From Pseudobacteriovorax antillogorgiicola (GTDB taxonomy: Bacteria > Bdellovibrionota_B > Oligoflexia > Oligoflexales > Oligoflexaceae), in the NCBI RefSeq assembly GCF_900177345.1, contig NZ_FWZT01000001.1:62001-126000 (forward strand): a stretch of DNA of 64,000 bases, in the 5' to 3' direction. This document shows, one piece after another, positions 1-64,000 of this stretch. A model generated the notes under the pieces. The model was not told the origin of the DNA, did not search any database, and saw only the letters and a list, made by a program, of their open reading frames with translations. The position numbers and the translations under genes are program-made. Position 1 is the first letter of the stretch. Every line of letters begins with the position of its first letter.

Positions 1-476
1 TCCTACTTGCTATGTGCCTGACCGCACTGCTAGGGCCCAGCTTAAATACGGTAATCTTTGCTATTTCTGCAACCGGTTGGACGAGCGCTGCAAGGCTTGT
101 TCGCGGCCAAGTACTCTCCATTCGCGAACGAGAATTTGTGCTCGCCAGCCAAGCTTTTGGTGCACAAGCAACACGGTTAATGCTCAAGCATATTCTACCC
201 CATACACTAACTCCCCTGATCGTTCATGGAACGTTCTCCCTATCAGGCGTGATTATCGTTGAGGCTGGACTCAGTTATCTTGGCCTCGGAGCCCAAGACT
301 CGACCCTTACCTGGGGTGCCTTGCTTGGCCAAAGTAGCGAGATCGAGCTGAGCCAAGGCCTCCATTTAACTTTGATTCCCGGAGCCGCGATTTTCATGCT
401 CGTGATGTCTCTCAACTTTATCGGCGATGCTCTGCGAGATGTTTTGGACCCCAAGTCTTTGCGAGAACTCAACTGA
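1..476 (+). CDS. Peptide/oligopeptide ABC transporter permease, C-terminal part (DppC/OppC type)
   Basis: This is the C-terminal ~157 residues of an inner-membrane permease of the BPD_transp_1 family. It continues upstream of the window in the frame of base 3. The EAA loop that contacts the ATPase is visible (REREFVLASQAFGA, then KHILPH), followed by hydrophobic segments and the DppC-like ending GDALRDVLDPK. DppC/OppC proteins pair with a DppB-type permease, two ATPases and a periplasmic binding protein to import peptides. The partner genes would lie to the left, outside the window. The exact substrate (dipeptide, oligopeptide, nickel) cannot be told from this fragment. Confidence 0.85.
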   Translation, partial: LLAMCLTALLGPSLNTVIFAISATGWTSAARLVRGQVLSIREREFVLASQAFGAQATRLMLKHILPHTLTPLIVHGTFSLSGVIIVEAGLSYLGLGAQDSTLTWGALLGQSSEIELSQGLHLTLIPGAAIFMLVMSLNFIGDALRDVLDPKSLRELN

Positions 477-543
477 TTAAAACTGGAGCCCCTGGCTTGG
501 ATTCTGTACAATAAGTCTAATGATGGAAAAACTGGGAGCAACC

Positions 544-921
544 ATGAACGGTAAAATCCTTGTGGTCGACGATTCTATGACTGCTCGCAAACTTGTTGTC
601 GACTGCCTTGTCGAGCAAGGCTGTGACGTGATTGAGGCCGTTGATGGCAAAGACGGCTTGGCCAAAATTCAGGAAAATACAGATATTAATCTAATTTTTA
701 GTGATATCAACATGCCTTGGCTATCAGGGCTAGAGATGGTGTCAGAAATCAAGAAGCTGCCTAATCTCGCTCAAATTCCCATCTGCATGCTGACTACCGA
801 AAGTGGTACTGAGTCTGTTGCAGAGGCGAAGAAACTTGGTGTCGATGCTTTTCTAGTGAAGCCTGTTCAAAAAGAACAGCTCATCATGGTCTTAGAAGGT
901 TACCTTAAGGCTGCTGGTTAG
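544..921 (+). CDS. Single-domain CheY-like response regulator
   Basis: This is a 125-residue stand-alone receiver domain with no output domain. The acidic pocket (VVDDS near residue 8), the phospho-acceptor Asp in FSDINMPWLSG, the Thr of MLTTES and the Lys of LVKPV are all present, so it should be phosphorylated by a histidine kinase. I chose ATG 544 because GGGAG sits 5 nt upstream. An in-frame ATG at 520 would add eight residues before the first receiver strand and has no good ribosome-binding site. Its sequence resembles chemotaxis-type CheY proteins, but no chemotaxis gene is adjacent, so the target is unknown. The gene converges on and overlaps the next gene by 17 bp. Confidence 0.88.
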   Translation: MNGKILVVDDSMTARKLVVDCLVEQGCDVIEAVDGKDGLAKIQENTDINLIFSDINMPWLSGLEMVSEIKKLPNLAQIPICMLTTESGTESVAEAKKLGVDAFLVKPVQKEQLIMVLEGYLKAAG

Positions 922-2632
922 CAGCTGTGGGCAACCATGACTCCGGATTTTCTACCATGTACTTAACCAGGCTGTTTCTAAGGTGATCATCGAAGGTTTT
1001 AGGCTGGAGGCGGTCCATAACTTCAACGATGATTTTCTTTTTCTCTGGATCGAGCGTATTGATGTAAGCGTTCTTCAGTGCCACATACTTTTCCGGTACC
1101 TGCTTTCTAAGCCTCGCCAGCTCTTCAGTTGCTGCCTTCTTTAAATTACTTGGGTATCGCGCTGGCCCACTATCCTGCACTGGTTGCTCAGCGGGCTTGC
1201 TCGTTGGTGGCTGAACTGTCGGTGTTTTTCGCTCCACTACTGGAATCGTTGGCTGGCCTAAACTTTGTAGCTCAGCAAAATATCGATAGACTTCGCTGGT
1301 GCTCTGCGTCTTAGGGCTCACTAGCGTGAGGCCACTTACATCTTCAAGGTCTCTGAGAAAGTTATCATCTTCACGAACAAGATTACAAAACTGCTCGAAT
1401 CTCTCTGATACTGACTGGGATTCACTAGTCACAGCAAGCTTGATATAGTCCCGATCAGCATGGGATGCCGGGATTGGAAAACCATGGCCAGGTAATTGAC
1501 GGATGACCCACTCAAAAAACAGGCAAGACAGCATCACAGGCAAGTTCCCATGGATAAGTCCACGGTAGTCTTGCATCCCGTTCACACCTTGTAGTTCGCG
1601 CCATACCTTGCCAAGCTCTTCCGCGAGTTCAGCTTTAAAAATGGGCCCTAGCAAGACTCTCGTAATGTTGGGTAGGTTCTGCTCAAATATCGCGTCCCTC
1701 AAGTAGACTCCAACTTTGCTTTGATAGCTGCTAGCATCAATCTGATTTAGATACTCTGGCCCAGCTTGCCAAACGAGAGCAAAGTCATCCTGATCAGGGC
1801 CTAAAGCAAGGTACTCGTCATCAAGATCGAAGCTCAGAAGACCGTGTTCCATCAACTTACGGCCAAGCCGCTCTAAAACTCTCTGGCGAATGCGATGCGC
1901 AGACCATTGACTGCTCTTACCACGGGCCTTAGGTAGCTCTAGGTCTTTGAACAGTTCTGGAATGCTGTTGCCAAATACACCATCGAGACGGAGCCAACGA
2001 TTCTCCCATTGCATGCTTTTTTCAACCCGCAGCAGTAGAATTTGCTCCAATCCCTGCAAGTCCAACCAGATCGACTGCCACAATCCCAGTGGCCCATGAG
2101 ACCCAAGGTGCCGTTGGGCTCGTGGTTTCTTAGAAACAAGTCGCTCCAGTTCTGAGTACGGCTCACCTAAACCAAACGCTAGCTCGGCTCCAAGTGGTGC
2201 AAGGCCAAGCTCGATCACGAGCCCATTATAGTAGCCCTTGCGCCGCCATGCCTCGCCATCAAATAGAGGTATTACATCAAAGCCTTCAGACTTATTGCCA
2301 CTAAGTAAACGCAGACCTGTTAAAATTTGAAGAATACGTTCGAAGGAAAATATCCGCGATCTTGAGGTAGACGAAACAAATTTTCTATGCTGAACCGGAT
2401 CGAGTAGAATCGTCCGCCGGCCAGCAAGCAATTGCTTCTGTATATTCGAAAGTACGATGCTGAGCGCGCTGAGTTCAACTGCATTGAGCGCTGGTGTGAG
2501 ACCGCTGTCACAAGACAACTCAAGCGGAGTCAGAAACGGAGCTTTCGACGACGAAGCCACCTCGTAGGATCGGACCCACCAAGAGGGATTCATAAACATT
2601 GTACCGAAGCTCGTTTGATTCATAGGACTCAC
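905..2632 (-). CDS. Large protein of unknown function (575 aa)
   Basis: I do not recognise this protein. It has no signal peptide or membrane segment and is probably cytoplasmic. The first ~450 residues look globular. A Pro/Thr-rich linker follows near residues 455-485 (VERKTPTVQPPTSKPAEQP), then a charged, helical C-terminal segment of ~85 residues rich in Lys, Glu and Leu. A basic stretch around residues 235-265 (WSAHRIRQRVLERLGRK) could be a helix-turn-helix-like element, but this is weak. Translation could begin at GTG 2632 or at ATG 2623. The last 17 bp overlap the 3' end of the convergent CheY-like gene. No operon partner is evident. Confidence 0.72.
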   Translation of the reverse strand: MSPMNQTSFGTMFMNPSWWVRSYEVASSSKAPFLTPLELSCDSGLTPALNAVELSALSIVLSNIQKQLLAGRRTILLDPVQHRKFVSSTSRSRIFSFERILQILTGLRLLSGNKSEGFDVIPLFDGEAWRRKGYYNGLVIELGLAPLGAELAFGLGEPYSELERLVSKKPRAQRHLGSHGPLGLWQSIWLDLQGLEQILLLRVEKSMQWENRWLRLDGVFGNSIPELFKDLELPKARGKSSQWSAHRIRQRVLERLGRKLMEHGLLSFDLDDEYLALGPDQDDFALVWQAGPEYLNQIDASSYQSKVGVYLRDAIFEQNLPNITRVLLGPIFKAELAEELGKVWRELQGVNGMQDYRGLIHGNLPVMLSCLFFEWVIRQLPGHGFPIPASHADRDYIKLAVTSESQSVSERFEQFCNLVREDDNFLRDLEDVSGLTLVSPKTQSTSEVYRYFAELQSLGQPTIPVVERKTPTVQPPTSKPAEQPVQDSGPARYPSNLKKAATEELARLRKQVPEKYVALKNAYINTLDPEKKKIIVEVMDRLQPKTFDDHLRNSLVKYMVENPESWLPTAANQQP

Positions 2633-2772
2633 TAACCCATAGCAACAAAAGTAAGTCGTTAAGACGCACTAGTTAAATAGACCAGGCCGGTACTCTAATA
2701 CATGTGGTAATTATTTTAAAGAACTGACTCAAGCATTCTGACCCCTAAAGGCCAATAGACACCAGCTTGCTT

Positions 2773-3285
2773 CTAGGATTGCCTCCAAAGAGCTTCCACC
2801 TGCTCTTGGGCTTTTTTTAAGTCATTGGCTGAAATTCGACATAAGACATAGATTCGATAGGACTCCTCGGCTTGGATCTGCCCCACTGCTTGAATCTTTT
2901 CAAAATAGATATCTCTGATGAGAGCAGCTTCTTGTAGAGCCTGCTCTAGCCCATTCATACCAATTCGACTTATTTCTATCTGATCTTTTTTACTCTTCGA
3001 CACATATGATTGGCGGTTCTTGATCATGTCACCGAGCAGCTCTTTCATGAAATGTGCTGAGGCTTGGCTGCGACTTTGATCGATTCCGAGGGCGAGATCC
3101 TGAACATCAGCTTTCTGATAGACTAGCACGAACCCGTTAGATGCCGTTTTTCTTAGGCCGCCATAGGGCTTACGAAGCCATTCTGGCCTATCCTTCTTGC
3201 TTTTTTCAATGACACGGTGATCGAGCGTTTGGCAGCTGCTTGCAGTCAGGGCAAGAACCATTAGAACCAGCGTTCTCAGAAACAT
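2773..3285 (-). CDS. Putative LPP20-like lipoprotein
   Basis: This is a 170-residue predicted lipoprotein. The N-terminus is a hydrophobic signal ending in the lipobox-like ALTASSC, giving a mature lipidated Cys at residue 18. The mature part contains RPEWLRKPYGG and a helical region with Ala/Ser-rich text followed by a beta-rich end (ESYRIYVLCRIS). This layout resembles LPP20-type lipoproteins, where a P-[ED]-W-[LIV] motif precedes a domain seen in several outer-membrane-associated proteins. The assignment is by pattern only. No Shine-Dalgarno sequence is obvious before the ATG at 3285. It lies between two minus-strand genes with ~75-140 bp gaps, so it is probably transcribed on its own or with its neighbours at low level. 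Confidence 0.7.
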   Translation of the reverse strand: MFLRTLVLMVLALTASSCQTLDHRVIEKSKKDRPEWLRKPYGGLRKTASNGFVLVYQKADVQDLALGIDQSRSQASAHFMKELLGDMIKNRQSYVSKSKKDQIEISRIGMNGLEQALQEAALIRDIYFEKIQAVGQIQAEESYRIYVLCRISANDLKKAQEQVEALWRQS

Positions 3286-3360
3286 GTGAGGTAAGTCCCT
3301 TGAAAATTGGTGACCTCCTATATTTGAGAGATCTAGCCATTAAATCAAGAGTGTTCTTGC

Positions 3361-4065
3361 TCAGGGCTGCGGGTAAAGCTCTTGGATATTGAAGGCATCA
3401 CCTTCACTTAGTTCCCTAGAGTGCATATAGAGTCCAATGAAGGTTTTTGGATGCATCACTGAGTTTTCATCTTCGTCGACAGTTACGTGATCCAGCCCTA
3501 GGAGATGGCCAAACTCGTGGAGGAGAACAGTTTCAGTATCGACGACATAACTCGTGGATTCCACCTCATCGTCTTCGTCCGGTACTACTGTCGAATCTTG
3601 ATATGCATAAATCTCGGCATTCAGAATAATATCACCCTTCACAATCTCGTCAGAACCTGCTGCGTTTTCCCAGACTGTGGTGGCTAGTGTGGTGGAAGGC
3701 TTACCGGTGGTATCAAGCCAGCTTTCCTCGTAGTAAACTACGGTCATTGTATCGTCTAGACTGGTGTAGAGCTCTTCGCCACGGTCTGACTCGGCGATGC
3801 CGCCGAAGCTCAAAACGTTATAACCGACAGCGTCGTTCCAGGTTTGAGCGGCATTTTCCGACGCTTCCACGATCTGATCAGGGGCATTGGCTTCCACAAA
3901 GAACGTCACGGAACCGGTCCACCCTGTGGAGCTATGAAAGGCAACCCCACCTTGATCGTCGGTATTTGAGTCAGGAGTTGTTTCTTCGTCTATGTGATAT
4001 CGCTCTTCGGCAACACCACAGGCCATTTGGATTGAGACTAGAAAAATAAGTAGAGATATTCGCAC
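3361..4065 (-). CDS. Secreted matrixin-like zinc metalloprotease, probable lipoprotein
   Basis: This is a predicted extracytoplasmic zinc protease of the metzincin/matrixin (M10) type. The catalytic helix HEFGHLLGLDH provides three zinc-binding His and the catalytic Glu, and a downstream SVMHP gives the Met-turn; both lie in the last ~60 residues. I place the start at GTG 4065, because GGGAGGA sits 5 nt before it and the signal peptide (ISLLIFLVSIQMAC) begins there. An upstream in-frame ATG at 4104 would add 13 charged residues before the signal. Cys in QMAC may be lipidated. The mature N-terminal region is very acidic (EETTPDSNTDDQGG), as in secreted or low-complexity linkers. No separate propeptide with a cysteine switch is visible. 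Confidence 0.85.
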   Translation of the reverse strand: MRISLLIFLVSIQMACGVAEERYHIDEETTPDSNTDDQGGVAFHSSTGWTGSVTFFVEANAPDQIVEASENAAQTWNDAVGYNVLSFGGIAESDRGEELYTSLDDTMTVVYYEESWLDTTGKPSTTLATTVWENAAGSDEIVKGDIILNAEIYAYQDSTVVPDEDDEVESTSYVVDTETVLLHEFGHLLGLDHVTVDEDENSVMHPKTFIGLYMHSRELSEGDAFNIQELYPQP

Positions 4066-4203
4066 GTCATCCTCCCACACACGAACGTCTCTAGCTTGTG
4101 TCAAGTTCTATGAAACTCTTCGGGCCGCCCTGGGCAAGGATAAGCGAAATTTTCTAGCCGATTTTTTCTATTTTATAACGTAAGTTTACCGGATTTCTTA
4201 CCT

Positions 4204-4947
4204 TCATATTAAGTGCCTAACCCAACTGAGGGTGACACCTTTTCCATGCCTTTTGATAAGCACATCATTTCCGCCATCAACTTTCATTGCATAGTTTTCG
4301 TACTCGACACGGATACCAGATGATATAGTTATGAACAGATCGATAGCTATGGACTGAGACTCACCTATAGCTGTGGTTACAGCCTCTTCTGTTTCGTGGT
4401 AGAAGCGATCAATCCTGACCAAGTGTAAGCTTCCTGCTAGGGACAGCCTCACTGCGGGAGAGATATTCCAAACAAGACCAAGGTTTATCCCTGGTAGCTC
4501 GTAGATTCCCGGCTCTTCAAAGGATTGCTGCTTGGCTGACTCGGATACCGACACACCGAAACCGGTTCCTATGAAGTAGCCAAACCGACTCCCTAAATCC
4601 AAATGAAAGCTATAGCTTCCTCGGACGATGTATCGATCGGTATCATAAAGAAATGAAAGAATTTCTTGCTGGCTGTCGTTGACGTTTTCCCTCGGAATGG
4701 TGCCCTCCCAAGCTCCTGAAAACGCTCCAATGCCCAAACTAAAATTGTGGTCCCGGCGAAAGCCTCGAATCGACCTTTCCCACCGGTGAAGTCTCGACCG
4801 AAACTGCTTAATATCCTCAAATTTCTGCTGGATAAGGTCCTTTAAATCTGGAGAGTCCTCTAAGTCCTCCCGCTCAGCATAGGAGAAACTACTATAAGCC
4901 ATTGATAACAATAAGAATAAAGCAGCAGCTAGGGCCTTCTGTGACAT
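4204..4947 (-). CDS. Exported protein, likely outer-membrane beta-barrel
   Basis: This is a 247-residue protein of unknown function. It starts with a Sec signal peptide (MSQKALAAALFLLLSMAYSS..., cleavage probably after SYA). A short charged helical region (residues ~25-65, rich in Glu, Arg, Lys) is followed by alternating hydrophobic/polar strands with many Gly and aromatic residues (SLGIGAFSGAW, GYFIGTGFGVSVS, GINLGLVWNIS). It ends in WVRHLI. This pattern fits a small outer-membrane barrel with a periplasmic coiled segment. It is divergent from ftsY across a 96-bp intergenic region. No family can be named. Confidence 0.65.
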   Translation of the reverse strand: MSQKALAAALFLLLSMAYSSFSYAEREDLEDSPDLKDLIQQKFEDIKQFRSRLHRWERSIRGFRRDHNFSLGIGAFSGAWEGTIPRENVNDSQQEILSFLYDTDRYIVRGSYSFHLDLGSRFGYFIGTGFGVSVSESAKQQSFEEPGIYELPGINLGLVWNISPAVRLSLAGSLHLVRIDRFYHETEEAVTTAIGESQSIAIDLFITISSGIRVEYENYAMKVDGGNDVLIKRHGKGVTLSWVRHLI

Positions 4948-5043
4948 TGTATAATACCTTTAATTTGCAGGATGCTTGGGATATAAGGGTAGACCTGGCA
5001 CGCTCCTGTCGCATTTATCAAAATACCATTTAAAGAGGAATTC

Positions 5044-6237
5044 ATGGAGAATATGACTCCCCCGCAGAAGCTTTGGGAACTGCTCATTCAGAATACACCA
5101 AATCAAGACCCTCGGATACTCATCCCAGTTCTCGTAGGGGCCAGCATCCTGCTCTTTTTAGCCCTTTATTTCATATTTCGCCCGAAGAAGACTACTTCTA
5201 CCGCTCCCGCTCCTAACAAGACTAGCCCCGAAGCGGAAACCATCAAGCCAGCTTCGCCTTCACAAGAGGCTGAAACCCCTCAAGACACGCAGCCTCAAGA
5301 TGTCAAAGCAATCAAGGAGCTTGATCACGCATCTTGGCTCAGTAAGCTAAAAGGCGGATTGGCCAAGACCCGAGGATCCCTGGTCGATGGGATTGCAGGC
5401 CTTTTCAACCAGCAAAAACTTGATGACGATCTCCTTGAAGAGCTACATGAGAGACTGTTTCGAGCTGACCTTGGCATCGACACTGCTGATACCTTAGTGG
5501 ATCATATCAAAGGTGAGTTCTCTGGCCGTGAACAGAGCCCCACTTGGGATGAAGTAAGGATGAGCCTTAAGGCTCGGGTCGCTGGAATGTTTGCCGATAG
5601 CGAACGGAACCTGAACCAACCTCAAGAAGGGCCTTTTGTGATTCTTGTAGTTGGCGTAAACGGAGTCGGCAAAACGACGAGTATTGGAAAGCTAGCCGCT
5701 CACTTTCTCGCCCAAGACAAAAATGTTTTGCTTTGTGCAGCAGACACCTATCGCGCCGCCGCCATTGACCAGCTCCAAGTTTGGGGTGACCGTTTAGGTT
5801 GCGATGTGATCAAGCATCAACAGGGTGCGGACCCTGCATCAGTAGCTTATGACGGAGTAAAAGCAGCTAAGGCACGGAAGTCAGACGTCCTACTGATCGA
5901 CACCGCGGGCAGACTCCATAACAAAGCCGAACTTATGGACGAACTGGCAAAAATAAGGCGTGTTATCGGTAAGGATCTACCAGAAGCTCCTCATGAAACT
6001 TGGATTGTTGTCGATGCTACCACTGGGCAAAACGCGTTCCAACAAGTGGAAGCGTTTAGCCAGGTTGCACCACTGTCAGGCATAGTTGTGACAAAGCTGG
6101 ACGGCACTGCCAAAGGCGGCGTTGTCATTGGGGTCACCAATAAATTCAAGCTTCCTATTCGCTATATTGGGGTAGGGGAGCAAGCCTCTGATCTTCGAGA
6201 GTTTCAATCAAGCGATTTCGCGGATTCATTATTCTGA
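5044..6237 (+). CDS. ftsY: Signal recognition particle receptor FtsY
   Basis: FtsY is the membrane-associated SRP receptor GTPase. It docks ribosome-nascent-chain-Ffh complexes at the SecYEG translocon. Here the N-terminus has a hydrophobic span (residues ~20-43, ILIPVLVGASILLFLALYF), unusual compared with the soluble, amphipathic E. coli A domain, followed by a Pro/Thr/Glu-rich linker. The N domain follows (from ~residue 95), then the G domain with P-loop GVNGVGKTT near residue 205, DTAGR near 290 and TKLDGTAKGG near 350. GAGG-type ribosome binding (AGAGG) precedes the ATG by 5 nt. The partner SRP RNA gene is at 44521-44646 in this window; ffh is not seen. The stop lies only 7 bp before the convergent tRNA-Val. 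Confidence 0.97.
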   Translation: MENMTPPQKLWELLIQNTPNQDPRILIPVLVGASILLFLALYFIFRPKKTTSTAPAPNKTSPEAETIKPASPSQEAETPQDTQPQDVKAIKELDHASWLSKLKGGLAKTRGSLVDGIAGLFNQQKLDDDLLEELHERLFRADLGIDTADTLVDHIKGEFSGREQSPTWDEVRMSLKARVAGMFADSERNLNQPQEGPFVILVVGVNGVGKTTSIGKLAAHFLAQDKNVLLCAADTYRAAAIDQLQVWGDRLGCDVIKHQQGADPASVAYDGVKAAKARKSDVLLIDTAGRLHNKAELMDELAKIRRVIGKDLPEAPHETWIVVDATTGQNAFQQVEAFSQVAPLSGIVVTKLDGTAKGGVVIGVTNKFKLPIRYIGVGEQASDLREFQSSDFADSLF

Positions 6238-6244
6238 TGGGAGA

Positions 6245-6321
6245 TGGTGGGGTTGCCCAGATTCGAACTGGGGACCTCTACGATGTCAACGTAGCGCTCT
6301 AACCAACTGAGCTACAACCCC
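6245..6321 (-). tRNA. tRNA-Val (anticodon GAC)
   Basis: A full cloverleaf reads on the minus strand. Acceptor GGGGUUG pairs with CAACCCC, and the D arm is GCUC...GAGC. The anticodon stem CUACG/CGUAG encloses loop UUGACAU with anticodon GAC. The T arm contains GUUCGAAU. The 3' CCA is encoded (complement of 6245-6247), with discriminator A. It lies downstream of fusA on the same strand and tail-to-tail with ftsY. Confidence 0.97.
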
Positions 6322-6325
6322 GATG

Positions 6326-6358
6326 AGGAAGTGTTATTTATCCATTCCAACACTTCCT
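6326..6358 (-). terminator. Inverted repeat between fusA and tRNA-Val, possible terminator or processing hairpin
   Basis: A perfect 10-bp inverted repeat (AGGAAGTGTT at 6326-6335 and AACACTTCCT at 6349-6358) with a 13-nt loop lies just after the fusA stop. No T-run follows on the minus strand, so it may be a 3'-end stabilising or processing hairpin rather than an intrinsic terminator. Confidence 0.45.
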
Positions 6359-6373
6359 GTCAAGATTATTTTA

Positions 6374-8455
6374 TCAATAGATTCCCTTGGTCACCCGGTC
6401 GAAGACAGCATTCGGTACTTGCTCATAGGATGAGAAAGTCATGGAGTATGTCGCGCGCCCCTGGGATATGGAGCGCAAACCTGTTGTATAACCGAACATC
6501 TCAGAAAGCGGAGCAATAGCATCGACCTTCTGTAGATGACCTTTCATTCCAACGTTGTTGACCCGAGCACGTCTTGAATTAAGATCGGTCATAACATTCG
6601 AAAGAGACTCTTCTGGAACAAGAATTTCAAGATCCATCACCGGTTCAAGTAGCATCGCCTGTGCATCCTGAAGAGCTTCCCGCAACGCTTGAGACGAGAC
6701 AATTTTAAATGCTGACGCATCAGAGACTTCTCGATCGACCTTGACATCTTTCAAAGTGACTTTCACATCGATCACTGGAAATCCAGCCAGTACCCCGACC
6801 TGCATGGACTCCTCAAGACCCGCCTGAGTGGCCCGCAAGAACTCGTCCGTGAAGCCATCTGCTTTACCAAGCTTATTCTCAAATACGAATCCTTGCCCCT
6901 TCTCAGCAGGCTCTACAGAAATCCCCACACCTGCATACTGGCGAAGTTTCTCGGTTTCTCGTTCGAATACCTTACTTTTAGAAACTTGCTTCGAGATGGT
7001 TTCACGATAGCTAACTTGTGGTTGGCCGACGTTTGCTGCCACCCGAAACTCCCGTAGGAGCCGATCGGTAATGATATCCAGGTGAAGCTCACCCATACCG
7101 CTGATCAGTGTTTGCCCTGTTTCAGAGTCATACTTAACCTTAAAAGTAGGGTCTTCTTTTTCAAGTCTGTCCAGAGCCTTCAGCATCTTATCAGAATCTG
7201 CTGTACTCTTTGGCTCTATGGCAATAGAGATAACGGTCTCGGGGACATCTAGGCTTTCAAGCCTAATGGGGTGCTTAGCGTCACACAAGGTATCCCCTGT
7301 GGCCACCATTTTCAGTCCCGCAAGTGCTACAATATGTCCCGCACCCACCTGATTGACTTCTGTTCTTTGGTTTGCTTCCATCATAAGGATTTTGGACACG
7401 CGCTCCCGCTTACCAAGCCTTGTGTTCAACACAGTTTCGCCGGCTTTAAGAACCCCTGAATAGAGGCGAGCATAGGCCAAATGACCGACATATGGATCAT
7501 TCTGGATCTTGAAAGCCAGCATAGACAGCGGCTCGTCTTCGGTTCTCTTACGGGTGAGACTAGCTTCTTCTTCATCTGCGGAGTAGCCTTTCACAGCAGG
7601 CAGATCTAGCGGCGACGGTAAATAATCGTTGATCGCGTTAAGAAGTGGCTGGATGCCCTTATTTTTAAACGCTGAACCACAGAAAACAGGTACGATTTTC
7701 ATATCAATGGTGGCTTGCCGCGCTGCTCTTTTTAGCTCATCTTCAGAAATTTCTTCGCCTTCTAGAAACTTCTCCATCAGACCATCATCTTGTTCAGCAA
7801 CAAGCTCCACAAGCTGTTCCCGTGCAAGCTCGGCATCGTCCTGAACCTCTTCGGGGACTTCAACCACATTGAAGGCCGCCCCAGTCTCGTCGGACTCCCA
7901 GACATAGGCTTTCATGGTGATCAAATCGACCATACCCACAAACGCATCTTCAGAACCAATAGGAATTTGAAATGCTACAGGATTGGCTGCCAAGCGCTCC
8001 TTCATTGACTCTAAGGTGTTCTCAAATACTGCACCGACTCGATCGAGTTTATTGACAAAAGCAAGCCTTGGAACCTTATACTTATCCGCTTGACGCCATA
8101 CAGTCTCTGATTGGGGTTCGACTCCTGCAACTCCATCGAATACAGCGATGGCACCATCAAGAACTCGAAGAGAACGCTCCACTTCCACGGTGAAGTCTAC
8201 GTGCCCTGGGGTATCGATGATATTAATACAGTGTTCATTCCAAAAGCACGTCGTTGCAGCCGATGTAATGGTTATACCGCGCTCTTGCTCTTGCGCCATC
8301 CAATCCATGGTAGCCGTGCCTTCATGCACTTCGCCGATCTTATGAATTTTTCCGGTGTAAAAAAGAATTCGCTCAGTAGTTGTGGTCTTACCAGCATCGA
8401 TGTGAGCCATGATACCGATATTGCGAACGAGGGTGAGATCTGTGGATTTAGCCAT
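6374..8455 (-). CDS. fusA: Elongation factor G
   Basis: EF-G catalyses GTP-driven translocation of tRNAs and mRNA on the ribosome, and with RRF it recycles ribosomes. The 693-residue length is standard. The G domain shows [13 protein letters not shown] (residues ~17-29), DTPGHVDF, and NKLDR. Domain IV carries the region around [12 protein letters not shown] and the usual C-terminal end ([15 protein letters not shown]). It is the last gene of the str-type cluster rpsL-rpsG-fusA. In E. coli tuf follows directly, but here tuf is located separately next to the tRNA cluster at 21.6 kb. All key GTPase motifs are intact. Confidence 0.98.
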
Positions 8456-8563
8456 GGCCGGGACATCTCCCTTAGGGAACGAATGCGCCCGGCATTGCCT
8501 AAAAAACCGTCGGCGCCTTCATAGTTAAACAAGTACCAAGACGGTCTTTTTGACTCTAAACGA

Positions 8564-9031
8564 TTACCAGCGGTAGTGAGCGAACGCCTTGTTAGCTTCA
8601 GCCATCTTGTGAACGTCTTCACGCTTCTTGATGGTTGCGCCACGCTTGTTTGCAGCGTCTACAAACTCTGCTGCCAAGCGCTCTTTCATACTTTTACCAC
8701 CACGCTTACGAGCAAAGTCGATCAACCAGCGGATTGCTAGTGCTTGGCGTCGTTCAGGGCGGATTTCGATAGGAACCTGGTAGTTGGAACCACCAACACG
8801 ACGAGATTTCACTTCAAGAAGAGGCTTTGAGTTTTCGACTGCATTCTTGAAGGTTTCGATCGGCTCAAGGCCTTGGCCTTCGATCTCTTCCATCGCGCCG
8901 TAGAATGCTTTCTCAGCAGCTGACTTCTTACCGTGTTTCATCATGCAGTTCATGAATTTGGTTACAAGTTCTTCTTTATACTTAGGATCTGGAAGAACCT
9001 TTCTCTTTTGTGCTACATGGCGACGGGCCAT
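8564..9031 (-). CDS. rpsG: 30S ribosomal protein S7
   Basis: S7 is a primary 16S rRNA binding protein. It nucleates assembly of the 30S head and contacts the E-site tRNA. The 155-residue protein begins with the conserved ARRHVAQKR and [12 protein letters not shown], and ends FAHYRW as in most bacteria. The gene sits 29 bp after rpsL and 108 bp before fusA, so the three genes should be one transcript. In E. coli S7 represses its own operon by binding the rpsL-rpsG spacer. The spacer here is too short to contain the E. coli-style site, so control may differ. Confidence 0.98.
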
Positions 9032-9060
9032 CGTCTATCTCCAATGAAAATTCTGTTTAT

Positions 9061-9435
9061 TTAGGCCTTAGGCTTCTTCGCACCGTACTTACTACGGCCC
9101 TGACGACGATTCGCAACTCCAGAAGTATCTAGAGAGCCACGAACGATGTGGTAACGAACACCCGGAAGGTCTTTCACTTTACCACCGCGAACAAGAACAA
9201 CACTATGCTCCTGAAGGTTGTGTCCTTCACCACCAATGTAGGAAGTCACTTCGATACCGTTTGTTAATCGAACCCTAGCTACCTTACGGAGTGCAGAGTT
9301 AGGCTTCTTGGGAGTTGTTGTATAAACTCGAACGCAAACACCGCGTCTTTGAGGGCAGCTTTTAAGTGCTGGAGCCTTAGTTCTGTTTTTCTGTATTGTT
9401 CGCCCTTGGGCGATAATCTGATTGATTGTTGGCAT
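9061..9435 (-). CDS. rpsL: 30S ribosomal protein S12
   Basis: S12 lies at the interface of the 30S decoding centre and controls translational accuracy. At 124 residues it has the standard length. The decoding loops are canonical: [13 protein letters not shown] carries the Lys equivalent to E. coli K42/K43, and [17 protein letters not shown] carries the K87/K88 region whose Asp89 can be beta-methylthiolated. These residues are the wild-type, streptomycin-sensitive forms. The gene is 148 bp downstream of rpoC and begins the rpsL-rpsG-fusA group. The hairpin at 9537-9559 lies in that gap. Confidence 0.98.
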
Positions 9436-9536
9436 ACTTCAAAATCCTTACTACAACACCTATCGAGAGGGGTGTATGACTACCAAGCTCTTCGAAAGAA
9501 AGCAAGGTCAAAATTGTACCTTAAGACAAAAATCAA

Positions 9537-9559
9537 GGGCCCTCCTACAGGAGAAGCCC
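9537..9559 (-). terminator. Hairpin between rpoC and rpsL, partial terminator/attenuator
   Basis: On the minus strand, GGGCTTCTCCT pairs with AGGAGGGCCC (one bulge, GT loop). It is followed by TTGATTTTTG, a loose U-rich tract. It lies 25 bp after the rpoC stop and ~100 bp before the rpsL start. This arrangement would reduce, not fully stop, transcription from rpoBC into rpsL-rpsG-fusA. No other structure is evident in the 148-bp spacer. Confidence 0.55.
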
Positions 9560-9583
9560 AAAACCAAAATTTATCCAGTAATC

Positions 9584-12500
9584 TTATCCGTTTGTCGCCT
9601 CAGCAACTTCTGGGTTCGGCTTACTAGGACCGGCATCACGAAGTCTTGATTCCAAATGACGGTAGTGCATAGAGCCTGTACCTGCTGGAATCAATCGTCC
9701 CATAATGACGTTCTCTTTGAGGCCGCGAAGATGGTCCACCTTGGAGTTGATAGCAGCTTCCGTGAGAACCTTAGTCGTCTCCTGGAAGGATGCCGCTGAG
9801 ATGAAACTATCTGTCGACAAGGATGCTTTGGTAATACCCAGAAGAAGAGGTTCGTAGGTTGCCTCTTGGCCCCCTGACGCCTTAATCTGAACATTAGAAT
9901 CATCGACCTCAAAGCGTTCCACTTGCTCCCCTGGTAGGAAGCGCGTATCACCTGGGCTAAGAATCTTAACGCGGCGGCACATCTGGCGAACTATCACTTC
10001 AATGTGCTTGTCATTAATCTTCACACCCTGCAATCGATAAACGTCCTGGACTTCGTCAACAAGGAAGCGAGCCAGAGCAAGGTGTCCCATAATCGCCAGG
10101 ATATCGTGCGGGCTAGGCGAACCATCAACAATGGCTTCACCTTTCCTGATGTAGTCGCCTTCAGTCACGATTACATGGCGTCCTTTGGGAATCAAATACT
10201 CTGTGGTTTCATTGTCGTCACCAACAATGATTACCTTCCGCTTGCCCTTGGAGTCAGCACCGAATGTCACAGCACCATCTCGATCAGACATGATGGCAAT
10301 ATCCTTGGGTTTTCTCGCCTCAAACAACTCGGCAACCCGTGGTAGACCACCTGTAATATCCTTAGTTTTGGCAGTTTCACGAGGAATCTTTGCCAGGATA
10401 TCTCCAGGCTCAACCTCTTTGCCATTATCTATGAACACCGTCGCACCAACTGGTAGCGAGTAACGAGCCTCGCGCTTACCATCAAGGACAACGGTGCTGC
10501 CAGTGCCATCAACAATCTCAAGAGCCGGCTTTAGGTCGGTTCCGCGAGTTTCGATGATCACTTTCCTTGTTAGGAATGTAGCTTCGTCAGTTCTCTCTTC
10601 TATGGACTGACCTTCCTTCATGTCGAAGTACTTGATCGCACCCTTCACCTCTGCCAATATCGACATAGCAAACGGGTCCCACTCTGCAAGAGAGTCACCA
10701 GCTTCCACCAGCTGATCTTCTTTCACGACAAGGACAGAGCCGTAAGTAATCGGGTAAGTATCCCGGACTTGATCTGTATCTTTGTCGACGATCTTGATCT
10801 CACCGTTCCGACTCAAGACTACAGTCTGGCCATCACGGTTCGTAACCTGCTTAATTCGCTCAAATTTGACGATACCAGAGAAGTTGGTTTCTAACGTGTT
10901 CTTCTCTACTTTATGCGTCACAGTACCACCAAAGTGGAAGGTACGCATCGTCAACTGCGTTCCCGGCTCACCGATGGACTGGGCTGCAATCACACCAATC
11001 GCCTCACCGACATTGATCAAGTGACCTGTTGCCAAGTCTCGACCGTAGCAACGAGCACAGATACCCTTGCGAGTCTGGCAGGTAAGAACAGAGCGGATGT
11101 TAACAATCTCAACGCCACAGTCATCCATTTTAGCTGCGATCTCTTCAGTGACAACGTCACCCTTAGATGCGATCAGCTCGTTGGTATCATGGTTAACCAC
11201 GTCTTCTTGGAGAGTTCGACCAAGAGTTCGGTCACCAACTGTCTGCTTAACCTCACTACCTTCGCGCAATGCTGTCATCTGAATGCCGGACCCAGTGCCA
11301 CAGTCTAGCTCTGAGATAGTAGCATCTTGAGCAACATCCACCAGACGGCGAGTCAAGTAACCAGAACTCGCAGTTTTCAACGCCGTATCCGCAAGACCCT
11401 TACGAGCACCGTGAGTCGAAGTAAAGTATTCAAGTACGGACAGTCCCTCGCGGAAGTTAGCCGTAATGGGTGTTTCGATAATCTCACCGGACGGCTTAGC
11501 CATGAGGCCTCGCATACCAGCCAGCTGACGAATCTGCTGCGCGGAACCCCGAGCACCAGAGTCGGCCATCATGAAGATCGAGTTATCACTCGGGACTTCA
11601 ATATCGACACCTTTATGGTTGGTCTTGCTATCCTTCGCTATGTTACTAAACATTTCTTCTGCGATGTTTTCCGTAACTTTCGCCCAGATATCGACAACCT
11701 TGTTATAACGCTCACCTTCAGTCAAAAGACCTTCAGAATATTGCTCTTTAATCTTTTTCACTTCATCGTAGGCGGCATCCAAAAGGGCCTGCTTGCCCTC
11801 AGGAACAACCATGTCACCGATGGAGATGGATAATCCGGCTTTCGTTGAGTAACGATAACCCGTAGCACGTAAGGCATCAGCTAGGAGAACCGTCTTTTTC
11901 GGCCCTGCGACCCGGAACGTTTCATCGACAAGAGCAGCTAGCTCTTTCTTACCCATCATTCTGTTAATCACAGAAAACGGTAGTTCCTCAGGTAGAATCT
12001 CTGACAGAAGCACACGGCCGACAGTAGTCTCTGTACGAACACCATTCACGCGCACCTGAATCGGCGCCTGTAGATCCACACCGTCGTGATCGTAAGCAGC
12101 TCGAACTTCTTCCACAGTGGCAAAGATCTTACCAGCACCACGTGCTTCTACATCTTCCTTCGTCATGTAGTAGATGCCAAGAACGATATCCTGCGTAGGA
12201 ACAATTACGGGTGAACCAGACGCAGGACTCAAGATGTTGTTGGTTGACATCATGAGTACTCGTGCTTCCATCTGCGCTTCCACAGACAATGGCACGTGCA
12301 CAGCCATCTGGTCACCGTCAAAGTCAGCATTGAAAGCAAAACAAACAAGCGGGTGAAGCTGAATCGCCTTACCTTCAATCAATACTGGCTCGAACGCCTG
12401 AATACCTAGACGGTGAAGAGTCGGAGCACGGTTGAGCAACACAGGGTGCTCTTTGGTAACTTCTTCCAGAATATCCCAAACTTCGGGACGTTCTTTTTCC

Positions 12501-13714
12501 ACAAGCTTCTTCGCAGACTTGATCGTGGAAACGATACCATGCTCTTCTAGCTTATTATAAATAAATGGCTTAAATAGCTCGATAGCCATCTTCTTAGGCA
12601 GACCACACTGGTGTAGCTTTAGCTGTGGGCCTACAACAATCACCGATCGACCGGAGTAATCGACACGTTTCCCAAGAAGGTTTTGACGGAAACGGCCTTG
12701 CTTTCCTTTCAACATATCAGAAAGGGATCTTAACGCACGCTTATTTGGACCAGTGAAAACCTTGCCACGTCGACCGTTATCGAAGAGCGCATCTACAGCT
12801 TCTTGAAGCATACGCTTTTCGTTGCGGATAATGATTTCCGGAGCATTAAGTTCAATCAAGCGCAGCAAACGGTTGTTACGATTGATAACGCGACGGTAAA
12901 GATCGTTAAGGTCTGATGTCGCAAAACGACCACCGTCCAACGGCACGAGAGGCCTTAGATCGGGTGGCAGAACGGGAATTACAGAAAGCATCATCCATTC
13001 TGGCTTTGCGTCCGTGTTATTGAAAGCTTCCACAACCTTGAGTCGCTTTTGAAGCTTCTTACGGGCTGCTTCAGATGTCGCATCTACAAGGGCTTTTCTT
13101 AAGTCATCTGCCAAGTCTTCGATTCTAAGACCACCAAGAAGCTCTTGAATCGCCTCTGCACCAACGCCCACACGGAAAGCGCCATTACCATGTTCTTGGA
13201 GAAGGGCATCGTACTCTTCCTCACCAATCACCTGACCGACAGTAAGGCCGGTTAGCTCCTCGTTCCCTGGATCAAGAACAACATAGGACTCACTATAAAG
13301 AATGCGCTCGACATCCTTCAAAGCGATATCAAGAATCGAGCCGATACGCGATGGTAGCGACTTCAAGAACCAGATATGGGCCACTGGGACCGCAAGGTTG
13401 ATGTGACCTAATCGCTCACGCCGAACCTTAGATGAAATAACTTCGACACCACACTTGTCACAAACAATACCGCGGTGCTTCATGCGCTTATACTTGCCGC
13501 AAATACACTCGTAGTCCCGCACGGGACCGAATATTTTAGCGCAGAAAAGGCCATCACGCTCAGGCTTGAAAGTCCTGTAGTTGATGGTTTCTGGCTTCTT
13601 AACCTCACCGAACGACCAACTTCTGATTTTCTCAGGCGACGCCAAAGAAATTTTGATCGCACTAAAACTTAGGGGATCAGTTGGCTTATCGAAAAAATTA
13701 ACTAGATCGTTCAA
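9584..13714 (-). CDS. rpoC: DNA-directed RNA polymerase subunit beta'
   Basis: Beta' forms half of the RNA polymerase active site. The catalytic motif [12 protein letters not shown] holds the three Mg-binding Asp (near residue 470). The N-terminal zinc ribbon [19 protein letters not shown] and the second zinc site [13 protein letters not shown] (around residue 880) are intact. At 1376 residues it is slightly shorter than E. coli RpoC (1407). The start is a TTG codon with GGAGG 9 nt upstream; the next residues NDLVNFF fit the usual short N-terminus. It is 58 bp after rpoB and should be co-transcribed with it. The C-terminus ends in a short acidic/Asn tail ([10 protein letters not shown]). Confidence 0.98.
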
Positions 13715-13772
13715 AACTCAATACCTCCATGAGGTCAAAGGTTACTGCTCAGGTTAATGAGCAGGTGGCTAA

Positions 13773-16700
13773 CTATGCAAACCCATCCAATCCGACTTCT
13801 TCGTTATCTCGAATCAAGTTTACATCGAGACCAAGACTCTGAAGCTCCTTGACCAGAACGTTGAAGCTTTCGGGTAGCCCCGGCATCATCATATTCTGAC
13901 CTTTTACAATGGACTCGTACATCCGCGTCCGTCCGAGAACGTCATCGGACTTCACTGTCAAGAACTCTTGTAGAGTATTGGCAGCTCCGTACGCTTCCAT
14001 AGCCCAGACCTCCATCTCCCCGAGACGCTGACCACCGAACTGAGCCTTACCACCCAGAGGCTGCTGCGTAACAAGTGAATAGGGGCCAATTGACCTTGCA
14101 TGTATCTTCTCATCCACCAAGTGATGTAGCTTGAGTACGTACATCACACCAACAGTAACTCTATTGTCGAACTTGTTGCCGGTTCGTCCGTCATACAAGT
14201 CGCTTTGACCATCTTTATCAAGACCTGCAAGCTCAAGATATCGCTCAATATCGTCTTCTACTGCCCCGTCGAACACTGGGTTCGCAAGGTGTACGCCTTC
14301 CCGATACTTCTTCACGAAAATCTTCAGCTGATCATCCGTACAGTTGCGGACGAACTCTTCGATCTCTTTATCATCTTTCCAGATATTACAGGCGAGATCC
14401 TCGATCTCTTTTCTTGGGAAGCTTTCTTCAAGCATGGTGTTCAATCGCTCACCAACGCCCTTCGCGGCCCACCCAAGGTGAGTTTCTAGAATCTGTCCCA
14501 CGTTCATACGTGACGGAACACCAAGTGGGTTCAACACGATATCAACAGGGCGACCATCTGTTAGGAATGGCATGTCTTCCTCTGGAAGAATTCGCGACAC
14601 AACACCCTTGTTCCCGTGACGCCCAGCCATCTTATCACCAACCTGAAGCTTACGCTTGATGGCGACATAGATTTTAACCATTTTGATCACACCAGGAGGC
14701 AGCTCGTCACCTTTACGAACCTTTTTGATCTGCTCCTCTGTCATGAAACGGATCAAATTGATCTTTTCACGGAGGTTTTCAACGACCTTCAGTAGCAAGC
14801 TGCTCTTCTCGGCGTCGTTAACAGAAACACTTTCCCAGTAAACGTAGTCAAGGTTCGTCAGGAACTCAGTGTCGAGCAAGGTCCCCGATGGGGCGATCAC
14901 TTCACCATCACGACCACGGATATCACCTGCTAAAGATTCGCCTGACGTAATGCGAGCGATCTTACCAGCTGCTGACTCTTTAATAATCGCGATGCGGTCA
15001 TTCTCGTCTTTACGCAGCTTTGCAATTTCAGTGTCTTCAATTTGCTGGCTACGGCTATCCTTGATCGCACCTTCCCGAGAGTAGATTTTAGCACCGATAA
15101 CGGTACCAACAACACCAGGAGGAACCCTCAAAGAGGTATCTCTGACGTCACCGGCCTTCTCACCGAAGATCGCCCTGAGAAGCTTTTCTTCCGGAGTCAG
15201 CTGAGTCTCACCTTTAGGTGTAATTTTACCGACGAGAAGATCATTTGGTCTTACGTCTGCACCAATTCTGATGATACCGGCGTCATCCAGGTTTTTGAGC
15301 GCATCTTCACCGACATTAGGAATATCAGAAGTAATTTCCTCCTGACCTAGCTTGGTATCACGGGAGATACATTCAAATTCCTGAATATGGATACTTGTAT
15401 ATAGGTCTTCTTTAACTACCCGTTCAGAAATGAGGATAGAATCCTCGAAGTTGTAACCACTCCAAGGCATGAATGCCACTACCACATTTTGACCAAGTGC
15501 TAGTTCACCCATTTCCGTGGCGAAACCATCACCGATGATGTCACCTTTCTTAACCTTCTCGCCCTTATGAACGATAGACTTCTGGTTGATACAGGTGTCA
15601 ACGTTTGAACGCTTGTTTTTCTCAAGTTTGTAGATATCAACCTCTGCACCTACCTCGGTGAGAGACTCGCTTGTATCTTCAGACTTGACGACGATCCGCT
15701 CCGCATCAACTGCAACAACGACACCGTCCCGCTTAGCGACGATCGTTGCTCCAGAATCTCGGGCTACAATTCTCTCCATTCCCGTCCCCACAAGTGGAGC
15801 ACGAGTTTTTAGTAGAGGCACGGCTTGGCGCTGCATGTTCGATCCCATAAGGGCTCGGTTTGCATCGTCATTTTGAAGGAAGGGAATCAAGTTCGCTGCG
15901 ACAGAAACAAGCTGAGATGTCGAAACATCCATCAAATCCGCTTCGTCTGCACGTACGATCTCACTTTCACCAGAACGTCTCGCATAAACCAGATCTTCGT
16001 TACTTTGGATAATAGAAGCCTGGGCAATGACGTGATCCGTATGCTCTTCGGCAGCGGAGTAGTATTTAACCTCTTCTCCACCATCAGCCAAGGTGCGGAA
16101 CGGAGTTTCGATGAAGCCGTACTCGTTTACCTTCGCATAACTAGCTAAAGACGAAATCAAGCCAATGTTTGGACCTTCCGGGGTCTCAATCGGACAAATT
16201 CGGCCATAGTGAGTGGGATGAACGTCTCGAACTTCGAAACCAGCACGTTCACGACTCAAACCACCCGGACCAAGGGCTGACAAACGACGCTTGTGAGTCA
16301 CCTCAGAAAGTGGATTTGTCTGATCCATAAACTGGCTTAGCTGGGAACTACCAAAGAATTCCTTCACCACTGCAGACGCTGGCTTATTGTTGACAAAGTC
16401 ATGGGGAAGTAAGGTTTCTACATCACCCAACTGTAGACGCTCGCGGATAGCGCGCTCAATTCTTAAGAGGCCGATCCGATACTGGTTTTCTAAAAGCTCA
16501 CCAACCGCTCTGACTCGACGATTACTAAGGTTGTCAATATCATCAATCTGACCCTTGTCATTTTTAAGAGCCAGGAGGTACTCAACTGTTTTTAGAATAT
16601 CTTCTTTAGTTAGAGTACGAGTCTCAACTGGAAGATCAAGCCCCAGCTTTTCATTGAGCTTCATACGCCCAACAGCACTGAGATCGTAGCGATCTGGGTT

Positions 16701-17891
16701 GAAAAACAGGTTATCGAATAGTGCCGTTGCGGGCTCGATCGTAGGGGGATCACCAGGGCGCATTCTCTTGTAAATTTCGAGAATCGCCTCGTCCTTGGTA
16801 TCAACTTTATCACCGACAAGTGTATTACGGAACGATGCATCAGCATTGACATTATCAATAAAGAGTACCGAAAACTCAGAAACTCCCGCCTTAACGATTT
16901 CAGTCAAGGCCTCCATGTCAAGCTCACCATTGACCGGAACGATTTCTTCGCCGGACTTATCGAGGATCGGCTCGGCTACAAACTTGCCGACTAGCTCCTC
17001 CTGCTCCATTGCGACGTACTCAATTCCAGCCTGTTCCATTTGACGAATTGCACCAACCGAGATTCGCCGGCCCCGTTTTACAAGGACCTTACCAGATGAC
17101 GGATCGATGAGGTCACTAAGGGCTCGCTGGCCGCGAAGAATCTCGTAGTTAAGGCGCTTCTCAAGCTTACCTTCTTTAATACGAATCCATTCCTTCTTGT
17201 AGAAATAATCAAGAAGTTCCTGCTCGGTATAGCCAAGAGCCTTGAGCAGAATGGTCGCATACATTTTGCGGCGGCGATCGATTCTAAGGTATAGGATATC
17301 TTTCGTATCAAACTCGAAATCTAACCAACTTCCGCGATAAGGAATAACGCGGGCTGTGTAAAGCAACTTACCAGACGTTGAGTTGCGCCCCTTATCGTGG
17401 TCGAAGAATACACCTGACGAACGGTGTAGCTGGGAAACAACAACTCGCTCGGTACCGTTGATGATAAAGGTACCATCTTCGGTCATGAGTGGGATTTCAC
17501 CAAAGTAAACTTCCTGCTCTTTGACATCGCGAATACTTTTTACGGAAGTATCTTTGTCGATGTCCCAGACGACAAGCCGGATGACCACTTTGAGTGGAGC
17601 CGCAAAGCTCATGCCTCGCTGTCGACACTCATCGACGGTATATTTGGGCTCCTCGAACGAGTAGCTAACAAACTCGACAGAAGCCGTCTCAGCGAAGTGA
17701 GAAATGGGGAAAACGGAGTTGAAGACAGATTGTAAGCCTACGTTTTTCCGATCATTCGGCAAAACCTCAGCCTGTAAAAAAGAATTGTAACTGCTCTTTT
17801 GCAATTCGATCAGGTAAGGTATATCAATTGCTGCCGGAATCTTTTCAAACTTCTTACGCGGACGAGTAAAACTAGAAGCGAGGGAGGTCAT
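13773..17891 (-). CDS. rpoB: DNA-directed RNA polymerase subunit beta
   Basis: Beta forms the other half of the polymerase active centre and the rifampicin pocket. The 1372-residue protein contains [37 protein letters not shown] and [13 protein letters not shown]. Compared with E. coli, the residue at rifampicin-pocket position 518 is Thr rather than Asn; Asp516, His526, Arg529 and Ser531 equivalents are unchanged. [27 protein letters not shown] and the C-terminal [18 protein letters not shown] are canonical. ATG 17891 has AGGAG 6 nt upstream. It follows a strong terminator after rplL and so needs its own promoter or read-through; AT-rich sequence (17995-18067) may hold that promoter, but I cannot fix the boxes. 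Confidence 0.98.
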
Positions 17892-18067
17892 GTAGCACTC
17901 CTATCGACGGAATCCCAATTAAACAAAGACAGAGGCCCTGTATCCCCTGCCGCTGCTTCCCAATTTTCGTGGAAAAACCACAGTCTCAAATTCTATGATG
18001 AGCTCTTAATGCAAACTTATTAAATATTCTATTCCAGAATCAATAGGATATATCGAAACTTGACAAC

Positions 18068-18128
18068 AAAAAAGCGGAAAGATAGAAATGGGCCACATTA
18101 ACGTAGCCCAAATCAGCAATCTTTCCGC
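18068..18128 (-). terminator. Two-tier hairpin terminator/attenuator between rplL and rpoB
   Basis: Starting 8 bp after the rplL stop, a 10-bp perfect outer stem (GCGGAAAGAT at 18074-18083, ATCTTTCCGC at 18119-18128) encloses a second hairpin (TGGGC/GCCCA, 18089-18093 with 18106-18110). Six U follow on the minus strand (18068-18073). This should end or attenuate transcription from the L11-L12 operon before rpoBC, as the rplL-rpoB attenuator does in E. coli. Confidence 0.85.
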
Positions 18129-18136
18129 GTTGAGTC

Positions 18137-18517
18137 TTACTTAAGTTCGACTTTAGCGCCAGCTTTTTCAAGAGCTTCTTTGATCTTGTTAGCTTCGTCC
18201 TTAGGAACACCAGCTTTGATTTCCTTTGGAGCACCTTCTACAAGATCCTTAGCTTCTTTAAGACCTAGGCCAGTGATCGCACGGATTTCTTTAATCACGT
18301 TGATCTTCTTAGCACCGTGGTCAGCTAGAACTACAGAGAATTCATCCTTCTCTTCTTCAGCAGCAGCGCCAGCAGCTGGTCCACCAGCCATCATAGCAAC
18401 TGGAGCAGCAGCGCTCACACCGAATTTGTCTTCTAATTCTTTTACAAGATCAGCAGCCTCTAAAAGAGTTAGATTCTCTAAAAACTCAACAACTTGTTCT
18501 TTAGTCACGTTTGACAT
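18137..18517 (-). CDS. rplL: 50S ribosomal protein L7/L12
   Basis: L7/L12 forms the mobile stalk of the 50S subunit. Dimers bound to L10 recruit and stimulate the translational GTPases. The 126-residue protein has the N-terminal dimerisation helices ([19 protein letters not shown]), an Ala/Gly-rich hinge ([21 protein letters not shown]) read here as motif positions ~35-55, and the factor-binding C-terminal domain ending GAKVELK. I place the start at ATG 18517, preceded by GGGAGGA 10 nt upstream. An upstream in-frame ATG at 18535 would add six residues (MGGNKI) that encode the ribosome-binding site itself. It is 64 bp after rplJ. Confidence 0.97.
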
Positions 18518-18581
18518 AATTTTATTTCCTCCCAAAATCGCTCGTCACTACTCCAAAATCTTTTTTGGCTACAGTGACGGC

Positions 18582-19103
18582 TTAAGACTTCTTATCTTTG
18601 ATAGCGTTGATAACCTGTACAAGATTGCGGCTGACACCATTAAGCACACCTAGCAAGCCACGGTGAGGAGCCACGAGAGAGCCGACAATCTGGCCCAAAA
18701 GCACCTCTTTGCTTGGTAGATCTGCGATTGCCTTTAGCTCATCAGTATTGACTACTGAGCCTTCCATGTGACCAGCGGTAACTTTGAGATTGGGATTTCC
18801 CTTCGCAAATTCCAGCACGGTCTTTGTTGCTTGAGCCGAGTCACCATAGGCGCAGACGATCCCAATGGGCCCAACTAGCTTGTCTGAAAGGTCTTTCATA
18901 TCTGTCACTTCAGCTTCGATCGCTTTTTTAGCGATTCGATTCTTAATGACCTTAAATTCAGCACTTACTTCGCGAAGCTTGACTCTTAGGTCAGTCACTT
19001 CTTCAACTGTCATTCCGCGGTACTCCGCTACGATAACAGCACTAGACTTGCTGAATTTCTCAGCGAGATCATTTTTGAGTTGTTCTTTTCCCTGACGGTC
19101 CAT
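18582..19103 (-). CDS. rplJ: 50S ribosomal protein L10
   Basis: L10 anchors the L7/L12 stalk to 23S rRNA. The 173-residue length is normal. MDRQGKEQLKNDLAEKF starts the globular domain, the YRGMTVEEVTDLR motif is conserved, and the C-terminal helix that binds L12 dimers is visible. In E. coli, an L10-L12 binding leader upstream of rplJ gives autogenous control. Here only 15 bp separate rplA from rplJ, so there is no room for such a leader in the spacer; control would have to act within rplA or elsewhere. ATG 19103 has a good GGGAGGAG 6-7 nt upstream. Confidence 0.97.
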   Translation of the reverse strand: MDRQGKEQLKNDLAEKFSKSSAVIVAEYRGMTVEEVTDLRVKLREVSAEFKVIKNRIAKKAIEAEVTDMKDLSDKLVGPIGIVCAYGDSAQATKTVLEFAKGNPNLKVTAGHMEGSVVNTDELKAIADLPSKEVLLGQIVGSLVAPHRGLLGVLNGVSRNLVQVINAIKDKKS

Positions 19104-19118
19104 AACTTAACTCCTCCC

Positions 19119-19814
19119 TTAATTTCTAAAGGGAGCTGGATCGATTCGAACACCAGGCCCCATTGTTGCCGATAGACTTACCTTCTTCATGTAAGTACCC
19201 TTAGCTGTAGAAGGCTTCGCCTTCAGCAAGGCATCGAGAACAGTTTTTATGTTTTCGGATAGTTGCTGCTCCGTGAATCCCACACGACCTATAGATGTGT
19301 GAACGATACCAGCCTTGTCAACTCGGTATTCTGCTCGACCAGCTCGTAGCTCGCTAACAGCCTTAGCAACGTCGAAGGTAACCGTTCCAAGTTTGGGGTT
19401 CGGCATCAAGCCTCGAGGGCCAAGAAGCTTACCGAGACGACCGACAACACCCATCATATCAGGGGTTGCGATAACATGGTCAAAGTCCAACCAGCCATCT
19501 GTGATCTTCTTCGCTAGGTCATCCGCACCAACGAAATCAACGTTGAGTTCAGAAGCTTCGGCAGCTTTTTCACCTTTAGCGAACACTACGATTCTTACTT
19601 TTTTTCCGAGACCATGGGGAAGAGGAGTCGCCCCACGAATGTTTTGGTCGGCGTGACGAGGGTCCACACCGAGGTTAACTGCAAGGTCAACCGAAGCATC
19701 CATCTTAGAGTAGGATGTCTCTTTCACTAATTTGCAAGCCTCAACGAGTTCATAATCGTGCTCACGATCAATCTTCCCGACGGCTTCGCGATACTTTTTT
19801 CCGCGTTTTGCCAT
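19119..19814 (-). CDS. rplA: 50S ribosomal protein L1
   Basis: L1 forms the mobile L1 stalk that moves E-site tRNA, and in many bacteria it represses translation of its own operon by binding the mRNA leader. The 231-residue protein has [11 protein letters not shown] at the start, the [10 protein letters not shown] loop, and the C-terminal [14 protein letters not shown]. It lies 57 bp after rplK. The length and motifs are standard, so it should act normally. Confidence 0.98.
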
Positions 19815-19871
19815 AATATTCTCCGTAGTGCTATCGAGCTTACGCTCTCCTACTATGTAATCCGAACCTTA

Positions 19872-20294
19872 TTACTTTACTTCGAGACCCATGCTACGAG
19901 CTGAACCTAAAATGATTCGCGCTGCCGCATCTTCGTCGTAAGCATTAAGATCATTCATCTTTGTTTTCGCGATTTCTTTAACCTGATCCATCGTCACAGA
20001 TCCAGCAACACTAGTTCCAGGAGTTTGTGAACCCTTCTGCAACTGAGCAGCTTTCTTTAAAAGATCTGAAGCAGGGGGACTCTTAGTGATAAAACTAAAA
20101 GACTTATCCGCGTATACAGTTATCACGGTAGGCAGAACAGATCCAGCCTGCTTTTGAGTTTTAGCATTAAAGTCTTTGCAGAACGCCATGATATTCACAC
20201 CGCGTTGACCCAAAGCTGGACCAATGGGTGGAGCAGGGTTCGCTTTTCCTGCCGGAATCTGCAATTTGATAAATCCGACAACTTTCTTTGCCAC
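19872..20294 (-). CDS. rplK: 50S ribosomal protein L11
   Basis: L11 binds the GTPase-associated centre of 23S rRNA. It is needed for factor function, and for RelA activation where that enzyme exists. The 140-residue protein has the N-terminal proline-rich hinge region ([18 protein letters not shown]) and the RNA-binding C-terminal domain (ending [16 protein letters not shown]). It is 110 bp after nusG. This spacer is the probable site of any L1-dependent autoregulation, but I could not identify the L1 target by eye. Confidence 0.98.
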
Positions 20295-20404
20295 TTTATT
20301 GCTCCTATTTCATCGAAACTGGCTTACGCCAACTATCTGACTTGGAAAACGGGATTTACGTTATTTTTCCACAGTCGTCAAGGAATTTCCCGAGTCCAAG
20401 ATAT

Positions 20405-20947
20405 CTAAATCTTCTCAACTTGTCCGAACTCGAGTTCCACTGGGGTTTCTCGCCCAAAAATACTAACTAATACCCTGACTTTCGCTTTATCAGGCTTAAC
20501 CTCATCGATGACGCCGTCGAAGTTACTAAACGGCCCTTCCATAACCTTGACCGCCTCGCCTTTTGCAAACTGCACGTCTGGAATAACTTCTTTCGCTTGC
20601 TCACGAGCTTCTTCGGAAGTGATCTGAAGCACCTCGTGATCTGGCAAAGGCCTAGGTCGTTTTGTATTCCCAACAAAGCCGGTAATTTTAGGGGTGCTTT
20701 TGACGATATGCATGGTGAGATCGGTAAGATCCATCTGGACTAGGATGTAACCCGGGAAAGATGTCTTCGACACAGCCTTTTTCTTACCCGACTTGGTGAC
20801 GGTCTCACTCACCGTCTGCGGGATAAAAACCTCTCCGAACTGCTCTTCGCATCCTTCGTTCTTTGCGAGTTCTAAAAGGGATTGCTTTGCTCGCTCTTCA
20901 TAGCCTGAATAGGTATGGACGACATACCACTTGAATTCGCCGCTCAT
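20405..20947 (-). CDS. nusG: Transcription antitermination factor NusG
   Basis: NusG binds RNA polymerase through its N-terminal NGN domain ([19 protein letters not shown]) and binds Rho or ribosomal S10 through its C-terminal KOW domain ([19 protein letters not shown]). The 180 residues match the usual length. The polymerase-contact loop is followed by [16 protein letters not shown]. It is 72 bp after secE, the standard bacterial order secE-nusG-rplK. Confidence 0.97.
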
Positions 20948-21019
20948 ATATCTTGCCTTTAAAATAAAATTAGACCATGCAGGCCACTAAAACCTCGGTG
21001 ATCTCAATGGACTTCTATC

Positions 21020-21400
21020 TTAGGTTAATATAATACCAAGAAGTTCAGCCCAAATCAGGTCAAATGCAGCAAGGATGGCAGCGAATATACCCACGACCAC
21101 GCAAACGACGATCGTCATACGCCTCGTGTCAGGAAAGCTCGGCCAAGTAACCTTTCGCAACTCCCCGACGGAAGCTAGGAAATACTCATGCCTTTCCTTG
21201 TCACGAGACAAGAAAAGCGACGTACCTGCACCAATAAGAAGAGCAACTATGAGGGACGCTGGCTGGAATAACTCATCGAACTTCTCGGAAAAACCGGTCT
21301 GCACGCCAATGGTTTCCAGAGCTTTGTAACTAGTAAACGCTACCAAGCCTGCAAAAATAACGTAAGCCAGGCGAAGATAGAATGCATCATCTTTTTTCAT
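21020..21400 (-). CDS. secE: Preprotein translocase subunit SecE
   Basis: SecE clamps SecY in the inner-membrane protein-translocation channel. The 126-residue protein is the long, three-span form seen in E. coli: hydrophobic spans at residues ~9-30 (LAYVIFAGLVAFTSY), ~48-65 (SLIVALLIGAGTSLFL) and ~98-125 (TIVVCVVVGIFAAILAAF). The amphipathic cytoplasmic helix ELRKVTWPSFPDTRRMT before the last span is the conserved SecE signature. It is 69 bp downstream of tRNA-Trp and begins the secE-nusG pair. Confidence 0.95.
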   Translation of the reverse strand: MKKDDAFYLRLAYVIFAGLVAFTSYKALETIGVQTGFSEKFDELFQPASLIVALLIGAGTSLFLSRDKERHEYFLASVGELRKVTWPSFPDTRRMTIVVCVVVGIFAAILAAFDLIWAELLGIILT

Positions 21401-21469
21401 AAAAACTTCCTCCAGCTCTTCAACCCGAGAAGCAACACTGTAACTAGTAAAAAATTAAACACAAAAAAG

Positions 21470-21543
21470 CAGGCGAGGAGGGACTCGAACCCCCAACATG
21501 CGGATTTGGAATCCGCCGCTCTACCAATTGGAGCTACTCGCCT
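21470..21543 (-). tRNA. tRNA-Trp (anticodon CCA)
   Basis: The minus strand gives an AGGCGAG/CUCGCCU acceptor, an anticodon stem GCGGA/UCCGC with loop UUCCAAA (anticodon CCA) and a T arm with GUUCGAGU. The discriminator is G. The 3' CCA is not encoded (CUU follows), unlike the other tRNAs here, so it must be added after processing. It sits between the tuf terminator and secE. Confidence 0.96.
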
Positions 21544-21546
21544 ATA

Positions 21547-21570
21547 GAAAAGGAAGCGAAAACGCTTCCT
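21547..21570 (-). terminator. Intrinsic terminator after tuf
   Basis: AGGAAGCG and CGCTTCCT (21551-21558 and 21563-21570) form an 8-bp perfect stem with a four-base loop, followed by TTTTC on the minus strand. It lies 8 bp after the tuf stop and ends 4 bp before the 5' end of tRNA-Trp, so read-through may be needed for that tRNA and secE. Confidence 0.8.
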
Positions 21571-21578
21571 CACTCTAA

Positions 21579-22772
21579 TTAGTCAGTGATCTCAGCAACA
21601 ACACCGGCACCAACAGTACGTCCACCTTCGCGGATCGCGAAGCGAAGCTCTTTATCCATCGCAATTGGCTGGATAAGTTCAACTTCAACATCAATGTTGT
21701 CACCAGGCATAACCATCTCTACATCAGCAGGAAGGATGATGTTGCCAGTTACGTCAGTAGTTCTGAAGTAGAACTGAGGACGGTAACCCTTGAAGAATGG
21801 AGTGTGACGTCCACCTTCTTCTTTAGTCAAGATATAGACAGAAGCCTTGAACTTCTTGTGCGGCGTAATGGAGCCAGGCTTAGAAAGAACCTGACCACGT
21901 ACAACCTCTTCACGCTTAGTACCACGAAGAAGGATACCAACGTTGTCACCCGCTTGACCTTCGTCTAGAAGCTTACGGAACATTTCTACGCCAGTACAGG
22001 TCGTCTTCGTTGTTTCTTTAATACCAACGATTTCGATCTCTTCACCAACCTTAACAATACCGCGCTCGATACGACCAGTAACAACTGTACCACGACCAGA
22101 GATGGAGAAAACATCTTCGATCGGCATCAAGAAAGGCTTGTCAACTGGACGATCAGGAACTGGGATGTACTCATCACATTCTGCGATAAGCTCAACAACC
22201 TTTTTAGCCCACTCATCATCAGCGCTGCCAGCTTCAAGAGCTTTTAGAGCAGAACCCTTAACAATCGGAGTGTCATCTCCTGGGAACTGGTACTGACTTA
22301 GAAGCTCACGAACTTCCATTTCGACGAGCTCTAGAAGCTCTTCGTCGTCGACCATGTCGCACTTATTAAGGAATACTACGATCTTTGGAACACCTACCTG
22401 ACGAGCAAGTAGAATGTGCTCACGAGTCTGAGGCATGGGGCCATCAGCCGCGCTACAAACCAAGATCGCACCGTCCATCTGAGCAGCACCAGTGATCATG
22501 TTCTTCACATAGTCAGCGTGACCTGGACAGTCAACGTGAGCGTAGTGACGGTTTTCAGATTCGTACTCTACGTGAGATGTCGCGATAGTGATACCGCGAG
22601 CCTTCTCTTCCGGAGCATTATCGATCTCATCAAACGCTTTCAGTTCGCCACCGTAAGCAAGACTCATGACCTTTGTGATTGCTGCAGTTAGAGTTGTTTT
22701 ACCGTGGTCGACGTGGCCAATAGTACCAACGTTAACGTGTGGTTTTCCTCGTTCAAATTTTTCTTTTGCCAT
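21579..22772 (-). CDS. tuf: Elongation factor Tu
   Basis: EF-Tu delivers aminoacyl-tRNA to the ribosomal A site in a GTP-dependent way. The 397-residue protein has [14 protein letters not shown] near residue 19, [16 protein letters not shown], and [16 protein letters not shown], with the C-terminal barrel domains ending [10 protein letters not shown]. The ribosome-binding site GGGAGGA lies 8 nt before the ATG. It is preceded by four tRNA genes and followed by tRNA-Trp, as in the E. coli tufB locus. It is the only tuf gene in the window; no second copy follows fusA. Confidence 0.98.
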
Positions 22773-22902
22773 TTTATTCCTCCCGCTATCGGCAGAAAGC
22801 GATTCCTATGATACTGTTCTATATAGTAAAACCGTAAGATGCACGATAATACATCGAATTATTAAAAATGAAAATCTTGATTTAAAAGAGCCACAGGTAA
22901 GA

Positions 22903-22977
22903 TGGAGCCCAGAACGGGATTTGAACCCGTGACCTCGTCCTTACCAAGGACGTGCTCTACCCCTGAGCCACCTGGGC
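22903..22977 (-). tRNA. tRNA-Thr (anticodon GGU)
   Basis: Acceptor GCCCAGG pairs with UCUGGGC, with a G-U at the base of the stem. The anticodon stem CGUCC/GGACG holds loop UUGGUAA (anticodon GGU). The T arm contains GUUCAAAU. Discriminator U and an encoded CCA (complement of 22903-22905) follow. It is the last tRNA before tuf. Confidence 0.97.
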
Positions 22978-22996
22978 TAAATTACAAGCAGACGTA

Positions 22997-23073
22997 TGGA
23001 GCGGGAAACGGGATTCGAACCCGCGACCCTTAGCTTGGAAGGCTAATGCTCTAGCCAGCTGAGCTACTCCCGC
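22997..23073 (-). tRNA. tRNA-Gly (anticodon UCC)
   Basis: Acceptor GCGGGAG pairs with UUCCCGC, with a G-U at the base of the stem. The anticodon stem UUAGC/GCUAA encloses CUUCCAA, giving anticodon UCC. The T arm has GUUCGAAU, and CCA is encoded with discriminator U. It is the third tRNA of the cluster, as in the E. coli thrU-tyrU-glyT-thrT order. Confidence 0.97.
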
Positions 23074-23102
23074 ATATCCAAAACGAACACCGGTAACAAA
23101 AA

Positions 23103-23187
23103 TGGTGGAGGGAGATGGATTCGAACCATCGTAGGCTGAGCCAACGGATTTACAGTCCGCCCCCTTTAGCCACTCGGGCACCCCTCC
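23103..23187 (-). tRNA. tRNA-Tyr (anticodon GUA)
   Basis: Long class II tRNA of 85 nt. Acceptor GGAGGGG pairs with the 3' side next to an encoded ACCA. The anticodon stem GCGGA/UCCGU holds loop CUGUAAA (anticodon GUA). A long variable arm (UGGCUCAGCC) follows, and the T arm has GUUCGAAU. It is the second tRNA of the cluster. Confidence 0.97.
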
Positions 23188-23216
23188 ATAGAGCACCAAA
23201 AACAAGCTGAAAAATA

Positions 23217-23292
23217 TGGAGCTGGCGATGGGACTTGAACCCGCAACCTGCTGATTACAAGTCAGCTGCTCTACCAATTGAGCTACGCCAGC
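23217..23292 (-). tRNA. tRNA-Thr (anticodon UGU)
   Basis: Acceptor GCUGGCG pairs with CGCCAGC plus an encoded UCCA end. The anticodon stem GCUGA/UCAGC holds CUUGUAA, anticodon UGU. The T arm has GUUCAAGU. It is the first tRNA of the cluster, ~45 nt downstream of a strong promoter. Confidence 0.97.
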
Positions 23293-23337
23293 AGTCACTT
23301 AAGTAACTGTTTTCAGCCGCCTCAAGTGTTAGAGTGA

Positions 23338-23365
23338 ATTACACTGTTCTTCTCCCAACTGTCAA
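23338..23365 (-). promoter_or_regulatory. Sigma-70-type promoter of the tRNA-tuf operon
   Basis: On the minus strand, a consensus -35 box TTGACA (23360-23365) is followed, after 16 nt, by the -10-like TGTAAT (23338-23343). Its position ~45 nt before tRNA-Thr(UGU) suits a stable-RNA promoter that also drives tuf. It lies in the 111-bp gap after the SpoU methylase gene; nothing else is visible there. Confidence 0.8.
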
Positions 23366-23403
23366 GGATAAAGGAAAAGAAAAATACACATTTTTTAGAC
23401 GGT

Positions 23404-24135
23404 TTATAATGACTTACTGAATTGTTGCAGCACAATTCCAGCGGCAACCGCTACGTTCAAGGACTCCACGCGATTGGGTGCACCTTCAATAGATACAATC
23501 ACATCACAGGCCTTGCGTACGAGACGTGATAAACCTTTATCCTCCGACCCCATCACCAAGACAACCTTTTCATATTTACTGGAGTATCGGTCCATAGGCT
23601 CACCTCCCATATCCGTACCAACTATCCAGTAACCGTGATCTTTTAGCTTTCTCAAGGTCCGAACCAGATTCACCACGGAGTAGACGTCCGTGAAGACTAG
23701 TGCCCCTTGGCACGTAGACATCGTACCCAAGGCAATAGGAGCCTGACGCTTTTGAGGAACAACAATATCGGAAACACCAAAGAAAGATGCTGACCGTAAA
23801 ATCGCACCCAGGTTCCTCGTATCCGTGATGTGATCCAAGGCAAGAACCACGGGCGAAAGTTGGTCTGGAAGCTTCTCTTCAAGCCTGAATTCATCACGGA
23901 AGTCTTCTTGAACAAAAACTTTTAGAGACTCGGCACCTTGCTCGATAGGACACGGTAAGCTACGGCCTTCAAGTAGCTTCCCTAATCGATTCATGTCTCG
24001 GTCAGGGCACTCAATTTTTTTGATTCTCTGTTCTTGATACTGGAGATATTCTTGAAGAGCAGACCAACTTTCAACATACAAGCCCTCGGGTTTTGTTGAA
24101 GGTTTGTTTTTTCTTCTAAAATTTTGTTTTTTCAT
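23404..24135 (-). CDS. TrmH/SpoU family 2'-O-ribose RNA methyltransferase (RlmB-like)
   Basis: This belongs to the SPOUT superfamily, whose members transfer a methyl group from SAM to a ribose 2'-OH in rRNA or tRNA. The three SpoU motifs are visible: ALDHITDTRNLGAILRSA, VVLVMGSEDKGLSRLV and the C-terminal GAPNRVESLNVAVAAGI (all within the last ~150 residues). An N-terminal substrate-binding domain precedes them, as in RlmB (23S rRNA Gm2251). I place the start at ATG 24135, whose ATGA overlaps the stop of the upstream DUF4388 gene, which suggests translational coupling. An in-frame ATG at 24171 is the alternative. The basic N-terminus is rich in Lys/Arg (KKQNFRRKNKPSTKP). The exact target base is not proven. 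Confidence 0.85.
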   Translation of the reverse strand: MKKQNFRRKNKPSTKPEGLYVESWSALQEYLQYQEQRIKKIECPDRDMNRLGKLLEGRSLPCPIEQGAESLKVFVQEDFRDEFRLEEKLPDQLSPVVLALDHITDTRNLGAILRSASFFGVSDIVVPQKRQAPIALGTMSTCQGALVFTDVYSVVNLVRTLRKLKDHGYWIVGTDMGGEPMDRYSSKYEKVVLVMGSEDKGLSRLVRKACDVIVSIEGAPNRVESLNVAVAAGIVLQQFSKSL

Positions 24136-25358
24136 ATTAACATTTCTTGAATAGATTTTTTGACTGCCCATCCGTTCTTCGGCAGCAAGTCACCAGTGAT
24201 TTGCAGGACAAATTGAATCAGGCCTTGCAGAGCCCATGCGATGGACTGCTGCTGTGTGGCGCTGTCACGCCCCTTTTCGTAGAGGTGTCTTACACTCTCA
24301 ACGGCTATACTACCATCGCTTTTCAAGTATATGGGGGTGTTCCGATCCTGATAGAGCCGCCTGACAAAGCTTTGCAGGTCGAGGTATGGAAACGTCACCT
24401 TAGCATCACCAAAGGCTTTCACAGACGTCCTCAGGACAATGTGATAAGCATCGATATAGCCTTTAAGCTCACGCTGCTGGTGGTCGCTGGCGATAAACAC
24501 CTGGCTATTTTCATCCAGTTCTTCAACCTCGATATATCTCTCCACCACCAGATGAAATAGATTGAGATAGGTGTTGCTTTCGGTTAGTTTCGATTTTGCC
24601 AATAGGTTTGCGACTGTTGGATTTTCTCGAATCAGCAACAGCATATCGTAGAGATGTGTTCCCTCTTCGTGTTTGTGGTCACGATCCTCTTCCCTCACAA
24701 TTAGCCTAGACCTGGCTCCGACGCGGCTCCGAAACCCACGAAACATTTGGCTAAAGCTAGCGCACTGCTCAATGAGAGTTTTTGTACTTTCCTCAAGGAT
24801 AATCGAAACGGGGGGCTGACTACTATCAGCTCTAATTTCGTAAACCACATGAGAGGTCAAGAAAACCGACTGGAATATCTCTTTAATCTGAAGCTTCAAG
24901 AAGTCCCAAAGATCGGCACTGTTATATTCCTTACTTTCAAGCAGCACCTTACCAAATTTACGCTCTCTTGTGACTTCAACTGCAGCATTTGTCATCTGAT
25001 CGATCGTGATACGCCCACCCCGATAGATAACTTCGCCCAGCCGATCGTCCATCAGATCGGATCGCGCAAACACCAATTCGCCGTTTTGAAAGTATAGGGA
25101 CTTGTGATTGTCATCGACTTTAATACTAAAAATACCTGTGAAGCGCCGATGAACCAAACCATACATAAGGCTGACTAAAACATCTGTACCACATCGCCCT
25201 GAAGCAGAGCTAATCTGGTCTGCGATGCCTTCATTATGAAGCAGCACTGTGTCCGTGCCGACTTTTAGAGCTCGCCACTGACCATCACTGAGTTCATCTT
25301 GCAGAAGCAATTCACCTCCTTCGGTGGCGCCAATTCCAATGGGAGTGAACTGCGTCAT
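24132..25358 (-). CDS. DUF4388-containing protein (PatA-N-like)
   Basis: This 408-residue soluble protein contains a DUF4388/PatA-N-type segment, GRCGTDVLVSLMYGLVHRR...GIFSIKVDDNHKSLYFQNGEL (residues ~55-100). Here and in related proteins it is often found in gliding, cell-cycle and signalling contexts of Deltaproteobacteria and Cyanobacteria. The remainder (residues ~120-408) contains helical segments I cannot assign. It is flanked by NtrX (3 bp upstream) and the SpoU methylase (4-bp overlap downstream), so it is cotranscribed with both. A regulatory or scaffolding role is an inference from this context; no catalytic motif is visible. Confidence 0.8.
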   Translation of the reverse strand: MTQFTPIGIGATEGGELLLQDELSDGQWRALKVGTDTVLLHNEGIADQISSASGRCGTDVLVSLMYGLVHRRFTGIFSIKVDDNHKSLYFQNGELVFARSDLMDDRLGEVIYRGGRITIDQMTNAAVEVTRERKFGKVLLESKEYNSADLWDFLKLQIKEIFQSVFLTSHVVYEIRADSSQPPVSIILEESTKTLIEQCASFSQMFRGFRSRVGARSRLIVREEDRDHKHEEGTHLYDMLLLIRENPTVANLLAKSKLTESNTYLNLFHLVVERYIEVEELDENSQVFIASDHQQRELKGYIDAYHIVLRTSVKAFGDAKVTFPYLDLQSFVRRLYQDRNTPIYLKSDGSIAVESVRHLYEKGRDSATQQQSIAWALQGLIQFVLQITGDLLPKNGWAVKKSIQEMLI

Positions 25359-25361
25359 AAG

Positions 25362-26741
25362 CTAGCCTCTTTGCTTGGGGTCGATTTTAAATACTTTCAG
25401 CTTCCGATGCAGATTGCTGCGCTCAACACCGATCGCTTCCGCCGTTTTAGTTACGTTCCACTGATTTTCCTCAAGTTTATCAAGAATAAAGGCTCTTTCA
25501 AAATCTGTTTTTGCCTGCTTCAGAGTTGCAGCTTGAGCATTGAGTGTCGGAGTGGGGCGTGGCTCATCATCAACCGGCAGCAAGCCCTTCAAATGCTCGA
25601 CACGAATTACTTCGTCGGGAATCATGATGCAGATTCGTTCCAGCATATTCTTTAGCTCACGAATATTCCCTGGCCAGCGATACTGCTTGAGCATCAGGTA
25701 GGCATCATCTGAAAGACGCTTTTGCGGTTCAGCTAATTCCAAAGAAAACTGCTGAAAAAAGTAGTCACATAGATCTGAGATATCGTCTCCACGGTCACGC
25801 AACGGAGGAAGCTCAAAGGGGATTACATTCAAGCGATAGTACAAGTCTTCTCGAAACTGGCCTTTTTCAATCTCTTCTTTTAAATTTTTATTGGTTGCTG
25901 CGATCACCCTCACATCAACTTCTATCGCTTCAACACCCCCAACCCGCTCAAACTTCTGCTCCTGTAGGATTCTCAGGATCTTAGCTTGAGTCTTCAGAGA
26001 CATGTCCCCAATTTCATCTAGAAACAAGGTTCCGTTATTTGCCAATTCGAACTTACCCTGCTTGCTCGCAATGGCATTGGTAAATGCCCCCTTCTGATGG
26101 CCAAACAACTCGCTCTCAATCAGCTCCTCAGGAATCGCCGCGCAGTTTACAGCAATAAAAGCTTCATTGCAGCGGGTGCTACGTGCATGAACATTCCGAG
26201 CAACCACCTCCTTACCCGTACCGTTTTCCCCAGTGATCAAGATCCATGCGTTGCGAGGGGCAACCATGTTGATTTGCCGCTTGATTTGCATCAGGCCTTC
26301 GCTTCGGCCGATCATTTCGGTGGCCTCCACTAGCTGACTCGTGCGAGAGTGAGCCTTGCGGAGCTTGTTCGCATGCTCCAGCAAAGGCAAGATCTTCTCA
26401 AGAGACAAGGGCTTCTCAAGGTACTCAAAAGCTCCGATACGGGTTGCACGAACTGCAGTATCGATGGTCCCGTGCCCACTCATGACAACGACCGGAGTTT
26501 GATGATTCAGCTCTTTTAATATTTGCAGGGTCTGAATGCCATCCAGATTCGGCATCCAAACATCTAAAAAAACCAAATCTGGGGAAGCTTTTTTGAACCG
26601 ATCAACCCCTTCATAGCCATTGGCGGCCAACTTCGTATCCCAACCCTCATCATCCAGTACGTCAGCGAGGGTATTGCGAATGCTTTCTTCATCGTCAACG
26701 ATCAACGCCAAAGGGCGGCTTTTATCCAACTGGTTCTCCAT
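25362..26741 (-). CDS. NtrX-like sigma-54-dependent response regulator
   Basis: This is a 459-residue NtrC-family activator. The N-terminal receiver has the acidic pair in [10 protein letters not shown], phospho-Asp in [13 protein letters not shown] and Lys in YLEKPLS. The AAA+ domain has Walker A GENGTGKE, Walker B-like [11 protein letters not shown] and the ring-forming [21 protein letters not shown]. The sigma-54 contact loop reads GAFTNA instead of the usual GAFTGA. A Fis-type HTH closes the protein ([20 protein letters not shown]). It lies 10 bp after the NtrY-like kinase, its likely cognate partner, and 3 bp before the DUF4388 gene. Family assignment is firm; the target genes and the stimulus are unknown. 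Confidence 0.92.
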
Positions 26742-26751
26742 CGATTCTTCC

Positions 26752-28998
26752 TTATCCTACCGGCAGCTCCATCACCACAATCGTGCCCTCCGGAACATTG
26801 TCTTGAATTCTCAAGTATCCACCATGATCGGAGACAATTTGATTCACGATCGCAAGGCCAAGGCCCGTGCCATGTTTTTTAGTCGAAAAATAGGGTTCCA
26901 TAACCTTCTGCTTCACCCGGTCGGGGATACCGCACCCTGTATCGGCAATGGAAACTCGCACCACTTCATAGCCTGGGAGCATTGAGGCTGATATGGAAAT
27001 CAGACCCACCTCAGCCAAAGCATCGATACTGTTGGCTATCAGATTGGTGAAAACCCGAATCATCTGCTCCCGATCGAGCTGCACCAAGGGCAAATCTTTA
27101 GGCAGCTGACCTATATCGAAGGTGACGTGGCTGTAGCTCAAGCTATACATTCCCACGACATCGCGAATCAAATTATACAAGTTTTCTGGCTGGGTCCGAA
27201 CCGCAGGCATTCTGGCAAATTTAGAGAATTCATTAACCAGATCTCTCAGGCCATCGACCTCTGAGACAATGGTTTCAACACAGGAGGAAAATACCTGCTG
27301 GTCCTTCCCTTCAAACTGGTTGCCAAACTTCCGTAGCAAACGCTGGGCACTCAACTTGATCGGTGTGATGGGGTTCTTAATTTCATGAGCGATCCGCCGC
27401 GCAACCTCACGCCAGGCTGCAACTCGTTGGGCTTTCACCTGTTCGCTTGCATCATCAAAGACAACGATCATACCAAGGTCTTCCCCAGCTTCATCCGAGA
27501 TCTTGATGCCATCAGCTAGCAGCGTTAACGAACGATCTCCCACATCTAGCTCGATCTGCCCAGTGAACTCGGCACTTTCGGAAACTCTCTCTTGGATAGG
27601 CTTCCAGAAGCTTTCCATCAAATAGCCAGTAAAAACTAATGACTCGTGATGATTGATGGCTCCTTCCGCCGAAATTCCCAGCAGCTTCTCTGCCGCTCGA
27701 TTGATGGATGTCACAATACCGGATGAACTCACCGAGATCACACCTGCAGAGATGTTCCTAAGGATCACCTCCATATACTTACGGCGCTGATCAAGCTCAA
27801 CATTGGTTTTTTCAAGCTTGGCGGTAAAGTCTCGAACCTGTTGCTCGTGAGCTTTCAAATCAGCAGTCATACTATTAAAGGAGCGAATCAGCTGCCCAGT
27901 TTCATCGTCTGTTTTTGCAACCAAATTCACCTCATAGTTTCCAAGTGCCACCTCTTTGGTAGCTTCGGCAAGGCTTTGAATAGGCGCCATGATGCCCTTG
28001 GATACATAGAAACCCAGCCAGGTAGCTGAAAACAAGATGATCAAAACCATTAAAACGAGGAGAATCAAATAGCTTAGTCGGATCAACTCGGCACCGGGTT
28101 TAAGGTTCGCAAACTCCTGAATGATCCCTTCCACGCTCTTTAGGATTTGGGTATCAAATCGCTCCTCGGTGAGCACGACCCCAACGATCGCTTGAGAGCT
28201 GGGATCAACAATCGGTGCGACTCCACGCACCACATCGCGCCCCTGGTCCACGTCGACCACTGCTCGCGACGTCATCCCTGGGTAGGCGCGAAAGCGTTCG
28301 ATGGCCCCCAGCACGAACTGCCTGGTTTGGATCGAAATCGGCTCGTCGTTATAAGATAAAGCCGAACTCCAGATCACTTGCCCATCCCGATCAAAAACAC
28401 GCACCCCAAACACCCGATACTCTTGAGCAAAACCTTTTAGCCTCTGAGTATCGATCTGCGACCAAGAGTTTTCAAAAGGATAGCTTGATGCTACATCAAT
28501 CCGCTGTAAGGCAATGCGAGCCAAGCCCTCGATCCGCCTCTTATCCCTTTCATAAACCAAGGCTCCTGCCTCGCGGGTTTTGTGCATTGTGGCCTCGACC
28601 TTAGCAGAAAACCAAGTATCGAAGCTCTCAGTTAGAAACCTTGTGGAGATATAAAAAAGCAAAGCAGTAGGGGCCAAGGCAAAGAACACCAAAGCAACCA
28701 CCAACTTGCTCCGCAAGCGGGAGCCAATGACCCCACGACGACGTTCAAGGACTAGTTTGGCCACATTTCGAAATATGAGAAAACTCAGAACTAGGACCAG
28801 GACTACGTTGATATTGATAAGGCTGAAATACACGACCGAAGTGAGAAAGTCTTGGTGCTCAGAGAGCTGCTTGCTTAGCTCGAATAGGTTACCTTCCAGG
28901 CGCGACAATGCAACGAGCACCACCGAGATCACAATGATCAGGATAAACTCGACCAGTCGTTTCTTTTCCTCGTGAGTCGCAAGCTGGACCTTGAACAT
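26752..28998 (-). CDS. NtrY-like membrane sensor histidine kinase
   Basis: This is a 748-residue kinase. N-terminal membrane spans include residues ~17-35 (FILIIVISVVLVALS), ~52-75 and ~93-115. A periplasmic sensing segment follows, with a further span near 310 (LSYLILLVLMVLIILF). Then come a HAMP domain (MAPIQSLAEATKEVALGNYEV), a PAS region around residues 410-500 (RNISAGVISVSSSGIV), a HisKA with phospho-His in RRIAHEIKNPITPIKLSAQR, and an HATPase with GCGIPD and GTGLGLAIVNQ. It matches NtrY in layout. It follows the preceding two-repeat protein by 4 bp and precedes ntrX by 10 bp. The N-terminal MFKVQL has no signal-peptide cleavage, consistent with a membrane anchor. Confidence 0.93.
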   Translation of the reverse strand: MFKVQLATHEEKKRLVEFILIIVISVVLVALSRLEGNLFELSKQLSEHQDFLTSVVYFSLININVVLVLVLSFLIFRNVAKLVLERRRGVIGSRLRSKLVVALVFFALAPTALLFYISTRFLTESFDTWFSAKVEATMHKTREAGALVYERDKRRIEGLARIALQRIDVASSYPFENSWSQIDTQRLKGFAQEYRVFGVRVFDRDGQVIWSSALSYNDEPISIQTRQFVLGAIERFRAYPGMTSRAVVDVDQGRDVVRGVAPIVDPSSQAIVGVVLTEERFDTQILKSVEGIIQEFANLKPGAELIRLSYLILLVLMVLIILFSATWLGFYVSKGIMAPIQSLAEATKEVALGNYEVNLVAKTDDETGQLIRSFNSMTADLKAHEQQVRDFTAKLEKTNVELDQRRKYMEVILRNISAGVISVSSSGIVTSINRAAEKLLGISAEGAINHHESLVFTGYLMESFWKPIQERVSESAEFTGQIELDVGDRSLTLLADGIKISDEAGEDLGMIVVFDDASEQVKAQRVAAWREVARRIAHEIKNPITPIKLSAQRLLRKFGNQFEGKDQQVFSSCVETIVSEVDGLRDLVNEFSKFARMPAVRTQPENLYNLIRDVVGMYSLSYSHVTFDIGQLPKDLPLVQLDREQMIRVFTNLIANSIDALAEVGLISISASMLPGYEVVRVSIADTGCGIPDRVKQKVMEPYFSTKKHGTGLGLAIVNQIVSDHGGYLRIQDNVPEGTIVVMELPVG

Positions 28999-29002
28999 GA
29001 TA

Positions 29003-29614
29003 CTAATAGACCTTTATTGGAAACACAGCGACCTTACGGCCATATCTTGTCATGACAATGTCATGTTCACGATCGCTATTTTTAAATCGATAGCGAAAAC
29101 CGGGACTTTGAACATCGAAATTGGCGTCTACCCGATCGAGCTTGATCTGATCACTTTCTTTGATCCGTAGAGTTTGATTTGGCTTGATATCGAGCAGTTT
29201 ATCATTCACCTGGACCCGAATACTTCTGACGATCGGCTGGTGAACATCCAAAAACACCCTACCATGCAATATTGACTTCGTCCTAACATTGATCCGGTAT
29301 CTTAGGTACTGACGCCTGATCGCCCACTGCCGATTAAGCTCATCCCCAACTAAGACTAATTTGCCGGTGTCGTCAAATGGATTATCCCCTCCGGGGCGCC
29401 TGAAGCCTACGAGATTCACGAATTCAGGCTGCTTACCACTTGCTAGTTTTGCAGCGACTATTTTTACTTGGTCACCCTCAAAAACCTTCAAAGCCTTCCC
29501 GGGTTCTACTTTCGTGATGTCTCCGTTTACCTGAATCGTGATGTGGTCCAAAAGGTCCTTCCCTTGGCTTTGGGTGCTCAGTAACATAGCAAGAATGAAC
29601 CATCGATATCCCAT
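29003..29614 (-). CDS. Exported protein with two similar beta-rich units
   Basis: This is a 203-residue protein of unknown function with a signal peptide (MGYRWFILAMLLSTQSQG). The mature part shows two related units: HITIQVNGDITKVEPGKALKV...GDQVKIV (from ~residue 25) and SIRVQVNDKLLDIKPNQTLRI...SDQIKLD (from ~residue 135). The repeats share the pattern I-x-V-Q-V-N, I-x-P-x(2)-x-L, then [GS]-D-Q-[VI]-K. This points to tandem small beta domains. A basic stretch (RRQYLRYRINVRTKS) lies between them. It is the first gene of the minus-strand operon that includes NtrY, NtrX and DUF4388. A role as the periplasmic signal input or client of the kinase is inferred only from the position. Confidence 0.65.
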   Translation of the reverse strand: MGYRWFILAMLLSTQSQGKDLLDHITIQVNGDITKVEPGKALKVFEGDQVKIVAAKLASGKQPEFVNLVGFRRPGGDNPFDDTGKLVLVGDELNRQWAIRRQYLRYRINVRTKSILHGRVFLDVHQPIVRSIRVQVNDKLLDIKPNQTLRIKESDQIKLDRVDANFDVQSPGFRYRFKNSDREHDIVMTRYGRKVAVFPIKVY

Positions 29615-29707
29615 AACGCCTCCAAATAAGTAAATCTTTCGAGATTTTGCCCGCTTTGCTAGATTCTAAAGGTTGAACTGGCTTGCTATATTATAAGAAG
29701 ATATACC

Positions 29708-30610
29708 ATGAAGGCACACCCAGAATCCGTGAAGAGATTTCTGCTCGCTTTGAAGGCCAGCGGCAAAAGCCCTTCTACAATCGAATCGTACTGTCGCGAT
29801 GCAGCAGACTTCCTGCTGTACCTAAACGATTGTGCGATCCGCACCGATGAGGTAGAGCCAGAAACTTTGCTAGCCTACCAAGCCCAGCTAGGATCTTCGG
29901 AGCGCGATAACTCCGTCAGGCGTAAGATCATAGGAATTCGTCAGTTTTTTCGTTTCCTAGCCGATGAAGACCGCACTTATACATCACCTCTCGATCACGT
30001 GCCGATACCGGAGCGCGATGAATCACTCCCTGAAGGCCTTGCAGATGAAGATATTGACGAAATTCTCTTGATCTTAAAGGCGCAACCCAAGGGGATCAAA
30101 ACCCAACGGGACCTAGCTATTCTCCATCTTCTAGCGTTTGAAGGCTTGAAGGCCACGGAAGTGATTAATCTGAAATGGACTCATTTATTTCTGGGTGCTG
30201 AAAGAGCAACGATGCAGCTCCACGGCAACCGATCGCGAACGATAGAACTTTCCCCTACAACATTCGCAGCGCTAACTGCCTATCGGGACGCATTTACGGA
30301 GCGAGCTCAAGGATTCAGCTTCGAAAAAGAAAGCCTCTTTATATCGTTTAAAGGCCGTGACTTCGCCACTATCTTACCCAAGATGAGCCGTCATGGGCTC
30401 AAGTTTCTCGTCTACGAACTAGGCCATCTTGCTGGAATCAAACACCTTAATACGGAACTCTTGCGGCACTACGCAGTGCAATTCCAGCTAGGCTTAGGAA
30501 AAAGCCCTGGAGACATCATGGCCCATTTTGGTTTAAGACGCCTGGGGAACATCGGTAAACACGCCCAGAAATGGCGACGCCAGGAGGAGCAGGACAATTC
30601 CAAGTCATGA
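29708..30610 (+). CDS. Xer-like tyrosine recombinase homologue lacking catalytic residues
   Basis: The 300-residue protein has the length and two-domain form of XerC/XerD: an N-terminal SAM-like DNA-binding domain (residues ~5-90) and a C-terminal catalytic-like domain. The active site is degraded. Arg I of GLR is Lys148 (EGLKATEV). The His of HxxR is Glu250 (ELLRH, with Arg253 kept). The second His aligns with Leu276. The nucleophile Tyr aligns with His285, and there is no Tyr at all after Tyr255. By established Xer chemistry it cannot form the 3'-phosphotyrosine bond, so it is probably a DNA-binding or partner protein. It is the only such gene here, with no attachment site, and it overlaps the start of tadA. 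Confidence 0.85.
   Translation: MKAHPESVKRFLLALKASGKSPSTIESYCRDAADFLLYLNDCAIRTDEVEPETLLAYQAQLGSSERDNSVRRKIIGIRQFFRFLADEDRTYTSPLDHVPIPERDESLPEGLADEDIDEILLILKAQPKGIKTQRDLAILHLLAFEGLKATEVINLKWTHLFLGAERATMQLHGNRSRTIELSPTTFAALTAYRDAFTERAQGFSFEKESLFISFKGRDFATILPKMSRHGLKFLVYELGHLAGIKHLNTELLRHYAVQFQLGLGKSPGDIMAHFGLRRLGNIGKHAQKWRRQEEQDNSKS
30583..30599 (+). promoter_or_regulatory. Shine-Dalgarno sequence and AUU start codon of tadA
   Basis: GGAGGAG (30583-30589) is followed after 7 nt by ATT at 30597, in frame with tadA. No ATG, GTG or TTG occurs in that frame between the preceding stop (TAA at 30534) and ATG 30624. The codons after ATT encode the conserved HDERWM segment. Confidence 0.6.
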
Positions 30611-31073
30611 CGATGAGCGCTGGATGGCATTAGCCTTGAGCCTAGCTCGATCCGCAGCCATGATCGATGAAGTTCCTGTGGGAGCCGTCATCACCTTCCA
30701 AGATCGCCTTCTTTGTACAGGTCTAAATCTGCGCGAAACGCTACAAGATCCCACAGCCCATGCAGAACTCCTGGCCATCAAGAAGGCAGCAAAACTCTTG
30801 GGTACGTGGCGTTTGGTGGACTGCGACCTGTTCGTCACCCTCGAACCCTGCGTCATGTGCAGTGGGGCGATTTTTCAAAGCCGCTTCCGTCGGGTTGTTT
30901 ACGGCACAGCCGACCCTAAAGGTGGGGCCTTGGGAAGCCTCTACTCCATCCATCAGGACGAGCGCCTCAATCACGCCTTTCCAGTAGAGCATGGTTTATT
31001 TGCCGATGAGTGCAGCCAAGTACTTAAAGATTTTTTTCGGCGCAAGCGCCGGCCGAAGCAGAAGGACGACTAG
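30597..31073 (+). CDS. tadA: tRNA-specific adenosine deaminase TadA, probable AUU start
   Basis: TadA deaminates A34 to inosine in the anticodon of tRNA-Arg(ACG). The zinc-site motifs are intact: TAHAELLAI (catalytic Glu) and the PC..C cysteines in EPCVMCSGA. From the ATT at 30597 the protein is 158 residues, starting IPSHDERWMALALSLA; the DERWM stretch matches family N-termini such as that of E. coli (HEYWM). From the ATG at 30624 the first helix would be cut, and its upstream sequence is a poor ribosome site. The start overlaps the Xer-like gene by 14 bp. The end overlaps msrQ (convergent) by 78 bp. Product identification is firm; the start is inferred. Confidence 0.9.
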   Translation: MPSHDDERWMALALSLARSAAMIDEVPVGAVITFQDRLLCTGLNLRETLQDPTAHAELLAIKKAAKLLGTWRLVDCDLFVTLEPCVMCSGAIFQSRFRRVVYGTADPKGGALGSLYSIHQDERLNHAFPVEHGLFADECSQVLKDFFRRKRRPKQKDD

Positions 31074-31619
31074 AAATACAGTTCCATAAAGCATGGGCTC
31101 CTGATAGTCCGACTTCACGAGCCAGACAAAGTGCAGTATTGCCATCGCCCCAGCACCATAAGCCAGGAGATGGAGTCGTTTCCAACGCCGATACCCCATC
31201 GCTCTAACAGACCAGTGATTAGATGTGATCGCCAATGGAACAAGTAGAAGATAAGCCAGCATTCCTGCCGCCATGAACTTCCGCTCTGTGATGTCTTCAA
31301 GCATAAGATTCACATCGCCACCATGATCGAGAACGACATAGGACAAGGCGTGTAGAGTTCCGTAAAAGAACACCGACAGCCCAACAGCTCGACGATAGCG
31401 TCCCAGCCTACGCCATTTAAGATGAACTTGAAGAGGGGTCAAAGTAAGGCTTAGAACCAAAAGGTTGAGAGCCCAAACTCCCGTTTCATGGGTTATAGCC
31501 TCCACCGGATTGGCACCAAGTCCATCGCTAAACCCCAGATAGAGCCAATAATAAAGTGGGCCACCCAGAAGGATTGCCACAAAAAAGCTATCGAGTTTTA
31601 CAATCGATGATTTCACCAT
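30996..31619 (-). CDS. msrQ: MsrQ heme-binding membrane subunit of methionine-sulfoxide reductase
   Basis: MsrQ is the quinone-linked, heme b inner-membrane partner that passes electrons to periplasmic MsrP, which reduces methionine sulfoxide. The 207-residue protein has six hydrophobic segments. It shows the family features PVEAITHETGVWAL, GTLHALSYVV (His), ITERKFMAAGMLAY and RWKRLHLLAYG (His). No msrP is adjacent, in contrast to the common msrPQ arrangement. A GGGGGG site precedes the ATG at 31619. Its 3' end overlaps the 3' end of tadA by 78 bp, so the two convergent mRNAs can pair. Confidence 0.9.
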   Translation of the reverse strand: MVKSSIVKLDSFFVAILLGGPLYYWLYLGFSDGLGANPVEAITHETGVWALNLLVLSLTLTPLQVHLKWRRLGRYRRAVGLSVFFYGTLHALSYVVLDHGGDVNLMLEDITERKFMAAGMLAYLLLVPLAITSNHWSVRAMGYRRWKRLHLLAYGAGAMAILHFVWLVKSDYQEPMLYGTVFLVVLLLRPALAPKKIFKYLAALIGK

Positions 31620-31682
31620 TTATCCCCCCTAAGAAATCCCGTACATTGGGGACTTTGCAATTGACACTGAGGAGGTCTCCCG

Positions 31683-32045
31683 TTGTTTTCTTATACGTTC
31701 TACAAGATTCTACACTACCTGGGAATTTTCATGGTTTTCTCCGGCTTGGGTGCCCAGTGCCTGCACGCTCTGAACGGTGGCGATAAGAACCATAAAGGGA
31801 GAAAATGGCTGGGCATCATGCATGGCTTGGGCCTCCTAATCGCACTTATTGCGGGCTTTGGCCTGTTGGCGCGCATCGGCACAGGCGTTCAAGGCTGGGT
31901 CATGGTCAAGTTGGCTATCTGGGTCTTGCTAGGGGGCGTTGGCGCGATTGCAGCTCGAAAGCAAAATATTGCTGGGATGATGTGGATCTTGATTCTATTA
32001 CTGGGCTGGGGCGCAGCATTTATGGCTGTGAAAAAACCTCTTTAG
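31683..32045 (+). CDS. Small integral membrane protein (about four spans)
   Basis: This 120-residue protein is nearly all hydrophobic, with about four transmembrane segments (HYLGIFMVFSGLGAQCLHAL, GIMHGLGLLIALIAGFGLL, WVMVKLAIWVLLGGVGAI and MMWILILLLGWGAAF). No charged catalytic motif is visible, though a short basic loop (NHKGRK) lies after the first segment. It is a hypothetical inner-membrane protein. Translation starts at TTG 31683, which has GGAGG 7 nt upstream; there is no in-frame ATG with similar support. It converges on the cyclophilin gene and ends right before a hairpin terminator. Confidence 0.8.
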   Translation: MFSYTFYKILHYLGIFMVFSGLGAQCLHALNGGDKNHKGRKWLGIMHGLGLLIALIAGFGLLARIGTGVQGWVMVKLAIWVLLGGVGAIAARKQNIAGMMWILILLLGWGAAFMAVKKPL

Positions 32046-32047
32046 AG

Positions 32048-32065
32048 AAGCCACCGAAGTGGCTT
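32048..32065. terminator. Bidirectional terminator hairpin
   Basis: AAGCCAC and GTGGCTT form a 7-bp perfect stem around a four-base loop (CGAA on the plus strand, UUCG on the minus). It sits 2 bp after the plus-strand stop, between convergent genes. U-rich sequence (TTTACTCTTA) follows on the plus side; the minus side has CTCTAAAG and is weaker. Confidence 0.7.
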
Positions 32066-32070
32066 TACTC

Positions 32071-32604
32071 TTACTTCGCTTTTTCTGAGACAGTTGCCTT
32101 TTTGATAACAACATCTTCCAGTGGGCGGTCCTGAGCACCAGTTTTCACGGCGCCGATCGCCTTAACTACTGCCAGGCTTTCATCATCCTTGGTCGCTCCA
32201 AAGACAGTGTATTGGTTATCCAAATAAGGCACCTTCTCCAGGCAAAGAAAAAATTGTGATCCTGCAGAGTTGGGGTCATTAGTTCGGGCCATAGACAGCA
32301 CACCTGGAAGGTGAGGCTTGTCGTTAAACTCAGCATCGATCGTGTATCCGGGGCCACCCATACCAGTGCCATCAGGACATCCACCCTGAATCACAAAGCC
32401 GGGTACGATACGGTGAAACGTAAGATTGTCATAATATCCAACCTTTGCCAGGGCGATCATGTTACCACAATGTCCTGGTGCAATTTCCGGATAGAACTCA
32501 AGATTGATATCACCCATCGAAGTTTCGAAAGTCAATTCGTAGGAATTTTTCTCAAAGTCAATGTTTTTAAGGGCTTCCTGAACTTCGCTTGTTACATTTG
32601 CCAT
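32071..32604 (-). CDS. Cyclophilin-type peptidyl-prolyl cis-trans isomerase
   Basis: Cyclophilins speed cis-trans isomerisation of Xaa-Pro bonds in protein folding. The active-site stretch FHRIVPGFVIQGG contains the catalytic Arg, and NSAGSQFFLCL carries the conserved Gln and Phe. The 177-residue protein lacks a signal peptide, so it is cytoplasmic (PpiB-like). The first ~25 residues (MANVTSEVQEALKNIDF) are an N-terminal extension of moderate length. ATG 32604 has AAGGA 6 nt upstream. It has its own terminator-flanked position, so it is likely a single-gene unit. Confidence 0.93.
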   Translation of the reverse strand: MANVTSEVQEALKNIDFEKNSYELTFETSMGDINLEFYPEIAPGHCGNMIALAKVGYYDNLTFHRIVPGFVIQGGCPDGTGMGGPGYTIDAEFNDKPHLPGVLSMARTNDPNSAGSQFFLCLEKVPYLDNQYTVFGATKDDESLAVVKAIGAVKTGAQDRPLEDVVIKKATVSEKAK

Positions 32605-32780
32605 GTTGCATCCTTGTCTTTACTGAACGACGATGTCTTCCTGCTAAAGGAAAGGGCTCCTCTGGTCAACGGCAAATTACGAAAACTGCTCCCAATTCTT
32701 GCAAATGGATTGACAAATTACGTCAAAAAGGCAATAAGCTAGGGCTCGAAAAACGATCAGATTGCCGAATAGGATTCGCC

Positions 32781-33962
32781 ATGCTTCAGCCATATATCGC
32801 TACTTGCCCCCTGGAAATTCAAGACCTTGTCGCAGCTGAGTTGCGCACACAGGGAGGCACCAAAATCCGAAGTGGTTTTAAAGCCATCCAGTTTGAGGCT
32901 AAGGAGGAGAACATCTATCGCATGCACCTCGGCCTTCGCACTGTGAGTCGCCTTCTTAAAGTACTTAAAACTGGTTCAGGAAGCTCTCTCGCCATCATCA
33001 CAAACCAAGCCAGCAAGGTGAAATGGGACGACTACCTCAATGAATCTACCAGTTTTCTGATCGAAGGCGTAGCTGGCGATCGAGGCCCTAAGGCACCTAG
33101 TTCAACACAGATCAGCAAGGCGGTGAGATTTGGGCTGGAGCAGTACTACCAGCGGAAGGGTCTGCAAAAGCCTAGGGTCGACCTTAAGAACCCCAAAGCA
33201 AAAATCATAGCCTTCGTTCACGAGCAACGGCTTACCATCAGCATAGACACTTCCGGCAAGACCTTTCATAAGCGTGGCTACAAGCTAGAATCTCACCCAG
33301 CACCGGTCAAGGAGACCCTCGCCGCAGCGATCCTAAGTGCTGCGGGCTACGATGGGTCGGAAAACTTATACGACCCTATGTGCGGCAGTGGGACTATCGC
33401 TATCGAAGGAGCGTATATCAGCTTAGATAAGGCACCCTTGATTCATCGTAAGAAGGGTGAGTTTGCATTAGAAAATTTAAAGGACTTCAACTACCAGCTT
33501 TGGCGTTCAGTGCAAGACGAGGTTCGTCAGTCCAAGCGCGGCGAAGCTCCAGCAGGCATTTATGCTTCTGATATCAGCGGTGAGTTTGTCGAGATGGCTC
33601 GGTCTCATGCTCTGCGCGCTAGGGTTGAGAAGCACATTCAGTTCAAGCACGGCAGCTTTTTCGAACTTCAGCCCCCATGCGATCCTGGCCTCCTCGTCTG
33701 TAACCTGCCTTATGGCGAGCGGTTGGATGGTCAAGGCCAAGAGTCTATCAAAGACTTCTATCAAGAAATTGGCAACACTCTAAAACGGCAATATTCTGGA
33801 TGGCGTGTGGCTTTGCTCGCTGCAGAAGATGCCCCCTATAAGTTTATCGGATTGCGCCCTAGCAAAAAGATCCCGTTGCTTAACGGCAGCATTCGCTGCA
33901 AGCTCCTCATCTTTGAAATGTATCGAGGTAGCCGCAAGGGCAAAGAGCAGACGGAAGCTTGA
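32781..33962 (+). CDS. RlmL-type THUMP and UPF0020 RNA methyltransferase
   Basis: This 393-residue enzyme is a SAM-dependent guanine-N2 methyltransferase by family. An N-terminal THUMP-type RNA-binding domain (QPYIATCPLEIQDLVAAELR) is followed by the UPF0020 catalytic domain with LYDPMCGSGTIAIEGAY (SAM pocket, ~residue 195) and the catalytic NLPYGERL (near residue 310). It corresponds to the N-terminal half of E. coli RlmKL (23S rRNA m2G2445) or RlmG/RlmL relatives. It lacks the C-terminal RlmK half. ATG 32781 has AGGA 6 nt upstream. The open frame extends 64 codons further upstream, but those codons show no family similarity. The target base is inferred from the family. Confidence 0.88.
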   Translation: MLQPYIATCPLEIQDLVAAELRTQGGTKIRSGFKAIQFEAKEENIYRMHLGLRTVSRLLKVLKTGSGSSLAIITNQASKVKWDDYLNESTSFLIEGVAGDRGPKAPSSTQISKAVRFGLEQYYQRKGLQKPRVDLKNPKAKIIAFVHEQRLTISIDTSGKTFHKRGYKLESHPAPVKETLAAAILSAAGYDGSENLYDPMCGSGTIAIEGAYISLDKAPLIHRKKGEFALENLKDFNYQLWRSVQDEVRQSKRGEAPAGIYASDISGEFVEMARSHALRARVEKHIQFKHGSFFELQPPCDPGLLVCNLPYGERLDGQGQESIKDFYQEIGNTLKRQYSGWRVALLAAEDAPYKFIGLRPSKKIPLLNGSIRCKLLIFEMYRGSRKGKEQTEA

Positions 33963-34035
33963 CGTGCGTTCCTTCAAGGGAACGTGCTGTATTCTATTGG
34001 AGTACAGCTGGTTATGGTTAGTACGGCCATGCTAC

Positions 34036-34806
34036 TTAAGATCGCTGCCGACGGACTTCATAGGCCAGAATAGCAGCAGAAACCGATACATTCAAAGAGT
34101 CGCAGACCCCCAGCATGGGAATCTTCACTGCGGTCCCATGGGATTCCCAAAAGCCAGAGAGGCCATGAGCTTCACTACCTAAAACAATTGCCGCCGAGGA
34201 TTTAAGATCGAGGCCGTAGTAGAAAGAGTCGCTATGGGGGGAAGCTGTTACCAACTGAACCTTGTGCTGCTGGCAAAAATCTAAAAACTCCTGATGGCGA
34301 GACCTGATTACGGGTACCGAAAAAGCTGCTCCCAGGCTAGCACGGATGCAGTTAGGGTTGTAAAGATCGGCGGTTTCATCCAACAACACCAGACCATCAG
34401 CACCAGCCCCATCTGCTGTGCGGAGGATAGCACCCAGATTGCCAGGCTTTTCTAAGCCTTCGGCAACTATAAGAAATAAGTTTTCCCGAGGTAGATCATC
34501 CAGATACGCATATCGCGGCTGACCCACAGAGCATAGCCCACCGGTGCTATCTCGGAGAGCAATTTTTTCAAAAACTGCCGGGCTCACCCAGGTCACCAAG
34601 TCTGGATTTTTCTCAACCAGACTTTTTCCTAGCTCTCCAAGACTAGCCTTGCAAGCATAGATCTCTAGAACCTGAATCCCGTTTCGAATGGCTCGATCCG
34701 TTTCCCGATCACCCTCAAGCAAAAAACGTTGCATCCGCCGCCGGTGCTTCCCGTCCCGCAGCTTGATTAAGTCTTTGATCTTTTGGTTTTTAAGGGATTC
34801 AATCAT
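34036..34806 (-). CDS. TrmH/SpoU family RNA 2'-O-methyltransferase
   Basis: This is a second SPOUT methylase, 256 residues, distinct from the one at 23.4 kb. Motifs are AEGLEKPGNLGAILRTAD, IVLGSEAHGLSG and IPMLGVCDSLNVSVSAAI. The N-terminal domain (KNQKIKDLIKLRDGKHRR, FLLEGDRETDRAI) is the substrate-binding part typical of TsnR/RlmB relatives. ATG 34806 (IESLKNQK) starts 4 nt after the stop of the upstream methylase. An in-frame start farther upstream (34878) would overlap it by 68 bp. The pair is therefore an operon of two RNA methylases. The RNA target is not determined. Confidence 0.88.
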   Translation of the reverse strand: MIESLKNQKIKDLIKLRDGKHRRRMQRFLLEGDRETDRAIRNGIQVLEIYACKASLGELGKSLVEKNPDLVTWVSPAVFEKIALRDSTGGLCSVGQPRYAYLDDLPRENLFLIVAEGLEKPGNLGAILRTADGAGADGLVLLDETADLYNPNCIRASLGAAFSVPVIRSRHQEFLDFCQQHKVQLVTASPHSDSFYYGLDLKSSAAIVLGSEAHGLSGFWESHGTAVKIPMLGVCDSLNVSVSAAILAYEVRRQRS

Positions 34807-34810
34807 GACT

Positions 34811-35653
34811 CTAGTTCCGAATGAAGAAACAGCTCGCACCGCTCGGTAGGGCTCGGCCTCCATCTTGCTCCTCAACAAGCATCTCGCTGAGCTGGAACTC
34901 TCCGGTTATATCGCCCACGAGTTCGAGCAGATTATTTTTCATCGCCACAGGGGTATAGCCGTGAGAATGAGAGCTGAGAAGAATAAACTTAAAGTCCTCA
35001 TGGAGGATCTCTTTAATGCCATCCAAAAGAGGCGAAAGGTGCTCTTCGATCTTCCAGACCTCGTTCTTACTCCCGCGACCAAAGCTCGGTGGATCTAAGA
35101 TGACTCCATGATAGCGTCGACCTCGGCGCGCTTCCTTCGCAACAAATTTCTGGGCATCATCAACGATCCATCTGATCGGGTGATCTGCTAGCTGATTCGC
35201 TTCAGCGTTCTCACGAGCCCAAGCGACACTGGTCTTCGAGGCATCGACATGAACGACCTTAGCACCCCCTTGAGCCGCTGCAAGCGAAGAGCCACCGGTG
35301 TAAGCAAAAAGGTTCAAGACCTCCATATCGGGCTTCGACAGGGAGCGTATAGTTTGCCAATTGCTTATCTGTTCGGCAAACACACCCAAATGACCAAAGT
35401 CGGTGCGCTTTAATTTCAAATTCAAGCCACCATAGTCAATGAACCACTCACGATCGAGACGCTTGTTCAATACCGTCCACTTACCATCTCCCCCGGAAAA
35501 GCGTTTGAAGACCACATCCACATCCCGCTTCCACTCGGATGCTGGCAGGCGAGGTCGCCACACAGCTTGGGGTGAAGGCCGAACCATGCGATAGGGTCCA
35601 ATTTGTTCAAGCTTTTGAAAGTTTCCAGAATCGATGAGTTGGTAGGTATTCAT
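34811..35653 (-). CDS. SAM-dependent RNA methyltransferase (RlmI-like/PF10672 type)
   Basis: This 280-residue class I methyltransferase has a SAM site LNLFAYTGGSSLAAAQGGA near residue 115, the acidic DASKTSVAWARENAEAN, and the catalytic-type loop ILDPPSFGRG near residue 190. It resembles proteins in the RlmI family (23S rRNA m5C1962 methylation) but lacks the N-terminal PUA domain, so it is the short form of the group. The N-terminal ~75 residues contain VVFKRFSGGDGKW. The gene is 90 bp after the end of ald and coupled to the TrmH-like gene downstream. A compound hairpin lies in the 90-bp gap upstream of the start. Confidence 0.85.
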   Translation of the reverse strand: MNTYQLIDSGNFQKLEQIGPYRMVRPSPQAVWRPRLPASEWKRDVDVVFKRFSGGDGKWTVLNKRLDREWFIDYGGLNLKLKRTDFGHLGVFAEQISNWQTIRSLSKPDMEVLNLFAYTGGSSLAAAQGGAKVVHVDASKTSVAWARENAEANQLADHPIRWIVDDAQKFVAKEARRGRRYHGVILDPPSFGRGSKNEVWKIEEHLSPLLDGIKEILHEDFKFILLSSHSHGYTPVAMKNNLLELVGDITGEFQLSEMLVEEQDGGRALPSGASCFFIRN

Positions 35654-35668
35654 AGGCTCCCATCAGCA

Positions 35669-35724
35669 GGGGTTCGAAAATTCGTCTCCCCACTAGGGGG
35701 CAGACAAAGCCGTTTTCGAACTCC
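35669..35724. other. Compound hairpin in the ald/RlmI-like gap
   Basis: Outer arms at 35669-35680 and 35713-35724 pair over 12 bp, including a 9-bp perfect core (35672-35680 with 35713-35721, TTCGAAAA/TTTTCGAA). An inner stem GTCTCCCC (35684-35691) pairs with GGGG at 35697-35700 and AGAC at 35702-35705, with C35701 bulged. No long T-run follows, so it could be a terminator of ald with weak tail, or a leader structure for the methylase gene. Confidence 0.55.
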
Positions 35725-35743
35725 TAACAATCGGTTCAAATTC

Positions 35744-36850
35744 TTAGAAGTTGATATCTTGATAATCGAGGCCAAGAGCTTCAGCCACGGCACGGTAAGT
35801 CGCGATACCTTGGAAGGTATTCAATCCTAGTTTCAACGCTGGATCTAACGCCAATGCTTTTTCCAGACCCTTATTAGCGAGGTCCATCGCATACTTATGG
35901 GTAACATTAGTCAAGGCATACGTACTTGTTCTAGGTACATCACCAGGGATGTTCGTCACACCATAGTGAATGACATCCTCTTCAACGAATACAGGGTCGT
36001 CGTGAGTGGTTGGCTTAATGGTTTCGATACAACCACCTTGATCGATTGCAACGTCGACCACCGCAGAGTTGCGTTCCATAGTTGCAATCATCTCACGATT
36101 GACAAGGCATGGAGCTTTTGCACCTGCGATAAGAACCGCGCCAACGACGAGATCCGACTCTTCAACTGATTTAGAGATATTCTCTGGGTTCGACATCAGA
36201 GTGTCGATATCAGTGCCGAAAACGTCATCCAGGTAGGCAAGGCGAGCAGCATTCACGTCTAGCATCGTCACACGAGCACCGAGGCCAATAGCCATCTTCG
36301 CTGCATTGATACCAACCACGCCACCACCAATGATTGTTACGCGACCGCGACGAACACCGGGAACGCCACCCAGTAGGAGGCCTTTACCACCACGGTGTTT
36401 CTGTAAGCACTGCGCACCAACCTGAACAGACATGCGACCTGCAACTTCACTCATGGGCGTGAGGAGAGGCAAAGCGCCATTGGGCAATTGAATGGTTTCG
36501 TAAGCAATGGCAGATACCTTACGCTTCACCAGCTCATGTCCCAAGTCTTGAGCAGCAGCTAGGTGTAAGTAAGTGTATAGAATTTGGCCTTCACGCATGA
36601 GAGGGAATTCCTCAGCGATGGGCTCTTTGACTTTCATTATCATTTCAGCTTGGCCCCAAACATCTCCCGCAGTAGGAAGGATTTTAGCACCAGCTAGTTT
36701 ATATTCTTCGTCCGTGATACCGGCACCCAAACCAGCGCCTTGCTGGATGAGTACTTCATGTCCCGCAGCCGTGAACATCTTCACTCCGCCTGGCACCACA
36801 GCCACGCGATTCTCTCTGTTTTTTACCTCTTTGGGTACACCGATGATCAT
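35744..36850 (-). CDS. ald: Alanine dehydrogenase
   Basis: Ald interconverts L-alanine and pyruvate with NAD and ammonia. The protein is 368 residues, close to the usual ~371. Family features are [16 protein letters not shown] at the start, [27 protein letters not shown] and the Rossmann fold [18 protein letters not shown] (near residue 172). The conserved catalytic KVKEPIAEE Lys and the His of YTYLHLA are present. The ATG at 36850 has GGGG with spacing of ~7. No paired regulator is adjacent. It is preceded by the PhnP-like gene cluster, with a 67-bp gap. Confidence 0.95.
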
Positions 36851-36917
36851 AAGACTACCCCATGTTCATAGTTAAAGGATCCGCACCGAAAACAGACCGT
36901 TATTACGCTAGTCAGGC

Positions 36918-37679
36918 TTACAGGTCAATGATCATTCCGTCGTAGGTTAGAGAGGCGAACGAGGGCAGCCTCTCCGAGTCTCTTAAGTACTCAACTTCAT
37001 GAGCCAAATGTGAGATATAGCCAGCCTTTACACCTAAATCTTCGAACAGTTTCAGGGTCTCGGGGATCACACTATGGGTATAATGCTCACCAAAGTGGAT
37101 ACCACTAGCCACCATCACATCGATCTTGCCTCTCCAGCTTTCGATCTGTTCTTCAGAAAATTTTTTAAAATCAGTAGCATAAGCAAATCGACCGATTTTG
37201 AAAGCGCATGAATCCACCGAGCCGTGATGCAGACGGGCCGTTTCGATTTTGAGCCCTTGAAAATCAAAGTCTCCGTCAATTATACGGACATCAACTTGGG
37301 GGACAGCACCCCGATAACCCGTGTCTTGAAACGCATAGGAAAAGCGCGTTTTTAGCTCCTCTTCGTATTCCGGCATCAGATATAATGGAAGTACGCTTTT
37401 GGAGTGAAACCAAAAAGCTCTCAGGTCATCGAAACCATGAGCATGGTCGGCATGCATGTGGGTATAAAATACGGCGTCGATGGCTTCGATACCTTGCCTG
37501 ACCACCTGGAGTCGCATTTCAGGGGCTGTATCGATGAGTATAGTCTTGCCATCAACTTCTACAGCTATCGACGCGCGGGTGCGCTTATTTTTAGGTTCTG
37601 TGCTTTGACAAACTTCGCAGTGGCAGCCAATAACCGGCACTCCAGCTGATGTTCCTGAACCTAAAATATGAACCCGCAT
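36918..37679 (-). CDS. PhnP-like metallo-beta-lactamase-fold hydrolase
   Basis: This 253-residue protein has the MBL fold with metal motif THMHADHAHGFDD (HxHxDH) near residue 75, further ligands HHGSVD and YATDFKKFS, and late His (SHLAHEVEYL). The N-terminal LGSGTSAGVPVIGCHCEVC includes the zinc-binding Cys pair and matches PhnP/PqqB-type phosphodiesterases. PhnP cleaves cyclic ribose phosphodiesters in phosphonate use, but no phn genes occur here, so the substrate is uncertain. It starts 7 bp after the recQ stop, with its ribosome site AAGGTGAGG overlapping recQ's end, so it is probably coupled to recQ. Confidence 0.88.
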   Translation of the reverse strand: MRVHILGSGTSAGVPVIGCHCEVCQSTEPKNKRTRASIAVEVDGKTILIDTAPEMRLQVVRQGIEAIDAVFYTHMHADHAHGFDDLRAFWFHSKSVLPLYLMPEYEEELKTRFSYAFQDTGYRGAVPQVDVRIIDGDFDFQGLKIETARLHHGSVDSCAFKIGRFAYATDFKKFSEEQIESWRGKIDVMVASGIHFGEHYTHSVIPETLKLFEDLGVKAGYISHLAHEVEYLRDSERLPSFASLTYDGMIIDL

Positions 37680-37686
37680 GACAACC

Positions 37687-39138
37687 TCACCTTAGAAAAT
37701 AGCGTTCGATATAGTATTCGGGATCTTGCTCACCCTTTGCCAAATCGTACATGGCCGATAACTTGTCGAGCTTCTCTTTTTTTCTTAGGTCGATATCTTG
37801 GCAAATACTTTCAATCCCCGGGTATTCACTCGCCAAGGCGACCATGACATCGATACCTTGATCTTCCCAAGACTCGCGAACAAAGTCCATGCGCTTCAAG
37901 ACGCGATCGCGATATAAGAAGTCGAGAACCATATCGATTTGATCCTCAGCTTGACCTGATCGTCTAGCCAAGTCAGACATTAGTTCAGCCTCACCAATAG
38001 CAGGCCGCCGCTCAAAAACCCCTTCGAGAAGGGCATAAACTTTCTTAAGAGACTCCATACTTGGGAACGACTTTTCGATCATAAACTTTTGAACGTGATA
38101 GTCCCGAGAGGTGAAGAATAAATAGCATCGTGCAGGACCTCCATCCCGTCCTGCTCGACCGATTTCTTGGGTATAGGCCTCGATAGACCCAGGCAGGCTT
38201 CCGTGAAATACAAAGCGAATATCTTTCTTATTGATCCCCATACCAAACGCCTTGGTGGCCACCATGACCCGAGCCTCACCATTCATAAAGCGATTAAATG
38301 CGTGAGTTCTTTGGTCCGCAAACATCCCCCCATGATAGCGATCCACGGCGACTCCCGCCTGACGCAAAGACTCATGAATCTCATTGCAAAGCTTCCGGGT
38401 AGCAACATAGACAATGCCTGAGCCCTCAGTCGACAGCACACCTTGTAACAGCGCGTTTTGGTGATCATCTCTGCTTCGCGAGCGAAACACCTTAAGGCTT
38501 AGATTCTTGCGAGCATATTGACTGGTGACAATCTTAGGCTTGGCCAGCTCTAATAAGTCTTGAATCTTCTGCCTGTCTTTGGCCGTGGCCGTGGCCGTTA
38601 AAGCGATCTTTGGCCCTTCATAAAAGTCTCTCAGATACGACGCGATCCGACTGTACTCAGGACGAAAGTCTAAGCCCCACTGATTCACGCAATGGGCCTC
38701 ATCAATAGCGACAAGCTGCAGATCAGTTTGGCTTAGAAAGTTTCGAAACGATGGTAGAGCCAGCCTCTCAGGGGACACAAAAAGAACCTGCACCTGGTCG
38801 CGACGAACAGTTTCTAACACGGCCGCCTTCTCTTCGGGAGATTGCATGCTATCGAGCGCCAAAGCCCTGATATTGCGCTTTTGCAGCTCCCGGATCTGAT
38901 CTCTCATAAGAGCGATCAAGGGAGAAATCACCAGCACCAACCCTGGTTTTAAAATCGCTGGAACCGTGTAGCAGAAAGACTTTCCTCCTGAGGTGGGAGC
39001 CACCACTAGGGTATCTCGGCCATCAATTACCGATTGAATGGCCTCTGCTTGAAAAGCTCGCAAACCCTCGACTCCAAGAGCTTTAAGAACTTCAGGGGAT
39101 TCAACGCTCACCTCGCTCGCACCAAAAACTTCGCTCAC
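37687..39138 (-). CDS. RecQ-family ATP-dependent DNA helicase, short form
   Basis: This 483-residue superfamily 2 helicase has Walker A APTSGGKS, the RecQ-type DEAHCVNQWGLDFRPEY, SAT-like LTATATA, and motifs V-VI GMGINKKDIRFVFHGSLP and QEIGRAGRDG. RecQ unwinds 3'-5' DNA in repair and recombination. It stops at YYIERYFLR, exactly where E. coli RecQ enters the zinc-binding Cys motif (YFGE...CG.CD.C). No zinc Cys cluster and no HRDC domain remain. The start is GTG 39138 with a weak upstream GGG. It is the first gene of a pair with the PhnP-like gene and is divergent from aspartokinase. Confidence 0.9.
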   Translation of the reverse strand: MSEVFGASEVSVESPEVLKALGVEGLRAFQAEAIQSVIDGRDTLVVAPTSGGKSFCYTVPAILKPGLVLVISPLIALMRDQIRELQKRNIRALALDSMQSPEEKAAVLETVRRDQVQVLFVSPERLALPSFRNFLSQTDLQLVAIDEAHCVNQWGLDFRPEYSRIASYLRDFYEGPKIALTATATAKDRQKIQDLLELAKPKIVTSQYARKNLSLKVFRSRSRDDHQNALLQGVLSTEGSGIVYVATRKLCNEIHESLRQAGVAVDRYHGGMFADQRTHAFNRFMNGEARVMVATKAFGMGINKKDIRFVFHGSLPGSIEAYTQEIGRAGRDGGPARCYLFFTSRDYHVQKFMIEKSFPSMESLKKVYALLEGVFERRPAIGEAELMSDLARRSGQAEDQIDMVLDFLYRDRVLKRMDFVRESWEDQGIDVMVALASEYPGIESICQDIDLRKKEKLDKLSAMYDLAKGEQDPEYYIERYFLR

Positions 39139-39277
39139 AGCTTACCCATAGATATTGAAACAACTTGAACTCATTGGCGATTCGCATAATGTAGGGAGAC
39201 CAGCGGACTTGCTTTGACCAATGGATGACAGACATGTAGCTCGGTAGGCAGTCTAACCGAGATTTGGAGTAAGCAAC

Positions 39278-40447
39278 GTGGCCCTCATAGTTCAAAAATA
39301 CGGCGGAACCTCAGTCGGTAGCCTAGAGCGCATCCGTCATGTGGCGAAGCATATCATCTCACAAAAGAAAAATGGAGATCAGATCGTTGTGGTCGTTAGC
39401 GCCATGGGCAAAACGACGGACGAACTTCTAAAAATGGCCCTGGAACTTTCGCCCAAGCCTCCTCAACGGGAGGTCGATATGCTTCTTTCGGTAGGTGAGC
39501 GAATCACAATGTCTCTATTAAGTATCGCCCTTAATAGCGATGGAGTTCCCACGGTATCTTTGACGGGATCACAAAGTGGCATTCTTACTGACGAACGCCA
39601 TGGCAATGCTCGGATTGAAAGTATTTTAGGTGACCGCATCCGGGAGGGTATCAGACGCGATAAAGTAGTCATTGTTGCTGGTTTTCAGGGCATGAGTCCT
39701 CGTAGCAAAGAAATCACAACCTTAGGCCGGGGCGGATCAGATCTCACCGCAATTGCCTTAAGCCATAGCCTAAAAGCCGATCGATGCGAGATCTACAAAG
39801 ACGTGGATGGCATCTGCACCGCCGATCCCAGGATTGCTCGTAAAGCTAAGGTGCTGCCCTACTTAGATTGGGATAGCCTCTGCCACTTGACCTGGCATGG
39901 ATCAGGAGTGATTCACTGTCGAGCTAGCAATTTGGCCAAGAAAGAATCGATTCCCTTGGAGATACGTTCCAGCTTTAACCTTGATGCCCCAGGCACACAA
40001 ATAGGACCTAAGAAAAATATGGAATCAGCACGAGCCCATGGCATTGCCCACAAGGACCACCTTGATCAGCTCCGCATCAGTCAGCTAAAAAGCACTCACT
40101 TACCAAAACTCCTTGATTGGCTTTGGTCTGAAGGCAGTACACCTCTATATTGCCAAACTCAGGGCGATGATATTTTCTTGGTGGTGGAAAGTAAGGTACG
40201 CTCAGCCTTTGAAGGATTTATGCAGAACTTAGGCGGGACACTCACCACAGTGGCAGAAGACCTATCCGCTATAACCATTGTTGGCGAAGGCTTTTGGCAG
40301 GAACCACAGATTCTTGCCAAGATCCTAGACGGGCTAAACTGCGACATTGTCTTGATGGATAGTAAGGACAGCACAGTGAGCCTATTTTTAGAACAGAAGG
40401 ACTTAGAGCCCACTCTCAGCCATATTCATAATCAGCTGTTTTCTTAG
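39278..40447 (+). CDS. lysC: Aspartate kinase
   Basis: Aspartokinase phosphorylates aspartate in the first step to lysine, threonine, methionine and diaminopimelate. N-terminal catalytic motifs are KYGGTSVGSLERI, VVSAMGKTTDELL, and TTLGRGGSDLTAIALSHSL. The catalytic domain reads to the ~250th residue. The C-terminal ~130 residues fit paired ACT domains for allosteric control. The 389-residue length is at the short end for this monofunctional type. The start is GTG 39278 with GGAG 8 nt upstream. It converges on the next gene with a gap of only 3 bp. Confidence 0.94.
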   Translation: MALIVQKYGGTSVGSLERIRHVAKHIISQKKNGDQIVVVVSAMGKTTDELLKMALELSPKPPQREVDMLLSVGERITMSLLSIALNSDGVPTVSLTGSQSGILTDERHGNARIESILGDRIREGIRRDKVVIVAGFQGMSPRSKEITTLGRGGSDLTAIALSHSLKADRCEIYKDVDGICTADPRIARKAKVLPYLDWDSLCHLTWHGSGVIHCRASNLAKKESIPLEIRSSFNLDAPGTQIGPKKNMESARAHGIAHKDHLDQLRISQLKSTHLPKLLDWLWSEGSTPLYCQTQGDDIFLVVESKVRSAFEGFMQNLGGTLTTVAEDLSAITIVGEGFWQEPQILAKILDGLNCDIVLMDSKDSTVSLFLEQKDLEPTLSHIHNQLFS

Positions 40448-40450
40448 TGC

Positions 40451-41266
40451 TCAGAGTTCAGCAAATACTCCGACGGAAAAACCAATATTCGTTGAATTAT
40501 GGAGCGACATCACATTCAGGCTCACCATGGGGTGATAGCCTGCATCCATCCGATAAAAGGCTGACACTTCCCCATGAATCAAGAGTACCGTGCCTTCTAC
40601 AATCCGATCGTTGAGGATATCACTCACACTGCCATCCACTCCCAAAGACACCGATGATTGCCCGAATCCTGCAACCCCCGATGCTCGCACAGAAAGTGGC
40701 TCATAGGGCCTAAAAATTTCTGACAGGCCACCTGCCACCGTAAAAACACTGATGTCGACGGTCGTATTGGTCACATCCAGAAGCTTGGCTGACGCTTCTC
40801 CGGAGCCGGTGATAAAACTGCTTTTTATAATAAAGTAGGTGAACTTTTTCCACTTCCACTGATACTGACCTTCGAAGCTAGTCGCCGTGATGCCATCACC
40901 AATGCCCATAGAATATATCCCCAAGTGCCCACCCCAGAAGCTCTCTTTCAAGCCTTTCATCACTTTGAAGAACTTTTCTGGTTGTTTAGCTTCCCGATCC
41001 CTTATGATCTCTGCACGATGGGACTTAAGAATCCGACCGTAGGCTGTTTTAATCTCAATGATGCGCAGGGTGCCGCGAATCTTCATCACCTCACCGATAG
41101 CCACCAAAAAGCCGTCACGGGCGAAGACCCCAATCTTATCCCCGATGGTAATCCGCCTGTTTTGAATCTCGCAGACTGACTGTTTGCGATTACATCGGAG
41201 CGTATCACCTTGGCTAAAACTGGAAGACGATACTAGGAGTGAGATGATTAATAGCAGACGTCTCAA
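40451..41266 (-). CDS. Exported protein, possible outer-membrane component
   Basis: This 271-residue protein of unknown function has a signal peptide (RRLLLIISLLVSSSSFSQG). An N-terminal unit follows with two Cys (TLRCNRKQSVCEI) that could form a disulfide, and a beta region (GDKIGVFARDGFLVAIGEVM). The C-terminal part has alternating strands rich in Gly, Ser and aromatics (SVSLGVDGSVS, FSVGVFAEL) like a small beta-barrel. I start it at TTG 41266, since GAGG lies 9 nt upstream and the signal begins there. The alternative upstream TTG at 41308 would add 14 residues without support. Confidence 0.65.
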   Translation of the reverse strand: MRRLLLIISLLVSSSSFSQGDTLRCNRKQSVCEIQNRRITIGDKIGVFARDGFLVAIGEVMKIRGTLRIIEIKTAYGRILKSHRAEIIRDREAKQPEKFFKVMKGLKESFWGGHLGIYSMGIGDGITATSFEGQYQWKWKKFTYFIIKSSFITGSGEASAKLLDVTNTTVDISVFTVAGGLSEIFRPYEPLSVRASGVAGFGQSSVSLGVDGSVSDILNDRIVEGTVLLIHGEVSAFYRMDAGYHPMVSLNVMSLHNSTNIGFSVGVFAEL

Positions 41267-41377
41267 AATTGGGTACCTCGCAACGTATCCCTGATGTGAA
41301 ACCAGCAAACGGAGAGTTTTATGGAACAGGCGTATACTTAAAGGTACCCCAAGGAGGAATTTGCAGTCAAGTTGGCT

Positions 41378-41836
41378 TCAGAGCTTGCCCTCGTCCTCCA
41401 ATTTTCGCAGACGTTCGCGAACTTCCTCATCGACTTCAAGGGCCGCGACATCTTCTGTCATGGCACCAGCATAGACTTGCATTGCTTTATTGTATATGAG
41501 GCGAGCTGGCCCCTTTTCCATCTTTCGCAGGATGATTGGGAGCGTCTGCCACTCTTCCGGCGCTTGCATTGCTTGAGACTCAACTTCTACAATCGCCAGC
41601 TGAAACTTTCGCCCAGAGGCATCCTGAAGCCCATTTTCAATAAAAGTATGCACCTTCACTGAATCGATACTCGGCAAGGAAAGAGCCTTCTTCACCGCCC
41701 GCAGCACCTCTTCCAGCTTGTTAGCATCACGTTCCATTTTAGTTTGAAAGCCATGAAACTCACCGCCGTCGGTCGGAAATCTGAGCAAATCGCGATGGTC
41801 ACGACACCCGACAAGCAAAATAAAGTCTGTATCCAT
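41378..41836 (-). CDS. Unknown protein after the MglA-like GTPase
   Basis: This 152-residue protein has no signal or membrane span and is probably cytoplasmic. It does not look like MglB/Roadblock, the usual partner of MglA, and I cannot name a family. The sequence has mixed alpha/beta stretches (FILLVGCRDHRDLLRF, FQLAIVEVES) and a very charged C-terminal helix (EVRERLRKLEDEGKL). It starts 12 bp after the GTPase and probably shares its transcript with dnaX. A role as a client or regulator of the GTPase is inferred from the context alone. Confidence 0.6.
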   Translation of the reverse strand: MDTDFILLVGCRDHRDLLRFPTDGGEFHGFQTKMERDANKLEEVLRAVKKALSLPSIDSVKVHTFIENGLQDASGRKFQLAIVEVESQAMQAPEEWQTLPIILRKMEKGPARLIYNKAMQVYAGAMTEDVAALEVDEEVRERLRKLEDEGKL

Positions 41837-41848
41837 GGAAGGCTTCTC

Positions 41849-42427
41849 CTAGGGCTGTGCTAGTTGATCAAGTATTTTCTGAGCGACCTGATGAACTGTT
41901 TCCATAGTCCCTACAGAGTTGATGGCCGAACTTTCAATGTCCGTTGTGCCCCCTGGGTTCAACTCATGGCGCAAGACATCAAGGGAAACAGCTTCAGGAT
42001 GGTCTCGTTTGTTATACTGTAAAACCCGTGGCAGCGTGAGCATGTTATAACCCTCGCGACTCAGAAGCTCCTTCGTTTCGAGCCAGTTTTTAAGATTTTC
42101 CCTCATAGAACTTAAGCGGCTATCGAAAACAAAAACAAACCCATCGAGACCCTTTAACATTACTGAATGAACAGTTTCATAAAGTGGATTAGCTGGAAGT
42201 GTGTAGAGGTGGAGCTTGACATGAAACTCTTTGAGATGCCCCAAGCTGATAGGAATAAATTCAAAAAAGGGTTGCTCATCAGCATCTAATTCAAATCGAC
42301 CCTGGTGCAACTTAGTTTGGCTTTGCTGAAAAATTGAAGCAAAGTTAGCCGTTTTACCAGCACCCTTGGGTCCAAAATATAGAACCTTGCAGTTTATTTC
42401 CTTGGTTTCCAAGTTGGTAAAGGCCAT
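41849..42427 (-). CDS. MglA-like small GTPase with altered catalytic residues
   Basis: This 192-residue protein aligns end to end with MglA, a Ras-like polarity GTPase. P-loop FGPKGAGKTAN (residues 18-28), FFEFIPISLG, HLYTLPAN (switch II), GLDGFVFVFDS and G4 QYNKRD are present. Two catalytic positions differ: the intrinsic Arg (MglA R53) aligns with Glu51, and the switch II Gln (Q82) with Asn80, with Gly before it replaced by Ala79. Nucleotide binding should be possible, but hydrolysis is probably poor. It lies 15 bp after dnaX and 12 bp before an unknown gene, so all three should be one transcript. Direct evidence for a polarity role is lacking. Confidence 0.88.
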   Translation of the reverse strand: MAFTNLETKEINCKVLYFGPKGAGKTANFASIFQQSQTKLHQGRFELDADEQPFFEFIPISLGHLKEFHVKLHLYTLPANPLYETVHSVMLKGLDGFVFVFDSRLSSMRENLKNWLETKELLSREGYNMLTLPRVLQYNKRDHPEAVSLDVLRHELNPGGTTDIESSAINSVGTMETVHQVAQKILDQLAQP

Positions 42428-42442
42428 GACGAATTCGCTCCA

Positions 42443-44500
42443 CTAGACATCTAGCATATCGATTCCGTCTATCTTACCACCAAAAACGGAAAGTGCCTCC
42501 TGGGTTATCGGATGTTGGCGCAGTTCTTCGAACAGCTCCTGCCGAGCTGCCTCTTCTTCTTTCTGCCTGACTTGGAGCAGAGATTCTGGGGCTGGAGCCT
42601 CATCAGAACTTTCCTGATTGACGCTGGACTCTTGGCTTTCTACCAACAGCTCCCCGGAAAAGCCAAATAACTCGCGAATCCCATCCACAACTCTCTTGCG
42701 ATGCTCTTGGTGGAGAAGCTTCGCTCCAGCCATGCTGCTGGGATCAACAGCGACGCGAATGGTGTCCACTGAGTAGGCCAGTGGGACAGTTTCCTCTAAA
42801 ATACGCCCCTGAAGCGGCATCTTTGATTTCCAGATGTCAACGAGAGCCCGCCAACTTTCAGGAAAGCTCGCCGCCCCCCTCTGATCCGGCACTGGCTCTG
42901 GGGCAGCCGCTTGGGGTGCAGATGGTTGATCCGTTGTTAGCTTAGGCTCTGCTGAAGCAGCAATTTTTTGAAGGACCGATGATATAGCCTTCTTTCTAGG
43001 TGGCGGCGCATCTGAGCTTGGAGGGCCCGACGCCGGCGCTGCCTCGGCCTCTTTTTGCATCACCAACTTGGAGGATGGCTCAAATTGTGAATTGGCACGA
43101 GCTGCTCCAGATTGTACTTCGCTATTCCTCTGAGGCACTATAGGCTCTTTAGCAGGGGAAGGTGATGGCGCTGGAGCAGTGTCGATGGGAGCTGCAGGAC
43201 GGGTTTGTTTAGATTCGTCCTGAGCAAAGGCACTAGCCCAGCGTTGCTTCAGGCTCGCGCCAGAAGACGCTCCAGAGCGGTTCCCAGTCCCAGAAGTATC
43301 TTCTGCTGACTGCCTCGGCCGTGAGCCCTGTTGGCTTTCCGGTTTTGCAGGGCTAGAGCCCTTACCCTCAGCAAGCTGCTTGAGATCATCCAGAGAAGGC
43401 AAGCCAGGGTCAAAGCACCACTCAAGACTGTAATTTTCTAAAATAAAGCGATCTAGTTCCGAGCCATCCAAGTCTTTGCGACATTTAACAAGGAACCTAA
43501 AAATCCTGTTCAAGTCGAAGCTGGGCGATTGATCAGCAACTCTATAAAGATGCTCTAGCTCTGTAGGTGCAAGCCCCAAGAGTTGTGTATCGAGAGCATC
43601 GAGCCCCAAGTCCTTCAAAACGAAACCATGGCGACAAAACTTAGCCACCTCTTCCACCGCATCATCAAGTGGAATGCCACGCTCATCCCACTGATCTATA
43701 ATTTTAATGATCCCGTGGCCATTGCGTTCCACTAGGGCTTGGATATAGTCGATATAGGATTGAGAAGACGCTGCATTGACCAAACCTTTGAGAGAGGCAG
43801 CCGTCACCTGACCATCGCCAAGGGCAATCACTTGATCCAAAAAGGTTAAGGCATCCCGCATGGAGCCACGACCTTCCTTCGCCACTGTGACAATCGCGTG
43901 ATCCTCAAACGCCACTTTCTCTTGATTCAGAATTTCTTTGAGGCGGTCGGTAATGGTTGCCAAGCTCAAACGCTTCAAATGAAAGGTTTGGCAACGACTG
44001 AGAATCGTCTCGGGGACCTTTTGCAGCTCTGTAGTTGCAAAAGTGAACACCACATGCTGCGGCGGCTCTTCTAATGTCTTGAGCAAGGCATTGAAGGCAC
44101 TCTGCGACAGCATATGCACTTCATCGATAATGTAAATCTTATAGGGAGAGCGCTGTGGAACGTATTCCAAGGTTTCTTGCAGGGCTCTAACATCATCGAC
44201 ACTGGTGTTGGATGCGCCATCAATCTCTAGAACGTCTTCGTGATTACCGTCGTTAATTGCAAGGCAGCTCTCGCATTGATTGCACGGCTCAGCTGTAGGT
44301 CCTTGCTCGCAATTCAAAGCCTTAGCATAAAGCCGCGCTGTGGTTGTCTTGCCGATACCACGGACCCCTGAGAAGATCACTCCCTGAGGAATTCGCTTCA
44401 AACGAATAGCATTGGCGAGGGCTTTGGTGATTGCATCTTGACCAACCATATCTTGGAAATGGCGAGGCCGATACTTGCGGGCTAAGGACTGGTAAGACAA
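42443..44500 (-). CDS. dnaX: DNA polymerase III subunit tau/gamma
   Basis: DnaX forms the clamp-loader ATPase core and, through its tau part, couples the replisome. The AAA+ module starts SYQSLARKYRPRHFQDMVGQ, with P-loop GVRGIGKTTTARL, a four-Cys zinc motif in CEQGPTAEPCNQCESC, and DEVHMLS. The C-terminal part (from ~residue 340) is long, proline/serine-rich and variable. I choose TTG 44500, since GGGAG lies 6 nt before it; an upstream in-frame start at 44617 would read through the SRP RNA. I find no good slippery heptamer for the short gamma form. It is placed right after the ffs gene. Confidence 0.95.
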   Translation of the reverse strand: MSYQSLARKYRPRHFQDMVGQDAITKALANAIRLKRIPQGVIFSGVRGIGKTTTARLYAKALNCEQGPTAEPCNQCESCLAINDGNHEDVLEIDGASNTSVDDVRALQETLEYVPQRSPYKIYIIDEVHMLSQSAFNALLKTLEEPPQHVVFTFATTELQKVPETILSRCQTFHLKRLSLATITDRLKEILNQEKVAFEDHAIVTVAKEGRGSMRDALTFLDQVIALGDGQVTAASLKGLVNAASSQSYIDYIQALVERNGHGIIKIIDQWDERGIPLDDAVEEVAKFCRHGFVLKDLGLDALDTQLLGLAPTELEHLYRVADQSPSFDLNRIFRFLVKCRKDLDGSELDRFILENYSLEWCFDPGLPSLDDLKQLAEGKGSSPAKPESQQGSRPRQSAEDTSGTGNRSGASSGASLKQRWASAFAQDESKQTRPAAPIDTAPAPSPSPAKEPIVPQRNSEVQSGAARANSQFEPSSKLVMQKEAEAAPASGPPSSDAPPPRKKAISSVLQKIAASAEPKLTTDQPSAPQAAAPEPVPDQRGAASFPESWRALVDIWKSKMPLQGRILEETVPLAYSVDTIRVAVDPSSMAGAKLLHQEHRKRVVDGIRELFGFSGELLVESQESSVNQESSDEAPAPESLLQVRQKEEEAARQELFEELRQHPITQEALSVFGGKIDGIDMLDV

Positions 44501-44520
44501 CGAACTCTCCCGAAAACGAT

Positions 44521-44646
<126 letters not shown>

Positions 44647-44674
44647 TAAAGCAAAGTGTCGATTCTAACCTCAC

Positions 44675-44764
44675 TGGCGGAGAGAGAGGGATTCGAACCC
44701 TCGAAGCAGTTTCCCACTTACACGCGTTCCAGGCGTGCGCCTTCAACCACTCGGCCACCTCTCC
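44675..44764 (-). tRNA. tRNA-Ser (anticodon GGA)
   Basis: A class II tRNA of 90 nt. Acceptor GGAGAGG pairs with UCUCUCC (one G-U). The anticodon stem CACGC/GCGUG holds loop CUGGAAC, anticodon GGA. A long variable arm (GUGGGAAACUGCUUC region) follows, then T arm GUUCGAAU, discriminator G and encoded CCA (complement of 44675-44677). It is upstream of ffs and dnaX. Confidence 0.96.
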
Positions 44765-44777
44765 TGAGATGATCGTA

Positions 44778-44793
44778 CTTTCATACATGAAAG
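44778..44793. repeat. 16-bp perfect palindrome upstream of tRNA-Ser
   Basis: CTTTCAT AC ATGAAAG, with two 7-bp arms, is between the tRNA-Ser promoter and the tRNA 5' end. It could be an operator or a short leader hairpin. It is near the transcript start, so I give it low functional confidence. Confidence 0.4.
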
Positions 44794-44801
44794 CGGACAT
44801 G

Positions 44802-44830
44802 ACGCTAATTTTTTTGTGATTGAAAGTCAA
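44802..44830 (-). promoter_or_regulatory. Probable promoter of tRNA-Ser / ffs / dnaX
   Basis: On the minus strand the -35 is TTGACT (44825-44830) and, after 17 nt, the -10 is the weak TAGCGT (44802-44807). The spacer is A-rich (CACAAAAAAAT). The downstream sequence is GC-rich (GCGTCATGTCCGC), as in stringently controlled stable-RNA promoters. The -35 is convincing; the -10 is not. Confidence 0.5.
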
Positions 44831-44922
44831 GGCCTTTCTCTCAGCATATGCCAAAGAGCACGATTTTATTTCTTCACCAAGTTGCTATATTGGGAAAAAT
44901 GTAATAGCGAGGTTGCTTACTT

Positions 44923-46689
44923 ATGAAAATTTTTACCTGCACACTCCTCCTCCTAGGAATCACATCCTGCGCTCATAATATTATCCAAGGAGAGCCCCTT
45001 GGCACCCATCCGCCACGAGGAATCAACCCCGAAAGGGACGCCTACATAGCTGATGGTAAAAAAGGCATGGTAGCTACTGCACACCCCCTCGCAACCCAGG
45101 CCGGGGTGGAGATACTAAAGCTAGGTGGCAATGCCGTAGATGCTGCCGTTGCCGTATCCATGGCAATCTCTGTGGTAAGACCTCAGTCTACTGGAATTGG
45201 GGGAGGGGGCTTTCTCCTTCACTATGACAGCAATACCACCGATGTTGTTGCCTATGACTTTCGGGAGGTCGCTCCGCTTAAAGCTAGTCGGGACATGTTT
45301 CTCGATAAGGATAAGAACCCAAAAGATTTCGTCTACAAGAAAAAGACGGTTCCGAACGCTTCTGTCAATGGCCATCTTTCAGTAGGGGTTCCTGGGCTTA
45401 TTCGCGGCCTCTGGGACATTCATCGAATCCACGGCTCCCTACCATGGAATAGGCTCGTAGAGCCAGCGATCCGCTTGGCTGAAGACGGCTTCAAAGTCTA
45501 CCCTAACCTTGCTAAAGCCATCGAGAGGAGAGCCCAGGTTCTTCAGGCGTTCCCTGCCACAGCTAAGATCTTTTTTCCTGATGGCAAGCCTTTGAAAGCG
45601 GGAGAAGTCCTGATCCAAGCCGACCTCGCCAAAACCCTCAAGGCCATCAGAGATAACGGCGACAAAGGCTTCTACAGCGGCTGGGTTGCAGAGAAGATTA
45701 TTGCTGAAATGAAAGACGGCGGCGGCTTGATCACACAAAAAGACCTGGACAGCTATAAGATGGTGGTCCGGCAGGCCATTCAATCAAGCTTTCGCAACTT
45801 TGAACTAGCTTCCATGCCACCTCCATCTTCTGGCGGCGTTCATATCGCTCAGATGTTGAATATTTTAGAGGGCACCGAGATGGGAAAAATCCCTCTGGAT
45901 TCCCCTCGTTACATACAGCTACTCGTGGAAAGCATGCGCCGCGCTTATGCAGATCGCGCGAAGTACCTGGGTGACCCCGACTTTGTTTCAATTCCGGTGA
46001 AAGGCCTCATCAGCAAGGAATATGCGGCCGCCCTACGGAAGGAGCTACCACTTGACAAAGCCGGCGACTCGAAAGTCATTGGCGCAGGAAACCCGGTTCC
46101 CTATGAGTCTCCATCAACAACCCACTTCAGCATCGTTGATCAATGGGGCAACGGCGTTTCATCCACACAAACGATCAACTATACCTTCGGATCTGGGGTC
46201 GTTGCAGCAGGCACTGGCATTCTACTAAACGACGAGATGGACGACTTCTCCAAAAAGCCTGGCGTTCCCAATGCCTTTGGGCTCGTGGGTAGCAAGGCAA
46301 ACGAGGTTCAACCGAACAAAAGAATGCTGTCCTCCATGTCGCCATCATTTATCTTTCAAGGCTCCAGGTTGGTTGGCATTGTCGGGTCGCCAGGAGGCTC
46401 ACGCATTATCAATGCAACGTTCCAGACCATTCTTCATCGCTATGTCTACGGGATGAGCCCCGAAGATGCTGTTCATGGCTACCGCATCCACCATCAGTGG
46501 TTGCCAGATATGGTATTTGTAGAGAACTCTTTCTTGCCTCTGCAGACCTCCAAAAGCTTGGAGGAGCTAGGCTATGATATCAAATCAACCCCTTATCCTA
46601 TTGGCGATATTCAAGCCGTCTTTCGAGACGGGGACGAGTGGATTGGGGTGAGTGATACTCGTGGTGATGGCCAGCCTATGGGCTACTGA
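44923..46689 (+). CDS. ggt: Gamma-glutamyltransferase, predicted lipoprotein
   Basis: Ggt hydrolyses or transfers the gamma-glutamyl group of glutathione and related compounds. It is an N-terminal nucleophile enzyme that cleaves itself. The catalytic Thr is in ESPSTTHFSIVDQWGNG (near residue 400). The small subunit has GSPGGSRIINATFQ and the N-terminal part GGNAVDAAVAVSMAI. At 588 residues the length is normal. The signal peptide has a lipobox-like LLLLGITSC, giving a lipidated Cys at about residue 16; most bacterial Ggt proteins are soluble periplasmic or secreted, so membrane anchoring is a difference. It ends just before a strong 30-bp palindromic terminator shared with sucA. Confidence 0.95.
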   Translation: MKIFTCTLLLLGITSCAHNIIQGEPLGTHPPRGINPERDAYIADGKKGMVATAHPLATQAGVEILKLGGNAVDAAVAVSMAISVVRPQSTGIGGGGFLLHYDSNTTDVVAYDFREVAPLKASRDMFLDKDKNPKDFVYKKKTVPNASVNGHLSVGVPGLIRGLWDIHRIHGSLPWNRLVEPAIRLAEDGFKVYPNLAKAIERRAQVLQAFPATAKIFFPDGKPLKAGEVLIQADLAKTLKAIRDNGDKGFYSGWVAEKIIAEMKDGGGLITQKDLDSYKMVVRQAIQSSFRNFELASMPPPSSGGVHIAQMLNILEGTEMGKIPLDSPRYIQLLVESMRRAYADRAKYLGDPDFVSIPVKGLISKEYAAALRKELPLDKAGDSKVIGAGNPVPYESPSTTHFSIVDQWGNGVSSTQTINYTFGSGVVAAGTGILLNDEMDDFSKKPGVPNAFGLVGSKANEVQPNKRMLSSMSPSFIFQGSRLVGIVGSPGGSRIINATFQTILHRYVYGMSPEDAVHGYRIHHQWLPDMVFVENSFLPLQTSKSLEELGYDIKSTPYPIGDIQAVFRDGDEWIGVSDTRGDGQPMGY

Positions 46690-46697
46690 TAAAACAA

Positions 46698-46727
46698 AAG
46701 CACCATGGATTTAAATCCATGGTGCTT
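46698..46727. terminator. Perfect 30-bp palindromic bidirectional terminator
   Basis: Two 15-bp arms meet with no spacer. The left arm is AAGCACCATGGATTT (46698-46712) and its reverse complement is at 46713-46727. It is 8 bp after the ggt stop and 24 bp before the sucA stop. T-rich sequence follows on the plus strand (TTGGTTTGTG) and on the minus strand (TTGTTTT). It should insulate the two convergent units. Confidence 0.8.
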
Positions 46728-46750
46728 GGTTTGTGATAGCTTTTGAATGA

Positions 46751-49537
46751 CTACTTGCTACTAGCTCGCTTCTTACCCGGCTTAGAGCCAACTGTTAAAG
46801 CGTCTTCGATGATACGCTGCTGCTCAATGTTGTGAGATTTACTACTACCCTCTGCTGTGGTACCAGCGCTCGTACGACCGCTGTAGCGGAATGACCGCTC
46901 TCTCGTTGAGAGCTGCTTGATCTTGTGGCGAATAGCAGTCCATGCACCCATATTGGAGGGTTCTTCCTGCGTCCATAGCACTTCTTTTGCCTTACTGTAC
47001 TCTTTAAGGATCTTATCCACTTGCTCCTCTGGGAATGGATAGAGCTGCTCAACACGAACAATCGCAACTTTCTGATTGTCATCATCGCGACGGGCCTTGT
47101 CCAATTCATAGAAGATCTTTCCAGTACAGAAAACCACCCGCTCGACAGAGCCTTTATCTTGGATAAACTGGTCGTCGATAACTTCTGTAAAGTAGCCCTC
47201 TGTGAAGTCTTTTACCGCAGAAACACACTCTGGATGTCTCAGAAGGCTTTTAGGAGTCATGATCACAAGAGGCTTGCGATAAGGCCGATGCAATTGTCGG
47301 CGCAAGATATGGAATAGCTGCGCTGGCGTTGTTAGATTCGCCACCTGCATATTGTTGTCACCACATAGCTGCAAGAATCGTTCTGGGCGCGCGCTAGAGT
47401 GCTCCGGCCCCATCCCTTCGTAGCCATGAGGTAAGAGCAAGACCAAGCCTGACGCTTGCTTCCACTTAGCTTCTGAAGCAGCTAAAAACTGATCGATTAT
47501 GATTTGCCCACCATTGCTGAAGTCACCAAACTGGGCTTCCCACATGACCAAAGCTTCTCGGTTCGCAACTGAGTAACCAAACTCAAAACCAAGTACTCCT
47601 TGCTCAGAAAGCGGGCTGTTAATCACCTCGACGAATTCTTGCTTGTCTGAAAGTTGGTTCAAAGTGTGTAACTCAGCACCAGTTTCATAGTCGCGGATCA
47701 CCGCGTGACGATGGGAGAACGTTCCTCTCCGACAGTCCTGCCCCGAGAGGCGAACATGTTTACCTTCAAGGGCTAGAGAGCCAAAGGCAAGAACTTCTGC
47801 GAGCCCCCAATCGATCTTGCCGTCGCCATCGATCATAGCCTTGCGGTTCTTGAATAACTTAGCCACTTTCGGGTGCGGCTTGAAACTGTCTGGAAAGCTG
47901 GTCACTTTCTCAACGATAGTCTTGATGACATCGGGTTTGATAGCAGTGTCGATCTGATTGAAAGTCTCGCTTAGCTCCGCTTTCACCAACTTGGTGCTAC
48001 TTTCTAGCTCTTTTGGAGTGGTGGTGAGAACTTCGACCTTTTCACCGCGGACGCGATTCAGGCAATCCTGAAGCTTAGCTCGGAATTCCTTCATGGATGA
48101 GCTAACTTGATCTTCAGTAAGAACCCCTTCCTTAACAAGCTTATCCCCGTAAATCTTAAGTACGGTAGGATGCTTTTTGATTTTCTTATACATCTGAGGC
48201 TGTGTGAAGCCTGGCTCATCTGTTTCGTTATGTCCGTGTCGACGATAGCCTATAAGGTCGATCACCACATCTCGTTGGAACTTCTGCCGGTAAGCAACTG
48301 CCATTTGAGCAGTCCATATCACAGCTTCAGGATCGTCTGCATTCACATGAAGCACAGGTGCTCTCACGATTTTTGCGATATCAGAGCTGTAGTGACATGA
48401 TCGTCCCTCGTCTGGATTGGTGGTAAAGCCAACCTGGTTGTTGGTGATGACGTGGATCGTGCCACCGGTCTTGTAGGACTCAAGTTCGGAAAGGTTAAGA
48501 GTTTCAGCGACCAAGCCTTGGCCGATAAATGAAGCATCCCCATGAATAAGAATTGGCATCACACCCTTCTGCTGCTCGTCGCCAAGCATAACTTGCCGTG
48601 CCTTAGCAAAACCTTCCACCACAGGGTTTACCGCTTCCAAGTGACTTGGGTTGGGAGAGAGGTAAACTCTTAGGCTAGCACCTGTCATAGTTTTGATATT
48701 ATTAGCAAAGCCCATGTGATACTTCACATCACCGTCGATGCCATAAGAATCAATTTCGCTGCCTTCGAACTCCTTGAGCATCAGCTCATAAGGCTTGCCC
48801 ATGAAGTTAGCCAGCACGTTGAGTCGGCCTCGATGAGCCATACCCATACATACTTCATCAACATTGGCAGCCTTTGCCTCAGTCGCAATCATGTCAAGAA
48901 GTGGGATCAAGGCCTCCAGCCCTTCCACCGAGAAGCGCTTCTGACCCAGGTATCGATCCTGGAGAAACTTTTCGAAGCCTTCCGCATGGATTAACTTCTC
49001 AAATACACGCTTTTTCGTTGAGGTATCGACTTCGGGCTTATTCCGGCAACGCTCCATCTTATCTTGAAACCAGCGCACAGACTCGATCTCGTTTATATCA
49101 CGAAAATCAGCTCCAATATTGCCGCAGTATGTTTCTTGCAGCAGGCTCTGTACTTCGCCAAAGGTCACTGCCTTCACAGGTAGGTTCGATGGATGGAAGA
49201 GTCTCTTCATGTCCACATCACCCAGACCGTGATCCTCAGGAGCAAAGGACTCTCGCACCGTGGGGCTGTCATCGAGAGGATTCAAGTGAGCGTTGAGATG
49301 GCCAAGGCGCCTGTAAAGGTTGATGTATGATTCCACATTGGCTTCGGCATCGTCGCCATTGCCACCACCATCCTGCGGTTTGCCGGAAAGTGCAAACTCA
49401 TACCCTTCAAAGAATTTACGCCACGTTTCATCTACGCTGTTTGGATCGTTGCGATAGTCCTTGTAAAGACCATCCACGAACGCAGCGTTCGTGCCATTGG
49501 CAAACGTAAACTTTCCCTCGTCAATTACACCCTTCAT
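46751..49537 (-). CDS. sucA: 2-oxoglutarate dehydrogenase E1 component
   Basis: SucA is the thiamine-diphosphate enzyme that decarboxylates 2-oxoglutarate and transfers the succinyl group to E2, in the TCA cycle. The 928-residue length matches the family (~930). Features are DYRNDPNSVDETWRKFFEG, the TPP-binding HGDASFIGQGLVAETLNL and VGFTTNPDEG, and RRHGHNETDEPGFTQP; the C-terminal transketolase-like part has ARPERFLQLC. It is third in the group sucB-lpd-sucA, 53 bp after lpd. Most bacteria have sucA first, so the order is unusual. Confidence 0.97.
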   Translation of the reverse strand: MKGVIDEGKFTFANGTNAAFVDGLYKDYRNDPNSVDETWRKFFEGYEFALSGKPQDGGGNGDDAEANVESYINLYRRLGHLNAHLNPLDDSPTVRESFAPEDHGLGDVDMKRLFHPSNLPVKAVTFGEVQSLLQETYCGNIGADFRDINEIESVRWFQDKMERCRNKPEVDTSTKKRVFEKLIHAEGFEKFLQDRYLGQKRFSVEGLEALIPLLDMIATEAKAANVDEVCMGMAHRGRLNVLANFMGKPYELMLKEFEGSEIDSYGIDGDVKYHMGFANNIKTMTGASLRVYLSPNPSHLEAVNPVVEGFAKARQVMLGDEQQKGVMPILIHGDASFIGQGLVAETLNLSELESYKTGGTIHVITNNQVGFTTNPDEGRSCHYSSDIAKIVRAPVLHVNADDPEAVIWTAQMAVAYRQKFQRDVVIDLIGYRRHGHNETDEPGFTQPQMYKKIKKHPTVLKIYGDKLVKEGVLTEDQVSSSMKEFRAKLQDCLNRVRGEKVEVLTTTPKELESSTKLVKAELSETFNQIDTAIKPDVIKTIVEKVTSFPDSFKPHPKVAKLFKNRKAMIDGDGKIDWGLAEVLAFGSLALEGKHVRLSGQDCRRGTFSHRHAVIRDYETGAELHTLNQLSDKQEFVEVINSPLSEQGVLGFEFGYSVANREALVMWEAQFGDFSNGGQIIIDQFLAASEAKWKQASGLVLLLPHGYEGMGPEHSSARPERFLQLCGDNNMQVANLTTPAQLFHILRRQLHRPYRKPLVIMTPKSLLRHPECVSAVKDFTEGYFTEVIDDQFIQDKGSVERVVFCTGKIFYELDKARRDDDNQKVAIVRVEQLYPFPEEQVDKILKEYSKAKEVLWTQEEPSNMGAWTAIRHKIKQLSTRERSFRYSGRTSAGTTAEGSSKSHNIEQQRIIEDALTVGSKPGKKRASSK

Positions 49538-49590
49538 TGAGAAGACCTTTCCTTATTCTGGGATCATCGCCCTAAAGTGTTTCGCACCAT

Positions 49591-50988
49591 CTAAGCATTC
49601 AAAGACATCTTATCGACCGCTAGGGCTGCTTCTTTGATGGTTTCTGATAGCGTCGGGTGAGCATGTACCGAACGACCGATGTCTTCCGCACTTGCTGAGT
49701 ACTCTGCGCCGATTGCCAGCTCACCAATGAGTTCGGATGCATTTGGCCCCACAATGTGAGCCCCCACCATCCGATCTGTTCGCTTATCTGCAATAATTTT
49801 TACAAAGCCGTCTGTTTCACCAAGACACTTGGCGCGGCCATTGGCAGAAAATGGCACTTTGCCAATTTTCACTTCTAGGCCTTTTTCCTTGCATTCCTGC
49901 TCTGTCATCCCAACACTAGCCACCTCAGGCCAGGTGTAGACCACATTAGGAATTGCGAAATAGTTGACATGACCATGCTTGTTCGCGATGAACTCAGCGC
50001 AGGCCACCCCTTCCTCTTCCGCCTTGTGAGCTAACATCGGACCATCGATCACATCGCCAATGGCCCAAACACCGTCTACCTTAGTTTGAAAACGGTCGTT
50101 GACTGGAATCTTGCCGCGTTCGGTTTCGATCCCAACCGCATCAAGCCCCAAGCCCTCGGAGTAAGCTCGTCGACCAACCGCAACAAGCACCTTATCGCAG
50201 GATAGCTCCACAGCCTCACCGGCCTTATCGCAAACAACAACCGTTGATCGACCTTTTTTCTTCAGCTCAACGAACTTAGTTTTTTCATAGAACTCAAGCC
50301 CCTCTTTACCGAGCGACTTTTTCATAGCGCGGATCACATCCTTGTCCATCATTGGCAAGATTGTGTCAGCAGCCTCAACAACAGAGACCTTAGCCCCAAG
50401 GCGAGCCCACACGCTGCCAAGCTCAAGCCCAATGACGCCTCCACCAATCACAACAAGGTGTTTTGGAACCTTATCGAAATCTAAGGCGCCCGTTGAGTCC
50501 ACAACAGTCTTGCCATCGAAAGGTGCAGATGGAAGCTCTACCGGCGCACTACCAGTGGCAATAATGACATTCTTTGCCGAGTAGACTTTCTCATCCGAAT
50601 CGCTCTTCACTTTCACCTTGCCGGGCTCCACAAAACTGCCAAAGCCTTTTAGGTAGGTAACCTTATTTTTCTTAAAAAGGTATTCAACACCATCAGTGAG
50701 CTGACCCACGACTTTAGTTTTATGCTCGTGGATTTTTTTGAGGTCAAAACCTACCTTTTCATAGGTCAAGCCTAGAGCCTCTGCCTTATGCAGAGCATGA
50801 TGATAGCTCTCTGATGATTGCAAGAGAGCTTTACTGGGGATACAACCTACGTTGAGACACGTTCCCCCAAGCTTGCCCCGGGATTCGATACAAGCAGTTT
50901 TTAGCCCTAGCTGGGCAGCGCGAATCGCTGCCACATAGCCACCAGGTCCGCCGCCAATCACTAGCACATCAAATTGATCTTCCGCCAT
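49591..50988 (-). CDS. lpd: Dihydrolipoyl dehydrogenase (E3)
   Basis: Lpd reoxidises the dihydrolipoyl arm of E2 and passes electrons to NAD. The N-terminal FAD motif GGGPGGYVAAIRAAQLG and the redox disulfide GGTCLNVGCIPSK (Cys near residues 43 and 48) are present. The NAD site GGGVIGLELGSVWARLG lies near residue 185, and the C-terminal dimer interface with HAHPTLSETIKEAAL supplies the active-site His-Glu. The 465-residue length is normal. It is 1 bp after sucB's stop, so it is translated as part of that operon. Confidence 0.96.
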   Translation of the reverse strand: MAEDQFDVLVIGGGPGGYVAAIRAAQLGLKTACIESRGKLGGTCLNVGCIPSKALLQSSESYHHALHKAEALGLTYEKVGFDLKKIHEHKTKVVGQLTDGVEYLFKKNKVTYLKGFGSFVEPGKVKVKSDSDEKVYSAKNVIIATGSAPVELPSAPFDGKTVVDSTGALDFDKVPKHLVVIGGGVIGLELGSVWARLGAKVSVVEAADTILPMMDKDVIRAMKKSLGKEGLEFYEKTKFVELKKKGRSTVVVCDKAGEAVELSCDKVLVAVGRRAYSEGLGLDAVGIETERGKIPVNDRFQTKVDGVWAIGDVIDGPMLAHKAEEEGVACAEFIANKHGHVNYFAIPNVVYTWPEVASVGMTEQECKEKGLEVKIGKVPFSANGRAKCLGETDGFVKIIADKRTDRMVGAHIVGPNASELIGELAIGAEYSASAEDIGRSVHAHPTLSETIKEAALAVDKMSLNA

Positions 50989-50989
50989 A

Positions 50990-52255
50990 TCACACTCCTA
51001 GTAACAATCGTGCTGGGTCTTCTATGTTTTCTTTGATCTTGACCAAAAAGCTTACCGCCTCTTTGCCGTCAACAATCCGGTGGTCATACGACAAGGCTAA
51101 GTACATCATAGGCCTTACGACGATCTCACCGTTCACCACCATAGGCCGTTCTTGGATCTTGTGCATTCCCAAAATAGCACTCTGTGGCGGGTTTAGAATC
51201 GGCGTAGACAAGAGAGACCCAAAAACACCACCGTTAGAAATGGTGAAAGTACCCCCAGACAAGTCATCGAGAGAGATTTTTCCGTCTCGACCTTTTTTAG
51301 CGTAGGATAGAATCTCTGACTCGACTCCAGGGAAATCAAGCTTGTCACAGTTGCGGACTACAGGAACCATCAAGCCACGGTTGGTAGATACCGCGATTCC
51401 TATGTCATAGTAGTCATGGTAGACAACATCAGTACCATCGACATAGCCATTGATGGCGGGGTAGGCCTTCAAGGCCTCTACAGCAGCCTTCACAAAGAAG
51501 CTCATGAAGCCAAGACCGACACCATGAGTTTCTTTGAAGTCTTCTTTATACTGCTTACGCAGGTTCATCACTGCCGACATATCAACTTCATTAAACGTAG
51601 TCAGCATGGCAGCATTGTGCTGGGCTTCTACCAAACGCTCTGCAATCCTCTGGCGTAAACGAGACATCTTCTCGCGGCGAACACCACGCTCTCCAGAGTC
51701 AGATGAAGCAGAGCTTGCGCTACTACCTGAGCTAGTCTGCTGCGGCTGTGGCGGATTTTGCAAGTGATTCACCACATCGTCTTTGGTAATACGACCACCC
51801 CGGCCGGAGCCACTGATTTGCGAACTATCGATATTATTCTCTTTGACCATCCGCGATACTGCTGGGCTTTGAGGTCGGTCATCCTGAGATGACTGCGACT
51901 TCTGTGCAGGCGGTGGTGGAGGGGGAGGAGGCGCTGAACTGCTTGATGACGATGGTTCGGGGACATCATCTTTCTTCTCTTCTTTTTTAGCTTCGCTAGC
52001 GCCACCAGCTGGCTTAGAGGCAGAAGTATCAATTGACGCTAATAAGTCACCAACGGTAACGGTATCGCCTTCTGCCTTCTTCAGTGAGATCACACCCGAA
52101 GCTTCAGCTACGATCTCAACGGTTGCCTTGTCCGTTTCAAGCTCTACCAAAACATCGTCAAGTTCTACGTAGTCGCCTTCGCTCTTGTGCCATTTGTATA
52201 TTTCGCCTTCCTGTACAGATTCACCTACTGCTGGAACACGGACTTCAAAGGCCAT
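50990..52255 (-). CDS. sucB: Dihydrolipoyllysine-residue succinyltransferase (E2)
   Basis: E2 transfers the succinyl group from its lipoyl-lysine to CoA. There is one lipoyl domain at the N-terminus, with lipoyl Lys in [15 protein letters not shown] (near residue 43). A long Ser/Pro-rich linker includes eight consecutive prolines. Then come the peripheral-subunit-binding domain ([18 protein letters not shown]) and the catalytic domain with [19 protein letters not shown] (His, Asp) at the C-terminal end. At 421 residues it is normal for SucB. The eight prolines should need EF-P to translate. It is the first gene of the group sucB-lpd-sucA. Confidence 0.96.
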
Positions 52256-52561
52256 ACTATCTCCTAAAATTTTTCCTGAGGTTCAGTCGTCCTTTTGACT
52301 TTGATCTTCGGCCAGTGGGGGGCTAAAACTTACTCTTTTTTTGCCTGCTACTTGTCGATTTGAGTAAGAAAATCACCAATCATAATCATAAGACATGCTG
52401 ACTTAGTTAAGCCGGGAACATATTGCCCAAGGTCCCTAGGGATAATACCCCAGGCCTACACTCTTCTAATGGTTATATGGAACTATTGAATAAATGTTGC
52501 AACTCTTAAACAAAGTTTAGATACAATTTAGCTGATTTTTTCAAAGCTCCCTATTTTAAGC
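52256..52561. other. Intergenic stretch upstream of sucB
   Basis: This 306-bp stretch has no open frame or homology that I can see. It holds a small hairpin (CCTAGGG at 52435-52441 pairing with CCCCAGG at 52448-52454, loop ATAATA). On the minus strand are T/A-rich elements that could be a promoter for sucB (TTGCAA near 52499, then TATAAC-like sequence), but with a poor 19-nt spacer I do not call them. The upstream gene's 3' end adds no obvious terminator. Confidence 0.5.
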
Positions 52562-53437
52562 CTATTTGGCTGATGTTTCGCCAATTGAAAAATGCTTCAT
52601 GGCCGAGATTACAATCAGTCCATGGTCATTCTCGGTGAGATCCCCTGTCTTTGTCTTGACTGTTTTTAATGCAGTACGATGCCCTGCTGCTGCTAAGCCA
52701 TTCATGAACTCCTGGCCCTGCTCTTTGCGAAAACCATCTAAGCCCTCGCCTTGATAGAGATACACAAACTTAGGAAAACCCTCAAAATCCCATGAAATTG
52801 AGCGCTTTTCAAAAGCCTGATCACCTTCTTTTTTCTTTATGATTTCAATACTTTCTTGATGACTAGAATTTTTCGACAGCTCCGAAAAGATCTCAAGATC
52901 ATAGATCCCATTACCTAGAACAACCCAAGTGAGATCGTGTTTTTTAGCCAATCGAGAGGCTAGAATCGTACCTTCTGCCTCACTCCAGATACCGTCTATT
53001 TTGTAGGGTAGCTTTCCCCACAAGGTTTCCATCACTTGCAGCGACTCATCGCCACCCCAATCATCAACCCAGTTCGACTGCCCAAACCCAGAACGATTGA
53101 TGGCCACAACCTGATAACCCTGACTCAGAAACGACTGCGCCAAAGGCGACTTGCAATGACCTTCAGACACGAACGGACTTGAACCATTAATGAGAAACGC
53201 TGCCTTTTTCGAAGACTTTCCAGCACGGCACTCGAACCACTCAACCTGCTTGCCAGCTTGTAGCTTGAGCAGCTTTGCTTCAGACTTCGCATTGGTTTGC
53301 GGAATCTCACGCCCTTCGGTTTCCACCAAATTATTCAGCCGAAACTCCTCCTGGTTCGTGCTGCATGCTCCAAAAAAAAGGATCGCAAACGCGACCCTAC
53401 CAATTCTTAAACCTTGCTGCCTCGCTGAAAAAGTCAT
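52562..53437 (-). CDS. Lipoprotein with alpha/beta-hydrolase-like fold
   Basis: This 291-residue protein is a predicted lipoprotein: signal MTFSARQQGLRIGRVAFA then lipobox FFGACSTNQ, with Cys at residue 25. The mature part is alpha/beta-hydrolase-like, with AAFLINGSSPF, GYQVVAINRSGFGQSN, nucleophile-elbow-like GIWSEAEG and late NDHGLIV (possible catalytic His). The elbow Gly-x-x-Ser-x-x-x-Gly is not the standard GxSxG, so activity is doubtful. It starts 2 bp after the stop of the tRNA 2-selenouridine synthase gene and is probably coupled to it. Its substrate is unknown. Confidence 0.72.
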   Translation of the reverse strand: MTFSARQQGLRIGRVAFAILFFGACSTNQEEFRLNNLVETEGREIPQTNAKSEAKLLKLQAGKQVEWFECRAGKSSKKAAFLINGSSPFVSEGHCKSPLAQSFLSQGYQVVAINRSGFGQSNWVDDWGGDESLQVMETLWGKLPYKIDGIWSEAEGTILASRLAKKHDLTWVVLGNGIYDLEIFSELSKNSSHQESIEIIKKKEGDQAFEKRSISWDFEGFPKFVYLYQGEGLDGFRKEQGQEFMNGLAAAGHRTALKTVKTKTGDLTENDHGLIVISAMKHFSIGETSAK

Positions 53438-53439
53438 GG

Positions 53440-54519
53440 TTAACGTCCTTTGTACTGCTGAACAAAATGAATCGCATCCTGGTACCCATTACTGACGTCA
53501 AACTCAGCAATGACTCGCTCCCGGTGCTTGACTAGCTTCTTATCATAGAGAGGATCGTAGCGAATATCGAGCAAGGTACCCACAACTTTTGCTAAATTCT
53601 GTTGGTCAACCTCTTGCATCAACTCTGCGATGAGAGATGGCCTGAAATGCTTTGCTAAGCCTTCCTGAATGCGTTCTTTGATCTGCTCCCCCATGTCATC
53701 AGTCAACCGAGGGATATAGTCTTCAAGAATATGCTCGATACGTTGGGCTCTATCGCGACTCAGGATTACCACAGGAGAAGTCAGCATCTTTTTACGTAGT
53801 ACATTGGGAACGTTGAGATGGGCGAAGTAGCTCTCGATTTCCACCAAGCAGAATCCGCAATCATGTTTGTCTCGAGCTGCTTCTGCAATTTGATTTTCGA
53901 AGTTTTGCTGTGTCGGCACAGGGCCGGCTTGATTGAGGTCTCCGAATGCTGAACCCCGATGATGAGCGTAGGCCTCAAAGTCCATATAGGGCACACCACT
54001 CCGCTGCAAAAGCTCAGTCTTCCCAACACCTGTTCGCCCCATAAGTACCAGAAACGGTACGCCTGCTAGGCATTCAATCTGGGCTAAGACATCACGTCGA
54101 TACTGTTTGTAGCCCCCTTCAAGCACTGAGGCCTGACAGCCTAAGCTTCTCATCAGACTAGCAACCGATTGGGACCGCATCCCCCCTCGCCAGCAATGAA
54201 GCACCAACCCCCTGCCACGTTCATGGGCCAACAGCTCATCCAGAAAGTGATCCATTTTCTGTGCTAGTAGTTCTAAGCCAAGCTGAACCGCATCTACCTT
54301 ACTTACCTGCTTGTAGGTCCACCCCACCTGATGGCGCTCGTCATCATCAAAAAGAGGTAAGTTAATTGCGCCGGGTATGTGCCCCAAGGCGAACTCTCGG
54401 GGGCTTCGCAAGTCAACGATCGGGAGATCCCGAGGATAATCCTCGGCAAAGTATCGAAGGTCAGTTTTAGAAGGGGTTTTCGTAGAAAACGTAGCTGGTT
54501 CCATAGTCGCTGATTTCAA
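53440..54519 (-). CDS. mnmH: tRNA 2-selenouridine synthase (SelU/MnmH)
   Basis: SelU/MnmH converts 5-substituted 2-thiouridine to 2-selenouridine at tRNA wobble position 34, with selenophosphate as donor. A rhodanese domain has DLPIVDLRSPREFALGHIPG and active-site Cys in LHCWRGGMRSQS (near residue 113). A P-loop domain follows with LVLMGRTGVGKTELL. I suggest TTG 54519 as the start, since AGAAGG lies 6 nt before it; ATG 54504 and GTG 54537 are alternatives. Its first ~50 bp overlap the upstream lipoprotein gene. SelD, which makes selenophosphate, is not in the window, so dependence on it elsewhere is assumed. Confidence 0.92.
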   Translation of the reverse strand: MKSATMEPATFSTKTPSKTDLRYFAEDYPRDLPIVDLRSPREFALGHIPGAINLPLFDDDERHQVGWTYKQVSKVDAVQLGLELLAQKMDHFLDELLAHERGRGLVLHCWRGGMRSQSVASLMRSLGCQASVLEGGYKQYRRDVLAQIECLAGVPFLVLMGRTGVGKTELLQRSGVPYMDFEAYAHHRGSAFGDLNQAGPVPTQQNFENQIAEAARDKHDCGFCLVEIESYFAHLNVPNVLRKKMLTSPVVILSRDRAQRIEHILEDYIPRLTDDMGEQIKERIQEGLAKHFRPSLIAELMQEVDQQNLAKVVGTLLDIRYDPLYDKKLVKHRERVIAEFDVSNGYQDAIHFVQQYKGR

Positions 54520-54799
54520 AGTAAACCTTCTTTTCACCCTCGTCTGGGATGTAGTTCATATTCTTGTCAAAAACCCCATAGCCAAACCGATAAGGTCGCG
54601 GCACACCAGCCCCTCCAGTAGAGGTCGCAGTGGTGAGCTTGTCAATGCGGATAAAACGGTACATTACCTTACCCTCGCTCAAGACATCCAGCACGCCGTT
54701 GGTACCAGTCCAGTTCTGAACGCTTCGGGAAATCTTGTTTTGCATCTCTTGGGTACAGGACGCGAGAAAAAGAAGAGAGGTGAACAATAGATACTTCAT
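54467..54799 (-). CDS. Small lipoprotein of unknown function
   Basis: This 110-residue predicted lipoprotein starts MKYLLFTSLLFLASCTQ with lipobox FLASC, Cys at residue 15. The mature part is beta-rich with Tyr, Gly and charged residues (VMYRFIRIDKLTTAT, FEISDYGTSYVFY). I choose ATG 54799, since the signal peptide begins there and GGAAGGA lies upstream; a longer in-frame start at 54868 adds a hydrophilic 23-residue lead. It lies between the bactofilin and the selenouridine synthase genes on the same strand, and its end overlaps the latter. No family is recognised. Confidence 0.72.
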   Translation of the reverse strand: MKYLLFTSLLFLASCTQEMQNKISRSVQNWTGTNGVLDVLSEGKVMYRFIRIDKLTTATSTGGAGVPRPYRFGYGVFDKNMNYIPDEGEKKVYFEISDYGTSYVFYENPF

Positions 54800-54879
54800 A
54801 GGGCCATTCCTTCCGTGATGATCGCGCAGCAATACATCTTTTGTAGGAAAGAATCCCCTTTTTAGCAAGTAAGACCGTG

Positions 54880-55386
54880 TTACTGAGCCTCTGCGGCAAC
54901 CTGAGGACTCTTAACTGACACTTCCGGCACGCTGTCCGAAGAGAGATCGTCGACCTTAGGAGCCTTCACCTCATCGATCAGCTTGCCTTGCTTGTCTGAA
55001 ATTTCAGCATTCGCGCCGTCCATCGTCGATCGTCCACTGAATTGCGCCCCTTCTTCAATTACAAGACAAGGTGTAATCACATCCCCTGAGAATGTGCAGG
55101 TGCGACTCATCTCGACTCTAGTCTTAGCACGAATGATCCCGGTGATGCGGCCTTGAAGGACAATCTCGTCACAGTTGATATTGGCATTGACCACGGCTTC
55201 TTCTTCAAGAATCAATAAGCCTTCCGAGATGATCTCACCCTCGACCTTACCACCAACTCTTGTGGAGCCGCGGCAGAACATTTTTCCAGCAAAGTGACAG
55301 CCACTGGTCAGTATTGTTACCGCGTAATCCTTTGTTTGTTCCTTCTTCACTTGCTTCACGGCCGCCTTCTTTTGTTGATTAAACAA
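54880..55386 (-). CDS. Bactofilin (polymer-forming cytoskeletal protein)
   Basis: Bactofilins polymerise without nucleotides into filaments that scaffold cell-shape or polarity proteins. The central domain is a right-handed beta-helix with repeats of about 17 residues; visible rungs are CHFAGKMFCRGSTRVGG, KVEGEIISEGLLILEE, VVNANINCDEIVLQGRI and TCTFSGDVITPCLVIEE (residues ~30-125). The N-terminal end is basic (KKAAVKQVKKEQTK), and the C-terminal ~45 residues are flexible. It starts at TTG 55386, with GGAGG 9 nt upstream. It is the first gene of a possible minus-strand unit with the lipoprotein and selenouridine synthase. Confidence 0.9.
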   Translation of the reverse strand: MFNQQKKAAVKQVKKEQTKDYAVTILTSGCHFAGKMFCRGSTRVGGKVEGEIISEGLLILEEEAVVNANINCDEIVLQGRITGIIRAKTRVEMSRTCTFSGDVITPCLVIEEGAQFSGRSTMDGANAEISDKQGKLIDEVKAPKVDDLSSDSVPEVSVKSPQVAAEAQ

Positions 55387-55472
55387 GTTAAGTTACCTCC
55401 TTACCAAGGTTCACAACCATTTTGCTCACGACCACCTTACCCGAAGGAGATTTCAACTCTATAATGAAATAA

Positions 55473-56153
55473 GTGATTGCCAACGTCTGCGAGCTTTTTA
55501 TGACTGTTATCAAAAGTATAACATCTTTTCCATCTCTGTCATTGCCCACCCCTGATTTATACTGGACGCCGGAGCAGAGCTGGAGCCATGAGAGATTGCA
55601 GGAGTATATCGACTTTAGGCATAAGCACCAAGAATCAATCGCTAAAGCCCCTCCTTTTAAGCACTCGCCAGGAGATCTTGGCGGCCTTAGACTCTGTCGC
55701 TATCTATTGAGCAAGAATGGTGAGCCGGCCCAAGGCTGGTGCGAGCTACAAAGCTTCTCTCGGAAATTCGACCGTGCCTTGATCTTTGGAGGCTCGACAA
55801 TGCCCCTAGAAACGGCTTCGTGGGCTGTATTGATCACAGCAGGGTTTGCCATCAGCAAGGCTGATACGTTAAGGTTGGTGAACCTTAGCAGGCAAGAATT
55901 AGGGGATTTTGAAGGCCTTGGAACGGCGCTAAGGATTGCCATGGTAACAAATGGTCACATAGAGCTCGTCGACTCGATCGAGTTTGGACGAGCGAATTGG
56001 CTTGAGAGTGATCTGGCTCTTTCTTGCCCCGGCATTCGCAGCCTAGAAGCAAGACGCAAAAGGCTAGACAGCACAAAAAAAACCTCTTCTCAAAAGAAAA
56101 GAGGTCTTTTATCTCGATTGTTTAATCCAAGATTAGATGATGCGATCTTCTAA
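55473..56153 (+). CDS. Unknown protein whose 3' end carries a terminator
   Basis: This 226-residue protein has no signal or clear membrane span, though FGGSTMPLETASWAVLITAGFAI is hydrophobic. I do not recognise the family. Residues ~195-226 are basic (KKTSSQKKRGLLSRLF) and are encoded over a hairpin that serves as a terminator for the minus-strand ribosomal-protein transcript. Start may be GTG 55473 or ATG 55500; neither has a strong ribosome site. It is divergent from the bactofilin gene and converges on the small gene at 56150, with a 4-bp overlap of ends. Confidence 0.65.
   Translation: MIANVCELFMTVIKSITSFPSLSLPTPDLYWTPEQSWSHERLQEYIDFRHKHQESIAKAPPFKHSPGDLGGLRLCRYLLSKNGEPAQGWCELQSFSRKFDRALIFGGSTMPLETASWAVLITAGFAISKADTLRLVNLSRQELGDFEGLGTALRIAMVTNGHIELVDSIEFGRANWLESDLALSCPGIRSLEARRKRLDSTKKTSSQKKRGLLSRLFNPRLDDAIF
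56075..56110 (-). terminator. Terminator of the rplM-rpsI transcript, inside the convergent gene
   Basis: On the minus strand AAGAGGT... pairs across ACCTCTT (7-bp stem, 56082-56088 with 56099-56105, loop ~10 nt), followed by eight consecutive U (complement of 56075-56082). It lies 40-75 bp after the stop at 56150. On the plus strand CTTTT follows, so it may also work, weakly, in that direction. Confidence 0.85.
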
Positions 56154-56449
56154 GCTTGTTGCTCTTCAGCCGGGAACCAATTCTGGAGAGCTTTGATGAT
56201 ATCCCGACCTTGCTTGGCACTAGAGATATTAAACTTACTCTGCTGCCTATAAACCCCGTTCCGCTTCTGGTACCGCCGAATCGACACTTTCTGTGGTCCG
56301 TAGTCATCAGTCTTCTTATCTAGTTCCTGAAATAGGAACATGATCGTTGTCCAGCTACCACGGGTAAGAATGTGCTTATCGAGCTGCTTGATGATGACTT
56401 TGTCATCCTCAACGTACTCAATATCAATATCGTCGATCGTTTCAGCCAT
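56150..56449 (-). CDS. Small conserved-looking protein after rpsI
   Basis: This 99-residue protein is unassigned. The N-terminus is very acidic (MAETIDDIDIEYVEDD) and the centre is basic with QKVSIRRYQKRNGVYRQQSK. The pattern recalls a small protein conserved in Deltaproteobacteria, but I cannot give a name or function. It lies 85 bp after rpsI on the same strand, in the rplM-rpsI operon, and precedes the terminator inside the convergent gene. The ribosome-linked location and basic core make a translation-related role possible, but unproven. Confidence 0.72.
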   Translation of the reverse strand: MAETIDDIDIEYVEDDKVIIKQLDKHILTRGSWTTIMFLFQELDKKTDDYGPQKVSIRRYQKRNGVYRQQSKFNISSAKQGRDIIKALQNWFPAEEQQA

Positions 56450-56534
56450 TGAAAGAGGTCCTCATGTTGAAAAGCAAGTGCCATCAGGCACTTTGTGCGC
56501 CAAAATAACTTCCCGAATCCATTGTAACGTGAAA

Positions 56535-56924
56535 TTAACGCTTAGAAAACTGGAAGCGAGCACGAGCACCTTTTTGGCCATATAGCTTACGCTCTTTCTT
56601 ACGAGCATCACGAGTGATCAAACCGTTGGCCTTAAGGACCTTGCGGTTCTCAGGGTCAAGCTCAGCAAGAGCACGGCTGATGGCGTGACGAATGGCACCG
56701 GCTTGACCTGTTAGGCCGCCACCTGTGACATTAACAAGGATGTCCATCTTGCCTTCGTTGCCTGTAAGCTCAAGAGGCTGGTTGATGATCATCTTAGATG
56801 TAGCACGAATATAGTACTGATCAATTTCTCGCTTGTTGATAACGATCTTGCCCTGACCAGGCTTCACGTAAACGCGAGCAACAGATGTTTTTCTTCTACC
56901 TACAGCATGTACAGTATTTGACAT
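56535..56924 (-). CDS. rpsI: 30S ribosomal protein S9
   Basis: S9 is a small-subunit head protein whose basic C-terminal tail contacts P-site tRNA. The 129-residue protein starts [19 protein letters not shown] and ends with the basic tail [15 protein letters not shown], whose last residues (Ser-Lys-Arg) match the conserved form. [19 protein letters not shown] is intact. It starts 6 bp after rplM and is the second gene of the pair. Confidence 0.98.
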
Positions 56925-56930
56925 AGTCTA

Positions 56931-57377
56931 TTACCCTTCCTTCGCAAGTCTTAGTGGAGCTGCTACTGGCTTCTGAGCTTCGTGAGGATGCTCTTGTCCC
57001 GCGTAAACCTTAAGGTTTCCAAGAACTTTACGGCCTAGCTTGTTACGAGGTAGCATGCCTTTGACAGCGAAGTTAATCAATCTGTCTGGGTATGTCGCCA
57101 GAAGATCTTTCGCCAAAGTTGCCTTCAAACCACCGATATAGTTTGAGTGACGATAGTAAAATTTAGTGTCCCACTTGCGACCTGTAAGGCTGACCTTATC
57201 TGCGTTGATAACGATCACATTGTCGCCACAGTCTAAGTGTGGAACGAAAGAAGGCTTATGCTTGCCGCGAAGAAGACGTGCAACTTCTGCTGCAATTCGC
57301 CCAAGCGACTGATCTTTGGCATCTACGATGACCCACTGCTTTTTTATATCAGCAGGAGTTACACTTTGCGTTTTCAT
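56931..57377 (-). CDS. rplM: 50S ribosomal protein L13
   Basis: L13 is an early assembly protein of the 50S subunit. The 148-residue protein starts MKTQSVTPADIKKQW and has GRIAAEVARLLRGKHKPSF, HPHEAQ and the conserved KGMLPRNKLGRKVL. I place the start at ATG 57377. A longer in-frame ATG at 57428 would add 17 residues (MLNLSCRQKNILERIEK) that overlap the ribosome-site region and have no family match. It follows the promoter at 57441-57468. Confidence 0.96.
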   Translation of the reverse strand: MKTQSVTPADIKKQWVIVDAKDQSLGRIAAEVARLLRGKHKPSFVPHLDCGDNVIVINADKVSLTGRKWDTKFYYRHSNYIGGLKATLAKDLLATYPDRLINFAVKGMLPRNKLGRKVLGNLKVYAGQEHPHEAQKPVAAPLRLAKEG

Positions 57378-57440
57378 CTTTTCGATTCTCTCCAGAATAT
57401 TCTTCTGTCTACATGACAAATTCAACATAGAGGGCCGGAC

Positions 57441-57468
57441 TATATATGATATTTTCGATTATCGTCAA
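57441..57468 (-). promoter_or_regulatory. Promoter of rplM-rpsI
   Basis: The minus-strand -35 box TTGACG (57463-57468) and, after 16 nt, the -10 box TATATA (57441-57446) are near consensus. They lie ~65 bp before the rplM start and 50 bp after the asnS stop. The spacing and sequence make this a good sigma-70 promoter. Confidence 0.8.
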
Positions 57469-57518
57469 CACCTTGTTGGTAATTTATAGTCACGGCGCCA
57501 TTTTTACTCATTTTATCG

Positions 57519-58904
57519 TTAGAAATCAATGCTTTGAGGAACTCGCGGAAATGGGATTACATCACGGATATTACCCATGCCCGTTACATACTGAACCAGT
57601 CTCTCAAAACCTAGCCCGAATCCAGCGTGAGGACACCCGCCATATTTACGCAACTCTAGATACCAACGCATCTCGTCAACTGGGATGTCGTGTGCCTCCA
57701 TACGAGCCTTGAGAACATCGTATCGATCTTCCCTCTGTGATCCACCGATGATTTCACCTATCCGAGGTACGAGGACATCCATTGCTGCCACCGTTTTATC
57801 GTCACCGTTGAGCTTCATATAGAAGGCTTTGATATCTTTAGGGTAATCCGTCACTATAACTGGCTTCTTAAAGACCTCTTCCGATAGGTACTTTTCATGC
57901 TCTGTTTGCAAGTCAATACCCCATTCTACCGGAAACTCAAATTTCGTAGATGCCGACTCCAGTTCCTTGATCGCATCGCTGTACGATATCCGACCAAATG
58001 AATGAGCGCCAAGCTCCCGAATTTGCTCAGAACTCATGTTTTTAAAGTGCTTACCAAGGAAACTCAGCTCCTCTTCGCAGCGCTCCGCAATCTGAGTAAA
58101 CATAAATCTGAGAAACTCTTCCGCTAAAATGGAGTTATCATGCAAATTAGCAAACGCCATCTCAGGCTCAACCATCCAGAACTCCGCCAGATGCCTGGTT
58201 GTGTTCGAGTTCTCAGCACGAAAGGTTGGGCCGAATGTATAAATATCTCCAAGCGATAAAGCCAAGGCTTCACCGTTTAGCTGTCCTGAAACAGTAAGGT
58301 TCGTCGCCTTACCAAAAAAGTCCTGGGTATAATCTATGTCACCAGACTTTGTTTTGGGGAGGTTTTTCAAATCAAGAGTTGTGACTTGAAACATCTCTCC
58401 CGCACCTTCGCAATCGGAAGCTGTAAGGATAGGCGTATGCGCCCATTGAAAGCCTCGGGATTGAAAAAACTCATGAACCATCATAGCTAACTGGTTACGA
58501 ACCCGATAAACCGCACCAAAGGTGTTCGATCGGCCTCGAATATGAGCGATTTCACGAAGGAATTCCATAGAATGACCCTTCTTTTGAAGCGGGTAGCCAT
58601 CACCAGACTCACCAACCACTTCAAGCTTATCGACCTGGACTTCCCAAGCCTGTCCCTTGCCTGGCGACTCTTTGAGCACACCATCAATCCGCACTGACGC
58701 GCCAGTATTTGCACGACCTAAGTCATCGTAGAAGGGTTTATCGGCATCGATAATGCACTGTATATCAGTTTGACTGGAGCCATCATTAATCACAAGAAAA
58801 GCAAAATTCTTTGAAACGCGTTTGGATCGTACCCACCCGCTAATAGTGACCGATTGCCCGTCTTCTCCTTGGGCTAACACCCTACTGATTCTAATTCTAG
58901 TCAC
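57519..58904 (-). CDS. asnS: Asparaginyl-tRNA synthetase
   Basis: AsnRS charges tRNA-Asn with asparagine. The 461 residues match class IIb enzymes. The N-terminal OB-fold anticodon domain has VTISGWVRSKRVSKNFAFLVIND. Motif 2-like FRAENSNTTRHLAEFWMVEPE and motif 3-like GGCPHAGFGLGFERLV are intact. The start is GTG 58904, with AGAGG 6 nt upstream. It lies 31 bp after the second glycosyltransferase gene on the same strand, so it may be transcribed with the pair. There is no terminator between asnS and the rplM promoter. Confidence 0.96.
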   Translation of the reverse strand: MTRIRISRVLAQGEDGQSVTISGWVRSKRVSKNFAFLVINDGSSQTDIQCIIDADKPFYDDLGRANTGASVRIDGVLKESPGKGQAWEVQVDKLEVVGESGDGYPLQKKGHSMEFLREIAHIRGRSNTFGAVYRVRNQLAMMVHEFFQSRGFQWAHTPILTASDCEGAGEMFQVTTLDLKNLPKTKSGDIDYTQDFFGKATNLTVSGQLNGEALALSLGDIYTFGPTFRAENSNTTRHLAEFWMVEPEMAFANLHDNSILAEEFLRFMFTQIAERCEEELSFLGKHFKNMSSEQIRELGAHSFGRISYSDAIKELESASTKFEFPVEWGIDLQTEHEKYLSEEVFKKPVIVTDYPKDIKAFYMKLNGDDKTVAAMDVLVPRIGEIIGGSQREDRYDVLKARMEAHDIPVDEMRWYLELRKYGGCPHAGFGLGFERLVQYVTGMGNIRDVIPFPRVPQSIDF

Positions 58905-58935
58905 AATCTACCTCTCTCAACTAATAAAGGGGAGA

Positions 58936-60162
58936 CTAGAGCTGAACTCTAAGCCGATTCAGCCTACTTTGCTCCAGGAACTGCTTTTCTTTGATGACCA
59001 AGTCTTTCCATGTATCCAAGGAAAGGTGTGACTCACTATCCTTCCCTGTGAGCCCGCTGTAAACCTCGTAATATACCCCGAGGATATTTCTTGCAACCCT
59101 ATACCAATTGAACTTACGTACTTGCTCTTGGCCCAGCTGCCTAAGGTTCTCTTGGAGCTGCGGCGAACGGATCACACGAGCCAACGTTGCTGCTATCTGA
59201 TCAATGTCATATGGACTCACCAATAAAGCTGCATCACCCACCACTTCAGGTAAAGAACTGGTGTTCGACGTCACCACTGGCGAACCGCTCGCCATGGCTT
59301 CCAACGGGGGTAAACCAAAACCCTCGTAAAGGCTCGGATACGCCACAACCTTGGCCTTGCGGTAGTACGCTCGTAGCATGTCGTCAGGAACGAAGCCCTT
59401 AAATATAATGTCGTTTTTGTAGGACTTTATTTTAAGCTGGGCATCAGCAAATAACGGACTTTCTCCCCCAATCAGCACCAATTTTGTCTTTATATCGGGA
59501 TTGCGTAAGCGCAGCGTTTCGTAGGCTTTGATCAAACTAGAGATATTCTTGCGCGGCTCCAAGGATCCTACATACAGAATATAATCCCCTTCCTTGATCT
59601 TATCCAAGCTAGAGCTTTTTGGCACAATATGAAAGGTGTCATCTACAGCCCAGTAGATCAGCCTGACCTTTTCGGAATCAACATCGCAGAATTGGAGCAG
59701 GTCATTGCGGGAGTTATTGCTATTTGTAACCACCACTGTCGACTTCCGCGCCAAGCGAGGGATAATGAAGTTATAGACCCGATGAAATAGATAGCTATAC
59801 CACTGTGGATTGACCACGAAGCAAAGATCGTGAATATGAACAATCGATGCCCTCTTATAAATCAAAGGCGCCATATTGGCTGGAGAATGAAGAATGTCCA
59901 CCTTATACTTTTTGGCAAGACGCGGCAGCTCGAACTGCTCCCAAAGATGATTACGAAAGTTTTCACCTTCTTTGATAAATGACGGCACAATTGTCACATT
60001 AGGATAGTCCCACTCAGGGTTCTCCAATTGGCTTCTTCCGGTGAAGAGGATGTACTCGTTGCTGCGATCCACTTCAAATAGTGTGCGCACCAAGTTATAA
60101 GCGGCTCGCTGAACTCCCGTTCGTTTGGCCACTAGAAACCGCCCGTTGATTCCGATTCTCAT
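58936..60162 (-). CDS. GT4-family glycosyltransferase
   Basis: This 408-residue GT-B enzyme transfers a sugar from an activated donor to a growing surface polysaccharide or lipid, by family. It has an N-terminal acceptor-type GINGRFLVAKRTGVQRAAYN and the C-terminal donor motif YEGFGLPPLEAMASGSPVV with the Glu pair. LYVGSLEPRKN is typical of the group. Its stop lies 31 bp before asnS. The start ATG 60162 overlaps the upstream glycosyltransferase stop by 4 bp (ATGA), so the two are translationally coupled. The acceptor and the sugar are unknown. Confidence 0.92.
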   Translation of the reverse strand: MRIGINGRFLVAKRTGVQRAAYNLVRTLFEVDRSNEYILFTGRSQLENPEWDYPNVTIVPSFIKEGENFRNHLWEQFELPRLAKKYKVDILHSPANMAPLIYKRASIVHIHDLCFVVNPQWYSYLFHRVYNFIIPRLARKSTVVVTNSNNSRNDLLQFCDVDSEKVRLIYWAVDDTFHIVPKSSSLDKIKEGDYILYVGSLEPRKNISSLIKAYETLRLRNPDIKTKLVLIGGESPLFADAQLKIKSYKNDIIFKGFVPDDMLRAYYRKAKVVAYPSLYEGFGLPPLEAMASGSPVVTSNTSSLPEVVGDAALLVSPYDIDQIAATLARVIRSPQLQENLRQLGQEQVRKFNWYRVARNILGVYYEVYSGLTGKDSESHLSLDTWKDLVIKEKQFLEQSRLNRLRVQL

Positions 60163-61289
60163 ACTGTGCTTACCCCTAACCGACTACAAAGCCGCTGTTC
60201 CTGGCACTGCTCGTAAACACTCAACGTTTGCTCAGTCATTTTTTCCCAGGAAAAGTTTCTTGCGTGAAGCAAACCTTCGGATCTCAGACGACACCGTAGG
60301 TCCTGATCTTTTATACCTAGCTCTAGTGCTTCAGCAATAGCTTTAAAGTCATACGGGTTTGCAAATATGGCGTGCTGACCGACAACTTCGGGAAGGCTGG
60401 AGGACCGCGCGACGACAACCGGCGTTCCACAAGATAGCGCTTCGAGGGGAGGCAAGCCGAATCCTTCGTAGGTGGATGGGTAAACAAATAGCTCCGTCAT
60501 GGAGTAAAAGGCAGGAAGGTGTTGCTCTTCGATAAACTTTGAAAAATAGATAAGATGCTTTTTACCGTAGTTTTCAGCGATGCTGATAAGGCTGCGATCA
60601 ACAGGACACGCTAAAACCAGAGGCACATCGACATCTGAGTAACAGTACGCCCTAACAAGCTGATGAACATTTTTATGGGGCTTATTGTTGGACACACAGA
60701 GGATGAATCGCTCAGGAAGGCCATAAATATCTCGCACATATTGGATATACTGATGATCCTTGATAGGGTGATAGCGTGGTGACACACCATTATAGGTGAC
60801 AAAAATTTTCTCTGCCGATAGCCCCAAAGTTCTGACGATTTCTTTCTTGCTAAAATTACTGACGGTCAGAATATATTCCGACTTCTGGATACTATTTCGA
60901 ACAATCACCTGATAATAAAACTGATGAAACAAAGTATAGAATTGCGGCAATACCATATGATTTAGGTCATGTATGGTCATGATCATCTTGCATGGCACAA
61001 ACATAGGCGCAACAAATGAAGGTGCGTGAAATAGCTCCGCCCGCACGCGGTTCAAAGCAAGAGGGATCTCTTTTTGCTCGCGAAGGCTTATCCACTGAGA
61101 CTTTAGAGTCAGCAGCCTGATATGTTCCGGCCAAGTCACCTGCTCAAGAGGCGAACCACGGTTGACCAAAACGAAGAAGCGATGGTCGCGACCGATAGTG
61201 ACAAGCCCCTTGAGTAGCTGATAAACATAGCGTGCAATCCCATGCATGCTACCCGGGCGAATCATTCGCGCATCAATCGCGATTCTCAT
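60159..61289 (-). CDS. GT4-family glycosyltransferase
   Basis: This 376-residue GT-B glycosyltransferase is similar in layout to the following one. N-terminal IAIDARMIRPGSMHGIARYV is the acceptor side; CVSNNKPHKNVHQLVRAY and YEGFGLPPLEALSCGTPVV form the donor side. It is the first gene of the pair. Paired GT4 enzymes often build repeats of O-antigen, exopolysaccharide or glycolipid. Neither a polymerase nor a flippase is visible here, so the pathway remains open. The region upstream has a TTGACA-like element on the minus strand (near 61357) with no convincing -10. Confidence 0.92.
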   Translation of the reverse strand: MRIAIDARMIRPGSMHGIARYVYQLLKGLVTIGRDHRFFVLVNRGSPLEQVTWPEHIRLLTLKSQWISLREQKEIPLALNRVRAELFHAPSFVAPMFVPCKMIMTIHDLNHMVLPQFYTLFHQFYYQVIVRNSIQKSEYILTVSNFSKKEIVRTLGLSAEKIFVTYNGVSPRYHPIKDHQYIQYVRDIYGLPERFILCVSNNKPHKNVHQLVRAYCYSDVDVPLVLACPVDRSLISIAENYGKKHLIYFSKFIEEQHLPAFYSMTELFVYPSTYEGFGLPPLEALSCGTPVVVARSSSLPEVVGQHAIFANPYDFKAIAEALELGIKDQDLRCRLRSEGLLHARNFSWEKMTEQTLSVYEQCQEQRLCSRLGVSTV

Positions 61290-61422
61290 CCGGAGCTCCC
61301 TACTGTTTTAAATTGATAGGCTTTTACAGGCTAGACGAATCCCGATCTTTGTCAACTTGGTTTTGGAGAAACCCTACATAATATCCATAGGGTAGAGAAG
61401 CATAAGGGTAAGGATAGTAGTG

Positions 61423-62067
61423 TTAAAAAGCCATCCCGATCTCGATACCGGGTTCTAAGCTGCTCATCAATCGCCGTTCTAAAGACTCACGATCAGCATC
61501 AGGTGTTTCTACAGCGTCATCCACAGGACGATCCGTGAAGGTATTTTCATAGTGCCGAACGCCGATGAAGGCCCCAATAGAAAAAGGAAAGGCACTCGCA
61601 ACATAGCGGTAGCCAAGCCGAGTATGGGCGGTAGCTCCACCCGCTAGCAAGGAGTGCTTAAACTTGCCGTTTCGGTCAAGAGACACCCCAGTAGGAGAGT
61701 ACTCATCGGACGGACTGCGCAGCCAATCCGCTTGAACTTGCCGGTAGCCAAGGCCTAGAGTCCAATAACCACCCGACATTTTGGATGCATTCATGTAGGA
61801 TGCATAGGTCAATGCCAGTTCCTGACCTTCTGTCATAATGCTATCACCATTATACTTCGCTGCTTCTTCCGTAGTATAAAGATCTCCCTCTTGAATCACT
61901 GTCAGCTCTAAGCCTAGCGCTCCGCTACCGCTCAGATTGTACTCAATTTTTGCAACGGCTTCGTTGGCAACAGAAACCAGCGGAAGGTGAATGACGAAGT
62001 CTTTGTACTCAGCAAAAGCTAGACTTGACCAAAGACCTAGACCCAGTATAAACCACCGCATTGTCAT
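61423..62067 (-). CDS. Exported beta-rich protein, possible outer-membrane barrel
   Basis: This 214-residue protein of unknown function has a signal peptide (MRWFILGLGLWSSLAFAEYK). The mature part is beta-rich with Gly and aromatics (GSGALGLELTVIQ, YWTLGLGYRQV, FPFSIGAFIGVRHYE), ending GIEIGMAF, a typical outer-membrane-type terminal strand with a final Phe. It is divergent from the phosphodiesterase gene. ATG 62067 has AGGGG 6 nt upstream. No family is named. Confidence 0.65.
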   Translation of the reverse strand: MTMRWFILGLGLWSSLAFAEYKDFVIHLPLVSVANEAVAKIEYNLSGSGALGLELTVIQEGDLYTTEEAAKYNGDSIMTEGQELALTYASYMNASKMSGGYWTLGLGYRQVQADWLRSPSDEYSPTGVSLDRNGKFKHSLLAGGATAHTRLGYRYVASAFPFSIGAFIGVRHYENTFTDRPVDDAVETPDADRESLERRLMSSLEPGIEIGMAF

Positions 62068-62247
62068 GACAGACCCCTTTTCTAAAAGTCCAATTAGTGA
62101 TCATTGTACAACTTAGCCATCATGACACCAATCCCTGAACTGTGAATAATATGCAGCGTATTTAGGGTCGTTTTTCCTGGTGAAGCCCTGGTATCGGAAC
62201 GTATGATGAAGGACGACGTGATCAACACGACCTTGGGAGGATGCGGG

Positions 62248-62961
62248 ATGATTGTGATTGGCCATCGAGGCGCTCCCGATGAAGCCCTAGAGAATTCATG
62301 GGACAGCTTTAGAAAAGCAATCGCCGGTGGAGCAGCTCGAATAGAGCTCGATGTTCACTTGGGAAAAGAAGGGCTTTTGCCCATTATCCACGATGAAAAC
62401 TTGAAGCGGACGACAGGTCACGATATTGAAGTGTCTGTGCTTTCGCCGAAGGATCTCGCTAGAATTAAACTCAGCAATCAGGAAGCACTTCCTCTATTGG
62501 AAGACGTTTTGAATCAACTTCTTCCTCAGATTGAGCTCAACATCGAACTCAAGAGCGGCGGCAAAGAGCTAGCTGATGCGGTGGTCACCATCCTTCCACC
62601 CCTTGAAGCACGCCCCCGTAAGATTATCATTTCAAGTTTCGACCGAGACTTAATTTATTATCTCAGTCAGCAGCACCCCCAGGAAACCCTTGCCCTACTT
62701 TGGGATGAAAGTGACTTATCCTCTGTGGAAGCGGAAATGAAACGCAGCCAATGTAGGATTTTTCACCCCGAAGTTCGGTATGTGAATCAGGAGTTGATGA
62801 GTATTTGCCAAGCCAATGAGTGGCTTGTTTTTCCTTATATTTCGATGAAAGACGAAACCGACCCTGAGACTATCTGGACTCAACTTGAAGACTTAGGAGT
62901 TGATGGTCTCTGTACCAACTTTCCAAGGGAGATGACGCAATGGTTGCAAGGGAGATCATAA
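62248..62961 (+). CDS. Glycerophosphodiester phosphodiesterase
   Basis: GDPD enzymes hydrolyse glycerophosphodiesters to glycerol-3-phosphate and an alcohol. The N-terminal GHRGAPDEALENSWDSF carries the first catalytic His, ELDVHLGKEGLLPIIHDE the acidic metal ligands and second His, and ELKSGG the later Glu/Lys. There is no signal peptide, so the 237-residue protein is cytoplasmic (UgpQ-like). I choose ATG 62248, with GGGAGG 7 nt upstream; the in-frame ATG at 62203 would add 15 residues. Its stop overlaps the start of the lipase-like gene (TAATG), a sign of coupling. Confidence 0.92.
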   Translation: MIVIGHRGAPDEALENSWDSFRKAIAGGAARIELDVHLGKEGLLPIIHDENLKRTTGHDIEVSVLSPKDLARIKLSNQEALPLLEDVLNQLLPQIELNIELKSGGKELADAVVTILPPLEARPRKIIISSFDRDLIYYLSQQHPQETLALLWDESDLSSVEAEMKRSQCRIFHPEVRYVNQELMSICQANEWLVFPYISMKDETDPETIWTQLEDLGVDGLCTNFPREMTQWLQGRS

Positions 62962-63872
62962 TGGGAAGGGAGAAACAGTGGACGTATTCTCAAGTAAAAA
63001 GCAAGGATGGAACTGCAATCAGATATGGCCACTGGCGCGGTAAAACCTCAAGCAATCACACACTGGTGTTCTTGAACGGCCGCTCGGAGTGGCTTGAAAA
63101 GTACGAGGACATTGCCAAGCTTATTCAAGTGAAACCTGATTGCGATATTCTTTCCTGGGATCATCGTGGCCAAGGAGGCTCTGGGGGACTTAGGTCTCAT
63201 GTGGATTCTTATGATGAGTTCCTAAGCGACGGACGCACGGTGCTAGAGCACGCACTCGGATCGGACACGACGTATACTATCATGGCTCACTCAATGGGAG
63301 GCCTCATCGCTCTATATGGCACCCTCAAAAAGGTATTCCGTCCCCAGCAGTTGATTCTTAGCTCTCCCCTATTGATGCTACCCGATCAACCGATTAAACG
63401 ATCGATTTATATTCCGGCCTCTAAGGTGGCCTGTAGGTTGACAATGGCCCGTAAATCTCCTGGTGTCGGAGGCCAACACGACATTTATCCCGGCAACTCT
63501 CTGACCCGATCCTTTTCAGGATTCCAGAGAGTGCAGGAATCTCCATACCCGATACCTAGCCCTACGTTCGGCTGGGTGAATGCCACAGACGAAGCCATTC
63601 GCTTTGTCCATGACCCTAAAAACTTACAAGGCCTGTTATGCCCTGTGTTGATCTTGGGAGGCAGCGCAGAGGCTGTCGTAGATCATCGGGGTTTCAGTCA
63701 TTGGGTCCACGAGGCATCGAAAGCCAGCGACGAACCAATAAGCTTTTTCAATATTCCAGGTGCTCGGCACGAACTACTCAACGAGATCGGTAGGACCATC
63801 ACAACCGCTAGGCGCAACATCTTGTATTGGATGAAGCAAGAGGGCTTTAAGAACGAGGTTTTTCAAGATTGA
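62961..63872 (+). CDS. Alpha/beta hydrolase, monoacylglycerol lipase/lysophospholipase type
   Basis: This 303-residue serine hydrolase has oxyanion-side LVFLNGRSEWLEKYEDIAK, SWDHRGQGGSGG, the nucleophile elbow AHSMGGLIAL, an Asp in the VLILGGSAEAVVDH region and His in GARHELLNE. This set matches the PldB/lysophospholipase family. I choose ATG 62961, with AAGGGAG 6 nt upstream; ATG 62940 is an in-frame alternative. Together with the GDPD it could turn lysophospholipids into fatty acid and glycerol-3-phosphate. The substrate is inferred. Its 3' end overlaps the convergent methyltransferase by 26 bp. Confidence 0.9.
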   Translation: MGREKQWTYSQVKSKDGTAIRYGHWRGKTSSNHTLVFLNGRSEWLEKYEDIAKLIQVKPDCDILSWDHRGQGGSGGLRSHVDSYDEFLSDGRTVLEHALGSDTTYTIMAHSMGGLIALYGTLKKVFRPQQLILSSPLLMLPDQPIKRSIYIPASKVACRLTMARKSPGVGGQHDIYPGNSLTRSFSGFQRVQESPYPIPSPTFGWVNATDEAIRFVHDPKNLQGLLCPVLILGGSAEAVVDHRGFSHWVHEASKASDEPISFFNIPGARHELLNEIGRTITTARRNILYWMKQEGFKNEVFQD

Positions 63873-64000
63873 GCGTATAGCTCACAAGGTTATGGATGGT
63901 CTCCAAATGCTGAAAACCTAGCGACTCACACTCATGTCGAAGCCGCTTTGATGGAATATAGCAAGGGTCAGGAAGCACTTCTGTGATCGATACCATTCCC
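63847..64000 (-). CDS. C-terminal end of a UbiE-like SAM-dependent methyltransferase
   Basis: A minus-strand frame enters from the right edge and ends at TAA 63849-63847, giving 50 residues. It reads GMVSITEVLPDPCYIPSK, ...ECESLGFQ, then NLVSYTLNLEKPRS. The pattern LPDPxY...GF...Y-T-[LM]-N-[FL] matches the C-terminal end of UbiE-type class I methyltransferases, but the SAM site lies outside the window. It overlaps the hydrolase gene by 26 bp (convergent). Confidence 0.65.
   Translation of the reverse strand, partial: GMVSITEVLPDPCYIPSKRLRHECESLGFQHLETIHNLVSYTLNLEKPRS

Follow-up and report, generated by a model that had tools for sequence, protein, structure and literature searches.

The locus lies on the reverse strand of the window (the whole 64,000-nt stretch of DNA that was analyzed), with all its genes in the same orientation. 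Upstream of the SRP RNA is a tRNA-Ser (GGA) gene (44675..44764); the SRP RNA itself (44534..44630; Bacteria_small_SRP, Rfam RF00169, 69.2 bits) precedes dnaX (42443..44500), which encodes an ordinary DNA polymerase III tau/gamma subunit (TIGR02397, E = 9.6e-125). The mechanical ORF of dnaX extends over 42443-44617, but a TTG at 44500 (LSYQSLARKYRP), inside this longer frame, is its likely start and leaves 33 bp to the SRP RNA. There follow a GTPase of 192 aa (41849..42427), a protein of 152 aa, hereafter the partner (41378..41836), and a third gene of 285 aa (40451..41308, with a mechanical TTG start) that is found again behind the partner in relatives. The initial annotation had described dnaX, the MglA-like GTPase, and the 152-aa protein as one unit, and the spacing bears this out: The gaps are 15 bp (dnaX to GTPase) and 12 bp (GTPase to partner); the third gene, counted from its mechanical start, begins 69 bp after the partner. 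A promoter scan gave a chance-level result, and there is no clear terminator between the genes of the dnaX set (terminators, 8 vs. 4.4 ± 2.4). From the spacing, we infer that dnaX, the GTPase, and the partner are co-transcribed.

The GTPase matches Myxococcus xanthus MglA (6hjh) over its full length (phmmer E = 3.2e-40), and this match, together with the shared dnaX neighborhood, indicates common descent with MglA. Its nucleotide-binding motifs are intact (P-loop GPKGAGKT and NKRD). The absence of the catalytic Arg and Gln, already read from the sequence in the initial annotation, is confirmed in the alignment to 6hjh, which places E51 at R53 and N80 at Q82. Three further positions are changed (K21 for G21, Q52 for T54, and A79 for G81), and the G3 motif thus reads TLPAN, compared with the TVPGQ given for Group 1 prokaryotic Ras-superfamily GTPases, all members of which carry the G2 arginine, in the survey by Wuichet (2014; PMC4316618). 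In the M. xanthus structures, MglB brings Arg53 and Thr54 to the active site, and in GDP-bound MglA the place of the gamma-phosphate is obstructed by Pro80-Gly81 of switch 2 (PMC6876712).

The loss of switch residues is a trait of the whole family and extends beyond the window gene. We compared 46 distinct homologs from the window's own phylum (47 rows; L142, whose frame was not recovered, L148, which is cut, L150, which shares its genome with L029, and G056 were left out) with 76 canonical proteins among the matches listed (L096 and L113, both cut at the start, were left out). G81 is found in none of the 46, compared with all 76 canonical proteins, and G21 in none, compared with 68 of 76. Q82 persists in two of the 46 (75 of 76 canonical proteins), R53 in 10 (76 of 76), and T54 in 16 (76 of 76). 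The nucleotide pocket is retained: G19 is present in 46/46, K25 in 44/46, the P-loop T/S in 45/46, and both N141 and D144 in 45/46, while K142 is replaced by His in 12/46; P80 is kept in 41/46. The 47 own-phylum rows fall on one side of a single branch, supported by an SH-aLRT of 100 in a tree that was built by a quick method and has long branches. Nine of the 10 Arg53 carriers belong to the sister family, so the Gly and Gln losses probably preceded the loss of Arg53.

Some GTPases work without a catalytic Arg and Gln, and the loss of these residues therefore does not prove inactivity. The initial annotation had expected slow hydrolysis and hence a long-lived switch; judged by the residues, the loss of G81 and G21 across the family suggests more than a slow reaction, namely a protein that does not switch normally. 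The survival of T54 and R53 in part of the family, however, speaks against a protein that no longer cycles.

The GTPase genes are under strong purifying selection. In the four close pairs with a usable dS, the GTPase dN/dS is 0.025, 0.033, 0.010, and 0.032 (in four further pairs dS was saturated and yielded no value). These values are lower than those of the dnaX part (0.073, 0.066, and 0.087 in three of the four pairs), and the partner has dN/dS of 0.059-0.093 in the same four pairs. Constraint of this strength, with no internal stop in the GTPase matches listed, makes it very unlikely that the pair is decaying, with a relic GTPase on its way to loss, although the GTPase was not detected in six of the 43 genomes of the window's taxonomic order and the copy in one genome (G016) has lost its P-loop. 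In this same genome the order dnaX-GTPase-partner-third gene is kept, which favors a structural over an enzymatic role.

The initial annotation is right about the usual successors of dnaX, ybaB and recR. We collected at least 80 MglA loci, two of them of the window's own kind (L051 and L052) and 78 canonical; the sequence upstream of mglA reaches 4400 nt or more in 58 of the 78 canonical loci listed. Among these 58 listed loci, profiles detect on the same strand upstream of mglA an mglB in 48, recR in 36, ybaB in 29, and dnaX in 27, with the full set of four in 18. The SRP RNA lies upstream of dnaX in seven of the 11 canonical loci that were scanned, as it does in each of the three scanned from the window's own kind. 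The gene order in Myxococcota and Bdellovibrionota is thus SRP RNA-dnaX-ybaB-recR-mglB-mglA, the SRP RNA being an ancestral neighbor. An earlier study described dnaX, recR, mglA, and a DUF149 gene as syntenic across deltaproteobacteria and noted that Bdellovibrio has lost mglB (Milner 2014; PMC3983030).

In the window's phylum (58 genomes, all of one class), profile searches detected RecR in 0/58 and YbaB in 0/58 genomes, Roadblock (PF03259) in 0/56, and RecO in 0/54. Among 14 control genomes, the same searches were positive in nine (RecR), eight (YbaB), eight (RecO), and three (Roadblock). The Roadblock search found six of nine outgroup genomes positive and nothing in G061, whose locus L120 has an MglB-like ORF; since it overlooks divergent MglB, the fair description of the phylum is that it has no recognizable MglB. 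Our literature search for Silvanigrella with RecR, or for RecFOR with Oligoflexia, returned no reports. The dnaX-mglA adjacency looks like a remnant of the operon once ybaB, recR, and mglB had disappeared, and the simplest history is their loss from between dnaX and mglA, perhaps in a single event.

This history bears on the proposal of the initial annotation that the GTPase, as a long-lived switch, could tie the replisome, through dnaX, to a cell-pole marker. The GTPase does stand beside dnaX in most loci of the order (27/37). Yet the adjacency is inherited from the longer operon of Myxococcota and Bdellovibrionota and needs no replisome connection; the 12 sister-family GTPases lie away from dnaX; and DnaX is ordinary. 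The functional link to the replisome is not upheld by these results, and we consider such a coupling very improbable.

The linkage of the three genes is itself conserved among relatives, beyond what chance would give and as the reading of the initial annotation required. Our synteny set covers 49 of the 50 genomes in which the GTPase was matched, with one locus each: 37 from the window's order and 12 from the sister family. The gene directly upstream of the GTPase is dnaX in 27 of the 49 (28 if G004 is counted, in which a truncated upstream ORF ends like dnaX), and the gene directly downstream is the partner in 30. Both arrangements are confined to the loci of the order; neither occurs in any of the 12 sister-family loci. 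Among the seven loci of the order without an adjacent partner, those of G022 and G035 end 196 and 3 bases past the GTPase, where adjacency cannot be seen. In the sister-family loci that we read, the GTPase follows what we take, from its sequence, to be a manA-like gene.

The partner profile is matched in 36 of 58 genomes: 36 of the 43 in the order and none of the 15 elsewhere, the sister family included. The partner lies on a different contig from the GTPase in G011, G017, G018, and G022. Over the 43 genomes of the order, 35 have both genes, five neither, two the GTPase only (G032 and G008, partner not detected), and one the partner only (G026, GTPase not detected). The association is significant (P = 1.3e-4, Fisher's exact test), with the qualifications that shared descent makes the counts non-independent and that a single assembly gap removes both adjoining genes (G042 is 66% complete). 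Evolutionary distances of GTPase and partner correlate given dnaX (partial correlation 0.56; 21 loci, one of them, L012, with a presumed dnaX). Since dnaX also correlates with the GTPase given the partner (0.39) and with the partner given the GTPase (0.43), the higher value is weakly specific as evidence of interaction.

By sequence, the partner fits no known family, as first proposed: It has no Pfam match above cut-off and no fitting Pfam, NCBIfam, or PDB-sequence family, and a profile of its alignment searched against PDB sequences returned nothing of note. The best Pfam match of the window protein, PMT_C2 at 20.3 bits, lies below the cut-off of 27 and recurs in just one of 16 family members; this match and those to dermonecrotic toxin were taken as chance. 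A Roadblock protein was also considered; neither the window protein nor any of the 16 members has a Robl_LC7 match, and the earlier description of the partner as unlike MglB holds for its predicted fold too, which is Nudix instead of Roadblock. The AlphaFold2 model, built from three sequences (pLDDT 81.6, pTM 0.71), has the secondary structure order b-b-b-a-b-b-a-a. Hits listed by Foldseek for this model are nearly all Nudix proteins, either enzymes or domains of that fold (best E = 2.7e-05); some of the listed chains, such as those of MUTYH, CPSF5, and the mitoribosome, hold Nudix-like domains. In VIA-align, where Nudix structures predominate among the top hits, the best match is the Ap4A hydrolase of Caenorhabditis elegans (Z 10.9, 3.0 Å, 117 residues).

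A Nudix fold is therefore predicted for the partner, from the model; Nudix enzyme activity is excluded by the absent motif. The Nudix box (GX5EX7REUXEEXGU) occurs in none of the 37 partner-family rows (34 distinct proteins and three repeats). RExxEE appears once, in L132, outside the Nudix helix, and a NUDIX Pfam match is found in none of the 16 members. The most conserved residues are R104 (30/37), R112 (35/37), Y115 (30/37), A118 (35/37), Q120 (37/37), and G124 (35/37). They sit in the last two helices, in the C-terminal part of the protein, which are likely to form a contact surface.

A degenerate Nudix pocket might still bind a nucleotide or nucleotide-sugar, and the partner might then be a small-molecule sensor that signals to the GTPase; the structural hits include two such sensors with Nudix domains, NrtR and AraR. 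We regard this as rather unlikely, since the residues conserved best in the family are those of the C-terminal part, outside the Nudix helix.

In another reading, the GTPase still cycles. TBC-domain GAPs supply both Arg and Gln in trans to Rab, and the partner could by analogy be a new kind of GAP that gives the catalytic residues in trans: The GTPase has lost exactly Arg and Gln, the two genes adjoin, and the partner family keeps R112, R104, and Q120 in most or all rows. Several observations run counter to this. G81 and G21 are also gone throughout the GTPase family, and in Ras losses of this type impair switching or GAP action. In G016 the GTPase no longer has a P-loop, yet the partner-family protein there still carries Q120, and G026 has a partner with no detected GTPase. 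Finally, G81 and Q82 are gone in the sister family too, where no partner was detected. We thus judge a GAP role improbable. Its most specific form, in which the catalytic Arg and Gln have moved from the GTPase to the Nudix-fold neighbor, to make a new bacterial class of TBC-like dual-finger GAP acting on an MglA unable to hydrolyze GTP alone, is a long shot.

The reading that we favor, with about as much doubt as confidence, is that the GTPase is a non-cycling descendant of MglA that serves as a scaffold with its catalytically dead Nudix-fold partner. In this history, the operon SRP RNA-dnaX-ybaB-recR-mglB-mglA would have been stripped of ybaB, recR, and mglB in an ancestor of the lineage. With no GAP to act on it, MglA would then have lost residues required for cycling: G21, G81, and nearly always Q82 throughout, and, in the window's order, also R53 and often T54. 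The nucleotide pocket would have been retained, leaving a nucleotide-bound G protein that acts as a constitutive scaffold and not as a switch. In the window's order this protein may have gained a dedicated Nudix-fold partner that lacks the catalytic motif and whose gene mostly sits immediately downstream; the pair may act as one complex. The data show the synteny, the residue losses across the family, the three genes missing from profile searches, and the purifying selection, whereas the Nudix fold is a prediction; for the GTPase we infer no hydrolysis, no switching, a physical complex, and a scaffold function.

The family can be placed against several known systems. With Group 1 MglA of Myxococcus and Thermus it shares homology over the full length, the P-loop, NKxD, in most members the T-x-P of G3, and the old operon position after dnaX; it differs in lacking the G and Q of G3, usually the Arg, and a recognized MglB. 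The closest parallel is Bdellovibrio MglA (Bd3734), in which mglB is also lost, the dnaX-recR-mglA neighborhood persists, and residue 21 is changed to Ser, which its authors read as a GTP-locked state (Milner 2014; PMC3983030). By that account, Bdellovibrio differs in keeping recR and the DUF149 gene and in the 64% identity of its protein to M. xanthus MglA, and the partner reported for Bd3734 is a TPR protein (PMC3983030). The canonical proteins, including those of Bdellovibrionota (76 among the matches listed), all keep Arg53 and Gly81, unlike the window family.

On the partner's side, Nudix hydrolases and sensors (RppH, Ap4A hydrolases, NrtR, and AraR) resemble it in predicted fold (Z up to 10.9); however, it has no Nudix box, identity in the listed hits is about 4-17%, and an enzyme function is not expected. 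Like MglB and other Roadblock GAPs, it is a small operon-mate of an MglA protein, but it has a different predicted fold and sits downstream of the GTPase, whereas MglB lies upstream. A Nudix fold and a small GTPase also meet in one assembly in an unrelated eukaryotic system, that of KRIT1, a Rap1-binding protein with a Nudix-fold domain, in which it is the FERM domain and not the Nudix domain that binds Rap1.

Among titles and abstract openings in the open-licence literature, we found no description of such a pair of an MglA without its switch residues and a Nudix-fold neighbor. The lineage-wide loss of switch residues with a Nudix-fold operon partner was thus not apparent in the papers listed; the MglA family, and MglB-less and possibly GTP-locked MglA (Bdellovibrio), were already known. 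MglA is the model bacterial Ras-like switch. If our reading is right, a lineage that keeps MglA without its GAP and switch residues offers a natural test of the non-switching roles of this protein, the Nudix-fold neighbor is a new kind of G-protein partner, and the idea from Bdellovibrio of polarity control without cycling extends to a whole lineage.

The third gene (40451-41308) has no Pfam match. In its structural model, of low confidence (pLDDT 59.3), a helix at the start and a small beta domain accompany some eight long strands, and Foldseek returns weak hits to OmpA, NspA, and OmpX, with V-ATPase rows also listed. The model suggests an envelope protein with a probable signal peptide, an N-terminal beta domain, and an outer-membrane barrel of ~8 strands, but is too weak for the outer-membrane assignment to be trusted. 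A link of the GTPase to type IV pili was also considered and set aside, since PilT-family matches do not track the GTPase: PilT scores over the cut-off in all six genomes of the order that lack the GTPase, and of the eight genomes in which it does not, seven retain the GTPase. In some relatives (locus L133), the genes that follow are ones that we take from their sequences to encode a RecQ-like helicase and a metallo-beta-lactamase-like protein; the window's own helicase gene has Pfam support.

In the region 44498-44617 of the window, the mechanical dnaX ORF begins within the SRP RNA; the start of dnaX is likely the TTG at 44500. Divergent from the dnaX set lies a gamma-glutamyltranspeptidase gene (44923-46689, + strand; PF01019, 582 bits), and on the other side are genes for a RecQ-like helicase (37687-39138, - strand) and a metallo-beta-lactamase-like protein (36918-37679, - strand). 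Genes resembling both of the latter are near the module at the homologous locus L133, and one of the two at L023, L182, and L187; the names at relatives' loci such as L133 are presumed from sequence.

Profile searches detected RecR in none of 58 own-phylum genomes and RecO in none of 54. Because both were undetected, the RecFOR loading pathway may be absent lineage-wide, as judged from these two proteins in 54-58 genomes.

Among GTPase homologs, that of L149 (genome G016) has lost its P-loop, with no GK[ST], and still sits between dnaX and the partner gene. At loci L131, L134, L137-L140, and L143-L147 of the sister family, found away from dnaX, N-H-x-D replaces N-K-x-D in the GTPase, which follows a gene that we take from its sequence to be manA-like, and no partner was detected. 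In a quick tree, the MglA of L061, whose record is titled Comamonas sp. KCTC 72670, is placed close to that of M. xanthus and has a branch of zero length; the title or the assembly may be mislabeled.
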